Shown: positions 1 to 64,000 of the stretch, one piece after another
Numbering within the stretch: the stretch's first letter is position 1
Layout of the letters: each line of letters opens with the position of its first letter
NCBI RefSeq assembly: GCF_013410665.1
Contig: NZ_JACCFM010000001.1
Location: forward strand, 682,001 to 746,000
DNA length: 64,000 nucleotides
Reading direction: 5' to 3'
From: Leifsonia psychrotolerans
Lineage (GTDB): Bacteria > Actinomycetota > Actinomycetes > Actinomycetales > Microbacteriaceae
Notes under the pieces: generated by a model
The model's input: the letters and a program-made list of their open reading frames with translations, nothing else
Databases searched by the model: none
Told to the model about the DNA's origin: nothing
Made by a program: the position numbers and the translations under genes

Positions 1-183
1 ACCTCATGAAAGCTGTCCTCGATGCGTGCGGCTCGATGAATCAGGTTCGTCGGAGACGTCGCATTCGAGCGATCGGCGGGGGATGGTGGCACCCCTCCAG
101 TGTGTCATGCCTCGCCGAACCGGAGGGGGCGTGCGGCCCCAACCCCCGAACGGGGGGTGAAACGCGTGCTTGGTTGTTCCCCG

Positions 184-197
184 TAGAATTGAAATTC
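184..197 (+). promoter_or_regulatory. Putative -10 box with overlapping palindrome ahead of the tetR-like gene
   Basis: A TAGAAT hexamer (184-189) overlaps a short inverted repeat, GAATT-GA-AATTC (186-197), about 18 nt before the GTG start at 215. A dyad on the -10 of a TetR gene is the usual arrangement for autorepression. No convincing -35 is visible and the arms are only 5 bp, so this is tentative. The rest of 1-183 shows no gene, only a GC-rich CCCCC/GGGGG inverted repeat near 141-156. Confidence 0.3.
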
Positions 198-214
198 GAT
201 GACCAGGAGGAAAC

Positions 215-910
215 GTGGCATTTAGTGAAATCTTCAGCATGGATGCTGAGACCCAAGATCTCCAAATCCGCGTTGAACCCATTCAACAGCGCAGTGCTGC
301 CCGACTCTCCGCACTTCTTGATGCGGCAGCGGAAATCGTCGACGAGGTCGGTTTCGACCGAATCACGACGGCCATGGTCGCCGAGCGGGCCGGGGCGTCG
401 ATCGGGACCGTCTATCGGTATTACCCCGATCGGGTCGCGGTGCTGAACGCGTTGCGCGCCCGTGCCGAGGAACGTTTCCGGCAGCGCGTCGTTCTCGAGC
501 TCGACATCAGCGAGCCGGAGACCTGGTGGGACGCCGTCGATTGCGCTGTTTCGGCAGTCATCGACCTGTACCGTTCCGAGCCGGGTTTTCGGATCGTGCG
601 TTTCGTTGACCGCGAGCAGAGCACGCGCGCAGACGACGGCGGCGACTTCTTTGCCCGGCGTCTGGCGACGGTTCTGAGCGAGGAGTTCGGCCTTCCGGGG
701 GGACCCGAGTTGATCTTCCGTCTCGAAGTGGCGGTTGAAATGGCTGACGGCATCATCGCCCGGGCCTTCTACGACAACCCGAAGGGTGACGAGCGCTACC
801 TCGACGAGTGTCGACGGATCCTGCACGACTACCTGGTGAGTCACTACGGTCCGAGCGCGCGTGTGCCGAGCCGCGATAGCGAGAGCTACCTTTCGCAGCT
901 CGTGGAGTAG
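215..910 (+). CDS. TetR/AcrR family transcriptional regulator
   Basis: 231 aa. The N-terminal part has the typical TetR DNA-binding unit: a helix at about residues 26-45 followed by a helix-turn-helix at about 51-70, including the recognition-helix pattern GTVYRYYPDR. The C-terminal half is an all-helical ligand-binding domain of unknown specificity. The GTG start at 215 is preceded by a strong Shine-Dalgarno sequence (AGGAGG, 205-210). An in-frame ATG at 239 lacks such a site. It lies 99 bp before an osmolyte-type ABC importer on the same strand and may regulate it or itself, but nothing in the sequence shows the target. Confidence 0.9.
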   Translation: MAFSEIFSMDAETQDLQIRVEPIQQRSAARLSALLDAAAEIVDEVGFDRITTAMVAERAGASIGTVYRYYPDRVAVLNALRARAEERFRQRVVLELDISEPETWWDAVDCAVSAVIDLYRSEPGFRIVRFVDREQSTRADDGGDFFARRLATVLSEEFGLPGGPELIFRLEVAVEMADGIIARAFYDNPKGDERYLDECRRILHDYLVSHYGPSARVPSRDSESYLSQLVE

Positions 911-956
911 CGGCTATTCCGGCAATCTTTTTTGCAACGGGCTCCGAACAATGGTT

Positions 957-966
957 GGGTTAACCC
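957..966. promoter_or_regulatory. GGGTTAACCC palindrome upstream of the ABC importer
   Basis: A perfect 10-bp palindrome lies in the 99-bp gap between the TetR gene and the importer ATPase, 43 nt before the ATPase start. It could be an operator for the adjacent TetR protein. It is short enough to occur by chance, so confidence is low. Confidence 0.25.
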
Positions 967-1009
967 CTGGCACGTGTTGATCCGACCCCATTCGAGGAAT
1001 GAGCCACAG

Positions 1010-1858
1010 ATGATCGAATTTTGCGCGGTATCCAAGCAGTTCCCCGACGGCACCCGGGCGGTTGAGAACTTCAGCCTCGTGTTGCCCACCCAAAAGACGA
1101 CGGTGCTGGTCGGTTCCTCGGGCTCCGGAAAGACCACCCTGCTGCGCATGATCAACCGGATGGTCGACCCCACCAGCGGGCGGGTCGAGATCGACGGCGT
1201 CGATATCGCGACCCGGCAACCGGTGAAGCTGCGCCGCGGGATTGGCTACGTCATGCAGAACTCGGGCCTGCTTCCACACCGCACTGTGCTCGACAACGTG
1301 GCCACCGTGCCACTTTTGCGGGGGGTGCCGAAGAAGAAGGCTCGGGCGGATGCACTCGCGATGCTCGACACGGTGGGCCTCGATCGTTCCCTGGCGAATC
1401 GCTACCCCAGCCAACTCTCCGGCGGTCAACAGCAACGTGTGGGTGTTGCTCGCGGGCTCGCCGTCGACCCCAACATTCTGCTCATGGACGAGCCGTTCGG
1501 AGCCGTCGACCCGATTGTGCGATCCGAGCTTCAACAGGAGCTGATCCGCCTGCAGCGCGAGCTCGACAAGACCGTCGTCTTCGTGACCCATGACATTGAG
1601 GAAGCCTTTTTGCTCGGCGATCAGGTGGTGATCCTCGAAAAGGGGGGAATGATCGCTCAAGTTGGTTCCCCGGCGGAGATTCTTGCGAATCCCGCCTCCG
1701 ACTTCGTCGCGACTTTCGTGGGTGCCGACCGCGGAAAACGAGCGCTGCATGCTGAAACAAGCCACGGTGGCACCGTTCTCGTTGACACGCACGGTCGGCT
1801 CGCCGGGGTGCTCGTTGAAACTCCGCCGGAGCGTGCCTCCGGCGAGGAGCCGCGGTGA
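1010..1858 (+). CDS. Quaternary-amine/osmoprotectant ABC transporter, ATP-binding protein
   Basis: 282 aa ATPase of an OpuC/ProV-type importer. Walker A is GSSGSGKTT (residues 35-43), the signature LSGGQQQR starts at 136 and Walker B ILLMDEP is at 156-162; the DPIVRSEL segment after Walker B is typical of glycine betaine/carnitine/choline transport ATPases. No CBS pair follows, and the C-terminus is short. ATG 1010 is chosen because homology begins at MIEF and GAGGAA lies at 994-999; an upstream in-frame start at 932 would add 26 unrelated residues. Its stop overlaps the next gene by 4 bp (GTGA), so the four transporter genes form one operon. Confidence 0.9.
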   Translation: MIEFCAVSKQFPDGTRAVENFSLVLPTQKTTVLVGSSGSGKTTLLRMINRMVDPTSGRVEIDGVDIATRQPVKLRRGIGYVMQNSGLLPHRTVLDNVATVPLLRGVPKKKARADALAMLDTVGLDRSLANRYPSQLSGGQQQRVGVARGLAVDPNILLMDEPFGAVDPIVRSELQQELIRLQRELDKTVVFVTHDIEEAFLLGDQVVILEKGGMIAQVGSPAEILANPASDFVATFVGADRGKRALHAETSHGGTVLVDTHGRLAGVLVETPPERASGEEPR

Positions 1859-2514
1859 CCTGGGTTCTGGAGAACCTGGGGTATATCGGGGCGTTGACCC
1901 TGGAACACCTGGTGCAGTGCGTTCCGGCGATCGTGTTCAGCTTCGTGTTGGCGCTTCCGTTGGGGTGGCTCGCGAATCGTTATCGACCGACGCGCGGCTT
2001 GATCCTCACCGCCGGTGGTCTTCTCTATGCCATTCCCTCGTTTCCGCTGTTCATTGTGTTGCCGCTCATCATCGGGGTCGAAGTGCGCTCTCCGATCAAC
2101 TTGATCGTGGCGCTGACCATCTTCGGCGTCGCACTGATGCTGCGCGTTGTGGCGGACGGCCTGGCCTCGGTCGACGCTGATGTGCGCCAATCCGCTGCGG
2201 CCGTCGGCTTTTCGGGGTGGAGTGCATTCTGGCGCGTCGAGCTCCCGCTGGCGGGCCCGGTGCTTCTAGCCGGCCTGCGGGTCGTAGCGGTCAGCACCGT
2301 GAGCCTGGCCACGGTCGGCGCGATCATCGGTGTGCAGAATCTCGGCAGCTTGTTCACCGATGGCTTTCAGCGCAGCATTCAATCTGAGATCATCGCGGGA
2401 ATCGTGATCACTGTCGTCATCGCCCTCGTGCTCGATGGGCTTCTCGTTGCTGCGGGACGTGTGCTGATGCCCTGGTCGCATGCGGTCACCCGGCGCGCGG
2501 ATGCGAACGCATGA
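1855..2514 (+). CDS. Osmoprotectant-type ABC transporter permease (first of two)
   Basis: 219 aa membrane protein with about five or six transmembrane helices and the binding-protein-dependent transport (MetI-like) fold. The EAA-like loop facing the ATPase is around residues 110-130 (ADVRQSAAAVGFSGWSAFW). Length and place in the operon match OpuCB/YehW-type permeases. It starts at GTG 1855, overlapping the ATPase stop by 4 bp, and ends overlapping the second permease. Two separate permease genes suggest a heterodimeric channel. Confidence 0.88.
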   Translation: MTWVLENLGYIGALTLEHLVQCVPAIVFSFVLALPLGWLANRYRPTRGLILTAGGLLYAIPSFPLFIVLPLIIGVEVRSPINLIVALTIFGVALMLRVVADGLASVDADVRQSAAAVGFSGWSAFWRVELPLAGPVLLAGLRVVAVSTVSLATVGAIIGVQNLGSLFTDGFQRSIQSEIIAGIVITVVIALVLDGLLVAAGRVLMPWSHAVTRRADANA

Positions 2515-3266
2515 ACTACCTGCTTGAAGCGGTGCAGTGGATCCTCGACCCCGCACACTACAGCGGGTTCAACGCCATCCCGGTGCGGGTGGTGCAGCAC
2601 CTGGAGTTCACGGCGTTCACCCTGGTTTTCGCGTCGATCATCGCCATTCCGATTGGCTATCTGATCGGCCACACCGGCCGGGGGCGGTCCCTCGCCGTGC
2701 TGATGTCGGGCGGGCTGCGAGCGATCCCCACGCTCGGCCTCCTCACGCTGGTGGCGCTCTGGGTCGGGATCGGCGTCGGCGCCCCGTACGTGGCCCTGAC
2801 CATTCTGGCGATACCGCCACTGTTGGCAGGCGCCTATGCCGGGTTCGAAGCGATCGATCGGCGCACGATCGATGCAGCACGGGCCGTCGGAATGTCGGAG
2901 TGGCAGATCGTGCGTTCGGTCGAAGTTCCGCTGGGACTTCCCCTGTTGATCGGGGGCCTGCGTTCGGCCTGCCTGCAGGTCGTCGCAACGGCGACCTTGG
3001 CCGCCTATGTGGCGGATGTCGGACTCGGCCGGATCATCTTCACCGGACAGTCCGCCAACGACTACCCGGTCATGCTGGCCGGATCGATTCTGGTGATCCT
3101 GCTCGCGCTGCTCCTCGAGGGCGTGTTCGCACTTGTGCAGAGACTTGTTGTTCCACGCGGCGTCATCCGGGGCCGTGCCGCAACAGTTCGAACGAGGTCA
3201 ATCCGGCCTCGCTCGATGATGGGGTTGCCCATCGATGAAGGGAAAATCAATGTTTCGAACATATAA
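2511..3266 (+). CDS. Osmoprotectant-type ABC transporter permease (second of two)
   Basis: 251 aa, paralogous to the preceding permease. It has a MetI-like fold with the coupling loop RRTIDAARAVGMSEWQIVR around residues 121-139 and several hydrophobic helices. Start ATG 2511 forms an ATGA overlap with the previous stop. The last roughly 30 codons are polar and their DNA contains the upstream region of the solute-binding protein gene. It presumably pairs with the first permease in the inner membrane. Confidence 0.87.
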   Translation: MNYLLEAVQWILDPAHYSGFNAIPVRVVQHLEFTAFTLVFASIIAIPIGYLIGHTGRGRSLAVLMSGGLRAIPTLGLLTLVALWVGIGVGAPYVALTILAIPPLLAGAYAGFEAIDRRTIDAARAVGMSEWQIVRSVEVPLGLPLLIGGLRSACLQVVATATLAAYVADVGLGRIIFTGQSANDYPVMLAGSILVILLALLLEGVFALVQRLVVPRGVIRGRAATVRTRSIRPRSMMGLPIDEGKINVSNI

Positions 3267-4176
3267 GGGCCGGCTCGCGCTCATCAGCGTGGTCGCGGTC
3301 GGGGCGGCTGTCGCCCTCTCAGGGTGCTCAACTGGTAGTCCTCTGAGCAGCGGATCCTCCGGTACGAGTTCAGGCGACACACTCGTCGTGGGGTCGCAGG
3401 ACTACTACTCCAACGAGATCGTCGCGGAGATTTATGCGCAGGCGCTCGAAGCCAAGGGCTTCACCGTGCAGCGTGATTTCAGAATCGGCCAGCGCGAGGT
3501 CTACCTGCCCGAGATCGAACAGGGCAAGATCGATGTCTTCCCCGAGTACACCGGAGACCTTCTGCAGGCGCTTGACCCGAAGGCCGTGAGTGGCTCCACC
3601 GATGAGGTCTACGCCGCACTGCAGAAGGCGATTCCCAGCAACCTGCGGGCTCTCGATCAGGCCGGGGCCAGCGACGGAAACACGTGGACGGTGACGAAGG
3701 CCTTCGCTGACAGCTACAACCTCACCGATATCGCCTCGTTGACCAACGTGACGGAGCCGATCCAGGTTGGTGGCAACTCCGAATTGGCCACCCGGCCCTA
3801 CGGCACCACGGCGCTGGAAGAAAAATATGGCGTCAAGATCGCCGGTTTCATCCCCGTCGAAGACGGTGGTGGCCCCCTCACGGTGAAGGCGCTGGAAGAC
3901 AATCAGATTCAACTCACCAACATTTACACCGCCAGCCCGGCCTGGGCCTCAGGCAAACTCGTCGCATTGACCGACCCTGATCACCTGTTCTTCCCCTCGA
4001 ATGTCGTGCCAATTGTGTCCAAGAAGGTCGACGACACGGCGGCGACCGTGCTCAACGACATCAGCGCCAAGCTTTCCGAGAAGGAATTGGTGAGCCTGAA
4101 CGACCAGAGCGTCAACGAACAGAAGTCTGCAGCAGTTCTGGCGACGGCTTGGTTGAAGCACAACGGGCTCGGCTAA
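3250..4176 (+). CDS. Osmoprotectant ABC transporter substrate-binding lipoprotein
   Basis: About 308 aa. The N-terminus is a lipoprotein signal peptide with a hydrophobic core and lipobox LSGC, so the mature protein should be tethered outside the membrane. The body matches the OpuAC/ProX-like family, with the opening VVGSQDYYSNEIVAEIYAQ and the EYTGDLLQ segment. I place the start at ATG 3250 because AAGGGA (3237-3242) gives a proper ribosome-binding site. ATG 3235 is in frame but has none. The gene overlaps the second permease by 17 bp. The substrate (betaine, choline, carnitine or other) cannot be read from the sequence. Confidence 0.9.
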   Translation: MFRTYKGRLALISVVAVGAAVALSGCSTGSPLSSGSSGTSSGDTLVVGSQDYYSNEIVAEIYAQALEAKGFTVQRDFRIGQREVYLPEIEQGKIDVFPEYTGDLLQALDPKAVSGSTDEVYAALQKAIPSNLRALDQAGASDGNTWTVTKAFADSYNLTDIASLTNVTEPIQVGGNSELATRPYGTTALEEKYGVKIAGFIPVEDGGGPLTVKALEDNQIQLTNIYTASPAWASGKLVALTDPDHLFFPSNVVPIVSKKVDDTAATVLNDISAKLSEKELVSLNDQSVNEQKSAAVLATAWLKHNGLG

Positions 4177-4196
4177 CCGCACCCGAGCACTCGCGG

Positions 4197-5153
4197 TCAG
4201 GCTGCCAGCAGCAGGGCGGTGGGTACCGCGAGCAGCGAGAGCGAGACGAGCACCACGCTGACCCGCGCCGCCAGGGGGAGCGGCGCGGGTGGGGCCAGGA
4301 GACGATTGACTCGGGGCATGACGAGATCGAACGGATGCTCGGCATCCGCGGTGTCGGTCGTCGTCCCGTTCGCGTTGTTACTCGCGGCGATCCCGCCGGA
4401 CTCACCCGCCGTGCCCACGAGTGCGATCGCACGGGCGAGGGTGCGATCGTTGACCGCGCGCCGGGCCTGATCGTCGGCGAGCATCTCGACCAGCAGGGCC
4501 ACCGCCTTCTCCGCCCGATTCGCGATCGGGAACCAGGGCAGGGCACTGTTCCAGGACTTGAACGCCAGCAGCACCATGTGGTGCTGTTGCGAGAGATGCG
4601 CCTTCTCGTGCGCAATGACGGCACGCAGCTCGTCGGGTTCGAGGAGGGTCAGGAGCCCGCCGGAGAGCACCGTGATCGAACGCATCGCACCGGGCAGGCA
4701 GTAGGCGACAGGTGCGGCGTGGTCGAGCACGCGGGTGCCGGGGCGGCCGTGGAGCGGCTCGCTGAGCAAATCGACCAGGTTATGGTGCCGGCGCCGTTGC
4801 CGTTCCGCACGCACGAAGGTGAGCACGAGGTTCAGCAGCAGGTGTGCCCCTAAAAAGAACGCGCCGCAGAGTGCGAAGACGTGGATGAAGTTCACGCCGG
4901 GTGGGAGCGTTTCCTGCAGGATGCTGGTGCTCAACGCCGTCAGAGCGCTGGTCAAGGTCTGCCCGAATGGGATCAGGCCCCAGGTGAGCATGGCGCCGAT
5001 CATCGACAGTCCGCCGGCCAACGCGATCGCTTGCCAGAGCACCAAAGCGAGCGCGGGGGAGCGCGATGGCCAGCTGGCGCGCGAGAGCAGAATGGGAACC
5101 GGCGCCGCGAGTGCGACGGCGAGGAGCGCGAGAATCCAGGCGGCAAGCAGCAC
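4197..5153 (-). CDS. M56 family (BlaR1/MecR1-like) membrane zinc peptidase
   Basis: 318 aa. There are hydrophobic helices at about residues 1-22, 35-60, 90-115 and 290-315, and a cytosol-facing peptidase domain between them with the zinc motif HEKAH (182-186) and a downstream glutamate region (EMLADDQA). In staphylococcal systems BlaR1-type peptidases inactivate the BlaI repressor. This protein has no penicillin-binding sensor domain, so the signal is unknown. It lies 27 bp downstream of a blaI-like gene on the same strand, an arrangement common in actinobacteria. Confidence 0.87.
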   Translation of the reverse strand: MLLAAWILALLAVALAAPVPILLSRASWPSRSPALALVLWQAIALAGGLSMIGAMLTWGLIPFGQTLTSALTALSTSILQETLPPGVNFIHVFALCGAFFLGAHLLLNLVLTFVRAERQRRRHHNLVDLLSEPLHGRPGTRVLDHAAPVAYCLPGAMRSITVLSGGLLTLLEPDELRAVIAHEKAHLSQQHHMVLLAFKSWNSALPWFPIANRAEKAVALLVEMLADDQARRAVNDRTLARAIALVGTAGESGGIAASNNANGTTTDTADAEHPFDLVMPRVNRLLAPPAPLPLAARVSVVLVSLSLLAVPTALLLAA

Positions 5154-5180
5154 GAGACGTGGACGTGTGAGGCGTCGGCG

Positions 5181-5558
5181 TTAGGTGCGCGCCGGCACGC
5201 CGCCGAGAAGTTCGCGCAGGGTCTCCGCCTCGGCGGGACTCACCGCCCCGATGAACCGGGCCAGAGCGGCCTCGCGGTCGGGGGCGGAACCGAGTACCTC
5301 GTGCATAAGCTCAGCCGTGTGCTCGGCCCGCGAGGTGACGGCGTGATACACGTGCGGGCGTCGCGCACGGTCGCGTGTGACGAAGCCCTTCGCCTCCAGG
5401 CGTGACAGCACGGTCAGCACCGTGGTCGTGGCGAGTTCCTTCTTTGTCGCCGCGGCCGGGTCGATCAGGTGCTCGCGCAGATCGTTGGCGGAGAGCGCCA
5501 TCTTGGTGTCCCAGAGGACATCCATCATCGACCGTTCCAATTCACCCAAGCGTGCCAT
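5181..5558 (-). CDS. BlaI/MecI/CopY family transcriptional repressor
   Basis: 125 aa. The N-terminal winged helix matches the BlaI family: GELERSMMDVLW at the start, then TVLTVLSRLEAKGFVTRDRARRPHVY. The C-terminal helices (about 85-120) form the dimerisation region. It is transcribed with the M56 peptidase gene and divergently from cydA. Two TTCTAC-N5-GTAGAA dyads in the shared intergenic region are its most likely operators, so it may repress itself, the peptidase and cydABDC. Confidence 0.92.
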   Translation of the reverse strand: MARLGELERSMMDVLWDTKMALSANDLREHLIDPAAATKKELATTTVLTVLSRLEAKGFVTRDRARRPHVYHAVTSRAEHTAELMHEVLGSAPDREAALARFIGAVSPAEAETLRELLGGVPART

Positions 5559-5588
5559 GCCCTCAGTCTACAGCGTCGGACGTGTACT

Positions 5589-5605
5589 TTCTACACCGCG
5601 TAGAA
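5589..5605. promoter_or_regulatory. Putative BlaI operator 1
   Basis: TTCTAC-ACCGC-GTAGAA, a perfect 6-bp inverted repeat with a 5-bp spacer, 31 bp upstream of the blaI-like start and 60 bp upstream of cydA. BlaI-family repressors bind dyads of this size rich in TAC/GTA. A second copy with identical arms lies 25 bp away, centre to centre. Confidence 0.65.
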
Positions 5606-5613
5606 GTGTATTG

Positions 5614-5630
5614 TTCTACGTGGCGTAGAA
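5614..5630. promoter_or_regulatory. Putative BlaI operator 2
   Basis: TTCTAC-GTGGC-GTAGAA has the same arms as operator 1 and a different spacer, 35 bp before the cydA start. The 25-bp spacing between dyads is about two and a half helical turns. Its place between blaI and cydA suggests joint control of both directions. Confidence 0.65.
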
Positions 5631-5664
5631 AACCCTGCATGAAGATTCGAGCGAAAGGCTCACG

Positions 5665-7074
5665 ATGGACTGGCTGGATCCGTTACTGCTCTCACGATGG
5701 CAATTTGGTTTGACCACGGTCTACCACTTCCTCTTCGTTCCGTTGACGATTGGAATGGTCGTCACCGTGGCGATCTACCAGACGGCGTGGTACCGCACCG
5801 GCAAGCCCATCTATCTGCAATTGACCCACTTTTTCGGCAAGATCTTCCTGATCAACTTCGCCATCGGCGTTGCGACGGGAATCGTGCAGGAATTCCAGTT
5901 CGGCATGAACTGGTCGGACTATTCCCGGTTCGTCGGTGACGTCTTCGGCGCCCCACTCGCGTTCGAGGGCATCGTGGCGTTCTTCCTGGAAGCCACCTTC
6001 ATCGGCCTCTGGATCTTCGGCTGGGACAAGTTGCCCAAGGGCCTGCACCTCGCCACGATCTGGATCACCGCGGCGGGCAGTATCGCCTCGGCCTACTTCA
6101 TCATTGCGGCGAACGCGTTCATGCAAAATCCGGTTGCCTTCCAGATGAACCCGGAGAAGGGCAGAGCCGAACTCACCAGCATCGGTGAACTTCTCACCAA
6201 CCCCATTGCATTGGCGGCCTTCCCGCATACGCTCTTCGCCTGCTTCATGGTGTCGTCCGGCCTCATCATCTCGGTTGCGGCGTGGCACCTCTACCGCAAC
6301 CAGCACCTCGAGACCATGCGGCCGGCTCTGAAGCTCGGGCTCTGGATGATGGTGATCTCCGGCATTCTGACCACCCTGATGGGCGACCAGCTCAGCTTGG
6401 CCATGGTCGACGCGCAGCCCATGAAGATGGCCGCCGCCGAGGCGCTCTATCACACGGCAACCGGTGCAAACGCGTCGTTCTCGATCTTCACCCTCGGCAC
6501 TCCCGACGGCGTGAGCGAGTTGTTCTCAATTCGTGTTCCGTATCTGCTCTCGCTGCTCTCGACGCACAGTTTCGACGGCACCGTCGAAGGCATCAACAAC
6601 CTTCAAGCGCAGTACGTGCAGTTGTACGGCCCCGGCGACTACACGCCGATCATCTGGGTCACCTACTGGTCATTCCGCTGGATGATCGCGCTCGGCCTGC
6701 TGCATGTCTTCATCGCCGTCGTCGGCCTGTGGGTCACCCGCAAGGGGCGTTCGCCGAAGAGCCGCTGGGTCTGGAAGGTCGCGATCTGGAGCTTCCCGCT
6801 CTCGCTCGGCGCCATGATCGTCGGCTGGGTCTTCACTGAGATGGGGCGGCAACCCTGGTTGGTCTTCGGCCTGCTGAAAACCGCGGATGGCGTCTCACCC
6901 GGCGTCAGCGGGCTCGAAGTGCTGATCTCACTGGTCGCCTTCACCCTGATCTACGGTGTGTTGGCCGTGGTCGAGTTCAAGCTCATCATTCGTGCCGTGC
7001 AGAAGGGGCCGGATCCGCTTCCGGAACCCCACCCCGAATCCGGCGAGCTGGCACCCCGTGCCACGGTCTACTAG
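5665..7074 (+). CDS. cydA: Cytochrome bd ubiquinol/menaquinol oxidase subunit I
   Basis: 469 aa polytopic membrane protein that oxidises quinol and reduces O2 to water. Probable haem ligands are His21 (first helix, VYHFLF), His188 (FPHTLF) and Met340 (SFRWM). The quinol-site residues Lys254 and Glu259 in KMAAAEA and the GRQPW motif (394-398) are conserved. The Q-loop is of the short type usual in Gram-positives. ATG 5665 follows GAAAGG. It heads cydABDC and lies behind the two BlaI-type dyads. Confidence 0.97.
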   Translation: MDWLDPLLLSRWQFGLTTVYHFLFVPLTIGMVVTVAIYQTAWYRTGKPIYLQLTHFFGKIFLINFAIGVATGIVQEFQFGMNWSDYSRFVGDVFGAPLAFEGIVAFFLEATFIGLWIFGWDKLPKGLHLATIWITAAGSIASAYFIIAANAFMQNPVAFQMNPEKGRAELTSIGELLTNPIALAAFPHTLFACFMVSSGLIISVAAWHLYRNQHLETMRPALKLGLWMMVISGILTTLMGDQLSLAMVDAQPMKMAAAEALYHTATGANASFSIFTLGTPDGVSELFSIRVPYLLSLLSTHSFDGTVEGINNLQAQYVQLYGPGDYTPIIWVTYWSFRWMIALGLLHVFIAVVGLWVTRKGRSPKSRWVWKVAIWSFPLSLGAMIVGWVFTEMGRQPWLVFGLLKTADGVSPGVSGLEVLISLVAFTLIYGVLAVVEFKLIIRAVQKGPDPLPEPHPESGELAPRATVY

Positions 7075-7083
7075 GAGCAGCTG

Positions 7084-8088
7084 ATGGATCTCTCAACTCT
7101 GTGGTTCTGGCTCATTGCCGCCCTCTTCGTCGGATATTTCGTGCTCGACGGCTTCGACTTCGGCGTGGGCATGTCCCTGCCGTTCCTCGCCAAAGACGAC
7201 ACCGATCGACGCGTGATGATCAATACGATCGGCCCGGTCTGGGATCTCAACGAGACCTGGTTGATCGTTGCTGGCGCTGCGCTGTTCGCCGCCTTCCCCG
7301 AGTGGTACGCCACGATGTTCAGCGGGTTCTACCTGGCTCTGCTGTTGATTCTGCTCGCCTTGATCGCCCGTGGCGTGTCGTTCGAATACCGACACCAACG
7401 CCCGGAATCCCGCTGGAAAGCCTGGTTCGACGGCATGATCATCGTCGGTTCGGCCGTGCCGGCACTCCTCTGGGGTGTGGCATTCGCCAACGTCGTGCGC
7501 GGTGTTCCACTCGATGCCGACCACAACTACATCGGAACCTTCTTCGATCTGCTGAATCCGTATGCTCTGCTGGGCGGCGTCACGACCCTGCTGCTGTTCT
7601 TCACCCACGGTGCGCTCTTCCTGGCGTTGAAGGCGGACGGAGACATTCGAGTGCGTGCGCGCCGGCTCGCCATCAAATCGGGTGTCATCACGATCCTTGT
7701 CGCGGCCAGCTTCCTGGTCTGGACCACGTTTGCGTACGGCAGCATCGCATCCGCTCTGCTGTCAGCGGGGGCTGCTGTGGCGCTGATCGTCTCGTTCCTC
7801 GCCAACCTGCGCGGCAAGGAAGGCTGGGCGTTCGCTCTGATGGCCGCAACCATTGCGCTGGCCGTGCTGTCGCTGTTCGCCTCACTGATTCCCGATGTGA
7901 TGCCGGCCAGTAACGACGTCGCGAACAGCCTGACGATTGCGAATGCCTCCTCCTCGCCGTATACGCTCACGGTGATGAGCTGGACCGCACTCATCGCGAT
8001 GCCGCTGATCCTCGCCTACCAGGGCTGGACCTACTGGGTGTTCCGTAAGCGCGTGACCCGTTCTCACATTGAGGCTGCGGCACACTAG
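7084..8088 (+). CDS. cydB: Cytochrome bd oxidase subunit II
   Basis: 334 aa with about eight or nine transmembrane helices. The N-terminus has the family signature FVGYFVLDGFDFGVGM, followed by RRVMINTIGPVWDLNETWL. It is the structural partner of CydA. It begins 9 bp after cydA (ATG 7084, preceded by AGGAG) and is followed 4 bp later by cydD, so the genes are co-transcribed. Confidence 0.97.
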   Translation: MDLSTLWFWLIAALFVGYFVLDGFDFGVGMSLPFLAKDDTDRRVMINTIGPVWDLNETWLIVAGAALFAAFPEWYATMFSGFYLALLLILLALIARGVSFEYRHQRPESRWKAWFDGMIIVGSAVPALLWGVAFANVVRGVPLDADHNYIGTFFDLLNPYALLGGVTTLLLFFTHGALFLALKADGDIRVRARRLAIKSGVITILVAASFLVWTTFAYGSIASALLSAGAAVALIVSFLANLRGKEGWAFALMAATIALAVLSLFASLIPDVMPASNDVANSLTIANASSSPYTLTVMSWTALIAMPLILAYQGWTYWVFRKRVTRSHIEAAAH

Positions 8089-8092
8089 AACC

Positions 8093-9730
8093 ATGCGTCC
8101 ACTCGATCCACGCCTTCTGCGTTACGCCTCAGCCGCCCGCTGGTTCTTTGCAGCATCCGGTGCCCTGAGCGTGGCGCAGACGGGCGTGGTCATCGCGTTC
8201 TCCTGGTTACTGAGCCAATCGATTGTGCGTGCCATTGCGGGCGATCCTCTGGCTGAGCTGGCGCCGACTGTGGGCGCATTGGCGGCCGTCATCATCGTGC
8301 GGGCGATCCTCATCTGGCTGCAGGATGGCGTCGCCGAGCGTGGTGCCGCAGCGGTGAAGAGCCAGCTGCGTGCCCAGGTGCTTGACACCGTCGCCCGGCG
8401 CGGGCCCGACTGGCTCGCCGGCCAGCAGAACACGCGCATCGCCACCCTGATCACGTCGGGGCTCGACGCACTCGACAACTATTTCGCCCGGTATCTGCCG
8501 CAATTGCTGCTCAGTGCGATTGCAACCCCCATTTTGCTTCTCGTCGTCTTTCTGAACGACCTTCCCAGTGGCATCATCATCGTTATCGTGTTGCCGCTCA
8601 TCCCCGTGTTCATGATCTTGATCGGCTGGGCGACCCAGACCGTGCAGCGTCAGCAGTGGGAGGCCCTGCAGCGCCTCGGTGCGGGCTTCCTCGACCTGGT
8701 CGGCGGCATGGGAACGCTGAAAATCTTTGGCCGTGAGCGCCGGCAGGGCGCGCGCCTGCGCACGATCACCGAGGACTACCGGCAGCGCACGATGAAGGTG
8801 CTTCGAGTGACCTTCCTCAGTGGGTTTGTTTTGGAACTTGCCGGCAGCCTCTCGGTCGCCCTCGTCGCAGTGACGATCGGGCTGCGCCTCATTGACGGCT
8901 CCCTGACCCTCGCGATCGGCCTGTTCGTGTTGCTGCTGACCCCGGAGGTGTTCCTGCCCATTCGCCAGGTCGGCGCACAGTTCCACGCGGCGGCTGATGG
9001 TCTGGCCGCGGCCGAGGGTGTGTTCGAGATTATTGAAGAGAAGGATGCTCGCTCCGCGTCAGTTCTGCCCCGGGGAGCCTCCGCAGCCACCGAGGCGGGA
9101 ATGCTCAGCTTCAGCAACCTCACCGTTCATCGCGGCGAGCGTGAAACGGTGAGCGCGTTCTCTGCGCGCTTCGAGCCCGGTGTGCTCAGCGTAATTTCCG
9201 GGCCCAGCGGTGCCGGAAAATCGACTGTTGTCACCGCCTTGCACGGCCACCTCGACTACGACGGCGAGATCGCACTCGGTGGCGAGACGCTGACCCGCGG
9301 AACGGCGCGATCCTGGCTCGCCTGGGCCGGGCAGCGTCCGGGGCTCTTCGCCGGCAGCATCGAAGACAACCTGTCGCTGGGCGACGCAACGCGCGATCCC
9401 GCGTTCGCAGCGACCGCACTCGCCTGGGCCGGGGCGTCCGACCTCGACCCGGCCACCGTGCTCGGGGTCGGTGGCGAGGGGCTCTCCGGCGGCCAGGCGC
9501 AGCGGGTGGCCGTGGCCCGGGCGTTCTATCGGGCGCTGGCCCACGACTGTGCGGTCGTCGTGCTGGATGAACCGAGCTCGGCCCTCGACTCTGAGGCAGA
9601 GAGCGCCTTGATCGCCGGGGCGCGTGCACTGGCGGAAACGGGGCGAATCGTGATCGTGATCAGCCACCGTCCCGCGTTCATCGCCGCCGCCGACCACCTG
9701 ATCCGGATGCGCGAGATCGCCCATGTCTAA
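8093..9730 (+). CDS. cydD: Thiol reductant ABC exporter subunit CydD
   Basis: About 545 aa fused membrane/ATPase half-transporter. The N-terminal six-helix domain precedes an ATPase domain with Walker A GPSGAGKST, signature LSGGQAQR and Walker B VVVLDEPSSALD. With CydC it exports cysteine/glutathione-type thiols and is needed to assemble cytochrome bd. ATG 8093 is 5 nt after the cydB stop. A TTG start at 8069 inside cydB is also possible. It overlaps cydC by 8 bp. Confidence 0.94.
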   Translation: MRPLDPRLLRYASAARWFFAASGALSVAQTGVVIAFSWLLSQSIVRAIAGDPLAELAPTVGALAAVIIVRAILIWLQDGVAERGAAAVKSQLRAQVLDTVARRGPDWLAGQQNTRIATLITSGLDALDNYFARYLPQLLLSAIATPILLLVVFLNDLPSGIIIVIVLPLIPVFMILIGWATQTVQRQQWEALQRLGAGFLDLVGGMGTLKIFGRERRQGARLRTITEDYRQRTMKVLRVTFLSGFVLELAGSLSVALVAVTIGLRLIDGSLTLAIGLFVLLLTPEVFLPIRQVGAQFHAAADGLAAAEGVFEIIEEKDARSASVLPRGASAATEAGMLSFSNLTVHRGERETVSAFSARFEPGVLSVISGPSGAGKSTVVTALHGHLDYDGEIALGGETLTRGTARSWLAWAGQRPGLFAGSIEDNLSLGDATRDPAFAATALAWAGASDLDPATVLGVGGEGLSGGQAQRVAVARAFYRALAHDCAVVVLDEPSSALDSEAESALIAGARALAETGRIVIVISHRPAFIAAADHLIRMREIAHV

Positions 9731-11405
9731 CCCCAGTCAGACCATCCTTCGCCTCGCTCAGCCGCCGGCCCGCCGTTTTGTTCCGGGGCTGGCCGCCGGT
9801 GTGCTGAGTGCCGTCAGCGCCGTGGCGCTGCTCGCCTGTTCTGCCTGGCTGATCACCCGGGCGGCCGAAATGCCGCCCATTCTCTACCTCAACATGGCCG
9901 TCGTCGGGGTGCGAGCCTTCGCTCTGGGTCGTTCGGCGTTCCGCTATCTGGAGCGGTTGCTCAGCCATGATGCCGCCTTCCGACAGCTCACTCCGCTGCG
10001 GGTGGGCATGCTGGAGCGGATCATCCCGCTCGCACCGGCCGGCCTGGCGTCGACCGGACGGGGTGATCTGCTGGCCCGACTGGTGCGTGATGTCGATGAC
10101 CTGCAGGACCTGCCGCTACGGGTCGTGCAACCGCTCGTGACCGCGGGAATCGTCGCCGTGCTCAGCGTCATCGGCGTGTGCACGGTGATGCCGGCAGCCG
10201 GTCTTGCTCTCGCCGTCTGCCTCGTGCTCGGCGCGGTGCTCGGCACGGTGATTTCCGGGCTGGTCGCCGCCTCGTCTGAGCGCTCGATCGCTCCCTTGCG
10301 GGGAGCCTTGACGAATGAGGTGCTTGAGGTCGTTGAAAACCTCGACGTGCTGGTCGCTTTCGGCGCGCTCGAGACACGCCTGTCGGGGCTGGCCGACGCC
10401 GACGATCGGTTGCGACGGGCGTCGGCACGCCGAGCCTTCGGCGTGGGCATCCAGGCGGCGTTGATGTCGCTGTTCGCCGGAGCGGCGACTGTCGCGGCTC
10501 TCGTCGTCGGGATTCCCCTGCTCGGTGGTGGGGCAGAGGGCAGCGGGATCAACGGGCCCGCCCTCGCCGTGATTGTGTTGGTTCCCCTGGCCGTCTTTGA
10601 GGTCTTCGCGGCGATTCCGGCGGCGCTTGGCGTCTGGCGGCAGGTGCGTTCGAGCGCCACCCGGGTGGCTGAGGCGGTACCCGAGACGGTGCCGGCGGAG
10701 ATCCCGGTCGACGTGGCGGCAGCATCCGCAGCCGTCCTTCCCGACCTCGCGGCGGGCACCGCTCCGCTGATCGAGCTGCGTGGGCTGTCGGCGCGGTGGC
10801 CCGGTCACACCGAGCCGGCTGTCTCGGGGATCAACCTGACGCTCGCACCGGGCGACCGGGTTCATCTGGCCGGTCGAAGCGGCTCCGGCAAGACCACGAT
10901 TGCCCACGCGCTCGTGCGGTTTCTCGACTACACCGGCTCGTACCGTGTCGGCGGGGTTGAGGCACACGAGCTGACGCAGCAGGATGTGCGCCGCGTCGTG
11001 GGGCTGTGCGAACAGACGCCCTGGCTTTTCGACGACAGCATCCGACAGAACCTGCTCTTTGCTCGGGAGACGGCGACCGATGACGAACTGCTCGCCGTGC
11101 TCGACCGGGTCGGGCTGGGGGAGTGGACCGCTTCGCACGGCGGGCTGGAGGCACCGGTCGGGCAGCGTGGAGCGCTCGTCTCGGGTGGCCAGGCGCAGCG
11201 CATCGCGCTGGCCCGTGCGATTTTGGCTGACTTCCCGGTGTTCGTGGTCGACGAACCCACGGCCAACGTCGACACCGAGCTCGCCGACCGGCTCGTGCGC
11301 GATATTTTGCAGGCGGCCGGAGAAGACCGTGCGGTTCTACTCATTTCCCACACGCCCGTGCCGGCCGAACTGATCACCGCTCGTCTCGACGTCTCACGGG
11401 TTTAG
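9723..11405 (+). CDS. cydC: Thiol reductant ABC exporter subunit CydC
   Basis: 560 aa ABC half-transporter. It has six transmembrane helices, a linker rich in Val/Ala/Pro around residues 320-340, and an ATPase domain with Walker A GRSGSGKTT, signature VSGGQAQR and Walker B FVVDEPTANVD. It is the partner of CydD and the last gene of the cydABDC operon. The stop overlaps the convergent dedA stop by 3 bp, with no terminator between them. Confidence 0.93.
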   Translation: MSNPSQTILRLAQPPARRFVPGLAAGVLSAVSAVALLACSAWLITRAAEMPPILYLNMAVVGVRAFALGRSAFRYLERLLSHDAAFRQLTPLRVGMLERIIPLAPAGLASTGRGDLLARLVRDVDDLQDLPLRVVQPLVTAGIVAVLSVIGVCTVMPAAGLALAVCLVLGAVLGTVISGLVAASSERSIAPLRGALTNEVLEVVENLDVLVAFGALETRLSGLADADDRLRRASARRAFGVGIQAALMSLFAGAATVAALVVGIPLLGGGAEGSGINGPALAVIVLVPLAVFEVFAAIPAALGVWRQVRSSATRVAEAVPETVPAEIPVDVAAASAAVLPDLAAGTAPLIELRGLSARWPGHTEPAVSGINLTLAPGDRVHLAGRSGSGKTTIAHALVRFLDYTGSYRVGGVEAHELTQQDVRRVVGLCEQTPWLFDDSIRQNLLFARETATDDELLAVLDRVGLGEWTASHGGLEAPVGQRGALVSGGQAQRIALARAILADFPVFVVDEPTANVDTELADRLVRDILQAAGEDRAVLLISHTPVPAELITARLDVSRV

Positions 11406-12058
11406 GAGGGGGACTCGTCGTCGGTGCTCATGTGACGGGCTTCGACGCGATGGAGCCATCTCTTCGCTACAAAGACGAGGACACTGAACGCGGCGATGAT
11501 GCCCACGAAGATGTAGCCGGCGAAGTGCAGTTGCTCGGAAAGCTCGCGATAGCTGCCCGCCGCCGCGGCCCCGACGCCCACGTAGGCCAGCGCCCAGATC
11601 ACGCAGGCGGGAATGGTCCACGCCATGAACGTTCGGTAGCGCATGGTGCTCATGCCGACGGTGAGCGGAACAAGAGAATGAAGCACCGGCAGAAAACGGG
11701 AGAGAAACACGGCAACGCCGCCACGTTTCTTGAGGTAGGCCTCGGTAGAAGCCCAGCGTTTCTCCCCAAGTCGGCGTCCCAGTCGGCTGCGTCGGATGCG
11801 TGGGCCGAAGTAGCGTCCGAGAGCGAAACCGATGCTCTCGCCCAACAGTGATCCGGTGATAATCGCGACCACGAGTGCGACGAACTGTGCCGGCCCCTGA
11901 ACCGCGGTGGAAGCGACGATCACGATCGTGTCACCGGGAACGATGAGGCCGACAAGAACCGACGTTTCCAGCATCATGCCGATGCCGGCCAGAAGCGTGC
12001 GAATGGCCGGGTCGACGGTGGAGACGGCGTCGAGGATCCAGGTCAGGATGTCGTTCAT
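11402..12058 (-). CDS. DedA family (VTT domain) membrane protein
   Basis: 218 aa from ATG 12058. Typical DedA features: the GLIVPGDTIVIVAS region with the conserved Pro-Gly-Asp, then GSLLGESIGFALGRYFG and the FLSRFLPVLHSLVPLTVGMS segment. DedA proteins are thought to move phospholipids or undecaprenyl phosphate across the membrane and support envelope integrity; which one applies here is unknown. The start is 7 nt after a TAGGCT -10 box, so the mRNA may be leaderless. An upstream in-frame ATG (12097) would lie upstream of that box and is less likely. Confidence 0.9.
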   Translation of the reverse strand: MNDILTWILDAVSTVDPAIRTLLAGIGMMLETSVLVGLIVPGDTIVIVASTAVQGPAQFVALVVAIITGSLLGESIGFALGRYFGPRIRRSRLGRRLGEKRWASTEAYLKKRGGVAVFLSRFLPVLHSLVPLTVGMSTMRYRTFMAWTIPACVIWALAYVGVGAAAAGSYRELSEQLHFAGYIFVGIIAAFSVLVFVAKRWLHRVEARHMSTDDESPS

Positions 12059-12065
12059 CAGGCTT

Positions 12066-12071
12066 AGCCTA
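12066..12071 (-). promoter_or_regulatory. -10 box of dedA promoter, leaderless type
   Basis: On the minus strand TAGGCT is followed by 7 nt and then the dedA ATG (12058). This would place the transcription start at or next to the A of the start codon. The sequence GCCTAGGCT recurs at the divergent pabB promoter. Confidence 0.5.
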
Positions 12072-12081
12072 GGCTGCAGAA

Positions 12082-12110
12082 CTCGACGCAGCATCACTGC
12101 GGCCTAGGCT
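12082..12110 (+). promoter_or_regulatory. Promoter of pabB, leaderless type
   Basis: CTCGAC (12082-12087), a 17-bp spacer and TAGGCT (12105-12110), then 6 nt to GTG 12117. The predicted transcription start coincides with the start codon. No Shine-Dalgarno sequence is present, which fits a leaderless mRNA. Confidence 0.5.
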
Positions 12111-12116
12111 GGGCGT

Positions 12117-13559
12117 GTGCCTGTGACGACCCGCCGTATTCCGTTGGAGGGCTGGTGGGACCCTGCGACAGTCTTCACCTGCCTGTACCGGAACGACAGC
12201 CATGCCTTTTGGCTGGACGCGGGTGCGGGTGCTACCCAGGGAATCAGCTATCTGGGCGCGGCATCAGGCTCCTCGCGTTTCGTGACAGAGTCTGTTGCCG
12301 ACGGAACGGTTCGCATCACTGTTCCGGCGGCTCGAAACCACGAAGCGCGGGTTGTGCCGCAGACGATCTTCGACTTTTTGCGCGAGGACCTGGGCGATCA
12401 TCGTGGCGAAAAAGAGCGCGAGGTGAGCTTCGAACTCGGCTGGGTCGGCTGGTTCGGTTATGAGCTCGGAGCCCAGACCGTCGGAACTCCCACTCATGCG
12501 TCGCGGCAACCGGACGCAGCGTTCCTCGACGTTGACCGAATGATTGCCTTCGATCATGCGACCCGCTCGGTTGAGTTGATTGTGCCTGCCGCAGACGGCG
12601 TCGATGAGAGTGCCGAGGAGAGCGTCGAGGCCTGGGTTGCCGACGTGATTGACCGCCTCGGTCGTGCAGCCGAGGTGGCGCTGGGCGCGCCGCAGCCCCC
12701 CGACGTCGTGGCCACCTGGCGGCATGACCCTGCCGCCTATCGCGAACTCGTGCTCGAATGCCAGAGCGCCATTTCGGCCGGAGACGCCTACCAGCTCTGC
12801 CTCACCAACGAGATTTCGCTGCCGGTACGGCCCGACCCGGTCGAGACTTACCTGCGGCTGCGCGCCGGCAGTCCAAGCCACCACGGCGGCCTGCTGCGCT
12901 TTGGCGAGTTCGCGCTCCTCAGCGCGTCGCCGGAGCAGTTCCTCAGCGTGACGTCGACCGGGCGGGTGACGACTAAGCCGATCAAGGGCACCCGACCGCG
13001 CGGGACAACCCTCGCCGCCGACGCCCGGCTGAACGCCGAACTGCTGGCGAGCGACAAAGAACGCGCCGAGAACCTGATGATCGTCGACCTCATGCGCAAC
13101 GACCTGGGCCGCATTGCCGAACTCGGCACCGTGACCGTGACCAGCTTGCTCGCCGTTGAGAGCTACCCACACGTGCACCAACTCGTCAGCACAGTCGAAG
13201 CGCGCCTCGCCTGGGGCCTCACCGCGGTGGATGCCCTCGCAGCCTGTTTCCCGGCCGGTTCGATGACCGGAGCGCCGAAGGCCAGCGCCATGCGCATCCT
13301 GGACCGACTCGAGAACGGCTCACGCGGCATCTACGCCGGAGCCTTCGGCTATCTGGGGCGAGACGGCGCGCTCGATTTGGCCATGGTCATCCGCAGCATT
13401 GTGCTCGGGCCAGACGGCGCCTCGATCGGCACGGGTGGAGGCATCACGGCACTGTCCGATCCCGATGACGAAATCGAGGAGACGCGCATCAAGGCTGCGG
13501 CGCTGCTCGCCGTTCTCGGAGCCGGCACCGGAGGCGCAACGGGGCCACTCAGGGTTTAG
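12117..13559 (+). CDS. pabB: Aminodeoxychorismate synthase component I
   Basis: 480 aa chorismate-binding enzyme. The motif PIKGTRPRG (Lys290) is the PabB form with the catalytic lysine; anthranilate synthase TrpE has Ala at this place. Other conserved parts are [27 protein letters not shown] and [11 protein letters not shown]. It makes 4-amino-4-deoxychorismate from chorismate and ammonia on the way to p-aminobenzoate and folate. A glutamine-amidotransferase partner is not in this window. The start is GTG 12117, directly after a TAGGCT -10 box. Confidence 0.9.
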
Positions 13560-13602
13560 TAACCTAGGGGAACGCTTCATCACCGCACCGAATGAGAGTC
13601 AC

Positions 13603-16131
13603 GTGGCACACGAGCACGACAACACACCGACCGAGGCCGAGGGCGACATCTACGACTTCGCCGCACTTCAGGCGAAGTGGGCACCCGTCTGGGAAGAGCA
13701 CGCTCCGTTCGCAACGAGCGACACCGACGACGCTCGCCCCCGCAAGTACGTGCTCGACATGTTCCCATACCCGTCCGGCGACCTGCACATGGGCCACGCC
13801 GAGGTTTACGCGCTGGGCGACATCGTTGCGCGCTACTGGCGTCACCAGGGCTACAACGTGCTGCATCCCATCGGTTGGGATTCCTTCGGCCTGCCCGCCG
13901 AGAACGCCGCGATCAAGCGCGGCATCGATCCGCGTGGCTGGACCTACGACAACATCGCACAGCAGAAGAAGAGCATGAAGCTCTATGCGGCATCGTTTGA
14001 CTGGTCACGTGAGATTCACACCAGCGACCCCGAGTACTACAAGTGGAACCAATGGCTGTTTCTGCAGATGTACAAGAAGGGCCTCGCCTACCGTAAGGAC
14101 AGCTGGGTCAACTGGGACCCGGTAGACCAGACTGTGCTCGCCAACGAGCAGGTGCTGGCCGACGGCACGAGCGAGCGCAGCGGCGCCGTGGTCGTGAAGA
14201 AGAAGCTCACGCAGTGGTACTTCAAGATCACGGATTACGCCGACCGTCTGCTCGACGACCTCGACCAGCTTGAGGGAGCGTGGCCGAGCAAGGTGCTGCA
14301 GATGCAGCGCAACTGGATCGGTCGCTCGATCGGCGCGGACGTCGACTTCGAGATTGAGGGTCGCGACGAGCGCGTCAGCGTGTTCACCACGCGTCCCGAC
14401 ACCCTGCACGGCGCGACGTTCATGGTCGTGGCTCCGGATGCCGACTTGGCCACCGAACTCGTGGCCACGGCATCCGATCAGATCAAGGCCGATTTCGCCG
14501 AGTACCTCGCGACGGTGCAGCACAGCACCGAGATCGAGCGTCAGGCCACCGACCGTGAGAAGACCGGTGTGTTCCTCGGTCGCTTCGCGATCAACCCGAT
14601 CAATGGGGAGCGCCTGCCGATCTGGGCCGCGGACTACGTGCTGGCCGACTACGGGCACGGCGCGATCATGGCCGTGCCGGCGCACGATCAGCGCGACCTG
14701 GACTTCGCCCGCCGGTTCGACCTGCCCGTGCGTGTGGTCGTCGACGTGCCGAACACCGCAGAAGACGGTGCGACGAACGATCCCGCTGTCACCGGTACGG
14801 CGCTGGCCGGCAACGGCACGCTGATCAACTCGGGCCCGCTCGACGGCCTCGCCAAGAGTGAAGCCGTTCCCCGCTCGATTGAGATGCTCGAGGCCGCTGG
14901 AACCGGCCGTGCGACGAAAAACTACCGTCTGCGCGACTGGCTGATCTCTCGCCAGCGCTACTGGGGCACCCCGATTCCGATCATCCACGGTGCAGACGGC
15001 ACCGAGATTCCGGTGCCTGAAGACCAGCTACCGGTGTTGCTGCCGCCCACCGAGGGGCTCGATCTGAAGCCCAAGGGAACCAGCCCGCTCGGCGGAGCGA
15101 CCGAGTGGGTGAACGTTCCCAACCCGATCGACGGCAGCCCGGCCCTGCGCGATGCCGACACCATGGACACATTCGTCGACAGCTCGTGGTACTTCTTGCG
15201 CTTCCTGAACCCGAACGACGACACACAGGCGTTTGACCCGGAAGAGGCTCGCCGGTGGGCCCCGGTCGACCAGTATGTCGGGGGTGTCGAGCACGCCATC
15301 CTGCACCTGCTCTATGCCCGCTTCATCACCAAGGTGCTGCACGATCTGGGCTACCTGGATTTCGAGGAGCCGTTCAAGGCTCTGCTCAACCAGGGCATGG
15401 TCATTCTCGATGGCACGAAGATGTCGAAGAGCAAGGGCAACCTGGTCTACTTCACCGAAGAGATCGAACGTCACGGCGTCGACGCCGTGCGCTTGACGAT
15501 GGCGTTCGCCGGCCCGCCGGAAGACGACATCGACTGGGCAGACGTTTCGCCGGTCGGCTCGGCGAAGTTCCTGGCCCGCGCCTGGCGGGTAGCCAAGGAC
15601 GTCGCGAGCGCTCCCGGCATCGACCTCGCCACGGGCGACCTGGCACTGCGTCGTGTGACGCACAAGTTCCTGGCCGATGCGCCCGGACTGACCGAGGCGT
15701 TCAAGTTCAATGTCGTCGTTGCCCGCCTGATGGAGCTCGTCAACGTGACCCGCAAGACGATCGACACGGGCGCCGGTGCCGCGGATGCCGCGGTGCGCGA
15801 AGCAGCCGAGGTCACGGCCCTGGCCCTGAACCTGTTCGCCCCCTATGCAGCGGAAGACATGTGGGAGCGCCTCGGTTTTGAGCCCTTCGTGGCCCTCGCT
15901 CTCTGGCCGAAGGCAGACCCCACTCTGCTCGTCGAAGACTCGGTCACGGCCATCGTGCAGGTGGACGGCAAGGTGCGCGACAAGCTCGAGATCGCTCCGA
16001 CGATCTCGGAAGCCGACCTTGAGGCGCTCGCCCGCGCGTCCGCCGGAGTCATCAAGTCGATCGGTGATCGCCAGATCGTCAAGGTGATCGTGCGTGCACC
16101 GCGCATGGTGAGTATCGTCACAAAGCCGTAG
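13603..16131 (+). CDS. leuS: Leucyl-tRNA synthetase
   Basis: 842 aa class I aminoacyl-tRNA synthetase charging tRNA-Leu. HIGH signature is HMGH (62-65) and KMSKS is at 606-610; the CP1 editing domain lies between them ([19 protein letters not shown]). The C-terminal anticodon-binding domain and the small end domain are complete. The GTG start at 13603 (protein MAHEHDN) is chosen because the family begins near here; the frame is open further upstream inside pabB. It is followed by a strong hairpin. Confidence 0.97.
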
Positions 16132-16146
16132 CCGGTTTCGCGTCAC

Positions 16147-16189
16147 ACGGGCTGTGGAGGCCGGACCCGTCCCGGCCTCCACAGCCCGT
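16147..16189 (+). terminator. Long GC-rich hairpin after leuS
   Basis: A perfect 18-bp stem (16147-16164 paired with 16172-16189) with a 7-nt loop starts 15 nt after the leuS stop. There is no T-tract, as is common for actinobacterial terminators. It separates leuS from comEA. Confidence 0.7.
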
Positions 16190-16223
16190 CGCTGTGCCGG
16201 CCTTCCACCGATTGCAGAGAATG

Positions 16224-16254
16224 TTGCAGGCCGTGGAACCGTGCGGCTTAGCCT
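16224..16254 (+). promoter_or_regulatory. Promoter of comEA-comEC, leaderless type
   Basis: TTGCAG (16224-16229) and TAGCCT (16249-16254) are separated by 19 bp. The -10 box ends 6 nt before the comEA ATG (16261), so the mRNA probably begins at the start codon. Confidence 0.45.
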
Positions 16255-16260
16255 GCCGGA

Positions 16261-16998
16261 ATGGACGCTGCACCCGAGAACGACCCACTTTCACGGCTGC
16301 ATCCGTCTGCCCGCATCGGATCTGCCCGCATCGGATATGCCCGCATACGCATCGGGGTCGGAGCCGCAATCGTTCTGCTCATCGGTGCACTCATCGTCGG
16401 CGTCATCGTGTCGGCGATCGGGCAGGCCGCGGGCAGTGAGACCGTCAGACCGGTTGCGCCGGTTGCGCCGGTTGCGCCGGTTGCGCCGGTTGCGCCGGGC
16501 GCGGATGCGGGGGCGCCGGGCACATCGACCGCTCGCCCACTGCCCGAGCAGCAGGCGATCATCTTCGTTCATGTACTGGGTGCCGTGCGTCGGCCCGGAC
16601 TTCTCGAACTGCACGAGGGCGCCCGGGTCGTCGACGCGATCGCCGCGGCGGGGGGACTGACCGAGACGGCCGATCCGGCCGGTGCAAATCTGGCCAGGCT
16701 GGTCAGCGATGGCGAGCAGCTCTACCTTCCCGAGCTCGGTGAAATTCAACCGGGCGCACCCCCCGGAAGCTCCACCGGCGGCACCGGCGCGGAGGGAGTG
16801 CCGGCCGGCCGGGTGAACCTCAACACTGCGACGGCGGCCGAGCTTGAGACGCTGCCGCGCATCGGACCGGCTCTGGCGCAGCGTGTCATCGACTATCGCA
16901 ACGCCAACGGGCGTTTCGCGAGCGTCGACGAGCTGCGCAACGTTGCCGGGTTTGGTCAAAAGACCTTCGATGGTCTGAAAGATCTGGTCACGACGTGA
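16261..16998 (+). CDS. comEA: ComEA family DNA-binding competence protein
   Basis: 245 aa. A cytosolic N-terminus is followed by one membrane helix (about 31-55), then a low-complexity linker of Val-Ala-Pro repeats (about 62-80), an SLBB domain (VHVLGAVRRPGLLELHEGARVVDAI) and a C-terminal helix-hairpin-helix pair (VNLNTATAAELETLPRIGPALAQRVIDYR). ComEA binds incoming double-stranded DNA outside the membrane. It overlaps comEC by 4 bp (GTGA). The linker is coded by a 12-bp tandem repeat at about 16450-16500, so its length may vary between strains. Confidence 0.93.
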   Translation: MDAAPENDPLSRLHPSARIGSARIGYARIRIGVGAAIVLLIGALIVGVIVSAIGQAAGSETVRPVAPVAPVAPVAPVAPGADAGAPGTSTARPLPEQQAIIFVHVLGAVRRPGLLELHEGARVVDAIAAAGGLTETADPAGANLARLVSDGEQLYLPELGEIQPGAPPGSSTGGTGAEGVPAGRVNLNTATAAELETLPRIGPALAQRVIDYRNANGRFASVDELRNVAGFGQKTFDGLKDLVTT

Positions 16999-19517
16999 AG
17001 GCCGGGCCGCAGAGAACCGTTGATCTGCGTCTGGGTGGTCCGGCCCTGGCGGCTTGGCTCGCGGCAGGACTGTTGATTGCGACGCCGCGACCGGTCGTCG
17101 TGGTCGCCGCGGCGGTGCTCTGGGCCGCGGCAATCGGTATTCTGGTGCTGTTCGTGACCGTTCGCCGTCGTCGCGAGCGGCTGTTCACGCCGATGATCGT
17201 TTCGAGATCCCGTGAGCCGATGCCTGAAGGCGGTCTCGGCGTGTGGGCCGCGCTGGCCGTGGCCTGTGCTGTCGCGGCCCTCGTCGCCTCGGCCATTCTG
17301 GCCGAGGCGCCGAATCGGGTGCCGACCGCGCTGCGCACCGCGGCATCCGACCACGCCGTTGTCACGGCCACCCTCACCGTCTGGACTCTTCCCGTGGCGT
17401 CACAGTCGTTTGGCCCTGCGCCCGGGGGTGTGAGCGGCCCGTCGAACCAAGCCAGCCGCGGACGGTTCCGGGCGACCCTCAACACGCTCCGGAGCGGCGA
17501 TGAACAGACGCGCATGTCGGCGCCCGTCCTGGTCTTCGCCACGCTCCCCGCCGATTCTTTACGCATCGGCGAACAGGTGCGGCTCACCGGCTCGCTCGTC
17601 CTGACGGATGCCGGTGACGCGGCATCCGCGCTGCTATTCGGTCGCAGCCCCGTCGAAGTCCTCACGGCGCCGGCGGGCTGGCTCGATTGGGCCAACACGC
17701 TGCGCAGCGGCTTTTCGGCTACTGCCGCTGGGCTGCCCGGCGATGGCGGTGACCTGCTGCCGGGCGTGGCGATCGGCGATACGAGCTCGGTGAGTGACGA
17801 GCTCGATTTGGCGATGAAGGCCAGTTCGCTCAGTCATCTGACAGCGGTTTCGGGGGCTAATTGTGCGGTGGTCATCGCCGGAATCATGCTGTTCGGGCGC
17901 CTGCTCGGGTTGCGACGGACCTGGCGTATCGTCGTCGCACTGATCGCCCTCGCGGGTTTCGTCGTGCTGGTGACGCCGGAACCGAGTGTGCTGCGGTCGG
18001 CCGTGATGGCCTCAGTCGTGCTGATCGTCGGCGGACTGGGCCGTCCGAGCCGTGGGGTGGCGACCCTGGGCCTTGTCGTCGTTGTGTTGCTGGTGGTCGA
18101 CCCTTGGCTGAGCCGTAACTACGGCTTTGCGCTGTCGGTGCTCGCCACGGCCGGCCTGCTCGTGCTGGCGGGGCCGCTTACACGGTCGTTCAGCCGGTGG
18201 ATGCCACAGCCCCTTGCAGCGGTCATCGCCATTCCCTTGGCGGCGCAACTCGCCTGTCAGCCGGTTCTACTCTTACTGTCGCCGACGCTGGCGCTCTATG
18301 GGGTGCCGGCCAATCTGCTGGCCGCTCCGGCCGCGCCGCTGGCCACCGTGATCGGGCTCGTAGCGTGTCTGGTGGGGCCGCTGTGGCCCGGTGCCGCCGC
18401 AGTATTGGCACACATCGCGTGGCTGCCGTCCGCGTGGATTGCCGCTGTTGCCCAGACGGTGAGCGGGCTGTGGGGAAATCGGATGCCGTGGCTCAGCGGG
18501 TTCGCGGGCGTGCTGCTGATCGCGGTCGTGACGGTGCTCGCCCTCGCCCTGCTGTTTCGGAGCGATGACCCAGGGCGATCAATTGAGCCCGAGCCCGAGC
18601 CCGAGCCCGAGCCGGAGCCGGACGGCGTGCCGGCCCGGCGGCGGCTCCTCGCCCGGTGGCCCGCCGCTGCATCGGCAATTCTTCTGATCGTCGCCGGCGG
18701 CTACCTCGGAACGCTCGCGGGTGCCGGCATCAGTCGGGCCGCATCCTTTCCGTCCACCTGGCAGATCGCCGCCTGCGACGTGGGCCAGGGAGATGCCGTG
18801 CTGGTGCGCGACGGCGAGCAGACGGCGTTGGTTGATGTGGGGCCAGACCCGACGCCGCTCGCGGCCTGCCTCGGCGAACTGGGCATTGACCGCATCGACC
18901 TGCTCGTGCTCAGTCACTACGATCTCGATCATGTCGGGGGTCTGAAGGCCGTGCTCGGTCGCGTCGACACCGCCCTGGTTGGCCCACCCGAGAACGCGAA
19001 CGATGAGTGGTTGCACGACCGGCTTCGTGCCGGGGGAGCCGAGGTGCGAGTGGCGGCGCGTGGTGATGTCGGAACGCTGGGCGGCCTGCGCTGGGAGGTG
19101 CTCTGGCCGACTCGCTCCGGCACGGTCGCGTACGTGGGGAATGCCGGAAGTGTCACGGTGCAATTCGATGGGCGCGGCATCCGTTCGATCTTTCTCGGCG
19201 ATCTCGGCGAAGAGTCGCAGAATGCCATGCGGGCGGCATCGCGGCCGGGTGCGGTCGACGTGGTCAAGGTGGCGCATCACGGTTCGGGTGATCAGAGCCC
19301 CGAATTCTATGCCGAATTGCAGGCGACGGTCGGGCTCATCTCGGTGGGGGCTGACAACGGCTATGGGCATCCGACGAAGCGGCTTCTCGATCTGTTGGCC
19401 TCGGTCGGCACCGTCGCGATGCGCACCGACCGGCAGGGGCTGACGGTGGTTGCGCCGTCAACTCAGGGCGACGGGGCGTTGACGGTGTGGACCGAACGAC
19501 AGGCGCGCTCGAAATGA
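16995..19517 (+). CDS. comEC: ComEC/Rec2 family DNA uptake channel
   Basis: 840 aa. The N-terminal OB-like domain is followed by the multi-helix Competence domain (around GVAIGDTSSVSDELDLAMKASSLSHLTAVSGANC) and a C-terminal metallo-beta-lactamase-like domain with the metal motif HYDLDHVGG and a later KVAHHGSGD. It moves single-stranded DNA across the membrane. The two halves are joined by a Glu-Pro dipeptide repeat near residues 532-541, coded by a 6-bp repeat. The other transformation pilus genes are not in this window. Confidence 0.92.
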   Translation: MKAGPQRTVDLRLGGPALAAWLAAGLLIATPRPVVVVAAAVLWAAAIGILVLFVTVRRRRERLFTPMIVSRSREPMPEGGLGVWAALAVACAVAALVASAILAEAPNRVPTALRTAASDHAVVTATLTVWTLPVASQSFGPAPGGVSGPSNQASRGRFRATLNTLRSGDEQTRMSAPVLVFATLPADSLRIGEQVRLTGSLVLTDAGDAASALLFGRSPVEVLTAPAGWLDWANTLRSGFSATAAGLPGDGGDLLPGVAIGDTSSVSDELDLAMKASSLSHLTAVSGANCAVVIAGIMLFGRLLGLRRTWRIVVALIALAGFVVLVTPEPSVLRSAVMASVVLIVGGLGRPSRGVATLGLVVVVLLVVDPWLSRNYGFALSVLATAGLLVLAGPLTRSFSRWMPQPLAAVIAIPLAAQLACQPVLLLLSPTLALYGVPANLLAAPAAPLATVIGLVACLVGPLWPGAAAVLAHIAWLPSAWIAAVAQTVSGLWGNRMPWLSGFAGVLLIAVVTVLALALLFRSDDPGRSIEPEPEPEPEPEPDGVPARRRLLARWPAAASAILLIVAGGYLGTLAGAGISRAASFPSTWQIAACDVGQGDAVLVRDGEQTALVDVGPDPTPLAACLGELGIDRIDLLVLSHYDLDHVGGLKAVLGRVDTALVGPPENANDEWLHDRLRAGGAEVRVAARGDVGTLGGLRWEVLWPTRSGTVAYVGNAGSVTVQFDGRGIRSIFLGDLGEESQNAMRAASRPGAVDVVKVAHHGSGDQSPEFYAELQATVGLISVGADNGYGHPTKRLLDLLASVGTVAMRTDRQGLTVVAPSTQGDGALTVWTERQARSK

Positions 19518-19534
19518 TTGTCGCCGGCCCCGAC

Positions 19535-19540
19535 TAGGCT
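19535..19540 (+). promoter_or_regulatory. -10 box of holA promoter
   Basis: TAGGCT lies 25 nt before the holA GTG (19566). Unlike the leaderless genes nearby, holA keeps a Shine-Dalgarno-like AAAGGGG just before its start. No clear -35 is visible. Confidence 0.35.
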
Positions 19541-19565
19541 GGAATGAGCAATCGAAAGGGGTCGC

Positions 19566-20609
19566 GTGGCGGCACGATCTGGCGCACGCGCCGCAGCACC
19601 GAGCAAGGCGGCGTCGAGTAAGGCAGCGATCCCACAGTTGGCGTGGCATCAGGTGCGTCCGGCGCCCATCGTTTTGGTCTCCGGCACCGAGACTGTGCTG
19701 GCCGAACGCGCCATCCGTCAATTGCGTGACTTTCTGAAGCTCGAAGACGCCAGCCTGGAGGTCAACGACATTCAGGCCGACAGTTATGCGCCGGGCGAAC
19801 TCGTCACCGTCGCCAGCCCGTCGCTGTTTGACGAGCCCCGACTGATTCGGGTGAGCAACGTCGAGAAATGCAGTGATGCGTTCTTGGTTGAAGCGCTCGA
19901 GTATCTCGAGAACCCTGCCGAGGGCGCCTATGTTGTGCTGCGCCATGGCGGTGGGGTGCGCGGCAAGAAGCTGCTCGACACGATTCGTTCCGGGGCCGGT
20001 GGTGGCATCGAGATCGTCTGCGCCGAGCTCAAAAAGGACTCCGAGAAGTACGACTTCGCGACGGCTGAGTTCAAGGCAGCGGGCAAACGGGTCACCGCGA
20101 GCGCGTTGCGTGCTCTGGTCGGCGCGTTCTCCGACGATTTGGCGGAACTCTCGGCAGCCTGCCAGCAGCTCATCGCCGACGCCACCGCCGAGATCACCGA
20201 GACCACGGTCGACCGCTATTACGGTGGTCGGGTCGAAGCCAATGCGTTCAAGGTCGCGGATGCTGCCATTGCCGGCCGGTTGGGTGACGCCCTGGTGATT
20301 CTGCGCCACGCTCTCGCGTCCGGCGCGGACCCGGTTCCGATCGTCGCTGCGTTTGCCAGCAAGATTCGCACCATGGCGAAACTCTTCGGCGTGCGCGGCG
20401 GTTCCGGACAGCTGGCCGCACAGTTCGGTCTTGCCCCGTGGCAGGTCGAGCGCGCGCAGAAAGACCTGCGCGGTTGGTCCGACGAGGGTCTTGCCAACTG
20501 TATTCGTGCCCTCGCCGATGCCGATGCCAGCGTGAAGGGTGCCGGGCGAGACCCGGTCTTCGCTCTCGAGAAGCTCATTGGGATCATCGCGCGTCGCGGC
20601 GCCGAGTAG
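19566..20609 (+). CDS. holA: DNA polymerase III subunit delta
   Basis: 347 aa clamp-loader subunit that opens the sliding clamp. The start of the domain is recognisable as APIVLVSGTETVLAERAIRQLRDF, and the C-terminal helical collar region contains WQVERAQKDLRGWSDEGL. The Lys/Ala-rich first 25 residues are a variable leader. The GTG start has AAAGGGG before it. Its place next to comEC and convergent to rpsT is the usual actinobacterial order. Confidence 0.93.
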   Translation: MAARSGARAAAPSKAASSKAAIPQLAWHQVRPAPIVLVSGTETVLAERAIRQLRDFLKLEDASLEVNDIQADSYAPGELVTVASPSLFDEPRLIRVSNVEKCSDAFLVEALEYLENPAEGAYVVLRHGGGVRGKKLLDTIRSGAGGGIEIVCAELKKDSEKYDFATAEFKAAGKRVTASALRALVGAFSDDLAELSAACQQLIADATAEITETTVDRYYGGRVEANAFKVADAAIAGRLGDALVILRHALASGADPVPIVAAFASKIRTMAKLFGVRGGSGQLAAQFGLAPWQVERAQKDLRGWSDEGLANCIRALADADASVKGAGRDPVFALEKLIGIIARRGAE

Positions 20610-20669
20610 GCCGTCGCAGGCCAAGCCGTCGTAGGCCAAGCCGTCGTAGGGCAAGCCGTCGCAGGCACA
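20610..20669. repeat. 15-bp tandem repeat, four copies, after holA
   Basis: Units at 20610, 20625, 20640 and 20655 follow GCCGTCG(C/T)AGG(C/G)CAA with few differences. The array begins directly at the holA stop codon and its units resemble the sequence around that stop (GCCGAGTAGGCC). No coding function is likely. Confidence 0.8.
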
Positions 20670-20700
20670 AAAAAGCCCCCGTGATAACGGGGGCTTCTTT
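20669..20700. terminator. Bidirectional intrinsic terminator between holA and rpsT
   Basis: A perfect 8-bp stem GCCCCCGT (20675-20682) pairs with ACGGGGGC (20687-20694) around a GATA loop. It has an A-run on the left and TTCTTT on the right, so it can end transcription of the convergent holA and rpsT. Confidence 0.9.
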
Positions 20701-20710
20701 ACAGCGCGCT

Positions 20711-20971
20711 TTAGAGAGCGTTGACCGTCTTCGAGATCGCGGACTTCTTGTTTGCTGCCTGGTTCTTGTGGATGACACCCTTGCTGGCTGCCTTGTCGAG
20801 CTTCTTCGAAGCAACGGCGAGGCTCGCGACGGCCTTGTCCTTGTCGCCAGCGGCGACGGCGACGCGGGTGGCGCGGATGGCGGTCTTGAACTCGCTCTTG
20901 ACCGCCTTGTTGCGCTCCTGAGCCTTCTTGTTGGTGCCAATACGCTTGATCTGCGACTTGATGTTTGCCAC
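20711..20971 (-). CDS. rpsT: 30S ribosomal protein S20
   Basis: 86 aa basic protein of the small ribosomal subunit. It begins [21 protein letters not shown] and is rich in Lys/Ala as expected; length is typical. The start is GTG at 20971 with a weak GAAAG upstream. It shares the terminator at 20669-20700 with holA. The gap 20972-21321 contains its upstream region and no convincing further gene. Confidence 0.97.
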
Positions 20972-21321
20972 GTTTATACGCTTTCGTTAGATTCTGATTT
21001 GGAGTTGCCGCGCGGCGGTAGAGGGGCGCTCTGCGGCGAAAGTCGTGTGGGGTGGGACCCAACACGCAAGTCAACAAGCAACGTTATCATCTTGTCGGCG
21101 ATCGCGATAATCGGCGGTGGTCAGTGGGCCTCGATCAGCGCCTTCGCTGTGTCAAGATCAGGGCCCCGCTTCTGATCCTTGGCTGGGTGTGTGAAGAAGT
21201 CGAAGACAACATCGATTGGTCGATCGATCTGGATGCGGCGCGGAGCACTTGGCATATTCGTGATCCGATACTCGGGCCATGTGCCGGAGGCTATGTATCG
21301 GAGGCCATGTGTCGCGATGCT
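20972..21321. other. Non-coding gap between rpsT and the DUF222/HNH gene
   Basis: This 350-bp stretch holds the rpsT upstream region and the 3' side of the minus-strand HNH gene. I see no gene with family support. Imperfect direct repeats of the form (C/T)ATGT(G/A)(C/T)CGGAGGC occur near 21280-21315. No clear rpsT promoter could be assigned. Confidence 0.5.
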
Positions 21322-23103
21322 TTAGAACGGCGGTTTGTCGGGCAGTGGGGGTTCGGGTTGTGAGTGTCCGATGTAGCCGGTGGGGGTGCTGACGGTGACG
21401 GTGCCGTCGGCTGCTTTGGCGTATCGGATTTTGGAGTGGGTTTTGATTCGGTGGTCGGGGCTGCAGAACGGGAGCAGGTTGGCCAGGTTGGTTGGGCCGT
21501 GATCGCGTTCCCATTCGTGAACGTGGTCGATTTCGGCGGTTACGGCTAACCGGGTGCAGCCCTCGGCGGCGCAGGTGCCATAGATCGCGGCGAGCATGTC
21601 GCGTTGGGCTTTTGTGGGCCGGTATCGGGTGCGGTCGAAGTTGAGGATGGTGCCGTTGATCGGGTCGATGCCGACCCGGCGAAACGCGGGTGCGTCGTCG
21701 AAGAGTTGGGCTGCGGTGACGCTGTCGATCGGACCGTAGCCGTGCAGCACGGCCGGCTGGTCACTTTTCTGCAACAGGCCGAGGATCGGCACCAGCAGCA
21801 GCGGGCGCACTTTCGCGGCGGTCGGGGTGCCGTCACCGGCCAGCCAGGCCACGAACAGGTCGGCCCGGATCTGATCCCGGGAACGACGCGGGTGCCGGGC
21901 GGCGGCGTCCTGCCCGGCCCGGGCAACAAATTCGTGGGTTTCGGGGCCGGTCAGGCCGGCCCGCCGGACGGAACGGCGGGCGGCGGCCCGGGCGGTGGCG
22001 ACGGCCTGTGTGCGTGCGGCGGTTTCGTCGCGGGCGATGCGTTTGGCTGTCGCGTTCAGTCGGGCGGTGATGCGGATGGCGTCGACGCCGCTGATGAACG
22101 CGCTCAACCAGGCCATCCCGTTCGGGGCCGGCTCAACACTCACCCTTCGTTCGGTCACGTCGCGGGCGTGGCGTTGTTCGGCCGGTTCGGCGCGGAGCCG
22201 GTCGGCCAGGGTGCGGGCCTTCTGCCGGAACACACCCGGCGTGAGCCTGGGGCCCTTGAGTGCCAGTTCGGTGTCGTAGGTGGCCACCCGGGCCGGGTCG
22301 GTCAGACCGGTCAGGAAGTGCACCGCAGCACTGGCCTGCGGGTAGCCGATCAGGCCGGCCTGGAACAACGCCCACACTTGTGGCAGGGACGCGGTGAGCA
22401 CGTGGCCCTCGTGGGCGCGGGTGCGGACCAGTTCCGGGGTGAGGTGTAAGTGCAGGGCGGTGTCGAGGGCCGCGCAGCGCACAGCCAGGTCGACGGCGTC
22501 GGGTTGCAGCAGCCCGGATTCGGTGAGGTAGATGCTCGGGTTCTGTCGGGCCATCTCGATCACCGTCGTCAACGCCTCCAGGTGCGCGGCCATCGCCCGG
22601 TTCGCTTCCCGCGCCGCCACCTCGGCCGCGCCGATCGCAGTTCCGATCACCGCGACGGCTGTCGCCGTGGCCGCCACCCCGATCGATGTCGGCAAGAAGC
22701 TGACCAGATCCAGTGGGGCCGGGCCGGGCTCGGGACGGGAGGCGAGCGGGAACGCCGGACCGGCCGGGGACCCGGTTGCGGAATCGGCCATGGAACCGGC
22801 TGGCAGCTCGAGCCTGAGGCCGGCCGCCGGAGTGAGCCTGAGCTCGGCCGCAGAATTGAAGCCAGGGATGGTATCGAACCGAGGATCGTACTCCGCACCC
22901 AGCGCGAGGATGTTTGCCAGCCAGGCCTCATAGATCGGCCGCAACTCCGGCGCGTCCCACTCGGGCTCGTCCCACTCGGGCTCGTCCCGCCTCGCATCAG
23001 AGGCCGCAACCGCCCCCTCGTCCCGGGCTTGCCACTCCGTGGTGCTGAGCTTTCTCAGCGGGTCGAAGGGGGTTTGTCTCGGGACTTCTAGCGGGTCATC
23101 CAT
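21322..23103 (-). CDS. DUF222 and HNH endonuclease domain protein (13E12 family)
   Basis: 593 aa. A variable acidic N-terminus precedes the helical DUF222 region (about 130-420, with TRAHEGHVLTASLPQVWALFQAGLIGYPQASAA) and a C-terminal HNH nuclease fold: GCTRLAVTAEIDHVHEW, then NLLPFCSPDHRIKTH. This is the family found in mycobacterial REP13E12 elements, usually in many copies; its role is unknown. ATG 23103 is 6 nt after a TAAAAT -10 box, so it may be translated from a leaderless mRNA. A paralogue at 46764 is disrupted by a mobile element. Confidence 0.9.
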   Translation of the reverse strand: MDDPLEVPRQTPFDPLRKLSTTEWQARDEGAVAASDARRDEPEWDEPEWDAPELRPIYEAWLANILALGAEYDPRFDTIPGFNSAAELRLTPAAGLRLELPAGSMADSATGSPAGPAFPLASRPEPGPAPLDLVSFLPTSIGVAATATAVAVIGTAIGAAEVAAREANRAMAAHLEALTTVIEMARQNPSIYLTESGLLQPDAVDLAVRCAALDTALHLHLTPELVRTRAHEGHVLTASLPQVWALFQAGLIGYPQASAAVHFLTGLTDPARVATYDTELALKGPRLTPGVFRQKARTLADRLRAEPAEQRHARDVTERRVSVEPAPNGMAWLSAFISGVDAIRITARLNATAKRIARDETAARTQAVATARAAARRSVRRAGLTGPETHEFVARAGQDAAARHPRRSRDQIRADLFVAWLAGDGTPTAAKVRPLLLVPILGLLQKSDQPAVLHGYGPIDSVTAAQLFDDAPAFRRVGIDPINGTILNFDRTRYRPTKAQRDMLAAIYGTCAAEGCTRLAVTAEIDHVHEWERDHGPTNLANLLPFCSPDHRIKTHSKIRYAKAADGTVTVSTPTGYIGHSQPEPPLPDKPPF

Positions 23104-23109
23104 ACCCCC

Positions 23110-23138
23110 ATTTTAGAACATGAATACGAATCAGACAA
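23110..23138 (-). promoter_or_regulatory. Promoter of the DUF222/HNH gene
   Basis: On the minus strand TTGTCT (23133-23138), a 17-bp spacer and TAAAAT (23110-23115) lie 6 nt before the ATG. The arrangement predicts a leaderless transcript. Confidence 0.6.
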
Positions 23139-23164
23139 GAGCATTCCTCACTAATCCCACCAAA

Positions 23165-23188
23165 CATTCGAACAATGTTCGACGAATG
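23165..23188. promoter_or_regulatory. SOS-box-like palindrome upstream of the DUF222/HNH gene
   Basis: TCGAACAATGTTCGA (23168-23182) is a perfect palindrome around one central base. It resembles the actinobacterial LexA site TCGAAC-N4-GTTCGA but with a 3-bp spacer. A further CATTCG/CGAATG pair flanks it. It lies about 30 bp upstream of the -35. The short spacer makes LexA binding uncertain. Confidence 0.35.
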
Positions 23189-23205
23189 GGGCGCGCCGGC
23201 TCTGA

Positions 23206-23355
23206 ATTTCGAGGGACCAAGTATTCCGAGGGGTTCAGTGTGCAGAGGGGGTCCGTATTCAGAGGTGTTGAGCATTCAGAGCGGCCCAGCATTCAGAGCG
23301 GCTCAGCATTCAGAGCGGCTCAGCGTTTAGAAGGGTTCAGTATTCCGTTTCGGTG
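23206..23355. repeat. 17-bp tandem array, eight to nine units
   Basis: Units start at 23206, 23223, 23240, 23257, 23274, 23291, 23308 and 23325, with a partial one at 23342. The best are ATTCAGAGCGGCTCAGC (23291 and 23308, identical). Outer units are degenerate. A 17-bp period shifts the frame, so the array is not coding. The rest of the gap (23356-23496) contains a 15-bp direct repeat (CAGCGCACGCGACGG) near 23435 and 23465 and no gene. Confidence 0.85.
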
Positions 23356-23496
23356 CATGTCCCAGTGACACCACGGAATCAGGGTTGGGGCTCGACGGCC
23401 CGACGGGTCCACGACGAACTCCACGTCTGAAGTCAGCGCACGCGACGGTTCCCAACCGCAGATCAGCGCACGCGACGGCAAGCGATTCGCGCCCGG

Positions 23497-24213
23497 TCAC
23501 GCCGCCGAAAGGCGCCTAGCGACTGTCGCGACCACCGCAGTGAATCGTCCTGGCTGGGCAAGACTCGACAGGTGCGTGGCGCCGGGGATCAGCACACGAG
23601 TTCCGTTCTGGCACACCGCGCGAAAACGCCGCTCCTGTAGCCGGAACTGGTCGTAGCGCCCATTCACGAGCCAGACCGGCCCCGGATACGCCGCCAAATC
23701 CGCCAACGGGTGCAGGGTGCCCGTCGCGCGCAGGCCGGCATCCATGACGTCGAGTGCCACACCGCCGGCGAGTACATCGCGTTGCGCGGCCGCGGGCAAT
23801 AATGCGCGCACTGCTGCGGTGTGCAGCCAGAGCCCGCGATCCGGTAGTCGATGGATGACCGCGGCCAACCCGCGGTACGCGGCCAATGGCCCGCCACGAG
23901 GAACCACGCAGCAGCCGGCAGCGATGAGTCCGGCCACCGCTTCCGGATGCCGCGCCGCATAGGCAATCGAGTAGTAGCCGCCGAGCGACAACCCGACGAG
24001 AAGCACCCGCCCGCCCAGGTCGCGCACACCGGCGTCGATGGCATTGAGCGCCCCGGCGACCGAAAATGTTTCGCCCAGTCGACTTCCGTGGCCGGGCAGA
24101 TCGATCGCCAGTGCCCGGTGGCCCCTGCTCTGGAGGGCGTCGACTTGGTGGCGCCACATCGTGGCGGAGGTGCGGATGCCGTGCACGAAGAGAACCGCGA
24201 CAGGCTCGCTCAT
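23497..24213 (-). CDS. Alpha/beta hydrolase
   Basis: 238 aa. It has the fold's usual landmarks: oxyanion-hole region LFVHGIRTS, nucleophile elbow GLSLGGYYS (catalytic Ser), an Asp near GRYDQ and a late His in GATHLSS. The substrate is not evident. Its start overlaps the stop of the response regulator gene (TGATG), so it is the last gene of the kinase/regulator operon and may act in the same response. Confidence 0.85.
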   Translation of the reverse strand: MSEPVAVLFVHGIRTSATMWRHQVDALQSRGHRALAIDLPGHGSRLGETFSVAGALNAIDAGVRDLGGRVLLVGLSLGGYYSIAYAARHPEAVAGLIAAGCCVVPRGGPLAAYRGLAAVIHRLPDRGLWLHTAAVRALLPAAAQRDVLAGGVALDVMDAGLRATGTLHPLADLAAYPGPVWLVNGRYDQFRLQERRFRAVCQNGTRVLIPGATHLSSLAQPGRFTAVVATVARRLSAA

Positions 24214-24839
24214 CAGTTGCTTCTAATCGTTCCTGCCGCGCGAGCCGCGGCGACAGCCGAGGTGCGCGAGTTGACGCCCAACTTGGTGAAGATGTGCACG
24301 AGATGCGACTTTACGGTGGCCTCACTCAGAAACAGGTCGGCCCCGATTTCACGATTCGAACGCCCGGCGGCGACGAGCGCCAACACCTCGGTTTCTCGCA
24401 GCGTCAGCCTCGTCTCGGGCACGCGCGTGCGCGTGACAAGGCGTGAGGCGACGGCCGGAGCCAGTGCGCTCTCGCCGGCCGCAGCGGCACGTACGGCGGC
24501 CACGAGTTCGATCGGCGGGGCATCCTTGAGTAGAAACCCGCTCGCTCCGGCTTCGATGGCCCCCAGAATGTCGGCGTCGGTGTCGTAATTCGTGAGCACG
24601 AGCACGTGCGGTGCGTTCGATCGAGAGCGCACCTGCCGGGTCGCTGCGGCGCCTTGAAGTTCGCCCGGAAACTGCAGATCCATTAGAACGACGTCGGCGA
24701 CACCCTGCGCGGCGAGTTCGACGGCCTCCTCGGCGGTGGTGGCCTCGGCGACCACCGAGAAGTCGGGCTCTGCCGAGAACAAGGCTCGCAGGCCGGCCCG
24801 CACCACCGGATGGTCATCGGCTAGAAGAAGTCGAATCAT
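24213..24839 (-). CDS. NarL/LuxR-type response regulator
   Basis: 208 aa. The receiver domain begins MIRLLLADDHPVVRAGLRAL and carries the phospho-acceptor Asp in VVLMDLQFPG; the C-terminus is a LuxR-type helix-turn-helix (LTLRETEVLALVAAGRSNREIGADLFLSEATVKSH). ATG 24839 forms an ATGA overlap with the kinase stop and has GGAGG upstream. It should be phosphorylated by the adjacent kinase. Targets are unknown. Confidence 0.93.
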   Translation of the reverse strand: MIRLLLADDHPVVRAGLRALFSAEPDFSVVAEATTAEEAVELAAQGVADVVLMDLQFPGELQGAAATRQVRSRSNAPHVLVLTNYDTDADILGAIEAGASGFLLKDAPPIELVAAVRAAAAGESALAPAVASRLVTRTRVPETRLTLRETEVLALVAAGRSNREIGADLFLSEATVKSHLVHIFTKLGVNSRTSAVAAARAAGTIRSN

Positions 24840-26167
24840 TCCTGGGCCTCCCATTCCGTGTCTGCAGAAGCGTCGGCGTCAGAAGCGTCGGCGTCGGCAG
24901 CAGCGTCTACAGCTTCAGGCCCCACCTCCCGCGGCTCTATTATCTCGTCCTCATCAAGCGGGAACGTCACGGCGAGCGCCGTTCCGTGGGCCGGCTGCGA
25001 TTCGAGCACAAAACTGCCGCCCTGCTGCTCGACCCGTTGGCGAATGGCCATCAGGCCGAACGAATCGGGACGCCCGACGTCGGTCAGCGCCGCGACGTCG
25101 AAGCCCTGCCCGTTGTCGACCACGTCGAGCGCGATCTCATCGGGCATATAACTCAGCGTGATCTCGGCGCGCGTGGCGTGCGCATGCTGACTCACATTCG
25201 CCAGTGACCCCTGCGCGATGCGCAACAGTGTCGCCTCGAGGCGCATGGGCAGGGGCAGCGGGTCGCCCGTGATGTGCAGACTCACCGCGGTCTTCTCAGC
25301 ACTCGGCGCCGCCGCAGCCGTGGCCGTCTCGACCAGACGGGCCAGCGCACCGGGCAGCGATTGGGTTTCCAGTGCTGGAGGGGTGAGCTCCCGGATGAAG
25401 CGGCGCGTCTCGTGCAGATTCGTGGCGGCCGTCTGCCGGGCCAGTTCCAGGTGGGCTCGCGCTGCGGCATCCGTCACGGTGCGCTCGGCGGCGTGGATGA
25501 GCAGCTGAATGCTGGAGAGCCCCTGCGCGACGGTGTCGTGGATCTCGCGCGCCAGACGTTCACGCTCGGCGATGGTGCCCGCCTGGCGCGAGGTGGCGGC
25601 CAGTTCGGCCCGGGTGGCCAGAAGATCGGCGATGAGCCGCTGACGTTCGTTCGCCTCGGCCAGCAGCGCCCGGTAGCCGAGACCGATGGCCACGGCCACG
25701 CCGGCGCCGATCAGCGGGCCGAGCACCGCGCCGAGACTCCAGCCGAGGTGGTAGCTGAGGGCCCAGACGGCGAGAATCACGCTCACGAGCACCGCCGGAA
25801 TGGCGTAGCGCAGCCGCAGCACGTGCAGTTGCAGAAAGAAGAGAGGGAAGACGATATAGGACGCGTCGGGGGCGAGCACCGTGAGCGCGAGCCACAGAAT
25901 CATGAGCGCGGTCAGCCAGACCGGAGTAATCCAGCGTTGGCTGTGCGTGCGAGCGAGCACGCCGCCCGCGGCGTAAACGCCGAGGAAGAGTCCGGCCAGA
26001 GCCACGATCACGCCCGGCAGCGGCCAGACGCCGAATGACGCCCGCACAATGACAAACAGGGTGAGCGCGACGATGAGGGTGTGCAATCCGATGCGGAGGC
26101 CGGTGAAGACCGGGGTCAGCGCGGAATGCGGCAGTCGAGCGCCGAGGGTTGCATCTGGGGTGGACAT
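24836..26167 (-). CDS. NarL-type sensor histidine kinase
   Basis: 443 aa. The N-terminal half has about five or six membrane helices without a large external domain, suggesting an intramembrane or envelope-stress sensor. A HisKA_3 domain follows (LAREIHDTVAQGLSS, His in EIHD), then an HATPase domain with DVVDNGQGFD. The C-terminus is an Asp/Ala-rich tail. ATG 26167 lies 7 nt after a TAGGCT -10 box; the frame is open further upstream but without family similarity. Confidence 0.92.
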   Translation of the reverse strand: MSTPDATLGARLPHSALTPVFTGLRIGLHTLIVALTLFVIVRASFGVWPLPGVIVALAGLFLGVYAAGGVLARTHSQRWITPVWLTALMILWLALTVLAPDASYIVFPLFFLQLHVLRLRYAIPAVLVSVILAVWALSYHLGWSLGAVLGPLIGAGVAVAIGLGYRALLAEANERQRLIADLLATRAELAATSRQAGTIAERERLAREIHDTVAQGLSSIQLLIHAAERTVTDAAARAHLELARQTAATNLHETRRFIRELTPPALETQSLPGALARLVETATAAAAPSAEKTAVSLHITGDPLPLPMRLEATLLRIAQGSLANVSQHAHATRAEITLSYMPDEIALDVVDNGQGFDVAALTDVGRPDSFGLMAIRQRVEQQGGSFVLESQPAHGTALAVTFPLDEDEIIEPREVGPEAVDAAADADASDADASADTEWEAQE

Positions 26168-26174
26168 TGCCTTC

Positions 26175-26180
26175 AGCCTA
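26175..26180 (-). promoter_or_regulatory. -10 box of the kinase operon, leaderless type
   Basis: Minus-strand TAGGCT is followed by 7 nt and the kinase ATG (26167). This implies a leaderless mRNA for the kinase-regulator-hydrolase operon. Confidence 0.5.
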
Positions 26181-26271
26181 ATCAACGTGGCTCGCGCGGG
26201 GCATCCATCAAAGGAGTGAGGGTGCAGTAGGGTCGAGCGCGAGATCAGCGGAGCACGAAGGAGGCAATCAG

Positions 26272-26766
26272 ATGGCGATCGCCTGGCGAAATATCGTGGC
26301 GATGCTCGCGAACCCTGACCTGCGGACGGCATACGCCGAAGTGATCCTGGCGGAGCACGCCGCCACGCCGCTGACCGACGCACAGCGCGCGACGGCGCTC
26401 GTGAAGTTGGAACGGTCCGGAATCTTGATCCGGAACGACGAGGGTGACCTCGCCGTTGATTCTGAGTCGTTGAGAGTGCTGCTCGCCGAGCCTGCCGACC
26501 GCCCCTCGAGAGAAGGCTTCCGTCGTTTTCTCCGCGCGGATGGGCGCATCGACAGGTTTCCTGCCACTCGCGACGAACGTCTGGCATTTCTCGAATGGCT
26601 CACAGCGCAAGCCTTCGTGCCAGGAGAAGTTCTCGTTGAGAAGCAGGTCAACCAGCGATTGAGCAGCCTCAGCGACGATGTCGCGCTGGTGCGCCGCTCC
26701 CTCATCGATCATGGGCTTCTGGAGCGCGCACCGGATGGTGGCTCCTACTGGCTGCCCGCGAAATAG
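26272..26766 (+). CDS. DUF2087 domain protein with winged-helix-like N-terminus
   Basis: 164 aa. The second half matches DUF2087 (RFLRADGRIDRFPATRDERLAFLEWL ... VNQRLSSLSDDVALVRRSLIDHGLLERAPDGGSYWL). The first 70 residues look like a small winged helix, so it may be a transcription regulator; the function is unproven. GGAGG lies 7 nt before ATG 26272. Confidence 0.85.
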   Translation: MAIAWRNIVAMLANPDLRTAYAEVILAEHAATPLTDAQRATALVKLERSGILIRNDEGDLAVDSESLRVLLAEPADRPSREGFRRFLRADGRIDRFPATRDERLAFLEWLTAQAFVPGEVLVEKQVNQRLSSLSDDVALVRRSLIDHGLLERAPDGGSYWLPAK

Positions 26767-26823
26767 GCTCGGTCGACGAAGTCGGCAGCCGAGACCGCCC
26801 CGTCATGGGAGAATGGGCAGATC

Positions 26824-28674
26824 ATGTCACCGAGAGCTCTCAAGGCGCTTGAACCGGCCGCAACTGCCCCCGCGTTCATCCGTAACTTCTGCATCATTGC
26901 CCACATCGACCACGGCAAGTCGACCCTTGCCGACCGCATGCTGCAGATTACGGGCGTCGTCGACGACCGAGCCATGCGTGCGCAGTACCTCGACCGGATG
27001 GATATCGAGCGTGAGCGCGGCATCACTATCAAGAGCCAGGCCGTGCGGATGCCGTGGGAACTTGACGGTCAGACCTACGCGCTCAACATGATCGACACGC
27101 CTGGCCACGTCGACTTCAGCTACGAGGTCTCCCGCAGCCTGGCCGCCTGTGAAGGCGCGATTCTTCTCGTCGACGCGGCGCAGGGCATCGAAGCCCAGAC
27201 CCTCGCCAACCTGTACCTGGCCCTCGAAAACGATCTGACGATCATCCCGGTGCTGAACAAGATCGACCTGCCCGCGGCCGACCCGGAGAAGTACGCGAAG
27301 GAGCTCTCCAGCCTCATCGGCGGCAGCCCCGACGATGTGCTGCGCGTCTCCGGCAAGACCGGAATGGGCGTTCCCGAACTCCTCGACCTGGCTGTCAGCC
27401 AGATTCCGGCGCCGAAAGGCAACGCGGATGCCCCGGCCCGCGCCATGATCTTCGACTCGGTGTACGACAGCTACCGTGGCGTCGTCACCTACGTGCGCAT
27501 GATCGACGGTGAGCTGAAGCCGCGCGAGAAGATCCAGATGATGTCCACTCGGGCCACCCACGAGATCCTCGAGATCGGAGTCAGCTCCCCGGAGCCCACC
27601 CCGAGCAAGGGTCTCGGTGTGGGCGAGGTGGGCTACCTCATCACCGGCGTGAAGGACGTGCGCCAGTCGAAGGTCGGTGACACTGTCACCACGGCGGCCA
27701 AACCGGCCACCGAAGCATTGCCGGGTTACACCGAGCCGCAGCCGATGGTCTTCTCGGGTCTCTACCCGATCGACGGCAGCGATTTCCCGGTGCTGCGTGA
27801 GGCGCTCGACAAGCTCAAGCTGTCTGATGCCTCGCTGGTCTACGAGCCCGAGACATCCGTTGCTCTGGGCTTCGGGTTCCGCTGTGGCTTCCTCGGCCTG
27901 TTGCACCTCGAGATCATCACCGAGCGTCTGGAGCGCGAGTTCGACCTCGACCTGATCGCCACGGCGCCGAGCGTGCCGTATGAGGTCACCACCGATGACA
28001 AGCGCACCGTCACCGTGACGAATCCGAGCGAGTTTCCGAGCGGCAAGATCGCCAAGGTCGAGGAGCCGGTCGTTCGGGCCGCAATTCTCGCGCCGAAAGA
28101 CTACGTCGGCGTCATCATGGAACTCTGCCAGGGCCGCCGCGGCGTGCTGCTCGGCATGGAATTCCTCGGTGAAGACCGGGTTGAGATTCGCTACACCATG
28201 CCACTCGGCGAGATCGTCTTCGATTTCTTCGACCAGCTGAAGAGCCGCACCGCCGGCTACGCCTCGCTCGACTACGAACCCACTGGCGAGCAGGAAGCAG
28301 ACCTGGTCAAGGTCGACATTCTGCTGCAGGGCGAGCAGGTCGACGCGTTCAGCGCCATCGTGCACCGTGACAAGGCGTATGCCTACGGCGTGCTGATGAC
28401 AACGCGACTGCGCGAACTGATCCCGCGTCAGCAGTTCGAAGTGCCCATTCAGGCCGCCATCGGAGCGCGCATCATCGCGCGTGAGAGCATCCGGGCCATC
28501 CGTAAGGACGTTCTGGCCAAGTGCTACGGCGGTGACATCAGCCGTAAGCGCAAACTCCTCGAGAAGCAGAAGGAGGGCAAGAAGCGCATGAAGATGGTCG
28601 GCCGGGTCGAAGTTCCTCAGGAAGCATTTGTTGCGGCGCTCACCGGAGATACCGAAAAGAAGAAAGAAAAGTAG
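26824..28674 (+). CDS. lepA: Elongation factor 4 (back-translocating GTPase)
   Basis: 616 aa translational GTPase. G1 is [10 protein letters not shown]3 DTPGHVDF and G4 NKID; switch sequence [10 protein letters not shown] is present. The C-terminal LepA-specific domain follows ([22 protein letters not shown]). Length is typical. It acts on ribosomes at low translocation efficiency. The next gene starts 4 nt after its stop. Confidence 0.97.
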
Positions 28675-28678
28675 TCTG

Positions 28679-29326
28679 ATGCGCCGCGCAACATTCACCG
28701 ATGCCTCCGTCACCTATGGGGCGATCGGGGGAACCCTCGCCGACGACCTCATGATCTACCCGCCGCCCGGAACACGGCCGGCGGAGCACATCGTCAAGCT
28801 GGGCAGCGGTGAGGAGCGTTTTCACGCGGCCGCGGCATCACTCATGTCGTGGGGTGTGCAGCGCGGCAGCGGCATTGAGGTCACCGACTTCGAGGCCGGA
28901 ACCGGCGTGGAATACACCGGAATCGTCTTCGACGAATATGGGATCCCCTCGAGAGATCAGAGTCATCCGGTCAACGAGGCGACGTTTGGCGAAGACGGCA
29001 CGCCGTACATCTCCAATGGCATGACGGCAAAGCTTCACATCAAGGCCGGACCGTTCACGGTCGTCGCCCCGGTGCGTGTCGTCTATGTGATCGACGAGGC
29101 GAACCGGATCGGATTCGCCTACGGCACGATGGCCGGTCATCCCGAAAGCGGAGAAGTGTCGTTCATCGTTGAACGTCACGACGATGACACCGTCTGGCTC
29201 GCGATCCGCTCGTTCTCGCAGCCGAGCAACTGGAAGTACACCCTCGCCACGCCCTATCTGCGTTATCAGCAGAAGCGATACACCAAACGGTACCTGCGCG
29301 CCCTGCACCCATCATCGGGGGCCTAG
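28679..29326 (+). CDS. DUF1990 family protein
   Basis: 215 aa. The motif GFAYGTMAGHPESGEVSFIV is the family's most conserved part, and a C-terminal RYQQKRYTKRYLRAL closes it. Structures of relatives suggest a SRPBCC/START-like pocket, but no reaction is known. ATG 28679 is 4 nt after the lepA stop, and the gene lies 2 nt before hemW, so the three are probably co-transcribed. Confidence 0.85.
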   Translation: MRRATFTDASVTYGAIGGTLADDLMIYPPPGTRPAEHIVKLGSGEERFHAAAASLMSWGVQRGSGIEVTDFEAGTGVEYTGIVFDEYGIPSRDQSHPVNEATFGEDGTPYISNGMTAKLHIKAGPFTVVAPVRVVYVIDEANRIGFAYGTMAGHPESGEVSFIVERHDDDTVWLAIRSFSQPSNWKYTLATPYLRYQQKRYTKRYLRALHPSSGA

Positions 29327-29328
29327 AC

Positions 29329-30558
29329 ATGCCCAGCGCACTTCCGCTCGGTGACCCCGCACCGCTTGACGGTCTGCTGCCGGCCTCGGTCATCGAGGGC
29401 GCCGGGGAACGCGACTTCGGCGTCTACCTGCACGTTCCGTTCTGCCGCGTGCGCTGCGGCTACTGCGATTTCAACACCTACACCGCCACCGAGCTGCGTG
29501 GGGTCAAGCAAAGCGATTACGCCAGCCAAGCGGTGATTGAGATAGAGGCCGCCGGGCGCATCCTGACCGAATCGGGTCTGCCCGCCCGCACTGCCCAGAC
29601 CGTCTTCTTCGGTGGCGGAACGCCGACCCTGCTTCCCGCCGAGAACCTGATTCGGATGCTGCAGGCCGTGCGTGACACCTGGGGTATCGCGCCCGAGGCC
29701 GAGGTGACGACCGAGGCGAATCCCGACTCGGTCGACGCCGCCTATCTGGCCGCACTGGCCGAGGCCGGCTTCACCCGCGTCTCATTCGGCATGCAGTCGG
29801 CGGTGCCGCACGTGCTCGCGACGCTGGAACGCACGCACGACCCGGCCCGGGTGCCGCTCGTCGTGCAGTGGGCGCGCGAGGCCGGCCTCGACGTGAGCCT
29901 CGACCTCATCTACGGCACGCCGGGGGAGTCCCTCGACGACTGGCGCACCAGCCTCGACTACGCCATCGGCCAGAAGCCAGACCACATCAGCGCATACTCG
30001 TTGATCGTCGAAGAGGGCACCAAGCTGGCACGGCAGATCAAACGTGGTGAGGTCGCGCACGTCGACGAAGACCATCAGGCAGACCTCTACGAGCTGGCCG
30101 ATGAGAAGCTCGCCGCTGCGGGCTACGGCTGGTACGAGGTGAGCAACTGGGCGACCGATGATGCGCACCGTTCCCGCCACAACCTCGCCTATTGGACCGG
30201 CCAGGACTGGTGGGGCGTCGGCCCCGGCGCGCACAGCCACGTCGGTGGGGTGCGCTGGTGGAACGTCAAGCATCCGGCCGCGTATGCCGACCGGGTGCTC
30301 GCCGGTCACTCGCCGGCCGCGGGACGCGAGACCCTCGACGCGGCGACGCGCGAGGTCGAGCGAGTGCTGTTGCGCTCGCGCATCCGTGAGGGTATTCCGG
30401 CCGCCTCGCTCGGCGACCAGGGCCGGCACGCGGTGGCCGGGCTGATCGCCGACGAGCTCATCGACCCGAAGGCAGCCTTTGCCGGCTCCATCGAACTGAC
30501 GCTGCGTGGGCGCCTGCTCGCGGATGCCGTCGTGCGCCGTCTTCTCGCCGACGATTAG
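29329..30558 (+). CDS. hemW: Radical SAM haem chaperone HemW
   Basis: 409 aa. The radical-SAM cluster motif is C39-x3-C43-x2-C46 (FCRVRCGYCDF). The SAM-binding part FFGGGTPTLL and the C-terminal HemN-like domain are present. It resembles oxygen-independent coproporphyrinogen oxidase but, as in the HemW group, probably carries haem to its targets. A link with the haem-rich cytochrome bd upstream is only conjecture. It follows the DUF1990 gene. Confidence 0.92.
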   Translation: MPSALPLGDPAPLDGLLPASVIEGAGERDFGVYLHVPFCRVRCGYCDFNTYTATELRGVKQSDYASQAVIEIEAAGRILTESGLPARTAQTVFFGGGTPTLLPAENLIRMLQAVRDTWGIAPEAEVTTEANPDSVDAAYLAALAEAGFTRVSFGMQSAVPHVLATLERTHDPARVPLVVQWAREAGLDVSLDLIYGTPGESLDDWRTSLDYAIGQKPDHISAYSLIVEEGTKLARQIKRGEVAHVDEDHQADLYELADEKLAAAGYGWYEVSNWATDDAHRSRHNLAYWTGQDWWGVGPGAHSHVGGVRWWNVKHPAAYADRVLAGHSPAAGRETLDAATREVERVLLRSRIREGIPAASLGDQGRHAVAGLIADELIDPKAAFAGSIELTLRGRLLADAVVRRLLADD

Positions 30559-30565
30559 CCCCGGG

Positions 30566-30621
30566 ATGAGGCCTCCGGGATGAGGCCTCCGGGATGAGGC
30601 CTCCGGGATGAGGCGCCCGGG
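30566..30621. repeat. 14-bp tandem repeat, four copies, after hemW
   Basis: Units ATGAGGCCTCCGGG at 30566, 30580 and 30594, and a variant at 30608. They begin 7 nt after the hemW stop. Each unit contains the self-complementary GAGGCCTC, so the transcript may fold and could help end the convergent hemW and DUF4870 messages. Confidence 0.85.
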
Positions 30622-30633
30622 AACAAGCCTGGG

Positions 30634-31008
30634 TCAGCTCACGAACTTGATCGTCAGCGGGTAGACGTACGGCTTGCCGGCGTTCGCGGCGAGGGCGGCC
30701 ATGATCCCAAAGACGATGCTGAGAACCCAGGCGGCGAGCAAGATCAGGAATCCGATAAGCAGGAACGCTGTGACCCAGCCGATGACATACGCGATCAACA
30801 GGGTGATTTGAAAGTTCAGAGCCGTGGCCGTGTGCTCACGGATGAAGGGGCCGCGATCGCGAAGGATCAGGTAGCCGATCAGCGCCGGCAGAAACCCGAA
30901 CAGGATTCCGCCGATGTGGATCAGGGTCGCCCAGAGCTTCTCGTCGGCGGGGCTGAGGGGAGCCGATGCCTGGTAGGGGGTGTCGCCGGTCGGTGGCAGG
31001 GAAGTCAT
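30634..31008 (-). CDS. DUF4870 domain membrane protein (first)
   Basis: About 124 aa. The family pattern is clear: an opening W-x-x-L-x-H-I-G-G helix, then LRDRGPFIREHTATALNFQIT, followed by two hydrophobic helices and the tail PYVYPLTIKFVS. DUF4870 (Tic20-like) proteins are small membrane proteins of unknown role. The start at 31008 is preferred over TTG 31026. It is the downstream member of a pair. Confidence 0.85.
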   Translation of the reverse strand: MTSLPPTGDTPYQASAPLSPADEKLWATLIHIGGILFGFLPALIGYLILRDRGPFIREHTATALNFQITLLIAYVIGWVTAFLLIGFLILLAAWVLSIVFGIMAALAANAGKPYVYPLTIKFVS

Positions 31009-31051
31009 GGCAGTCACTTTCGTCAAGGAGGGGGTTACGAGTAGAGACTAG

Positions 31052-31495
31052 CTACTTGATCAGTCGCACCGCGAACGGGTAGCGATAGGGATGCCCGTCT
31101 TTCGCCTGCATGAAGCCGAGAATCGAGAAGATCACACTCGCGATCCACACCACCCAGACGAGCAGTCCGACGACGGCTCCGATTCCGAGCGTGACGACGG
31201 TGAGGAATCCGGTGACGATCCAGATGATTGCGTAGGCGAAGACGAGTGTGATCTGAAAGTTCAAGGCCTCCTTGGCTTGCTCGTCGGTGAACCGTCCGCG
31301 ATCTTTGAAGACGAGCCAGATGATCAGCGACGGCAGAAAGCTGAGGATGCCGCCGAGGTGAGCGAGCGAAGCCCACTGCCAATCTTGTGCTTGAGTGAGT
31401 GGGGCAGCCACGGGAGCAGCAGGCTGAGTGGGGTGTTCTGGTGGGTGCTGGCCGAGGTGAGGATCGTCGGGGAGCGGGGCTTGTGAGTCACTCAT
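31052..31495 (-). CDS. DUF4870 domain membrane protein (second)
   Basis: About 147 aa, paralogous to its neighbour. The pattern WASLAHLGGIL, FKDRGRFTDEQAKEALNFQIT and the ending HPYRYPFAVRLIK match DUF4870. The Pro/Gln-rich N-terminus (about 35 residues) is not conserved. Three consecutive ATG codons (31501, 31498, 31495) follow GAAAGG; the last has the best spacing. It is divergent from hrcA. Confidence 0.85.
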   Translation of the reverse strand: MSDSQAPLPDDPHLGQHPPEHPTQPAAPVAAPLTQAQDWQWASLAHLGGILSFLPSLIIWLVFKDRGRFTDEQAKEALNFQITLVFAYAIIWIVTGFLTVVTLGIGAVVGLLVWVVWIASVIFSILGFMQAKDGHPYRYPFAVRLIK

Positions 31496-31590
31496 CATCA
31501 TGCCTTTCAGCGAAGGAAGAGGGATCAATGCCCTCTTAACGGTACTGCGGCACCGGGTGCGGAGCAATGGGTTCACTCAGCCGGACAGGA

Positions 31591-31622
31591 TATGATTGGC
31601 ACTCAGTCAGTGTGAGTGCTAA
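31591..31622 (+). promoter_or_regulatory. CIRCE element and overlapping -10 of hrcA
   Basis: TTGGCACTC (31596-31604), 9 bp, then GAGTGCTAA (31614-31622) is the CIRCE operator with one mismatch to TTAGCACTC. A TATGAT -10 box (31591-31596) touches its left arm. HrcA bound here would block transcription, giving heat-inducible autoregulation of hrcA-dnaJ. Confidence 0.93.
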
Positions 31623-31647
31623 CAATGGGCAGGGGAGGCGATCTCAA

Positions 31648-32670
31648 ATGGTGTCTGATCGTAGTCTCGAAGTGTTGCGCGTGATCGTGCAGGACTACGT
31701 GGCGTCCCGCGAACCCGTTGGCTCCAAATCGATCGTCGAACGGCATTCTTTCGGGGTGTCGGCCGCGACGATCCGCAACGACATGGCTTTGCTTGAAGAA
31801 GAAGAGCTGATTGCCGCTCCGCACACGTCGTCGGGCCGCATCCCCACCGACAAGGGGTATCGAGTGTTTGTCGATCACCTGGCCGACCTGCGCCCGCTGA
31901 CGGCAGCGCAACGACAGGCCATCGAGGCTTTTCTCGGCCAATCCGCCGACCTCGACGAGGTGCTCGCTCGCAGCGTGCGACTCCTTTCCCAACTCACCCG
32001 CCAGGTTGCCCTGGTGCAGTATCCCTCGGTGTCTCGCGCAAAGGTGCGTCACATCGAACTGGTTCCTCTCAGTGAGACCCGCCTTCTCTCGGTGCTGATC
32101 ACCGACTCGGGCCGGGTGGAACAACGCGTGATCGAATTGCCACGCTCCGTCGACGAGCACACGTTGGGCGAGGTGCGTGCGCGACTGAATTCCGTCGTCG
32201 GCGGCCGAACGATGGCGGATGCCGCGGCGGCGCTGACGGCGCTGGCCGGCGTCGGACCGCGCGAGCTGCAGCCCGTCGTCGACCTGATCACCGCTACTCT
32301 CGTCGACCAGATCGGCGCAAACCGTCACGACAAGCTCGTGATGGCCGGAGCCGCCAACCTGGTGCGCACCGAAGAAGACTTCACCGGCAGTATCTCGCCG
32401 GTGCTCGACGCCATCGAGGAGCAGGTCGTGTTGTTGCGCCTGTTCGGCGAGATGGCGACTGACTTGCACGGCGTCGCGGTGAGCATCGGACGCGAGAATG
32501 CGTCGTTCGGTCTCGGCGAGACATCCGTTCTCACGAGCGGGTACTCCGCACCCGGCGGCGATTTCGCCCGATTGGGTGTGCTCGGTCCGACCCGCATGGA
32601 TTATTCCAACAACATGGCCGCCGTTCGTGCGGTGGCCCGCTACCTCTCTCGCCAGCTGGGCGAGAACTAA
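31648..32670 (+). CDS. hrcA: Heat-inducible transcription repressor HrcA
   Basis: 340 aa. The N-terminal winged helix includes [18 protein letters not shown] and [14 protein letters not shown]; the rest is the GAF-like and dimerisation region. HrcA binds CIRCE, and the GroE system normally keeps it active. ATG 31648 follows AGGGGAGG (31631-31638). An in-frame ATG at 31567 would lie upstream of the promoter and CIRCE. Confidence 0.97.
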
Positions 32671-32698
32671 CCACCAGAATCAACGAGGAGAGCCACCT

Positions 32699-33805
32699 TT
32701 GGCTGACCACTACGAAGTTCTTGGCGTCGAGCGTGACGCCAGCACCGACGAGATCAAGAAGGCGTACCGCAAGCTGGCCCGCCAGTTGCACCCCGATGTG
32801 AACCCCGGGGCGGATGCCTCGGAGCAGTTCAAGCTCGTCACTCACGCCTATGACGTGCTGAGCAACCCCACTGAGCGTCAAAAATATGACCGGGGTGGCC
32901 AGGGCGGTGGCGGATTCGACGGCGGCAACTTCGGTAACTTCGGCGACATCTTCGAAACCTTCTTCGGCGGCGGCGGCGGCCAGAGCCGCGGCCCGCGATC
33001 CCGCCGTGAACGGGGACAGGACGCTCTGCTACGTGTGGAGCTCGACCTCGACGAGGTCATCTTCGGCACGCACCGTGAGATCGAGGTCGACACGGCTATC
33101 GTCTGTGCGACCTGCAACGGATCGTGCTGCCAGCCCGGCACATCGCCGGTCACCTGTGACATCTGCCACGGAACCGGAAACATCCAGCGTGCCGTGCGTT
33201 CTCTGCTGGGAAACGTCATGACGAACAGCCCCTGCGGCAGCTGCCGCGGCTACGGCACCGTCATCGCCACCCCGTGCGTGACCTGCCAGGGGCAGGGCCG
33301 CGTGCGCGCCCGTCGTACCGTCGCCGTCGACATTCCGGCCGGCGTCGAGACGGGTCTGCGACTGCAGATGCCCGGCAGCGGCGAGGCCGGGCCCGCCGGT
33401 GGCCCGAACGGTGACCTGTACCTCGAGATGAAGGTGCGCCACCACGACGTGTTCAGCCGTGACGGCGACGATTTGCTCGCCACCATCGAGGTGCCCATGA
33501 CCGACGCCATCCTGGGCACAACGGCCACGGTCAAGGCCCTCGATGGCGATATCGCGGTCGAGCTGAAGCCGGGTGTGCAGAGTGCCGAGGTTATTACGAT
33601 CAAGGAGCGCGGCGTCACCAAGCTACGCGGCAACGGCCGCGGCGACCTGAAGATCGGCGTGCATGTGGTCACTCCCACCAAGCTCGACCACAAAGAAAAA
33701 GAACTCATCGAACAGTTCGCAGCCCGTCACAAGACGCCGGCTCCGGCGCTCAGCCAGTTTCAACAGGGGCTGTTTGCGAAGCTGCGCGACCGGTTTCTCG
33801 GCTAA
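32699..33805 (+). CDS. dnaJ: Co-chaperone DnaJ
   Basis: 368 aa Hsp40. It has the J domain with HPD (QLHPDVNPG), a Gly/Phe-rich linker, a zinc domain with four Cys motifs and the C-terminal substrate domain. TTG 32699 has GAGGAG (32685-32690) before it; there is no nearer ATG. The first zinc motif is unusual: [10 protein letters not shown], with Cys-Cys where Gly-Ala is common, giving two extra cysteines. This actinobacterial DnaJ2-type gene sits with hrcA rather than with dnaK. Confidence 0.95.
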
Positions 33806-33810
33806 GTCTG

Positions 33811-34602
33811 ATGGCCCATTTCTTCCTCGATGAAACCCTGAGTGCTTCGCTCTGCGCGCCCGGCTCCACCGTGAGCATCGGCGGCAGTGAGGCCAAGCAT
33901 GCCGTGACGGTCAGCCGTATCCGGCCGGGCGAGCAACTGCTGCTCGGCAACGGGGCAGGAATGATTCTGCACGGCACCGTCGTGACGGCTGAGCCGGCCG
34001 AGCTGACCCTGTTGGTCGACACGCGCGAGCTGACCCCAGCGGCGACACCGCGCATCGTTCTGGTGCAGGCCTTGGCCAAGGGCGATCGGGACGAACTGGC
34101 CGTGCAAGCGGCGACCGAGTTGGGCGTTGACGGGGTCATCCCGTGGACCGCCGCTCGGTCGATCTCACGCTGGGAAGGCGCGAAAGTCACGAAGGGTCGA
34201 GAACGCTGGGCGAGCATTGTGCGCGAGGCCAGCAAACAGTCGATTCGCCCGTGGCTTCCGGTGGTGGCCGACCTGGTCAGCACCAAACAGCTGGTGAAGC
34301 TGGCCACTGAGACGCGGATGCTGCTGCTGGAGCCGAGTGCGACGGCGCGGCTGACCGAGGTCGACTTCGTGGTCGAATTCGAGGCCGACGTCGAGGCCGA
34401 CGTCGACGATGCCGCGGATGCCACCAGCCGGCGTGACATCCTGCTCATCGTCGGCCCCGAAGGCGGAATTGCGCCCAGCGAACTCGACGCCCTCGAGGCG
34501 GCCGGCGCCACGCGCGTGCGCCTCGGCGACACGGTGCTGCGCACCTCGACGGCCGGGCCGGCGGCCCTCGCCATCCTGAACGCGACGCTTCGTCGTTGGT
34601 AG
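33811..34602 (+). CDS. rsmE: 16S rRNA (uracil-1498-N3)-methyltransferase
   Basis: 263 aa SPOUT-class enzyme. It has an N-terminal PUA-like domain, then AKGDRDELAVQAATELGVDGVIPW, and the knotted SAM-binding end: IVGPEGGIAPSELDAL and RLGDTVLRTSTAGPAAL. An acidic Asp/Glu/Val-rich insertion lies at about residues 191-207, which is longer than usual. It begins 5 nt after dnaJ and should be co-transcribed. Confidence 0.94.
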   Translation: MAHFFLDETLSASLCAPGSTVSIGGSEAKHAVTVSRIRPGEQLLLGNGAGMILHGTVVTAEPAELTLLVDTRELTPAATPRIVLVQALAKGDRDELAVQAATELGVDGVIPWTAARSISRWEGAKVTKGRERWASIVREASKQSIRPWLPVVADLVSTKQLVKLATETRMLLLEPSATARLTEVDFVVEFEADVEADVDDAADATSRRDILLIVGPEGGIAPSELDALEAAGATRVRLGDTVLRTSTAGPAALAILNATLRRW

Positions 34603-34609
34603 CGCCGCT

Positions 34610-34615
34610 TAAGAT
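34610..34615 (+). promoter_or_regulatory. -10 box before the HIT gene, leaderless type
   Basis: TAAGAT is followed by 6 nt and the HIT ATG (34622). There is no Shine-Dalgarno sequence. This suggests an internal promoter for HIT-phoH-ybeY-era in addition to read-through from dnaJ-rsmE. Confidence 0.45.
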
Positions 34616-34621
34616 AGCAGT

Positions 34622-34984
34622 ATGACTTCTTCTGGGGCAGAACCGTCCATCTTCAGCCGCATCGTCGCGCGTGAAATCCCAGCGACCATCGTCGCCGAGA
34701 ACGACCAGATCATTGCGTTCGAAGACATCAACCCGCAGGCACCCGTGCACATCGTCGTCACGACGAAGACCGGCGAATACCGTGACGTCGTCGAACTCGC
34801 CGCCGGTGACCCGCTCCTGCTGGCCGAACTCGTGCGCGTCGCCCACGAGATCGCCGCCGAGCGCACCGGCGGGGAGTTTCGGCTCGTGTTCAACACCGGC
34901 GCAGCCGCCGGACAGACCGTATTCCATGTGCACGCACACGTTCTGGGCGGCGGACTGGGGGAGGGCACCCTTGGCAGTCGATGA
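34622..34984 (+). CDS. HIT (histidine triad) family protein
   Basis: 120 aa nucleotide hydrolase/transferase fold, HINT-like. It opens SIFSRIVAREIPATIVAENDQIIAFEDI and ends with the triad HVHAHVLGG. Such enzymes cleave purine nucleoside phosphoramidates; the natural substrate is unknown. Its end overlaps the likely phoH start by 14 bp. Confidence 0.93.
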   Translation: MTSSGAEPSIFSRIVAREIPATIVAENDQIIAFEDINPQAPVHIVVTTKTGEYRDVVELAAGDPLLLAELVRVAHEIAAERTGGEFRLVFNTGAAAGQTVFHVHAHVLGGGLGEGTLGSR

Positions 34985-36059
34985 TCATGACTCGTCGGAA
35001 CCGACGCGCGTTGATGTGCATCTGCAGGTCGAGGGTATCGCCATGGTGCGACTACTGGGGCCGCACGATCGCTTCCTTCGCAGCATCGAAAAGCAGTATC
35101 CCGGCGTCAGTGTTCACGTGCGCGGCAACGAGATCACCCTCACCGGTTCGGCGAGCGACACCGATGCCGTGCGCCGCCTGATCGACCAATTGCAGCTGAT
35201 GATTCGTCACGGTGAGCCGTTCGGTGAGTCTGCGGTGGCCGCCTCGGCACGGATGCTGAGCAGCGATGCCTCGCAGAGCCTGTCTGACCTCCTCGGGCAG
35301 GCCATCCTCACGTCGCGCGGCACGAGCATCCGTCCGAAGACGACGGGCCAGAAAGAGTATGTCGACGCGATCGACCTGAACACCATCGTGTTCGGCATCG
35401 GACCGGCCGGAACCGGTAAAACCTATTTGGCGATGGCGAAAGCCGTGCAGGCCTTGCAGCGCAAAGAGGTCGAGCGCATTATTCTCACGCGTCCGGCCGT
35501 CGAAGCGGGGGAACGGCTGGGCTTTCTGCCCGGCACCCTCACCGACAAGATCGACCCGTACCTGCGTCCGCTCTATGACGCCCTCAACGAGATGATGGAT
35601 CCCGAGCTCGTGCCCAAGCTGCTTGCGGCCGGCACCATCGAGGTCGCCCCGCTCGCGTACATGCGCGGCCGCACCCTGAGCTCGTCGTTCGTCGTGCTCG
35701 ACGAAGCCCAGAACACGACGCCCGAACAGATGAAGATGTTTCTCACCCGACTCGGTTTCGGCTCGAAAATGGTCGTCACCGGCGACATCACGCAGGTCGA
35801 TGTGCCCGCCGGGGCGAGCGGTCTGCGTCTCGTGACGCGCGTGCTCGACGGCGTCGACGACATCCATTTTTCACGCCTGACCAGCGCAGATGTTGTCAGG
35901 CATTCCCTGGTGGGGCGCATCGTCGATGCGTACACCGAATATGACGCACAGAAGCAAGCGCAGCGTTACGAAGCCGAGCAGGCCCGTGAATTCGCCGACC
36001 GTGCCGAACGCCGAACCCGCGGTACTGGCGACCGCCACCTGAAACGGAGACCGAGTTGA
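34971..36059 (+). CDS. phoH: PhoH-like ATPase
   Basis: 362 aa from TTG 34971, which has GGGGAGGG just upstream. A KH-like N-terminal part ([34 protein letters not shown]) precedes the P-loop ATPase: Walker A GPAGTGKT, then [22 protein letters not shown] and [10 protein letters not shown]. PhoH proteins are linked to RNA metabolism and stress. ATG 35043 is an alternative start but would remove conserved residues. It overlaps ybeY by 4 bp. Confidence 0.92.
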
Positions 36060-36520
36060 GCATCGAAATCAACAACGAATCAGCCATCCCGGTCGACGAG
36101 GCCGCGCTTCTGCGTCTCGCGGCCTTCGCCCTCGACGCGATGCACGTGCATGCGGATGCCGAGCTCGCTATTGTTTTGGTCGACGAGGGGGCAATGGAGC
36201 AGCTCCACGTGCAGTGGATGGACGAGCCGGGTCCCACCGATGTGCTCAGCTTCCCGATGGATGAACTGCGCCCGGGAACAGCCGAGGCCGAGACCCCGCC
36301 CGGGCTGCTTGGCGACATCGTGTTGTGCCCCCAGGTTGCGCAGGAGCAAGCCGTGACGGCCGGTCATTCGACGCTCGACGAACTGCTGCTGCTCACCACA
36401 CACGGTGTGCTGCACCTGCTCGGCTTCGATCATGCAGAACCCGACGAAGAAAAAGAGATGTTTGGGATTCAGCGTGAAATTCTGATCGGTTTCGCCATGC
36501 AGGAGAGACGCGCCAACTGA
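36056..36520 (+). CDS. ybeY: rRNA maturation endoribonuclease YbeY
   Basis: 154 aa. The zinc motif is [11 protein letters not shown], the family signature; an earlier conserved stretch is [15 protein letters not shown]. YbeY is needed for 16S rRNA 3' processing and ribosome quality control. The TTG start overlaps the phoH stop (TTGA), and the stop overlaps the next ATG (TGATG). Confidence 0.95.
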
Positions 36521-37848
36521 TGTTTCTCGGCTGGTTTCTTGCCGCAGCAATCGTGTTGGTCGCCTTTGGTGGCCTCATGGCCGCCGTCGACGCCGCGGTG
36601 ACCTCGCTCTCCCGTGCCGACATCGCGGAGATGGCCGAGACGTCGCGCTCGAAGAAGTCGCTCGAGGCGATTGCCGACGATACCGGCGCGCATTTGAACG
36701 CCATCAACTTTATGCGAATCATCGCCGAGACCACCGCGGCCGTGCTGGTGACGTTGTTCTTCGCAACGGCGATTGACGAATTGTGGATCGCCCTGCTGCT
36801 CGCGGCACTCATCATGACCGCGGTGTCGTTCGTGCTCGTCGGGGCCAGCCCGCGCAGCGTCGGGCGGGCCCGTCCGCGCCAACTGCTCACGTTCACGGCT
36901 CCGCTCGTGCACTTTCTGCGTTTTCTGCTCGGACCGATCGCCAACGCACTGGTCGCCCTCGGCAACCGGGTCACGCCCGGGCGGGCCGCCCTCACGACAT
37001 TCACGTCGGAAGATCAACTGCTCAGCATGGTCGACGAGGCAACCGAGCACGACGTGCTCGAAGAAGACGACCGTGAGCTCATTCACTCGATCTTCGAGTT
37101 CAACGACACCGTCGTGCGCGAGGTCATGGTGCCGCGCACCGACATGGTCACCATCGACGCCAGAGCGACGATCGGTGCCGCAATGGGCCTGTTCCTGAGT
37201 AAGGGCAACTCCCGTATGCCGGTGTTGGCCGGCGAGGTGGACGATGTCATCGGCATCCTCTACTTGCGCGATGTGGCCAAGCTCGTCTACGAGCGGCCGA
37301 TCAACGCAGACGCTCTCACGGTCGACGAGCTCGCCCGGCCGGCCCAATTCGTGCCTGAATCGATGAAAGCGGATGCCCTGCTGCGGCAGATGCAGACGGA
37401 GTCAAACCATCTGGCCATGGTTGTCGATGAGTACGGCGGAATTGCCGGACTGGTCACGATGGAAGATCTGATCGAAGAACTCGTCGGCGACATCTCAGAT
37501 GAGTACGACCGCGATGTGGTCGAGGTCGAAGACCTGGGCGATGGACACTTTCGGGTGAACGCGCGGTTGGCCGTCGATGAGCTCGGCGAATTGTTTGACC
37601 TCGACCTTGATGACGATGACGTCGACTCCGTCGGAGGCTTGCTGGCGAAGGCATTGGGGCGTCTGCCGGTGGCCGGCTCCGTCGCAACGATGAGTGGGCT
37701 GATCCTCACCGCCGAGCGCACCGAGGGTCGTCGCAAAAGAATTAGCACCGTGCTGGTAGAACGAGACGAAGCCTTGATCGATGCGCAGACCGCATTCCTG
37801 GCTCCGTCTGATGATGAAGGAGTAAATGGCAATGGCCAAGGCAGATGA
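36520..37848 (+). CDS. CNNM/CorC-type transporter-associated protein with CBS domains
   Basis: 442 aa. The N-terminal DUF21 domain has three or four helices. Then comes a CBS pair (VPRTDMVTIDARATIGAAMGLFLSKGNSRMPV and MKADALLRQMQTESNHLAMVVDEYGGIAGLVTMEDLIEELVGDI) and a CorC_HlyC C-terminal domain. Often annotated as a haemolysin; relatives affect Mg2+ or Co2+ transport. It is co-transcribed with ybeY and era. Confidence 0.92.
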   Translation: MFLGWFLAAAIVLVAFGGLMAAVDAAVTSLSRADIAEMAETSRSKKSLEAIADDTGAHLNAINFMRIIAETTAAVLVTLFFATAIDELWIALLLAALIMTAVSFVLVGASPRSVGRARPRQLLTFTAPLVHFLRFLLGPIANALVALGNRVTPGRAALTTFTSEDQLLSMVDEATEHDVLEEDDRELIHSIFEFNDTVVREVMVPRTDMVTIDARATIGAAMGLFLSKGNSRMPVLAGEVDDVIGILYLRDVAKLVYERPINADALTVDELARPAQFVPESMKADALLRQMQTESNHLAMVVDEYGGIAGLVTMEDLIEELVGDISDEYDRDVVEVEDLGDGHFRVNARLAVDELGELFDLDLDDDDVDSVGGLLAKALGRLPVAGSVATMSGLILTAERTEGRRKRISTVLVERDEALIDAQTAFLAPSDDEGVNGNGQGR

Positions 37849-38734
37849 GTACCGCGCGGGTTTCGTCTCGTTCGTCGGACGACCGAACGTGGGCAAGTCC
37901 ACACTGACCAACGCGCTCGTGGGGCAGAAGGTGGCGATCACGTCGTCGAAGCCGCAGACCACGCGTCGCGCCATCCGTGGCATTGTGCACCAGGAGAACG
38001 GCCAGCTGATTCTGGTCGACACACCCGGCATCCACCGCCCGCGCACCTTGCTCGGTGAGCGTCTCAACTCGCTCGTCACCGCTACGCTCGGCGACGTCGA
38101 CGTGATCGGCCTGTGCATTCCCGCGAACGAGCCAATCGGCCCGGGGGACAAGTTCATCAACGAACAGCTTGATGCCTTCCCGCGCGCCAAGAAGGTGGCG
38201 ATCGTCACCAAGATCGATGCGTCATCGAAGACGAGTGTTGCGAACCAGCTTCTGGCCGTGTCACAGCTGCGCGATTGGGAAGCGATCGTGCCGATCTCGG
38301 CGACCAGCCACATTCAGCTCGACACGTTGACGACCGAGCTGTTGCGTCTGCTGCCGACCAGCGAGGCGCCGCTGTACCCCGCCGACGCGGTCACCGACGA
38401 GAGCCTCGAATCGCGCATCGCCGAGTACATCCGTGAGGCCGCGCTTGAAGGGGTCACCGACGAGTTGCCCCACTCGATCGCCGTGACAATCGACGACATC
38501 ATCGAGCGCGACGATCAGGAACTGGTCGAGATCTACGCCAACCTTTTCGTCGAGCGTGACAGCCAGAAGGGCATCATCATCGGTCACGCCGGTAGTCGGC
38601 TGAAGGATGTCGGTGCGCGTGCCCGCAAGCAGATCGAGCCGCTCGTCGGCAAGCGAGTTTTCCTCTCGCTGCGCGTCAAGGTCGCGAAGGAATGGCAGCG
38701 CGACCCGAAGCAGCTGGGTCGCCTGGGCTTCTAA
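37832..38734 (+). CDS. era: GTPase Era
   Basis: 300 aa. G1 is GRPNVGKST, then TSSKPQTTR, G3 DTPGIHRP and G4 TKID. The C-terminal KH domain has RDSQKGIIIGHAGSRLKDVGARARKQIEPLVGKRVFLSLRVKVAKEWQRD. Era helps 16S rRNA maturation and 30S assembly. ATG 37832 is 9 nt from AAGGAG; ATG 37826 is only 3 nt away from it. Confidence 0.96.
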   Translation: MAKADEYRAGFVSFVGRPNVGKSTLTNALVGQKVAITSSKPQTTRRAIRGIVHQENGQLILVDTPGIHRPRTLLGERLNSLVTATLGDVDVIGLCIPANEPIGPGDKFINEQLDAFPRAKKVAIVTKIDASSKTSVANQLLAVSQLRDWEAIVPISATSHIQLDTLTTELLRLLPTSEAPLYPADAVTDESLESRIAEYIREAALEGVTDELPHSIAVTIDDIIERDDQELVEIYANLFVERDSQKGIIIGHAGSRLKDVGARARKQIEPLVGKRVFLSLRVKVAKEWQRDPKQLGRLGF

Positions 38735-38752
38735 GCGCGGAGAAACACGAGC

Positions 38753-38776
38753 GGGCGGCCGCAGAAGCAGCCGCCC
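38753..38776. terminator. Hairpin between era and the SDR gene
   Basis: GGGCGGC (38753-38759) pairs with GCCGCCC (38770-38776) across a 10-nt loop. It lies between two convergent genes and could stop both. No T-tract is present. Confidence 0.6.
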
Positions 38777-38790
38777 ACCGTTGGATCGAT

Positions 38791-39543
38791 TTAGGCGTTC
38801 AGCGTTCCGCCATCGACGGGAAGAACCACCCCGGTGACAAAGCTCGACTGATCGGAAAGCAGCCACGAGACGGCGCTGGCGATCTCGGATGCCTGGCCGA
38901 GGCGTTTCATCGGTACCTGCGCGGTGTAGATGGCCTTGTCGGCCTCGGGCAGTCCGGCCAGGGCCGCGGTGTCGATAGCGCCGGGTGCGACGGCGTTGAC
39001 CCGGATGTTGTCGGTGGCGTACTCCAGTGCGGTGCCGCGGGTCAGCGCGACGACGCCGTGCTTGGCTGCGCTATACGGGCTGAGGTTCGGGGTGGCCTTC
39101 AATCCGGCGATGGACGCCGTATTGACGATGTTGCCGCCACCGTTGGCGAGGAAATGCGCCGCTTCCGCTTTCATGCACAGGTAGGTGCCTCGCAGGGTCA
39201 CCGCGATGGTGCGGTCCCACTCGGCGTCGGTGACCTGGTCGATGCGGTGTGGCATGGCGCCGATTCCGGCGTTGTTGGCGGCCAAGTGCAGGCCGCCGAA
39301 GGTCGCGACGGCGAAGTCGATCAAAGCGTTCACCTCGGCCTCATCGGCGACATTGGCGTGTTTGAACGCGGCCTGTCCGCCCGCCGCCACAATCTGGTCG
39401 ACGATGCTCTGGCCGGCCGTGTCGTTCACATCGGACACGACAACGCTGGCTCCGTCGGCGGCCAGGCGCAGGGCGATTGCGGCCCCGATGCCTGCGCCAC
39501 CGGCGGTGACCAGGGCGACCTTGTTTTCGAGTACTGCTGACAT
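38791..39543 (-). CDS. Short-chain dehydrogenase/reductase (SDR)
   Basis: 250 aa classical SDR. Cofactor motif TAGGAGIG, then NNAG, and the catalytic Ser/Tyr/Lys (NTASIAG; YSAAK). The C-terminal SSFVTGVVLPVDGG is typical. An Asp after the second strand (VVSDVND) predicts NAD preference. The substrate is unknown. GGAG lies before ATG 39543, and a strong 25-bp near-palindrome sits in the promoter. It is not part of an obvious operon. Confidence 0.93.
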   Translation of the reverse strand: MSAVLENKVALVTAGGAGIGAAIALRLAADGASVVVSDVNDTAGQSIVDQIVAAGGQAAFKHANVADEAEVNALIDFAVATFGGLHLAANNAGIGAMPHRIDQVTDAEWDRTIAVTLRGTYLCMKAEAAHFLANGGGNIVNTASIAGLKATPNLSPYSAAKHGVVALTRGTALEYATDNIRVNAVAPGAIDTAALAGLPEADKAIYTAQVPMKRLGQASEIASAVSWLLSDQSSFVTGVVLPVDGGTLNA

Positions 39544-39573
39544 GGTGGTTCTCCTTCGACGAGTGTGTCAAAA

Positions 39574-39598
39574 ATATACTGTCTTTACGACAGCATAT
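39574..39598. promoter_or_regulatory. 25-bp near-palindrome upstream of the SDR gene
   Basis: The arms ATATACTGTC (39574-39583) and GACAGCATAT (39589-39598) match at 9 of 10 positions around TTTAC. It is 30 bp upstream of the SDR ATG and covers the expected promoter. The size and symmetry fit a dimeric TetR- or GntR-type repressor site, but no repressor gene is adjacent. Confidence 0.6.
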
Positions 39599-39713
39599 GC
39601 CTGTTGGGTGGGAGCGCGGTCGGTGTACATCCAGCGGATGATTTCGGCCGCCGTGCGAGCGAGATCGGGGCTGGGGCTCGGTTCGATCGGAGTAAGCACC
39701 ATACTCTTGAACG

Positions 39714-41576
39714 ATGAGCGAAACGATGGCCGCAGAGGAACCCTTTGTGCAGCGTTTTCGCTGGGCGTTTGAGCCCATCGCCGCAGTCGCCTTCCTGTTT
39801 CTCTGGTCATTCGTTGCGCTCTGGACGGGGGAGCGCGGTGCGTTCAGCGCGATCATTCTGCTGGCCGCGGCACTCGGAATTTCCCGCATTCTCCCCGGTG
39901 GAGCCTTGGCCGCGGGGGTCTTCTCCCTCATGCTGATCGCCGGCCAGCTCGTGCCCGGGCTCGGCAACCCGGCCTGGGCGCTGTGCCTGGTCGGACTGTT
40001 CGTCTTCTTCGGCTCAAGCGCCTACGGCTCTCGGGCTGCGCGGGGTGTCGGCCTGACCGGAGCCTTCGTCGTGTCGGCGATCGTCGGTTTCGGTCTGCTG
40101 GCCTCCGGGGGAATCTTCGGTTCTGCCGGCCTACTCGGCTCGACGGGGGTGCTCGGCACCATGATCGTGCTCGGCATTCACGCGGTCGGCCTGCAGATGA
40201 TTGGGGCGCTGCTCGTCGGTGCGTGGCTGACGGGACTGCTCGTCAAGATTCACGCCGAGCGGCGAGCGCAACCCGGCGAACGTCCCCTGAGCGGTTTCGA
40301 GGGGTGGCTGATGAGGCGTGACGAGACGGCCTCTCGCGGAGAAAGCCTGCTTCCCGTCGGTCCGTCCCGCTGGGTTCGTCAATTGACCATGCGCCAGTTC
40401 GCCGCAGACGCTCTGATCGCGGTTCTCTTCGTGCTGCTCGGTTTCGTCTCCTCAAGCAATAGTTCAGTCGGTGAGACCGTCGTGGTGCTCGGGTTCGGGG
40501 CCGCCCTGAGTGTGCGGCGCCTGTCACCATCCGCCGCACTGATGATTGCGTGGGCGACCGCACTGCTGCAGATGGGCTTTGGCCTCGACACGCTCACGGC
40601 CAACGTCGTAATTCTGGCGGTGCTCTATGCAACGGCGGCCTACGGGGGACGCATCCTGAAGTGGGTGGGTCTGGCCTCGGTGGGTGTGGGCGCGCTCGTT
40701 GCCTCAGCGTATTTGGTGCTCGTCAACTCGGGGGAGTTTCCCTCAGTCGGCCTGGCCGAGTTGGCTTTCGCCGGAGTGGCACCGGGCGTGCTCGGGCGTA
40801 TAGCAAGTCAAATCGCGTTGTATTTCATCGCCTGCCTGGCCGTGCTCGGCCTCTCGTGGACGCTCGGACTGCTCGTGCGTACCTGGCATAACGCCAGACA
40901 GAGCCGTCGACAGGAGGCCCGGGCCGTCGACGACCAGCGTGCCGCCGAACGCACCGTGGTGGTCGAGCAGGAGCGCAACCGTATCGCCCGTGATATGCAT
41001 GACGTTGTCGCCCATTCTCTCGCTGTCGTCATTGCCCAGTCGGATGGCGCCCGGTATGCACGGGCGACCGATCCGGCCGCCGTCGACTCTGCGCTCAGCA
41101 CCATCTCGCTCACCGCCCGAGAGGCGTTGGCCGACGTGCGCATCCTGCTCACCCAACTCCGCCAGGAGCAGTCGAGCGGTCCTCAGCCGGTGCTGGCAGA
41201 CCTGGGCCGCCTGATCGAGCAGATGCGGGGCACGGGGCTGAGCGTGGTCTGGCGCAACTCGGGAACACCGTTCGCGCTGGGCTCCGGTGCCCAGTTGGCC
41301 GTGTACCGCATCATCCAGGAGGCGCTCACCAACGCGCTGCGCCATGGTGATCCAGACCACCGCGTCCGCCTCGAGCTCAGCTGGGAGCCGACTGAGCTGG
41401 TCGTGACCGTCGAAAATGCCGTGCGGGACACGGCAATGGACCACGGGGCTGTCGGCCACGGCGTGCCCGGCATGCGGGAACGCGCCGTGCTGGCGGGAGG
41501 CACACTCACCACCGAGAGTGTGAACCGCCGCTTTCTGGTGACCGCCACACTTCCGGCTGGGAGGCCACACGCATGA
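39714..41576 (+). CDS. NarL-type sensor histidine kinase, multi-membrane
   Basis: 620 aa. About ten membrane helices lie in two blocks (residues about 20-175 and 215-390), separated by a cytosolic loop. HisKA_3 follows (RIARDMHDVVAHSLAVVIAQ) and then an HATPase domain ending in GHGVPGMRERAVLAGG. The lack of an external sensor suggests an intramembrane signal. ATG 39714 is used; ATG 39726 is possible. It overlaps the regulator gene by 4 bp. Confidence 0.92.
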   Translation: MSETMAAEEPFVQRFRWAFEPIAAVAFLFLWSFVALWTGERGAFSAIILLAAALGISRILPGGALAAGVFSLMLIAGQLVPGLGNPAWALCLVGLFVFFGSSAYGSRAARGVGLTGAFVVSAIVGFGLLASGGIFGSAGLLGSTGVLGTMIVLGIHAVGLQMIGALLVGAWLTGLLVKIHAERRAQPGERPLSGFEGWLMRRDETASRGESLLPVGPSRWVRQLTMRQFAADALIAVLFVLLGFVSSSNSSVGETVVVLGFGAALSVRRLSPSAALMIAWATALLQMGFGLDTLTANVVILAVLYATAAYGGRILKWVGLASVGVGALVASAYLVLVNSGEFPSVGLAELAFAGVAPGVLGRIASQIALYFIACLAVLGLSWTLGLLVRTWHNARQSRRQEARAVDDQRAAERTVVVEQERNRIARDMHDVVAHSLAVVIAQSDGARYARATDPAAVDSALSTISLTAREALADVRILLTQLRQEQSSGPQPVLADLGRLIEQMRGTGLSVVWRNSGTPFALGSGAQLAVYRIIQEALTNALRHGDPDHRVRLELSWEPTELVVTVENAVRDTAMDHGAVGHGVPGMRERAVLAGGTLTTESVNRRFLVTATLPAGRPHA

Positions 41577-42274
41577 TGACACCACCCACGATCCGCGTCG
41601 CCCTGGTCGATGATCAGGCGCTCTTCCGAGCGGGAATTCGGATGCTCGTCTCGTCGCAACCCGACCTTGAATTCGTCGGTGAGGCCGGTAACGGTTCCGA
41701 AGGCGTGCAGATGGCGGCCGAGAAACGGCCTGATGTGATTCTGATGGACATCCGAATGCCCGTGATGGATGGCATCCGTGCCACCGAACTGATCCTGGCC
41801 GGGGCCGATGCGCGGGGCGAAACCCCGCCGCGCATTGTCGTGCTCACCACATTCGATCTCGACGAGAGCGCGACGAAAGCCATTCGGGGCGGTGCCAGCG
41901 GATTTCTACTCAAGGATGCCGACCCCGAGTTTCTGCTCGCCTCAATTCGCACGGTACATGCCGGCAGCTCGGTGATCGCGGCGTCGGCCACCCGCGAGCT
42001 ATTTGAGCACTTCGAGCGGCGCCAAGCCCTTCACGAACCGGTTCCCGCGGCGTTCCACACACTCACCGGTCGTGAACGGGAGATCTTCGAGCTTGCCGCG
42101 CGCGGTCTGAGCAACTCAGAGATCGCGGCGGGGGAATTTCTTTCCGAGGCCACGGTGAAAACACACATCAGTCGCATCCTGTCCAAGCTCACGCTGCGTG
42201 ACCGCGTTCAGCTCGTGGTGTTCGCCTTTCAACATCGTTTGACCCACAAGGACGGCGCCCGTTCCGTCGACTGA
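41573..42274 (+). CDS. NarL/LuxR-type response regulator
   Basis: 233 aa. Receiver domain: IRVALVDDQALFRAGIRML with phospho-Asp in VILMDIRMPVMDG. LuxR-type DNA-binding domain: LTGREREIFELAARGLSNSEIAAGEFLSEATVKTHISRILSKL. It is coupled to the kinase by an ATGA overlap. The lipid-modification pair downstream is a plausible target because relatives of such systems sense envelope stress, but the 126-bp gap shows no clear binding site. Confidence 0.94.
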   Translation: MMTPPTIRVALVDDQALFRAGIRMLVSSQPDLEFVGEAGNGSEGVQMAAEKRPDVILMDIRMPVMDGIRATELILAGADARGETPPRIVVLTTFDLDESATKAIRGGASGFLLKDADPEFLLASIRTVHAGSSVIAASATRELFEHFERRQALHEPVPAAFHTLTGREREIFELAARGLSNSEIAAGEFLSEATVKTHISRILSKLTLRDRVQLVVFAFQHRLTHKDGARSVD

Positions 42275-42400
42275 GACGGGAGTCGTGAATTCGCTGAGCG
42301 TCTCCTGGGCGTCGGTCAGGCTACCCTGAATCCTCGCTCAGAACCTGTCGCCTGAGCCCTGTAGTCGGCGCGGAGGTGTGAGAGTAGCAGCGGAGGATCG

Positions 42401-43654
42401 ATGAACAATCCACTGCTGAACGCCGACATCGTCGGCGGGCCGCTGCTCGTCGGGTTGTATGCGGGTGCCAGCGTGTTCTGTCTGGTGCTGCTGCTGCGCC
42501 GACGGCCGTTGCGCGGTGCGCTCATCACGACTCTCGTGGTGCTGGTCGCTCTGCTTCTCGGGTGGATGCTGGCCTGGCTGATCAGCGACGTCTGGAACGT
42601 CTACGGAATCTCGCTTTCTGTGGTCACGCGACTGTGGGTGAGTGTCTGCGTCGCCGGAGTTGCGTTGGCGGTCACCAATCTGTTCCGCAGTCGGTGGCGG
42701 CGAAAGATCATCGCACTCATCGCAATTCCGCTCTTCATACTCACTGCGGCATTGGGCATCAACGCGGATTTCGGGGCCTTCACGACCGTGCGCAGTGCGC
42801 TCGGGCTGCCGCTCTATCCAGCCCTTGACACCTCGACGGTTGCGCATCCCGACCTGAGTCACGGCACTGTCGGCACCGTCACGATTCCCGCCTCCACGTC
42901 GCACTTCGACGCCCGTCAGGCGCTTGTCTATCTGCCCCCGGTGGCCCGTCGGGCCGACCCTCCGATTTTGCCGGTGATGGAGCTGATGTCGGGTCAACCC
43001 GGTGGCCCGGTCGACCTCTTTTCGTCGGGTCACTTGGCCACGGTGCTCGACGAGTATGCGCAAAGCCACAACGGCTACGCGCCCATCGTCGTGGTGCCTG
43101 ACCAGCTCGGCTCGCCCGAGCGCAACCCGATGTGTCTCGATTCGCCGCTCGGCAACTCGGCGAGCTACCTGACCGTGGATGTACCCCACTGGATCCGCGC
43201 CCACTTTCGGGTGTCGGCCGAGCCCGACGGGTGGGCCATTGGGGGATTCTCGCAGGGCGCGACCTGCTCGATGCAACTCGGCCCGGCGCATCCGGAACTC
43301 TACGGAACCATTCTCGCCATCTCATCTGAACTGGTTCCGCAAAACGGCACATTGCGCAACACCATCACGGCGGGCTTTGGCGGGGATGCTGCGGCCTTCG
43401 CTGCCGCTGCGCCCTCGGCGATCCTGTTGGCCCACGCGCCCTATCACGGCATGAAGGCCATTTTCGTGGTGGGCGGGAATGATGATCGTTACCTGCCGTG
43501 GTCCGAGATCCTCGCCTCCAGCGCAACCCGGGCCGGTGTGGAATCCACACTGCTTGTGTCGCCGGGGACCGCGCACGACTGGCATACCGTCACCTGGGCC
43601 TTCACGAACACGATCCCGCTCGTCGCGGCAGATCTCGGCCTGGCTGCGCGATGA
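42401..43654 (+). CDS. Membrane-anchored esterase, putative aminoacyl-lipid hydrolase
   Basis: 417 aa. Three or four membrane helices (about 10-130) precede an exported esterase domain with the nucleophile elbow GGFSQGATC and a late His in GTAHDWHTV, of the esterase D/mycolyltransferase-like fold. It has GGAGG before ATG 42401 and overlaps the MprF-like gene by 4 bp. In corynebacteria and enterococci, hydrolases of aminoacylated phosphatidylglycerol are encoded beside the synthase, so this gene may remove what its partner adds. This is inferred from context. Confidence 0.75.
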   Translation: MNNPLLNADIVGGPLLVGLYAGASVFCLVLLLRRRPLRGALITTLVVLVALLLGWMLAWLISDVWNVYGISLSVVTRLWVSVCVAGVALAVTNLFRSRWRRKIIALIAIPLFILTAALGINADFGAFTTVRSALGLPLYPALDTSTVAHPDLSHGTVGTVTIPASTSHFDARQALVYLPPVARRADPPILPVMELMSGQPGGPVDLFSSGHLATVLDEYAQSHNGYAPIVVVPDQLGSPERNPMCLDSPLGNSASYLTVDVPHWIRAHFRVSAEPDGWAIGGFSQGATCSMQLGPAHPELYGTILAISSELVPQNGTLRNTITAGFGGDAAAFAAAAPSAILLAHAPYHGMKAIFVVGGNDDRYLPWSEILASSATRAGVESTLLVSPGTAHDWHTVTWAFTNTIPLVAADLGLAAR

Positions 43655-46107
43655 AAGGAGTCCTCAGGCTGGCTGAACGCCAACCGTTCGCGCTCGGGTA
43701 CGCCGCACTGATTCTGGTCACGGCATTCATCGCCGACGCCGTGCGGATGCCGGCCGGGCGAATTCACCTCCTCGTCGGAACCGGCTACGACTCTGTCGTG
43801 CACCTCGGCCGCTGGTGGTCACCGCTTGGTTCGGTGTTCTTCACCGCCGGCAGCGCCCAACTGGTGGTCGTCCTGGTTGCCGCAGTGCTCGTTCTGGGCT
43901 CCGCCGAACGTCTCATGGGGAGTGCGCGCACGGTCGTGGCCTTCGTGACAACCGCGGTTCTCGGCCCCGGCATCGGCATTCTCCTGCAGAGCGTCGGTGT
44001 GGCCGGCGGAGAGCTGTGGTCACAGCATGTGCGTGGCCTGTGGGTGATCGACCCGCTGACGCCCATTACCGGCAGCATCATGGCGGCCAGCTGCTTTGCC
44101 GGCCCACTCTGGCGACGCCGCATCCGGGTCGTCACCCTCGCCAGTGTGCTCATGCTGGTGCTCTACTCCGGCCAACCCGCCGATCTGTATCGCCTGGTCG
44201 CGGCGTTAGCAGGGTGGGGACTCGGTTTCGCTTTTCAGCCACGCCCGGTCAGATTCATGTGGCGTCGGAGCTCACATCACGAGACCCGCACCCTGCTCGC
44301 GGCCGTCGTCGGCGTTCTCGCCCTCGGACCCGTCGTGACCAGCTTCTCGGGCGGTCGCTTCGGGATTCTGGCGCCCCTCGGGCTGCTCTTCAATCCCGAC
44401 TTCTCGGGCGCCGGCATCGAACGGGACCGCTGCCTCTTCGGCGACGTCACCCTGCAGTGTGTGCACGAGCTGACGCTCGAACGCCTCGGCGGTGTCGGCC
44501 CGGTGCTGGTCAGCCTGTTGCCGCTGCTCGTTCTGCTCGTCGCCGCGTACGGTCTGTCACGGGGAAGGCGGTTCGCGGCCTGGTTGGCGATTGGTGTGAA
44601 CCTCGGACTGGCCGCGCTCGGAGCCTGGTACTACGGTTTGCTCCCCATCAGTGGTCAGTCGTTCGTCTGGCATCCGCATGCCACGCGCTACTGGGAGATC
44701 GCTCTCACCCTCGTCGTCTCGGTGCTCGTTCCGGCCGCCACCGCCGTCGTACTCGTGCTGAACCTGAAGCAGTTCCCCGTGCGGAGTCGCCCGGGCGGGC
44801 CGCGCCGGTTCGCCCTGACGGCCGCGGCGACGCTGCTGGTGCTCTCGACCGTCTACGTCGGACTTGGCGGCCTGCTGCGCAGCGGGTTCAGCCCGCAACC
44901 GAGTTTTCTCGACCTTCTCGCGGATGTGCCGGAACGTTTCATACCCGTCGGCTTTTTGCGTATCGAACGGGTCTCGTTTCTGCCGACGAATTGGCTCACG
45001 GGCACGCTCTACCACTGGGTCGGCCCGGTGTTCTGGATCGTCGTGATCGTGGGCGCCATCCTCTGTCTGCGCGCGGCGCCGGTCGGGGCGAATCCCGAGC
45101 ACGCCCGCACGCTGCGCACTCTTCTCGAGGCGGGCGGCGGTGGATCCCTCGCCTACCTCGCGACCTGGGCGGGCAACTCGTATTGGTTCGCTCCCTCCGG
45201 AACGACCATGATCGCCTATCGGGTGGTGAACGACGTGGCCATCACGACGAGCGATCCAATCGGGCCCGACACGGATGTTCCGGAGGCCATAGCCGAGTTC
45301 GCCACGATGTGCGACGACCACGGTTGGATTCCCGTCTTTTACAGCCTGCACGAACGGTGGCAGGGCCTGTTCGCCGAAATGGGCTGGCAGACAATGAGCG
45401 TGGGGGAGGAGACGGTATTGCGGCCGCGACTCTGGGATACGACGGGCAAGAAGTGGCAGGACATCCGCTCGTCAATCAACCGCGCCGACCGCGCGGGGGT
45501 GCGGGCCGAATGGACGAGCTATCGAGCGCTGCCGGTGCTGGAATCGCTACAGATCGCCGAGATTTCAGAGCAGTGGGTGCAGGAGAAGGGACTGCCGGAG
45601 CTCGGCTTCACGCTGGGCGGCATCGACGAGCTGCGCGATCCGGACGTTCGGCTGATGCTGGCCGTTGACGCCGACGACCGCGTACACGCCGTGACGAGCT
45701 GGATGCCGAGCTACCGCGAGGGCGTCATCGTCGGGTGGACCCTCGACTTCATGCGCCGTCGCCCGGACAGCATGAACGGAGTGATGGAGTTCTTGATTGC
45801 GCAGACCGCCCGCATGATGAGCGAACGGCCGGAGATCGAGTTTTTGAGTCTTTCGGCCGCGCCGCTCGCTCACACCGAAGAGCTTCCTGGCCGTCTGCTC
45901 GACTTCGTCGGGCGGGTGCTCGAGCCGGTCTACGGATTTCACTCTCTGCTCGCTTTCAAACGTAAATTCCAGCCCGAATTCCAGCCCTTGTTCATGGCCT
46001 ACCCCGAGCCTGTCGCTTTGCCCGCGATCGGTGTCGCGTTGGCGCGGGCCTATCTCCCGGATCTGTCGGTGCGAGAAGCGCTCGCCTTCGTGCGTGGTCT
46101 CGGCTAA
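43651..46107 (+). CDS. MprF-like lipid aminoacyltransferase with rhomboid-like N-terminus
   Basis: 818 aa. The first 200 residues form helices resembling a rhomboid fold (GRWWSPLGSVFFTAG), but the protease GxSG motif is not evident. More membrane helices follow to about 500, then a DUF2156 aminoacyl-tRNA-dependent transferase domain (AYRVVNDVAITTSDPIG, LHERWQGLFAEMGWQTMSVGEETVL). Such enzymes add Lys or Ala to phosphatidylglycerol, lowering surface charge and increasing resistance to cationic peptides. ATG 43651 forms an ATGA overlap with the esterase. Confidence 0.8.
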   Translation: MKGVLRLAERQPFALGYAALILVTAFIADAVRMPAGRIHLLVGTGYDSVVHLGRWWSPLGSVFFTAGSAQLVVVLVAAVLVLGSAERLMGSARTVVAFVTTAVLGPGIGILLQSVGVAGGELWSQHVRGLWVIDPLTPITGSIMAASCFAGPLWRRRIRVVTLASVLMLVLYSGQPADLYRLVAALAGWGLGFAFQPRPVRFMWRRSSHHETRTLLAAVVGVLALGPVVTSFSGGRFGILAPLGLLFNPDFSGAGIERDRCLFGDVTLQCVHELTLERLGGVGPVLVSLLPLLVLLVAAYGLSRGRRFAAWLAIGVNLGLAALGAWYYGLLPISGQSFVWHPHATRYWEIALTLVVSVLVPAATAVVLVLNLKQFPVRSRPGGPRRFALTAAATLLVLSTVYVGLGGLLRSGFSPQPSFLDLLADVPERFIPVGFLRIERVSFLPTNWLTGTLYHWVGPVFWIVVIVGAILCLRAAPVGANPEHARTLRTLLEAGGGGSLAYLATWAGNSYWFAPSGTTMIAYRVVNDVAITTSDPIGPDTDVPEAIAEFATMCDDHGWIPVFYSLHERWQGLFAEMGWQTMSVGEETVLRPRLWDTTGKKWQDIRSSINRADRAGVRAEWTSYRALPVLESLQIAEISEQWVQEKGLPELGFTLGGIDELRDPDVRLMLAVDADDRVHAVTSWMPSYREGVIVGWTLDFMRRRPDSMNGVMEFLIAQTARMMSERPEIEFLSLSAAPLAHTEELPGRLLDFVGRVLEPVYGFHSLLAFKRKFQPEFQPLFMAYPEPVALPAIGVALARAYLPDLSVREALAFVRGLG

Positions 46108-46275
46108 CTGGTGCCTGTGGGTTCGCCGGTCGGCGAGCCCGACCAGCCGCCCGCGGTCGGCCCCGACCAGCCGCCCTCGGTCGGCCCCGACCCTTCGCTG
46201 ATTGAGCTCCCCTCCCGCTGATTGAGCTCCCCTCCCGCTGATCGAGCCCACCCCGCCGATCGACCCCACCCCGCT

Positions 46276-46343
46276 GATCGAGCCTGTCGAGATCCCGCGA
46301 GCCATCCTCGAGACCGTGGACCGAGGTCTCGACAAGCTCGACC
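46276..46343. repeat. Dispersed hairpin repeat, copy 1
   Basis: GATCGAGCCTGTCGAGATC (46276-46294) and GGTCTCGACAAGCTCGACC (46325-46343) form inverted arms around a 30-bp centre. Copy 2 is 210 bp downstream, and a related copy lies at 58277-58344. Confidence 0.75.
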
Positions 46344-46377
46344 CACGGCTCGGTGATCGCCCCGCACCCCTCCCGCC

Positions 46378-46491
46378 GATCGACCCCGCCCCGCCGATCG
46401 ACCCCGCCCCGCTGATCGACCCCACCCCGCCGATCGACCCCACCCCGCTGATCGACCCCACCCCGCTGATCGACCGCACCCCGCTGATCGA
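46378..46491. repeat. 18-bp tandem array, seven units
   Basis: GATCGA recurs exactly every 18 bp at 46378, 46396, 46414, 46432, 46450, 46468 and 46486. The units are GATCGACCCC(G/A)CCCCGC(C/T) with a few changes. It joins the two 110-bp duplicates. Units lack the spacer/repeat structure of a CRISPR. Confidence 0.88.
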
Positions 46492-46553
46492 GCCTGTCGA
46501 GATCCCGCGAGCCATCCTCGAGACCGCGGCGCGAGGTCTCGACAAGCTCGACC
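46486..46553. repeat. Dispersed hairpin repeat, copy 2
   Basis: It has the same 19-bp arms as copy 1 (46486-46504 and 46535-46553), within the second 110-bp duplicate. The central part differs at a few positions. Confidence 0.75.
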
Positions 46554-46763
46554 CACGGCTCGGTGATCGCCCCGCACCCCTCCCGCCGATCGAGCCACCC
46601 CGCTGATCGAGCTCGTCGAGATCCCGTGAGCCACCCTCGAGACCATGCCCGCGGTTCCGGCCGGTTCAAGTTCTCGATCCCTCCACAGACACAGGTACTA
46701 GAAGTTATGCACTGATACTGAGAAAAGCTCGTAATCATGTTCGTTCTTTGGGAGAATGGAGCT

Positions 46764-48377
46764 ATGTCAATCACTTCCCCACCCACCGTCTCCGCCCCGG
46801 AGCCGACACCCGCCCCGGGTACGTCGGCACCGACCGCGGCCATGGTGCTGGCGGCGGTCGAACAGGCCCGCTCTTCTCTGGCGGTGCTCGGCACGGTCAG
46901 CCCTGACCGGTTCACCGACGACGACCTGCTCGGTGTGCTCGGTGCGTTCGAAGGCGTGGGCCGGCTGGTTGATGCGGGACGGGTGGCTGTGGCGGCGACG
47001 GTCGAGGAACGCTCCGGCCGGTGGCTGGGCCGGGACTCCCTCGCGGCGAAGCGGGGCTGCACGAGTGGCATCGACCTGATCACCCGGGTCACCCGCATTT
47101 CCGGCCGGGAAGCGAAACGCCGTAGCGCCCTCGGTCTGCGAATGCGGGACACGCAGCACGTCGGAACGATCATCCCGGCGCTGTTCCCCACGGTGGGTGC
47201 CGCGGTCGCTTCGGGGTTGCTGGGGGTGGATGCGGCGGAGGTGATCATGTCCGGTCTGGCCGAGATCTCCCCGCGCGTTGCCCCCGATGATCTTGCGGCT
47301 GCGGAACGCGCTCTGGTGTCTGCGGCGACGGGCACGATCACGGCCGAGAATGAGGGTGAGCCGGGCGCGGGCTTTGCGTTCTCGGCGGACTCACTGCGGG
47401 TGCAGATGTTGCAGTGGCAGGCGGCGCTGGACCCCGACGGGGTGGCGCCGAATGAGACTGAGGTTGAGGCGACGAGCACGATCAGTTTCGGCCGCTTCAA
47501 AGACGGCATCTACCCGGTGCGGGGCGGGGTGACTCCTGATCTCTACGGAATCATGAACCTCACCTTCGACGCGTTCATCGCGGCCCGCAAAACCCCCGCA
47601 TTCCCGACCGCCGCCGAACAAGCCCGCGACCAGGCACGCGACGACCGCGCCGAGCTAGACGGACAAGACCTGAACGACGACCACAACCTGAACGACGAGC
47701 ACGGCCGCGAGCACGGCCGCGAGCACGGCCGCGAGCACGACCGCTCCGAGCACGACGACCGCGCCGAGCAGGATGCCCACGACGGTCCCGACGGACACGA
47801 CCACGAGCACGACTGCGATGAACACGACGACCATGACCATGACCACGACCACGACCACGACCATGACGACCACGGCCAGGGTCCAGCCTCAGCCGAGGCT
47901 CTTCTTCCCGGGTCGGCCGGGCATGAGTTCGATGACGTCGACACCCGTACCGCCGGTGAGAAGCGGGCCGATATTCTGCGCGGCATGTTCACCCAGCTGG
48001 CCCAAGCCGATAACACCCCCAGCATTGGTGGTGCACCGCCGACGGTGGTGGTGCATGTGAACGTGAACGATATTGAAGCCGGGCGCGGTGTCGGCTGGAT
48101 CGACGGCGTCGACGCCCCCATCTCGCTTCGCACGGTCGATCAGATGATGTGTGCCGGAGGGACCCAAACGGTTCTGTTCGGTCCGAACGGTGAGGTTCTG
48201 ACGCTGACCGATCCGCAACGACTGTTCAACCGTGCCCAACGCCGGGCGATCCTCGCACGCGACGGCGGCTGCGGCGTTCCCGGCTGCGATGCCCCCGCAC
48301 AGTGGCTCGAATTTCATCACGTGATCCCCTGGAGCAAAGGCGGCGTCACCGAAGTCGACAACGGCGTCAATCGCTAA
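46764..48377 (+). pseudogene. DUF222/HNH endonuclease gene, 5' part, cut by a mobile element
   Basis: The gene proper runs to 48361. It has the DUF222 region (about 25-280), a Asp/His-rich low-complexity segment (about residues 290-375, with runs of DH) and the start of the HNH fold (CGVPGCDAPAQWLEFHHVIPWSKGG). It then stops at 48377 after VDNGVNR, before the final HNH histidines. The missing end (LCWRHHHTIE) lies at 51901-52068 in the same strand and frame. Joined at AA 48360/51901 the protein would be 587 aa, close to the intact 593-aa paralogue at 21322. ATG 46764 is 6 nt after GAGAAT. The truncated product probably lacks nuclease activity. Confidence 0.93.
48360..48377. other. Left attachment junction (attL)
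   Basis: AA core (48360-48361), then CGGCGT and the arm CAATCGCTAA (48368-48377). The arm is the inverted partner of TTAGTGATTG at the right end (9 of 10 matches). Left of the core is host gene sequence. Confidence 0.75.
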
Positions 48378-48383
48378 TACGAC

Positions 48384-49091
48384 CTAAGACACGGTCTCTA
48401 GTTCAGCGCGCTCGATCCAGCGAGCGAGCAAACTGAATGCGGCTAGCGCCTCGATGGCATCTGCGTCCCTAAAGCTGTGTTCATCCGGCTCGACGTGGTT
48501 GACGACATTTCGTACCGCTGAGAAAAGGCCCTGTCCGAAGTTCCCCGCGCCTACATGCATGTCCTTGAAGAGGCTGACGTTCGACGGATCGCACAATCGC
48601 AATCGCGGCACGTTTGGTTTGGGGGACTCGGGACTAAAACTCTCGCGCACGAGTTGGCCCTCTCCGATTTCCTTCCTGTTGACCTTGCGCTGCAACCGGG
48701 AGTTTACGTTGATGGCAGCAGCCCACACCGCAGCGTCGTGGTTGCCACTCGTCCAATGCGGTCTCGCTGCTTCCCATACCCATGGGTGAAGGGACTTGCC
48801 CTCGACAAGCGGTGGAGGGTCGCCCTCTGCGCCCAGTTTTTCTCGCGCCTCGTCGCCCTCGGTCAGTTCCCAGATCAGGCGTCTGACGAGAGATTCTCCA
48901 GCCCAGCGTGGGCGCTCACGGTCGATGACTTCGGCGATAGCCAGCACTGAGTTTTGAGCGTTGCTGCGCTCCTCGACCGACCCCCGCAGCCGGGTCTTCT
49001 TATTCGGCTTGACCTCTTCCGGTGGGAGCGGCACTCGTTCGTGCAGCGACAGATACAGGTCAAGCTGTTTCAAGGCCCAGTCAACGTCCAT
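48384..49091 (-). CDS. TIGR02391/Ymh family protein with HEPN-like motif
   Basis: 235 aa. The C-terminal half has the TIGR02391 (Hypoth_Ymh) pattern: LHPWVWEAARPHWTSGNHDAAVWAAAINVNSRLQ, GQGLFSAVRNVVNHVE and a final helix ALAAFSLLARWIERAEL. RNVVNH (194-199) fits the RX4H motif of HEPN RNases. Relatives occur in mobile elements and near defence genes. The N-terminal 95 residues are not recognised. It is the only cargo-like gene of the element and sits at its left edge; a host-defence or toxin role is inferred. Confidence 0.7.
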   Translation of the reverse strand: MDVDWALKQLDLYLSLHERVPLPPEEVKPNKKTRLRGSVEERSNAQNSVLAIAEVIDRERPRWAGESLVRRLIWELTEGDEAREKLGAEGDPPPLVEGKSLHPWVWEAARPHWTSGNHDAAVWAAAINVNSRLQRKVNRKEIGEGQLVRESFSPESPKPNVPRLRLCDPSNVSLFKDMHVGAGNFGQGLFSAVRNVVNHVEPDEHSFRDADAIEALAAFSLLARWIERAELETVS

Positions 49092-49496
49092 GACAGCACG
49101 CTATCGGTCTATCGACCGCGAGAATCTATTCCCACCCGTGTCGCGCCCGGCGGGCGCGCCTTTACTTGAATCTGCAACATAACTTGGGAGCGCGGTAGCG
49201 CGATCCGAAGGCAAGGTTTCGACGGCCACAGGCCGTCGGAACCGCGGCAGCTTGGAAGATGCTGGGAACGAATGACAACGCTGCACGGCTTCCGGTATGA
49301 ATGTTTTATACATAAGGACGCGGCGCTTGAGGCGTTGCATAAATTAGATTCTCTATAGATACCTGGGACCTCAGTGAGGTTGAGCGGCGCTAGAAGGCCA
49401 GTGTCCCCGCTCGAATTGAAACGACTAGAGGCCAGACCCGGTTGAAATCCGGGTGCTGAAGCGCGCGTCGGTCCTGCTGTTGTCGACGGCCCTTCG
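49092..49496. other. Structured non-coding region of the element, possible replication origin
   Basis: No gene with support in 405 bp. Inverted repeats: CGCGCCC-GGC-GGGCGCG (49142-49158); a 13-bp stem with one mismatch and an ACA loop (49215-49243); CCTCAGTGAGG (49369-49379); and ACCCGG-7 nt-CCGGGT (49436-49454). An AT-richer stretch lies at 49300-49360. Lying directly upstream of an HUH Rep gene, it may hold the double-strand origin and the Rep promoter. Confidence 0.5.
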
Positions 49497-50309
49497 GTGG
49501 TCCCTGTCGGCTTCGAGCACTGGTCCCTTATGCTTCCCAACTCCTCACAGTCATATCTGCGAACTCTTGTGCGCCCGGATGCCGGATGGCATTTCAGTCT
49601 CTATCCGGATTCCGGAGAGGGCGGCGGGTCATTCCAGTACTCGGTACGCCGAGTGCCGGAGTATGTTGCTCCCGGCTCGGCGCGGGATCCGGAACGCGCG
49701 GCTGCCGAGGCCGGGCGAAGGGCTCGAGCGCGTCTGCGCCGGTATTGCGCGGCGAACCGGCTGAACCGTTTGGGAACCTTGACCTACGCGGGTGCGGGCA
49801 ATCATGACCCGGCGCAACTGCGTGAGCATCTTGCCGGATTCTTCCGCCAGCTACGAGATGCGTTGGGCGGGGCAGCATTGCCCTATGCGTGGGTGCCGGA
49901 GTGGCACAAGTCCGGGCACGGCCTGCACGCGCACTTCGCGGTCGGACGGTTCATCAAACGCTCGCTGATTGTTGATTCCTGGCCGCATGGCTTTGTGCAC
50001 ATCAAGCTGCTCGGAGATCTCCCAGTCGGCTCCGGTTCCTTGTCGCAGGCGCGGCGCGCGGCGGGGTATCTGTCGAAGTACGTTGCAAAAACATTCGCCG
50101 ATCCGACCGTGCGGGATCTGGGCTTGCACCGCTATGACGTGGCTCAAGGGTTTCAGCCGGAGGTGATGCGCCTGTCCGCCTCGTCCTCGGATGCGGTGAT
50201 CGCGGAAGCGTCCGAGCTGATGAGTAGTGCCCCGCTCACGCGGTGGTCGTCGGCGGAGAACGCCGATTGGCAGGGTGCCCCGGCAATTTGGGCGCAGTGG
50301 GGTCGATGA
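49497..50309 (+). CDS. HUH-type rolling-circle replication initiator (Rep)
   Basis: 270 aa. Motif I LGTLTYA (92-98), motif II GLHAHF (HUH histidines 144 and 146) and motif III GYLSKYVAK with Tyr191 and Lys194 are in the order expected of rolling-circle Rep proteins. It would nick one strand at an origin and remain bound to the 5' end. GTG 49497 or ATG 49530 may be the start; neither has a strong ribosome-binding site. It overlaps the next small gene (ATGA). Confidence 0.8.
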   Translation: MVPVGFEHWSLMLPNSSQSYLRTLVRPDAGWHFSLYPDSGEGGGSFQYSVRRVPEYVAPGSARDPERAAAEAGRRARARLRRYCAANRLNRLGTLTYAGAGNHDPAQLREHLAGFFRQLRDALGGAALPYAWVPEWHKSGHGLHAHFAVGRFIKRSLIVDSWPHGFVHIKLLGDLPVGSGSLSQARRAAGYLSKYVAKTFADPTVRDLGLHRYDVAQGFQPEVMRLSASSSDAVIAEASELMSSAPLTRWSSAENADWQGAPAIWAQWGR

Positions 50310-50512
50310 TGGGACTTGACCTGGATGCGGTGCGGGCGTGGGTCGAGAGAACCTGCGCGGCTCAAGGGGTGCCGGTGTTCGTGGCCGATGCCGCCGTTGT
50401 GGGCCGGGTGGGGACCCTGTTGGGGTCCGGGGCCCCGGCGCGTGCCCCGGAGGGGCGAGCCGGGGTGCCGGGCCTCACAGGTTCCAGACGGGCACGATCC
50501 GGTTCGGATTGA
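50306..50512 (+). CDS. Small protein downstream of Rep
   Basis: 68 aa: it opens MMGLDLDAVRAWVERTCAAQ, followed by a GVPVFVADAAVVGRVGTLL stretch and a basic, disordered tail. ATG 50306 overlaps the Rep stop, implying translational coupling. I do not recognise a known domain. Similar short genes lie between Rep and recombinase in other actinobacterial elements as far as I recall. It overlaps the recombinase gene tail to tail by 38 bp. Confidence 0.6.
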   Translation: MMGLDLDAVRAWVERTCAAQGVPVFVADAAVVGRVGTLLGSGAPARAPEGRAGVPGLTGSRRARSGSD

Positions 50513-51875
50513 ACTTCCCACCCTTGACCACCGCTGGATTGATCACCGCATGATCGAGCACGGCGGCGACGATCGCGGCCTGCCGTTCCAGGTTCATCTC
50601 ATCCCACCGTTCGCGTAATTCCTGGCCGTGGCCGACGATCCCTTCCAGTGCTGTCGTTCCGGTGATCTGGGAGAGCTGCCGGTCGGTGGTTTTGATGCGG
50701 TGATCGAGGGGCTCCCGGGCTGCCTTCCACTCAGCGCGGGAGATCTCGCCGTCCGCCCACATCTCCGCTAGTTCGGTCAGTTTTGCTTGGTCGCGGTCCA
50801 GCTGCTCGAGTAGTTCGCTGTGCCGGGCATCATTGGCAAGCCTGCCGGTGAGGGTGTCGCCCATCTGTGGTGTGTCCAGCCGGTAGAGCACGGCGGCGGC
50901 GATCCATTCCTCTACCGGTGGGGCCGTCACCGTGACGCCGCCGCAGCCGCGATGATCCGGCCCCGACAGGCACACGTAGCGGCGCTCGAACTCCCGCGGA
51001 GAGGAGAAGAGTCGGCCTCCGCATTTGCCGCAGCGGAGCATCCCGCTGAGGAGGTAGCTGCGCGGGGTGCGTCGCCCCGTTGCGATCTTGGCCGCGAGCA
51101 CGTTCAAGAGCTGTTGACGCTGCTCCACAGTGATGATCGGATCCCAGATGGCCGGTCCGACCACTTCCCCGAGATGGGAGCGCAGGCCGGCAATCCGCGG
51201 GGACTTTAGGATCATGCGCACCGTGCTCGTGCGCCACTCCGCGCCGGCGCTGGTCGGAATGCGTTCCGCGTCCAACCAGGTCGCAATCGACCGGATTGAT
51301 TCTCCGGCCAGGACTCGGCGCACAATTTGCTGAATCAGCTCGGCCTCGACCGGGTTCACGGTGATCTTGTCGGCCTCGTACCCGAACGGGCGGTTCGGGC
51401 CGCCGCCCGGTTTTCCGGCTTCGGCGTTCTGCCGTGCCTTGCGGCGCAGGCGCTCCGACTTCCGACCGGATTCCTTCGCCGCGAATGCCGCAAAGATCCG
51501 GGCCATGAATAGACCGTCATCGTTGCCCAAGTCCACATCGGCGGTCACCGTCGCGAGCTGGCGCAACCCGGCGCCCTCGCAGACTTCGACGAACTGCTCG
51601 AGTTCGACCGGGCGGCGGGTCAGCCGGTCCAGGTTGTAGACGATCACCGCATCCCGTGCACCGGCTTGAATGTCCGAAACCATCCGGTGATACGCTGGAC
51701 GGCTCTTGCCGGAGTAGGCAGAAATGTCGTTGTCGACGTACTCCTCGGCAACCGTCCAGCCCCGCTCATGTGCCAAACGTCGGCAGTCCTCGAGTTGACG
51801 GCTGATACCGAGTGCTTGCCCGGTCGGGTCGGAGGAGATGCGGGCGTAGATCGCAGCATTGCGAGGCTCAGTCAT
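50475..51875 (-). CDS. Large serine recombinase/integrase
   Basis: 466 aa. Resolvase domain: AAIYARISSD with catalytic Ser14 and Arg12, then YNLDRLTRRPVELEQF and AFAAKESGRKSERLRRK. A recombinase domain follows (PFGYEADKITVNPVEAELIQQIVRRVLAGES), then a zinc ribbon (CGKCGGRLF ... CLSGPDHRGCGG) and a coiled-coil region near 355-395. It needs no host factor and should catalyse attP x attB joining. Its start is 26 bp from the right end of the element, the usual position next to att. Confidence 0.95.
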   Translation of the reverse strand: MTEPRNAAIYARISSDPTGQALGISRQLEDCRRLAHERGWTVAEEYVDNDISAYSGKSRPAYHRMVSDIQAGARDAVIVYNLDRLTRRPVELEQFVEVCEGAGLRQLATVTADVDLGNDDGLFMARIFAAFAAKESGRKSERLRRKARQNAEAGKPGGGPNRPFGYEADKITVNPVEAELIQQIVRRVLAGESIRSIATWLDAERIPTSAGAEWRTSTVRMILKSPRIAGLRSHLGEVVGPAIWDPIITVEQRQQLLNVLAAKIATGRRTPRSYLLSGMLRCGKCGGRLFSSPREFERRYVCLSGPDHRGCGGVTVTAPPVEEWIAAAVLYRLDTPQMGDTLTGRLANDARHSELLEQLDRDQAKLTELAEMWADGEISRAEWKAAREPLDHRIKTTDRQLSQITGTTALEGIVGHGQELRERWDEMNLERQAAIVAAVLDHAVINPAVVKGGKFNPNRIVPVWNL

Positions 51876-51884
51876 ACGGTCATA

Positions 51885-51902
51885 TTAGTGATTGATGCAC
51901 AA
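51885..51902. other. Right attachment junction (attR)
   Basis: TTAGTGATTG (51885-51894), ATGCAC, then the AA core (51901-51902), followed by host gene sequence TGGTGTGGCG. Rejoined with the left end, the element's attP has arms of 16 bp that match at 12 positions about the AA. Confidence 0.75.
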
Positions 51903-52068
51903 TGGTGTGGCGTTGTGTTGGCGACATCATCACACCATCGAAACGTCCGGCTGGGAGATCCTCATGGTCAACGGCCGCCCCCAAGTGAAAGCCCCGGCCT
52001 GGATCGACCCGAGCCGCACCTGGCGCGACGCCAACCGCCACCGCACCGACACCCACCGCCGCAACTGA
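51903..52068 (+). pseudogene. DUF222/HNH endonuclease gene, 3' part
   Basis: Fifty-five codons plus stop (first codon begins at 51901 in the core). It reads NGVALCWRHHHTIETSGWEI and ends THRRN. The CWRHHH segment supplies the HNH histidines missing from the 5' part. It has no start of its own and continues the frame of 46764-48361 exactly if the element is removed. Confidence 0.9.
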
Positions 52069-52206
52069 CGCGCGGCCGCGACTGACCTGCCGCGACTGAC
52101 CTGCCGCGACTGACCTGCCGCGACTGACCTGCCGCGACTGACCTGCCGCGACTGACCTGCCGCGACTGACGCTCCGCGACTGACGCGCAGCGACTTACCT
52201 TCCGAG
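52069..52206. repeat. 14-bp tandem array, eight to nine units, after the HNH gene
   Basis: ACTGA recurs every 14 bp from 52081 to 52179, with a last degenerate unit at 52193. The unit CCGCGACTGACCTG resembles the end of the HNH gene itself (GCCGCAACTGACGC), as if the stop-codon region had been amplified. The following stretch to about 52380 shows no gene. Confidence 0.88.
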
Positions 52207-52386
52207 GCTGATGCGCGACTGACTCCCATCGCGACTGAACCCGCGCGACAGGGCTCCGGCGCGCGGAGCAAAGCTCCCAGTGGGTGTCGGCGGCACGGCA
52301 TCCACCGTTCATCGTCACAGCACCCCGGCACAAGAGGCAAGCTGGGAGTGTAGCGAGGTGTGCCAGGCATGAAAGAAAAACGGTGC

Positions 52387-52397
52387 TAGCCTATATT
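52387..52397 (+). promoter_or_regulatory. -10 boxes upstream of the leuA leader
   Basis: TAGCCT (52387-52392) ends 6 nt before the leader-peptide GTG (52399), the leaderless spacing seen elsewhere in the window. TATATT (52392-52397) overlaps it and is an alternative -10. A clear -35 is not visible. Confidence 0.4.
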
Positions 52398-52398
52398 C

Positions 52399-52427
52399 GT
52401 GTTGTTTGGTGCGCTCCTCCTTAGCTG

Positions 52428-52443
<16 letters not shown>
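52399..52443 (+). CDS. leuL: leuA leader peptide
   Basis: 14 aa: MLFGALLLSCRDES. Four of 14 codons are Leu, three in a row (CTC CTC CTT), and the end CRDES precedes a stem-loop. A short Leu-rich reading frame just before a leucine-biosynthesis gene is the hallmark of ribosome-mediated attenuation. It would be translated from a leaderless mRNA (GTG 52399). The CTCCTCC of the Leu codons is complementary to the leuA ribosome-binding site GAGGAG. Confidence 0.7.
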
Positions 52444-55007
<2,564 letters not shown>

Positions 55008-55093
55008 GAGAAACCTCCCTGCCCGCTGAAAATGGTAATTCCAGTGTCTACCCGGCAGGCGGGAAAGGCTAGAGCCACACAGCGAGCGGCAGA

Positions 55094-55753
55094 CTATCGA
55101 CGACGCCAGCGCGGCCAGCTGCCGATCGCTCGTTGCTGTGGCAGGCTCCAGCCGTACTTGGCGGCAAGAATTCGGATCACTGTCGTCACGATCACACAGA
55201 TGATTGCCGCCACCGTGATCTGCACGTTGAGGAGCACGAGAATGACCAGCAATCCGCTGCCCACTCCGGCGGCGACCGCATAGAGCGATCCGACGTGCAT
55301 TACGGCGATCGGTACGTTCAGCATCACGTCGCGCAAGATTGAGCCGCCGACCGCCGAGACGACCCCGACGAAGAGGGCTGGAATTTCGGGCAGGCCGTTG
55401 GAGAGCGCCTTTGTGGTTCCGATTACGCCGAACAGCCCGATGGTCACCGCGTCGAGCGCAATGATCAGTGGGTTCAAGCGTGTGAAGAGGCGCTGCAGCA
55501 GCATCCCCAGCAGCGCGAAACCGGTCGCGACCGGCAGGTACCAATTGCTTTGGAGCGCGGCGGGAACGCCGCCGAGCAGGATGTCTCGTAGTAGACCGCC
55601 ACCAAGGCCAACGACGATTCCGATCAGGGCGACTCCGAGTAGGTCGAAACGACGGTCGGTGAATCGTCCGGCGAACATGGCCCCCTGAATGGCGCCGATC
55701 GCCACGGCGGTCAGGTCGATCCACAGGGGAATGGTGAAGAGGCTCGAAGTCAC
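55094..55753 (-). CDS. TRIC family cation channel protein
   Basis: 219 aa with seven membrane helices. The two-fold internal repeat is visible as [13 protein letters not shown] and [13 protein letters not shown]. Bacterial TRIC proteins form trimeric K+/cation channels. The last 15 residues are basic. It is divergent from recO. Confidence 0.9.
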
Positions 55754-55852
55754 TCACTATTGGTATCACGACGCGCGAGCCGATTCGCACAGCGACGCCA
55801 CGCGGCATCCGATTGTCTGCGGCAGCGCAGCAAGGGGTGGGAGAATCAAGGG

Positions 55853-56575
55853 GTGCCTGTCTACCGTGATGAAGCCGTCGTGCTGCGAACCCAGAAGTTG
55901 GGCGAAGCAGACCGTATCGTCACGCTTCTCACCCGCCACAATGGCAAGGTGCGCGCCGTCGCCAAAGGGGTACGGCGCACCGGCTCGAAATTCGGGGCCC
56001 GTCTCGAGCCGTTCATGGTCGCCGACGTGCAACTGTATGAGGGGCGCAGCCTCGACGTGATCACGCAAGCTGAGTCGCTCGGCTCCTACGGCGCGCAGAT
56101 CACCGCCGACTATCCGAGCTATACCGCGGCGAGCGCGATGGTCGAGACAGCCGACAAGCTGACCGAGTCCGAGGGCTCCCTGCAACAGTATCTGCTGCTG
56201 GTCGGAGCCCTGCGCTCGCTGTCGCGCCACGAACACGGCGCCAGCCTCACCCTGGATTCCTACCTGTTGCGCGCTCTCTCCATGGCCGGCTGGGCTCCGA
56301 GCTTTCAGGACTGCTCGCGCTGCGGAGCCGTCGGGCCGCATTCGGCCGTGGTCGTGCAACTGGGCGGCGTCGTCTGTGCTGACTGTGCTCCGCCCGGTGC
56401 ACCCCGCCTCGACGCGCCGACGATTACCCTGCTCGGGGCTCTGCTCACCGGTGATTGGGACTACGCGAAAGCCTCACCGAACCAGACCCAAGCCCAGGCC
56501 ACCGGGGTCGTCGCTGCCTACACGCAGTGGCATCTCGAGCGTGGCCTCCGATCCCTGGAGCACGTCAGCCGATGA
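55853..56575 (+). CDS. recO: DNA repair protein RecO
   Basis: 240 aa. N-terminal OB fold: [51 protein letters not shown]. The central zinc-binding cysteines are CSRCG and CADC. RecO loads RecA in the RecFOR pathway. GTG 55853 is supported by homology and by GAGAAT 6 nt upstream, which may be a -10 box for a leaderless transcript. It overlaps uppS by 4 bp. Confidence 0.95.
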
Positions 56576-57402
56576 GCCGCAACCCCTTTGCCAAGAACAA
56601 TGATTCGCCGCAGTACACCCACAAAAACGCAGTGCCGTTCAAGCCTCTCGACTGGACCGGGGTCTACCCGCCCGAGATCGCAGCGAAGGTCGTGCCCGAG
56701 CATGTCGCCGTCGTCATGGACGGCAATGGGCGCTGGGCGAACGCGCGCGGTCTGCCGCGTGTCGACGGGCACAAGGCGGGGGAGGCGGCGCTGCTCGACG
56801 TCGTCGCAGGCGCGATCCAGATTGGCGTCAAACACCTCAGCGTCTACGCGTTCTCGACCGAGAACTGGAAGCGGTCACCGGACGAAGTACGATTCCTGAT
56901 GGGCTTCAACCGCGACGTGCTGCACCGCCGCCGCGATCAGCTCAATGAGTGGGGAGTGCGGGTGCGTTGGGCGGGGCGAAAACCCAAGCTGTGGGCATCC
57001 GTCATCACTGAACTGCAGTACGCCGAGCAACTTACCGCGGGTAACGATGTGCTCACCCTCACGATGTGCGTGAACTATGGCGGACGCACCGAGATCACGG
57101 ATGCCGTGCGCCAGCTGGCCGAGGACGTCGCGGCCGGCCGTTTGAAGCCGTCCGGCATCACCGAGAAGGCGATTGCGAAGCACCTCTACATTTCTGACCT
57201 GCCCGATGTGGACCTGTTCGTGCGTAGTTCGGGCGAGCAGCGCACCAGCAACTTCATGCTCTGGCAGAGCGCATATGCAGAGATGGTCTTTCTCGACACT
57301 CTCTGGCCCGATTTCTCGCGGGTCGACCTCTGGCGGGCCGTCGAGCTTTACGCCTCACGCAATCGCCGGTACGGTGGCGCGGTCGACACGCCCGCTCGGT
57401 GA
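56572..57402 (+). CDS. uppS: Isoprenyl (undecaprenyl-type) diphosphate synthase
   Basis: 276 aa cis-prenyltransferase. Signature [25 protein letters not shown], later [13 protein letters not shown], and [27 protein letters not shown]. It makes the long-chain lipid carrier for cell-wall synthesis. ATG 56572 forms an ATGA overlap with recO. The N-terminal 40 residues ([16 protein letters not shown]) are typical of the actinobacterial form. The stop overlaps the next frame (GTGA). Confidence 0.94.
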
Positions 57403-57440
57403 GAGGGAATATCCGGCCGACCGGTGCTGTTGCGCCTGGG

Positions 57441-58118
57441 GTGAATGAAACAATCAAAGTAGACATCTGGTCAGACATTCAGTGCCCCTGGTGCTACATC
57501 GGCAAGCGCAAGTTCGAGGCGGGCGTTGCCCAGTTCGATGGCGACGTCGAGGTGGAGTACCACAGCTACGAGCTGGCGCCCGATACACCGGTCGACTTCG
57601 ACGGCAGTCCGGCCGAGTATCTCAGCACGCACAAGGGCATGCCCCTCGAGCAGGTTCAGCAGATGCTCCAGAACGTGACAGACATCGCGGCGAGCGTCGG
57701 TTTGGAATACGACTATGACGCCGTGCAGCAGACCAATACTGTCAAGGCGCACGAGCTCATTCACTATGCCAAGTCGAAGGGTCGACAGCTTGACATGAAG
57801 GAACGCCTGCTCCAGGCATACTTCGTCGATGGCGAGCACGTCGGCCGCGTCGAGGACCTGGCCGACATTGCCGCCGAGATCGGCTTCGACCGAGCCGACG
57901 TAATGCGCGCCCTGTCCACCAACGAATTCCTCGCCGACGTCAAGGCCGACGTCGCGCTGGCCCAGGAATATGGCATCCAGGGCGTTCCGTTCTTCGTCAT
58001 TGACGGCAAGTACGGCGTTTCGGGGGCACAGGACGCAGCAACGTTCACCCAGGTTCTCGAACAAGTACGATCAGAGAAGTCGGCCGTTTCGGCCCCCGCA
58101 GCATCGACCGAGGAGTAA
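57441..58118 (+). CDS. DsbA/FrnE-type dithiol oxidoreductase
   Basis: 225 aa from GTG 57441 (a GTG at 57399 overlapping the uppS stop is also in frame). The thioredoxin-fold active site is CPWC (SDIQCPWCYIGKRKFEAG), then a helical insert and the cis-Pro loop YGIQGVPFFVIDGKYGVSGAQ. There is no signal peptide, so it acts in the cytosol. The end is rich in Ser/Ala. A Cys-tailed micropeptide gene follows 7 nt later and may be its substrate or partner. Confidence 0.9.
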   Translation: MNETIKVDIWSDIQCPWCYIGKRKFEAGVAQFDGDVEVEYHSYELAPDTPVDFDGSPAEYLSTHKGMPLEQVQQMLQNVTDIAASVGLEYDYDAVQQTNTVKAHELIHYAKSKGRQLDMKERLLQAYFVDGEHVGRVEDLADIAAEIGFDRADVMRALSTNEFLADVKADVALAQEYGIQGVPFFVIDGKYGVSGAQDAATFTQVLEQVRSEKSAVSAPAASTEE

Positions 58119-58125
58119 ACAGACC

Positions 58126-58257
58126 ATGAGCAACACAGACACCCCGACCCCGACCCTGACCACTGAGGCAGCCGCGCCGGCCGGCGTACCCACCATCGAA
58201 CTGATCGGCGAGGCCGAAGCCGGTGGATGCTGCGGCGGAGGCGCCTGCGGCGTCTAG
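58126..58257 (+). CDS. Small protein with C-terminal Cys-rich tail
   Basis: 43 aa. The first 30 residues are Thr/Pro/Ala-rich and probably disordered; the end is GGCCGGGACGV with three cysteines. GAGGAG (58110-58115) lies 10 nt before ATG 58126 and partly within the end of the oxidoreductase gene, so the two are coupled. I know no function. The Gly/Cys tail could bind a metal or form a disulfide with the FrnE-like protein. Confidence 0.7.
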   Translation: MSNTDTPTPTLTTEAAAPAGVPTIELIGEAEAGGCCGGGACGV

Positions 58258-58276
58258 AAGCCAGATCTGGCCCGCT

Positions 58277-58344
58277 GGTCGAGCCTGTCAAGATCTCGTG
58301 GTTCGTCTTCGGGACGTGGTCGCGTGATCTCGACAGGCTCGATC
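58277..58344. repeat. Dispersed hairpin repeat, copy 3
   Basis: GGTCGAGCCTGTCAAGATC (58277-58295) and GATCTCGACAGGCTCGATC (58326-58344) are inverted arms with 17 of 19 matches. A lone arm GGTCGAGCCTGTCGAGACC follows at 58377-58395. It fills the convergent gap between the micropeptide and ybaK genes and may serve as a terminator. Confidence 0.8.
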
Positions 58345-58408
58345 GACGGTGAGGGCTCGTTCGACGCGTGGCCGTTGGTCGAGCCTGTCGAGACCCTCGT
58401 TCAGCCGG

Positions 58409-58924
58409 CTACTCCGGATCGCTGATGTCCGCGACCGTCGCGTCGAATGCCGCGAGCAGCTCGTCGGCATCGACGAAGGCGCTATATCCGTGTTCTCCGG
58501 CACCCATCGCGACCTCGCGGCCCACCAGCGACTCGTCGGCATACACCGGCCAGGCATGTGTGCTGCCGAGAGGCGTGATGGTGCCGCGTTCGTACCCTGT
58601 CGCGTCGAACGCGAGAGCGGCATCCGGCATCGCCAGCTTGTTGACGCCGACCAGGGCACGGAGCTTCGGCCAGGAGATCCTGCGGCCACCGGGCACCAGC
58701 GCGAAGAGGTAGTCCCCGCTGGAGCGTTTCACGACGAGCGTCTTGACGATACCGTCGGGCTCGATGCCGAGCAGGGCAGCGGCTTCATACAGACTGAGCG
58801 CGGCGGGCCGCGTGACGATGCGCACAGGCAGCCCGCGGTGGGCGGCATCCCACTCGACCCGCTCCCGGCCCGCGCGAGCCTCGCCCGGTGCGCCCGGTTC
58901 CGCAGCCGGGTGTGCGTTCTGCAT
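58409..58924 (-). CDS. YbaK/EbsC-type aminoacyl-tRNA deacylase
   Basis: 171 aa. It matches the Cys-tRNA(Pro)/prolyl editing domain: SLYEAAALLGIEPDGIVKTLVVKRSSGDYLFALVPGGRRI and the GGTITP-like YERGTITPLG. It would hydrolyse mischarged tRNA. ATG 58924 is chosen; the frame is open back into dus but without similarity. It is divergent from dus. Confidence 0.88.
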   Translation of the reverse strand: MQNAHPAAEPGAPGEARAGRERVEWDAAHRGLPVRIVTRPAALSLYEAAALLGIEPDGIVKTLVVKRSSGDYLFALVPGGRRISWPKLRALVGVNKLAMPDAALAFDATGYERGTITPLGSTHAWPVYADESLVGREVAMGAGEHGYSAFVDADELLAAFDATVADISDPE

Positions 58925-58958
58925 CAGCGTCCAGCCATTTCTGGGACAATTGATCTCG

Positions 58959-60122
58959 ATGATGATTCCCACACCTACGATAAGCCCGGCGGCACCGCTT
59001 TCGATCGGCTCACTCGAGCTCGATGTTCCCGTTGTGCTCGCGCCCATGGCCGGCATCACCAACACGGCCTACCGCAGGCTGTGCCGCGAATTCGGTGCCG
59101 GACTGTACGTGAGCGAAATGATCACGTCGCGCGCGCTCGTCGAACGCACTCCGGAGTCGATGCGTCTCATCACTCACCACGAGAGCGAAAAGACCCGTTC
59201 CATTCAGCTGTACGGTGTCGACCCGAAGACCGTGTCTGACGCCGTGACCCTGCTCGTCGCCGAAGACCGCGCCGACCACATCGACCTGAACTTCGGCTGT
59301 CCGGTGCCCAAAGTCACCCGCAAGGGCGGGGGATCGGCGCTGCCTTGGAAACTCGGCCTGTTTCGTGAGATCGTCGAGGCTGCGGTCACAGCCGCCGGCC
59401 CGCTGCCGCTGACGGTGAAGATGCGCAAGGGCATCGACTCCGATCACCTCACCTTCCTCGAGGCCGGCAAAGCCGCCGAGGGAGCCGGTGTCGCGGCGAT
59501 CGCGCTGCACGCTCGCACCGCCGCTGAGTTCTATTCCGGCCAGGCCGACTGGTCTGCCATCGAGAAGCTGAAGAGCACGATCTCCTCCGTTCCGATTCTG
59601 GGCAACGGTGACATCTGGTCGGCCGATGACGCACTGCGCATGGTCTACGAAACCGGATGCGACGGTGTCGTCGTCGGGCGCGGCTGCCTGGGGCGCCCGT
59701 GGCTGTTCGGCGACCTCGCCGCGGCGTTCCGTGGCGAGCACGTCAAGGCTGAGCCCAACCTGGGTCAGGTAAAGAAGGCGTTCCGTCGTCACGCCGAACT
59801 GCTGACCGAGTTCTTTGACAGCGAAGAGCGCGGCTGCCGCGACATCCGTAAGCATGTCGCCTGGTATTTCAAGGGTTATCCGGTGGGGGGCGACCTGCGG
59901 GCCAGCCTGGCCACCGTGCAATCACTGGCCCAGCTCGACGATCTGCTCGGCACGCTCGACGACGACCAGCCCTACCCGGGTGCCGAAGCCGAAGGCCCGC
60001 GCGGACGTGCCGGCACACCCAAGCGGCCGGCGCTGCCTGATGGCTGGCTTGACTCGCAAGAGATGGGCGGCACCGAACGGGCCAACCTGACCGAGGGCGA
60101 AGGCGACACCAGCGGCGGTTAG
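58959..60122 (+). CDS. dusB: tRNA-dihydrouridine synthase
   Basis: 387 aa FMN enzyme. It opens with VVLAPMAGITNTAYRRLCREFGAGLYVSEMI, has the catalytic-Cys motif NFGCPVPKVTRKGGGSAL, and VPILGNGDIWSADDA with the FMN phosphate site CDGVVVGRGCLGRPWLF. Two adjacent ATGs (58959 and 58962). The C-terminal 50 residues are polar and variable. It reduces uridine to dihydrouridine in tRNA. Confidence 0.93.
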   Translation: MMIPTPTISPAAPLSIGSLELDVPVVLAPMAGITNTAYRRLCREFGAGLYVSEMITSRALVERTPESMRLITHHESEKTRSIQLYGVDPKTVSDAVTLLVAEDRADHIDLNFGCPVPKVTRKGGGSALPWKLGLFREIVEAAVTAAGPLPLTVKMRKGIDSDHLTFLEAGKAAEGAGVAAIALHARTAAEFYSGQADWSAIEKLKSTISSVPILGNGDIWSADDALRMVYETGCDGVVVGRGCLGRPWLFGDLAAAFRGEHVKAEPNLGQVKKAFRRHAELLTEFFDSEERGCRDIRKHVAWYFKGYPVGGDLRASLATVQSLAQLDDLLGTLDDDQPYPGAEAEGPRGRAGTPKRPALPDGWLDSQEMGGTERANLTEGEGDTSGG

Positions 60123-60198
60123 GCTGCAGGCTGCGCGCCGATGTCGGTTGCAGTCGCTACGGTGAAGGTGACGAGACATTTCGAAGGAGCACACCGCA

Positions 60199-61449
60199 GT
60201 GGCAAACCAGACCGGGTACAGCGCGCACGACGAAGCACGCTGGCTGCCCGAGGAACACCGTTCGAAGCGCAGCGACTTCGCGCGTGACCGTGCGCGACTG
60301 CTGCACTCGAGCGCCCTGCGTCGGCTCGCCGCCAAGACCCAGGTGCTCAGCCCGTCGGCCGGTCTCGATTTTGCCCGCAACCGGCTCACCCATTCGCTGG
60401 AGGTCGCCCAGATCGGTCGCGAACTCGCGAATCGGCTGGCCCTCGACCCCGACATCGTCGACTCGGCCTGCCTGGCGCACGACATCGGGCATCCGCCGTT
60501 TGGGCATAACGGTGAAAAGGCGTTGAATTCTTGGTCGGCGGATGTCGGCGGTTTCGAGGGCAACGCCCAAACGCTGCGGCTGCTCACCCGTCTCGAACCC
60601 AAGGTGTTCGGGGCCGACGGTCGAAGCTTCGGGCTCAACCTCACGCGAGCCAGTCTCGACGCGAGCTGCAAGTACCCGTGGCCGGCCGACTCGTCGGTGG
60701 CCGACCCCAGCGGGCGGGCGAAATTCGGTTTCTACCGCGACGACATTGATGCCTTCACCTGGTTGCGCTCCGGTGCGCCCGAGCGACAGCTCTGCATCGA
60801 AGCCCAGGTGATGGATCTCTCCGACGACGTCGCCTATTCGGTGCACGATTTCGAAGATGCCGTCTTCAACGGCTACGTCGACGTCGCGGCGCTCTCGCGC
60901 AGGGCCAATCACGAAGAACTCGTGGCATCGATGTATGAGTGGATCGGTGGCGAGATTCCGCACGCCGAACTCATCGCGGCATTCGACCGGCTCGACTCGC
61001 TTGACGTCTGGCTTGAAAGCTGGAGCGGAAGCCGTCAAGACCAGGGTCGGTTGAAAAATCTGACGAGCCAGCTGATCGGACGGTTCGCCGGTGCCGCGGT
61101 GCAGGCCACACGGGAGTCCTACCCGGCCGCCCATCTCATCCGTTTTGGTGGTGCGGTGGTGGTGCCACGTGAGATTGCCGCCGAGATCGCCGTGCTCAAG
61201 GGAATCGTTGCGACCTTTGTGATGTCCACCACCACACGCAAACCGATCTATGCGCGGCAGCGTGAGATTCTCACGTCACTGGCCGACACGCTTTTCGCCA
61301 GCGGTGGCACGGCGCTCGACTCGGGTTTTGCCGAAGACTGGCGCGCAGCATCCGACGATGCCGCTCGCAAGCGCGTCGTCGTCGACCAGGTCGCGAGTCT
61401 CACCGACCAATCGGCGATGGCCTGGCATGAGCGCCTCGTTGGCGCGTAG
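60199..61449 (+). CDS. dgt: Deoxyguanosinetriphosphate triphosphohydrolase-like protein
   Basis: 416 aa HD-domain enzyme. Metal site: NRLTHSLEVAQIGRELANRL then CLAHDIGHPPFGHNGEKALN. It hydrolyses dNTPs to deoxynucleoside and triphosphate. GTG 60199 has GAAGGAG (60183-60189). The dus-dgt-dnaG order is conserved in actinobacteria. Confidence 0.94.
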   Translation: MANQTGYSAHDEARWLPEEHRSKRSDFARDRARLLHSSALRRLAAKTQVLSPSAGLDFARNRLTHSLEVAQIGRELANRLALDPDIVDSACLAHDIGHPPFGHNGEKALNSWSADVGGFEGNAQTLRLLTRLEPKVFGADGRSFGLNLTRASLDASCKYPWPADSSVADPSGRAKFGFYRDDIDAFTWLRSGAPERQLCIEAQVMDLSDDVAYSVHDFEDAVFNGYVDVAALSRRANHEELVASMYEWIGGEIPHAELIAAFDRLDSLDVWLESWSGSRQDQGRLKNLTSQLIGRFAGAAVQATRESYPAAHLIRFGGAVVVPREIAAEIAVLKGIVATFVMSTTTRKPIYARQREILTSLADTLFASGGTALDSGFAEDWRAASDDAARKRVVVDQVASLTDQSAMAWHERLVGA

Positions 61450-61484
61450 GCCGCGCTCACCCCGAATGCAGATGCTCGGGCAAC

Positions 61485-61490
61485 TAGAAT
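61485..61490 (+). promoter_or_regulatory. -10 box of dnaG, leaderless type
   Basis: TAGAAT is followed by 7 nt and the dnaG ATG (61498). There is no Shine-Dalgarno sequence. A -35 is not clear. Confidence 0.45.
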
Positions 61491-61497
61491 CGACACC

Positions 61498-63372
61498 ATG
61501 GCTGGACTGATTCGACAAAGTGACATCGAAGAGGTCAAGGCCCGCACAAACATTGCCGACATCATCGGCGACTATGTGAGCCTGAAGTCTGCCGGCGTTG
61601 GATCGATGAAGGGGCTGTGCCCCTTTCACGACGAACGCAGCCCCAGTTTTCATGTGCGCCCACAGGTCGGTTTTTACCACTGTTTCGGCTGCGGCGAATC
61701 CGGCGACGTCTACTCCTTCTTGCAGAAGATGGATCATGTGAGCTTCAGCGAGGCCGTCGAACGGCTGGCCGCCCGCGTGGGCTTGCAGCTGCACTATGAA
61801 GACGGCCAGGGCGCGCCGGATCACACCAACCGGGCCCGGCTCTATGCGGCGAACCAGGCCGCAGCCGACTTCTTTGTGGCACAGCTCGGCAGCCCTGGCG
61901 CGGAGGTTGGTCGCCAGTTTCTCGGAGAGCGCGGGTTCGATTCGGCAGCCGCCGATCGATTCGGCATCGGCTTCGCGCCGAAGAGCTGGGACGAGCTGAC
62001 CAACCACCTCAAGGGCAAGGGCTTCAGCGTCGATGAGCTCACGCTCTCAGGCCTTGTCTCGAGCGGGGATCGCGGCATCTACGATCGGTTTCGGGGCCGT
62101 TTGGTCTGGCCGATCCGCGACATCACCGGACAGACCATCGGCTTCGGCGCGCGCAAGCTGCTCGACGACGACAAGGGTCCCAAATACCTGAACACGCCCG
62201 AAACACCGATCTACCACAAGGCACAGGTGCTCTATGGCCTCGACCTGGCCAAGCGTGACATTTCGCGCAGCCATCAGGTGGTCGTGGTCGAAGGCTACAC
62301 CGACGTAATGGCGTGCCACTTGGCCGGCATCACCACGGCCGTCGCCACGTGCGGAACCTCGTTCGGCGTCGATCACATCAAGGTGTTGCGCCGGGTACTC
62401 GGCGATGACAGTGGCATCGGCGAGGTCGTCTTCACGTTCGATCCGGATGCGGCGGGTCAGAAGGCCGCCGTGCGTGCGTTCGGCGAGGAGCAGCGCTTCG
62501 CCGCTCAAACCTTCGTCGCCGTGGCGCCCGAGGGCTTCGACCCGTGCGACCTGCGTCTGAAACGTGGCGACGACGCCGTGCGCCGATTGATCGACTCAAA
62601 GAAGCCGATGTTTGAGTTCATGATTCGACAGGTGCTCAGTCAATATAATCTCGACACCGTCGAGGGCCGCAGCTCTGCGTTGCGCGCCGCGGCGCCGGTG
62701 GTCGGCAGCATCCGTGACCCGTCCCTGCGACCGGGCTATACGCGCGAGCTGGCCCGCATGCTCGGCCTCGACATGCCTGAGGTGCAGCGTGCTGTGGCGC
62801 AGGCCCAGTCACAGGCGCAGTCCAAGGCCAAGAATGAGGGCGCTCAGCCGCCGCCGCGCCGGTACGATGACACGCCTGCCGAGCCGGTGGTCGAAGCGCC
62901 ATTTTCGATGGTCGAGCTTCCGAATGACCCCGCCACGCGGCTGGAACGTGACGCCCTGATGGCGATGGTGCAGTTACCGGCCCAGATCGGCGCTGACGTG
63001 ATCAACCGTGCCGTACAGGCGACGATCGTGCACCCCTCGCTCGCCGTGGTGCGTGATGCGATTGCGGTCAACCTGCAGTACTCGGCCGACAGCGACTGGC
63101 TCGACCGGATCGTCGCCGACGTGCCGGAATCCCTCGGCAACCTCGTGAAGGAGCTCGCCGTCGCACCGCTGCCCGAGCGCACCGAGCGCGACCTCACCCG
63201 GTACGTGAAAGACATTGCGGTGTCGTTGATCGACCGCGATCTGTTGCGTCAGAAGGCTGAGCTGCTCGGTCGTCTCCAGCGCACGGATGCCACCGATCGC
63301 GAGGTTTTCGTCGCCGTGCAACGTGAGCTGGTGCGCGTCGAGGCCGAGCGGCGCAACCTGCGCGAAGAGTAG
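61498..63372 (+). CDS. dnaG: DNA primase
   Basis: 624 aa. CHC2 zinc finger: C41, H44, C62, C65 (CPFHDERSPSFHVRPQVGFYHCFGCGESGD). TOPRIM domain: VVVVEGYTDVMACHLAGI and FTFDPDAAGQKAA. The C-terminal part binds the replicative helicase. A Ala/Gln/Lys-rich linker is at about 440-465. It makes RNA primers for replication. Confidence 0.97.
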   Translation: MAGLIRQSDIEEVKARTNIADIIGDYVSLKSAGVGSMKGLCPFHDERSPSFHVRPQVGFYHCFGCGESGDVYSFLQKMDHVSFSEAVERLAARVGLQLHYEDGQGAPDHTNRARLYAANQAAADFFVAQLGSPGAEVGRQFLGERGFDSAAADRFGIGFAPKSWDELTNHLKGKGFSVDELTLSGLVSSGDRGIYDRFRGRLVWPIRDITGQTIGFGARKLLDDDKGPKYLNTPETPIYHKAQVLYGLDLAKRDISRSHQVVVVEGYTDVMACHLAGITTAVATCGTSFGVDHIKVLRRVLGDDSGIGEVVFTFDPDAAGQKAAVRAFGEEQRFAAQTFVAVAPEGFDPCDLRLKRGDDAVRRLIDSKKPMFEFMIRQVLSQYNLDTVEGRSSALRAAAPVVGSIRDPSLRPGYTRELARMLGLDMPEVQRAVAQAQSQAQSKAKNEGAQPPPRRYDDTPAEPVVEAPFSMVELPNDPATRLERDALMAMVQLPAQIGADVINRAVQATIVHPSLAVVRDAIAVNLQYSADSDWLDRIVADVPESLGNLVKELAVAPLPERTERDLTRYVKDIAVSLIDRDLLRQKAELLGRLQRTDATDREVFVAVQRELVRVEAERRNLREE

Positions 63373-63588
63373 TCCGGCTGGCGCAAGCCATGCAATCACC
63401 GCTCATTTCACGCAGGTTTTGCGCGAAATTGAGAGTGTTCGCGCTCGAAGTGATTGTTGCGGCTCGGTAAAGAAGTGCCGTTTTGCTGACAAGCCGAGTG
63501 CTTTCTGTGCTATTTCTATCTCTACAGCACTGCAGCTGTCGAGGCTTTTCGCGGCGCTGCATGAGACCTCGACAGAAAGTAGTTTCGG

Positions 63589-64000
63589 ATGAGATCCGCA
63601 CCCACACACGGCACTCGCGTCTTTGCTGCCGCGGCGACAATCGCCGCGGCAGCCCTCGTGCTCTCCGCCTGCGCAGGAGGAGACAAGGGAGGGTCGACGG
63701 ATGCCGCGGGTGGGGTGATGCTCATCGGCACGACCGACAAGGTCACCGCACTCGATCCCGCCGGCTCCTATGACAACGGCTCCTTCGGTGTGATGAACCA
63801 GGTGTTCCCATTCCTCATGAACACCCCATACGGCAGCCCCGATGTGAAGCCTGACATTGCAGTCTCGGCAGAGTTCACCGCACCGACCGAGTTCACGGTA
63901 ACGCTGAAGCCCGACCTGACGTTCGTCAACGGCCACAAGCTCACCTCGTCCGACGTGAAGTTCAGCTTCGACCGTCAGATGAAGATCAACGATGTGAACG
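63589..64000 (+). CDS. ABC transporter substrate-binding lipoprotein, family 5 (partial)
   Basis: 137 codons; the gene runs off the window's right end. The signal peptide has basic residues, a hydrophobic Ala/Val core and lipobox LSAC (Cys26 or close). The mature start LIGTTDKVTALDPAGSYDNGSFGVMNQVFPFLM and later LKPDLTFVNGHKLTSSDVKFSFDRQ are typical of dipeptide/oligopeptide/nickel-type binding proteins. A promoter may lie near 63483-63516. The rest of the transporter is outside. Confidence 0.88.
   Translation, partial: MRSAPTHGTRVFAAAATIAAAALVLSACAGGDKGGSTDAAGGVMLIGTTDKVTALDPAGSYDNGSFGVMNQVFPFLMNTPYGSPDVKPDIAVSAEFTAPTEFTVTLKPDLTFVNGHKLTSSDVKFSFDRQMKINDVN

Follow-up and report, generated by a model that had tools for sequence, protein, structure and literature searches.

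A 3.5-kb element with a serine integrase, a rolling-circle Rep and a variable cargo gene splits a many-copy DUF222/HNH gene in Leifsonia psychrotolerans

Our analysis of a 64,000-nucleotide stretch of the Leifsonia psychrotolerans genome (contig NZ_JACCFM010000001.1, positions 682,001 to 746,000; hereafter the window) found a 3,541-bp insertion, window positions 48362-51902, in a DUF222/HNH gene, with defined boundaries, empty sites elsewhere in the genome, a core gene set, a conserved origin motif and a cargo gene that varies among relatives (Table 1). We consider it very probable that this is an integrating mini-element consisting of a core of three genes plus a single cargo slot, which uses HNH genes as its target, is moved by a helper and is copied by a rolling-circle route. 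The original prediction of a compact serine-recombinase element splitting a DUF222/HNH gene is borne out, both gene pieces and the recombinase having been found where expected.

Table 1. Features of the element and the interrupted gene, in window coordinates.
Feature	Position	Strand	Evidence
Interrupted DUF222/HNH gene, 5' part	46737..48361	+	Pfam DUF222 3.4e-20; 89-98% identity, aligned pieces, vs 24 intact copies
attL: host half ...GTCGAC + core AA (48360-48361) + element arm CGGCGTCAATCGCTAATACGACC	48337..48384	.	joined-flank comparison
Cargo gene, 235 aa, Hypoth_ymh (HEPN-like)	48384..49091	-	Pfam PF09509 1.2e-21; PADLOC Aga_HEPN 5e-6, PD-Lambda-3_B 8e-6
GC hairpin directly adjoining the nick motif, with a 7-bp stem and a 3-nt loop	49142..49158	+	shape conserved in many relatives, without sequence conservation
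Conserved origin motif CTTNACTTGAANNNGCAACRTAACTYG	49160..49186	+	39/48 Rep loci vs 0/42 Rep-less loci (whole loci, both strands, truncated contigs included)
Second strong hairpin of origin region, 13-bp stem	49215..49243	+	DNA fold z = -4.55; 0/200 shuffles equal
rep: rolling-circle replication initiator, 259 aa, HUH motif HGLHAHF, YLSKYVAK tyrosines	49530..50309	+	PF23343 6.9e-16; phrog_3419 4.7e-18
Small ORF, 68 aa, ATGA overlap with rep stop	50306..50512	+	conserved in relatives
int: large serine integrase, 466 aa, Resolvase + Recombinase + zinc ribbon	50475..51875	-	domain profiles; conserved residues
attR: element arm GGTCATATTAGTGATTGATGCAC + core AA (51901-51902) + host half TGGTGTGGCG...	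51878..51925	.	joined-flank comparison
Interrupted HNH gene, 3' part, starts TGGTGTGGCGTTGTGTTGG, ends TGA	51903..52068	+	joined-flank comparison

The 5' part of the gene begins at ATG 46737 and continues to 48361, its reading frame running into the element as far as a stop at 48377, and the missing end (LCWRHHHTIE) was located downstream beside the serine recombinase, at 51903-52068, as predicted. Joining the flanks at the common AA (48360-48361 / 51901-51902) gives an open frame of 596 codons from ATG 46737, or the predicted 587 when counted from the internal ATG 46764. A search for uninterrupted homologues, proposed with the prediction, yielded 24 further intact copies in the same genome (protein identity 89-98% over aligned pieces), and all 24 carry GTCGACAATGGTGTGGC, the junction expected from the joined flanks, a result that we take as decisive for the insertion; removal of the element restores the frame. 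A chance alignment of two gene pieces was considered and is rejected because the empty site with the predicted junction is present in 24/24 copies. Counting the interrupted copy, DNA matches to the gene in its own genome number at least 25, a lower bound with part of the candidates scored; the element itself is present once. The gene at 21322, which had been taken as the intact paralogue and yardstick, proved to be a diverged member of the DUF222/HNH family, encoded on the minus strand; tblastn gave no match to it at 1e-5, and it was dropped because it is too distant; the close copies are located elsewhere.

The integrase has the domains and the catalytic Ser and Arg residues of a large serine integrase: S14, R84 and R87 belong to invariant columns in an alignment of 23 sequences, and its profile matches solved phage serine integrases. 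The large serine phage integrases of Bxb1, A118 and phiC31 have the same domain order and act on an attP of ~50 bp with symmetric arms and a short shared core. The att sites of the window element have an identical central dinucleotide, and its attP is a 48-bp near-palindrome with AA at the centre, the attP arms being alike at 18/23 positions and the host arms at 6/23, a comparison free of circularity in that the place of the site was fixed by the empty copies. Over 22 loci the means are 13.3/24 for element arms and 6.7/24 for host arms, values that are partly circular because the sites were located using the arm motif. Unlike the integrases of Bxb1, A118 and phiC31, int here belongs to an element of 3.5 kb that carries a Rep of its own and lacks phage families; a prophage is rejected, as the element ORFs scanned gave no match to phage head or structural families. 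The nearest phage integrase compared is 38% identical to int. Homologues of Int number at least 1,747 at E <= 0.001 (7,998 candidates scored), and relatives without this Rep exist: those of mycobacteria (54-58% identical) form their own clade in a midpoint-rooted tree, and the HNH 5' piece was detected on their integrase side, in the other orientation, in 11/26 loci. Judged by eye, the split in these mycobacterial loci seems to fall at about the same codon. Two plasmids also carry int relatives (53-54% identity).

The target of phiRv1 of M. tuberculosis, which likewise has a large serine integrase, is in the 13E12 (DUF222/HNH) gene family. The original prediction took the window element for a possible second lineage with the phiRv1 target, and half of this stands: comparison of the sequences supports a lineage of its own whose usual target is the DUF222/HNH family, and the likeness to phiRv1, whose target is also a DUF222/HNH gene, covers the target family only. 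By published accounts, phiRv1 is 9.3 kb long with a 12-bp core (PMC3986857) and is grouped with PICI-like elements by its capsid genes (PMC10654092).

Describing the insert by its serine recombinase was correct as far as it went, but the element also has an HUH Rep, an origin, a small ORF and a swappable cargo gene. Rep has the HUH motif, the catalytic tyrosine and a match to a rolling-circle profile, and residues H133/H135 and Y180/Y184 are invariant in 20 sequences; a sequence search found no solved relative. The origin motif lies within 1 kb upstream of rep in 35 elements and occurs once in the L. psychrotolerans genome. The nick presumably falls between 49168 (G) and 49169 (A), ACTTG^AA, a position predicted from the CTTG^A sites of the phiX174/pC194 type. 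A perfect stem of at least 6 bp is present at the nick motif in 19/32 loci versus 4% of shuffles, and the energy of the corresponding region in the window is not unusually stable (z = -0.83). Together, the conserved motif and the hairpins make up a putative cognate double-strand origin of Rep. By eye, inverted repeats resembling the hairpin with the 13-bp stem were seen in several relatives. A p-value calculated for GNA triloops takes no account of base composition. The small ORF, a candidate RDF or Rep-helper, has the core consensus LRAWVExSCAAQGVPVxVTDPxVxxRVGVLL with a mean column identity of 29% (30 aligned sequences) and is modelled as two helices (block pLDDT 81-93 over residues 1-40, pTM 0.49); scanned within an 89-aa ORF (50243-50512), it had no match in Pfam, PHROG or NCBIfam. 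The 25-copy target family, the HUH Rep with its origin and the swappable cargo were all absent from the earlier description of this DNA.

The element family is widespread. Int and Rep are convergent in 45 non-redundant loci, counted after nine duplicates had been taken out, and a search for the element in other DUF222/HNH genes, also proposed with the prediction, found an HNH 3' remnant adjoining the integrase in 29 of the 45; a remnant in the same orientation was not seen in the other 16, a contig end being the cause for some. A search with Rep alone, leaving aside the own genome, gave 22 Reps, of which 19 adjoin such an Int, among them a Rep just 27% identical; the three without are broken or truncated. 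All 22 loci in which the two HNH halves share an orientation (halves found by tblastn or motif; window included; L039, without Rep, left out) join to an open HNH frame, and the joining dinucleotide common to both ends is AA in 20 and GA in two. With equal dinucleotides required, the joining position is top-ranked by the arm motif in 20/22 and second-ranked in L052 and L180; the arm motif alone gives equal dinucleotides in 19/22, with unequal ones in L007, L052 and L185. These 22 delimited elements measure 3.4-5.9 kb. The core of int, rep and small ORF is found repeatedly throughout Actinomycetota, and MAGs labelled Acidobacteria and Dormibacterota have it as well; no description of the family was found in the open-access literature searched.

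This recurrence bears on whether the element could be a decayed AICE (actinomycete integrative conjugative element), reduced to int, rep and passenger genes by loss of its TraB/FtsK translocase. In AICEs a TraB/FtsK translocase is found together with RepSA/RepAM/RepPP or Prim-Pol (PMC3218068), and AICE Faln2929 of Frankia alni resembles the window element: it too is integrated in the chromosome, has a rolling-circle Rep and a serine recombinase gene convergent with rep, and disrupts a putative endonuclease gene. A RepSA-looking ORF, read by eye in two mycobacterial relatives (L028 and L069), would also favour decay. However, the window element differs from AICEs in having, among the six ORFs scanned, neither TraB/FtsK nor RepSA/RepAM/RepPP/Prim-Pol, in its size (3.4-5.9 kb over the 22 delimited loci) and in its one exchangeable cargo slot; its Rep belongs to PF23343 and matches RepSA only at E = 0.059, below the family cut-off. 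Decay is unlikely to reach one end point so often, because the same core recurs across phyla with a conserved origin motif, and we regard this explanation as improbable.

The single copy in the genome, with no excised form detected, would fit an ancient fixed insertion with a frozen integrase, no longer mobile today. Yet no core ORF is broken, the ends are exact and the junction has its match in 24 target copies, and the closest relative (L158; Int 83% identical, core 79% identical from origin to right end) has the same core with a different cargo, without a DNA match to that of the window, in another HNH gene; we consider present immobility very improbable.

The window cargo has a Hypoth_ymh domain, with weak PADLOC matches, and is probably an abortive-infection type defence gene, judging by its sequence. 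Relatives carry TIR, SIR2, AIPR/AbiU, AbiL-like ATPase with DUF3226, RelA/SpoT, PIN and STAND-like cargo domains, and many cargos belong to no known family; cargo limits are uncertain where the left boundary is missing (e.g., L024, L048, L049, L179, L182). PADLOC matches were obtained for 12/31 cargo proteins and 3/20 neighbour-gene controls (Fisher p = 0.06), a weak excess of defence genes in the cargo. Since blastn homology sets in with the opening bases of the nick motif in 6/10 related pairs (left ends at 0, 0, -1, -9, -11 and -15 relative to the motif), cargo seems to be exchanged there; one of the six pairs consists of two elements in a single Sinomonas genome with cores 90% identical. 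In the remaining four pairs, homology stops short of the motif, and for L005/L006 and L006/L007 the stretch that meets the motif is <100 bases long and does not connect with the main one. Identity left of the motif is near random in 7/7 close pairs (means 0.24-0.30) and is also low just right of it (mean 0.41, an ungapped count for which the blastn pieces are the better guide). Tentatively, Rep strand transfer at the origin might swap defence cassettes between co-resident elements, which the integrase would then park in the many-copy HNH gene. On this view the element would be a cassette-exchange machine with two site-specific enzymes, and the cargo would have att as its one boundary and, as the other, a hairpin carried by the cassette together with the Rep nick site.

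In the mechanism that we propose for the mini-element, the serine integrase would join attP to attB in the codons immediately preceding those of the final catalytic histidines in HNH genes, with at least 25 interchangeable copies in the genome to offer attB; such a many-copy target hints at how an insertion can break a gene without harm. Excision, perhaps with the small ORF acting as directionality factor, would make the gene whole again and release a circle, which Rep would copy by the rolling-circle route after nicking the conserved origin at the predicted ACTTG^AA. The slot between attL and the origin holds a single gene or short operon that is exchangeable and often defence-like (of HEPN type in the window), and that would pay for the element's keep. 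With its integrase, rep, small ORF, origin and cargo, the element indicates how little a self-integrating, self-copying defence carrier might need, the slot being a place to look for new anti-phage genes and the integrase/att pairs candidate site-specific tools. We propose movement by a helper, either a phage particle or a conjugative element, because no translocase, relaxase or packaging gene was recognised: among the six element ORFs scanned there was no family match for a TraB/FtsK-type translocase or for a relaxase such as an IME would have, nor for the satellite hallmarks AlpA, primase, terS and capsid.

A special case of this explanation, reasonably possible if somewhat short of an even chance, is a minimal phage satellite whose rolling-circle concatemers would be packaged by a helper phage, as with the PICMIs of Vibrionaceae; size, the set of replication gene, integrase and defence-like cargo, and the lack of packaging families fit this well. 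PICMIs have an integrase class and a replication gene different from those of the window element. They resemble it in their few excision/replication core genes, rolling-circle-consistent replication and lack of capsid-remodelling genes, seem from their particles to be packaged headful without known packaging genes of their own, and protect the host (PMC10803314), the counterpart here being a putative defence cargo; unlike the window element, they belong to another host phylum and have a target next to fis. Against a satellite, hallmark families are unmatched among the ORFs scanned and no helper was found. Homologues of Rep are many (at least 2,879 at E <= 0.001, 7,998 candidates scored), yet the plasmid, phage and viral collections, IMG/VR among them, hold no Rep match, and the exact origin pattern has none in the viral collection (IMG/VR). 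Circular contigs were considered as proof of excision and dropped, since terminal overlap, a sign of a circle, was absent from eight short contigs, four of them Rep-bearing. In the 4,272-bp contig L055, Int, Rep and one cargo ORF fill the sequence from end to end, a layout that fits a multi-copy element and a circle equally.

The predicted empty-site sequence GTCGACAATGGTGTGGC is present in 24 of 24 uninterrupted copies of the DUF222/HNH gene in the Leifsonia psychrotolerans genome (one contig of 3,820,245 bp, with at least 24 such copies), which delimits the insertion as an element of 3,541 bp. The original prediction, that the HNH gene is split and that removal of the element restores its frame, is borne out: the missing end lies downstream as proposed, and joining at the AA common to both junctions gives 596 codons, the 587 first reported being the count from the second ATG. 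Copies of the gene number at least 25 in this genome (the host gene and loci L132-L155), are 86-96% identical at the DNA level in their main aligned pieces, and are a 13E12-like repeat family. The earlier comparison with phiRv1 holds for the target gene family common to both, and the likeness claimed here is confined to that family. GATCGA-rich repeats surround the DUF222/HNH copies.

Features of the element, its surroundings and related loci (window positions unless a locus or contig is named; element parts in left-to-right order)
Feature	Position	Strand	Description
Window	G000:C1:682001-746000		in own genome, G000
GATCGA repeats	46110-46650		ahead of HNH start; 12 in 0.54 kb vs 1.8 per kb window-wide
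DUF222/HNH frame	46737-48377		
Host gene, joined	46737-48361 + 51903-52068		second part is the lost end
Element	48362-51902		
attL			left junction
Cargo gene		-	Hypoth_ymh, PF09509 1.2e-21; weak matches to defence-system proteins
Hairpin			
Conserved 27-nt motif			predicted origin
Second hairpin			
rep			PF23343 6.9e-16, phrog_3419 4.7e-18; HGLHAHF and YLSKYVAK
68-aa ORF			start overlaps rep stop
int		-	large serine integrase
attR			right junction
Tandem GCGACTGACCTGCC repeats	52069-52230		directly after HNH stop
Relatives at apparent second conserved-motif target	L048 7670-8001; L198 5090-5422		by eye; L198 positions in integrase-forward orientation
The genome's second large serine recombinase (L156)	G000:C1:1474000-1487000		37% identical

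When the element ends are joined, they give a near-palindrome around the central AA whose arms match 18/23, against 6/23 for the host site. A serine-integrase attP, as described in an extract of PMC3783163, is about 50 bp long with half-sites flanking a central dinucleotide, and the joined ends fit this expected form. Crossover falls at the codon preceding the last HNH histidines (between VD and NGVALCWRHHH). Joining at the shared dinucleotide gives an open HNH frame at all 22 loci where the two gene halves point the same way; elements at these loci range from 3,363 to 5,935 bp. The dinucleotide is AA in 20 and GA in two (L013 and L034), both from Lacisediminihabitans profunda, in which the crossover codon of the HNH gene encodes Asp.

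A related integrase was found at 73 loci in one scan of genome contigs, and 31 of these also carry the Rep, an HUH rolling-circle initiator. Searching with Rep alone, and counting our own genome, gave matches in 11/396 genomes of the order sample, 10/394 of the class and 5/396 of the phylum; with our own genome excluded, 19 of 22 Reps adjoin such an integrase, the other three being broken or truncated. A canonical HNH 3' remnant lies directly outside the integrase at 25 of 45 non-redundant Rep+Int loci, and a degenerate one at four more. Some loci, judged by eye, have moved from the usual site or orientation: L042 and L066 lie inside HNH genes in the opposite orientation, and the target of L048 and L198 resembles the part of TadA/CpaF-type ATPase genes that encodes Walker A. 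In the midpoint-rooted integrase tree (n=73), the Rep-less mycobacterial and Antrihabitans sequences form one clade of 25 (100/99), and its nesting among Rep-bearing integrases suggests that this clade lost or replaced the Rep. Two of its loci, L028 and L069, have by eye a RepSA-like ORF downstream, together with a SIR2-like gene. The 26 Mycobacteriaceae loci (L023-L072) represent a Rep-less clade of the integrase; an HNH 5' piece was detected on the integrase side, in reversed orientation, in 11 of them, with the split by eye at about the same HNH codon. Plasmid-borne integrase relatives (53-54%) occur on one Gordonia and one M. avium plasmid.

The predicted origin motif CTTNACTTGAANNNGCAACRTAACTCG, allowing up to 3 mismatches, occurs in 39/48 Rep loci vs 0/42 Rep-less loci, lies within 1 kb upstream of rep in 35 elements, and is found once in our genome. 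Its predicted nick, ACTTG^A, resembles the CTTG^A cleavage site in origins of the phiX174/pC194 type, and the Rep carries a two-tyrosine signature that matches them. A GC hairpin abuts the motif, with a perfect stem of at least 6 bp in 19/32 vs 4% of shuffles. GNA triloops, which stabilise DNA hairpins, cap 12 of these 19 by eye (p = 1e-10 vs 4/64 triplets, base composition ignored); in the window the loop reads GGC, and the first hairpin region there, taken by itself, shows no unusual stability (z = -0.83).

The interval from attL to the origin holds a gene or gene pair of its own in most elements: an AbiL-like ATPase with DUF3226 (L005), RelA/SpoT (L008), DUF6414 (L009), TIR (L010, L181), an NTPase (L013), PIN_8 (L017), AIPR/AbiU (L020, L030), an NsnB-like ATPase (L024), a TIR-like protein (L034), SIR2 (L062), and further proteins without a family. 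PADLOC matched 12/31 cargo proteins vs 3/20 neighbour proteins, an excess that points the right way and is not significant alone (p = 0.06). Cargo proteins of L007, L179, L185, L196 and L198 share a GDNS..Q..GD start, had no Pfam or PADLOC match where scanned, and are possibly an undescribed defence family. Compared with L158, its nearest relative, the window's element has 79% DNA identity between the origin and its right end, and the cargo has no match. In six of ten related pairs a homologous piece starts with the opening bases of the nick motif (offset 0 in L009/L010 and L006/L007, -1 in L014/L017, -9 in window/L158, -11 in L013/L018 and -15 in L005/L006); homology in the four remaining pairs stops short of the motif. 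Identity left of the motif is near random in 7/7 close pairs, and the L009/L010 cores, from one genome, are 90% identical. Since motif-side hairpin sequences differ between close relatives while the cores match, the hairpin apparently moves together with the cargo cassette. The simplest reading of these alignments is that cargo would be exchanged at the origin; an exchange made by the Rep could leave this pattern, as could any recombination that selection retains at a functional boundary.

Searches of the open-access literature yielded no account of such elements, subscription journals being mostly outside their coverage. Going by extracts of the sources, the closest known elements are AICEs (Faln2929, PMC3218068), and the closest in way of life are PICMIs (PMC10803314). 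The six element ORFs scanned gave no match to translocase, relaxase, capsid or terminase families, and the lack of a translocase among them rules against identity as an AICE. From anatomy and comparison we infer that Int would excise the element as a circle and leave the HNH gene intact, with the 68-aa ORF as candidate directionality factor; that Rep would copy the circle from the origin; that transfer would depend on a helper; and that Int would re-enter any of 25 target copies. Because the target is redundant, a broken copy would cost little, and the host may gain protection from the cargo. By eye, the L156 recombinase lies near a predicted DNA methylase-like ORF.
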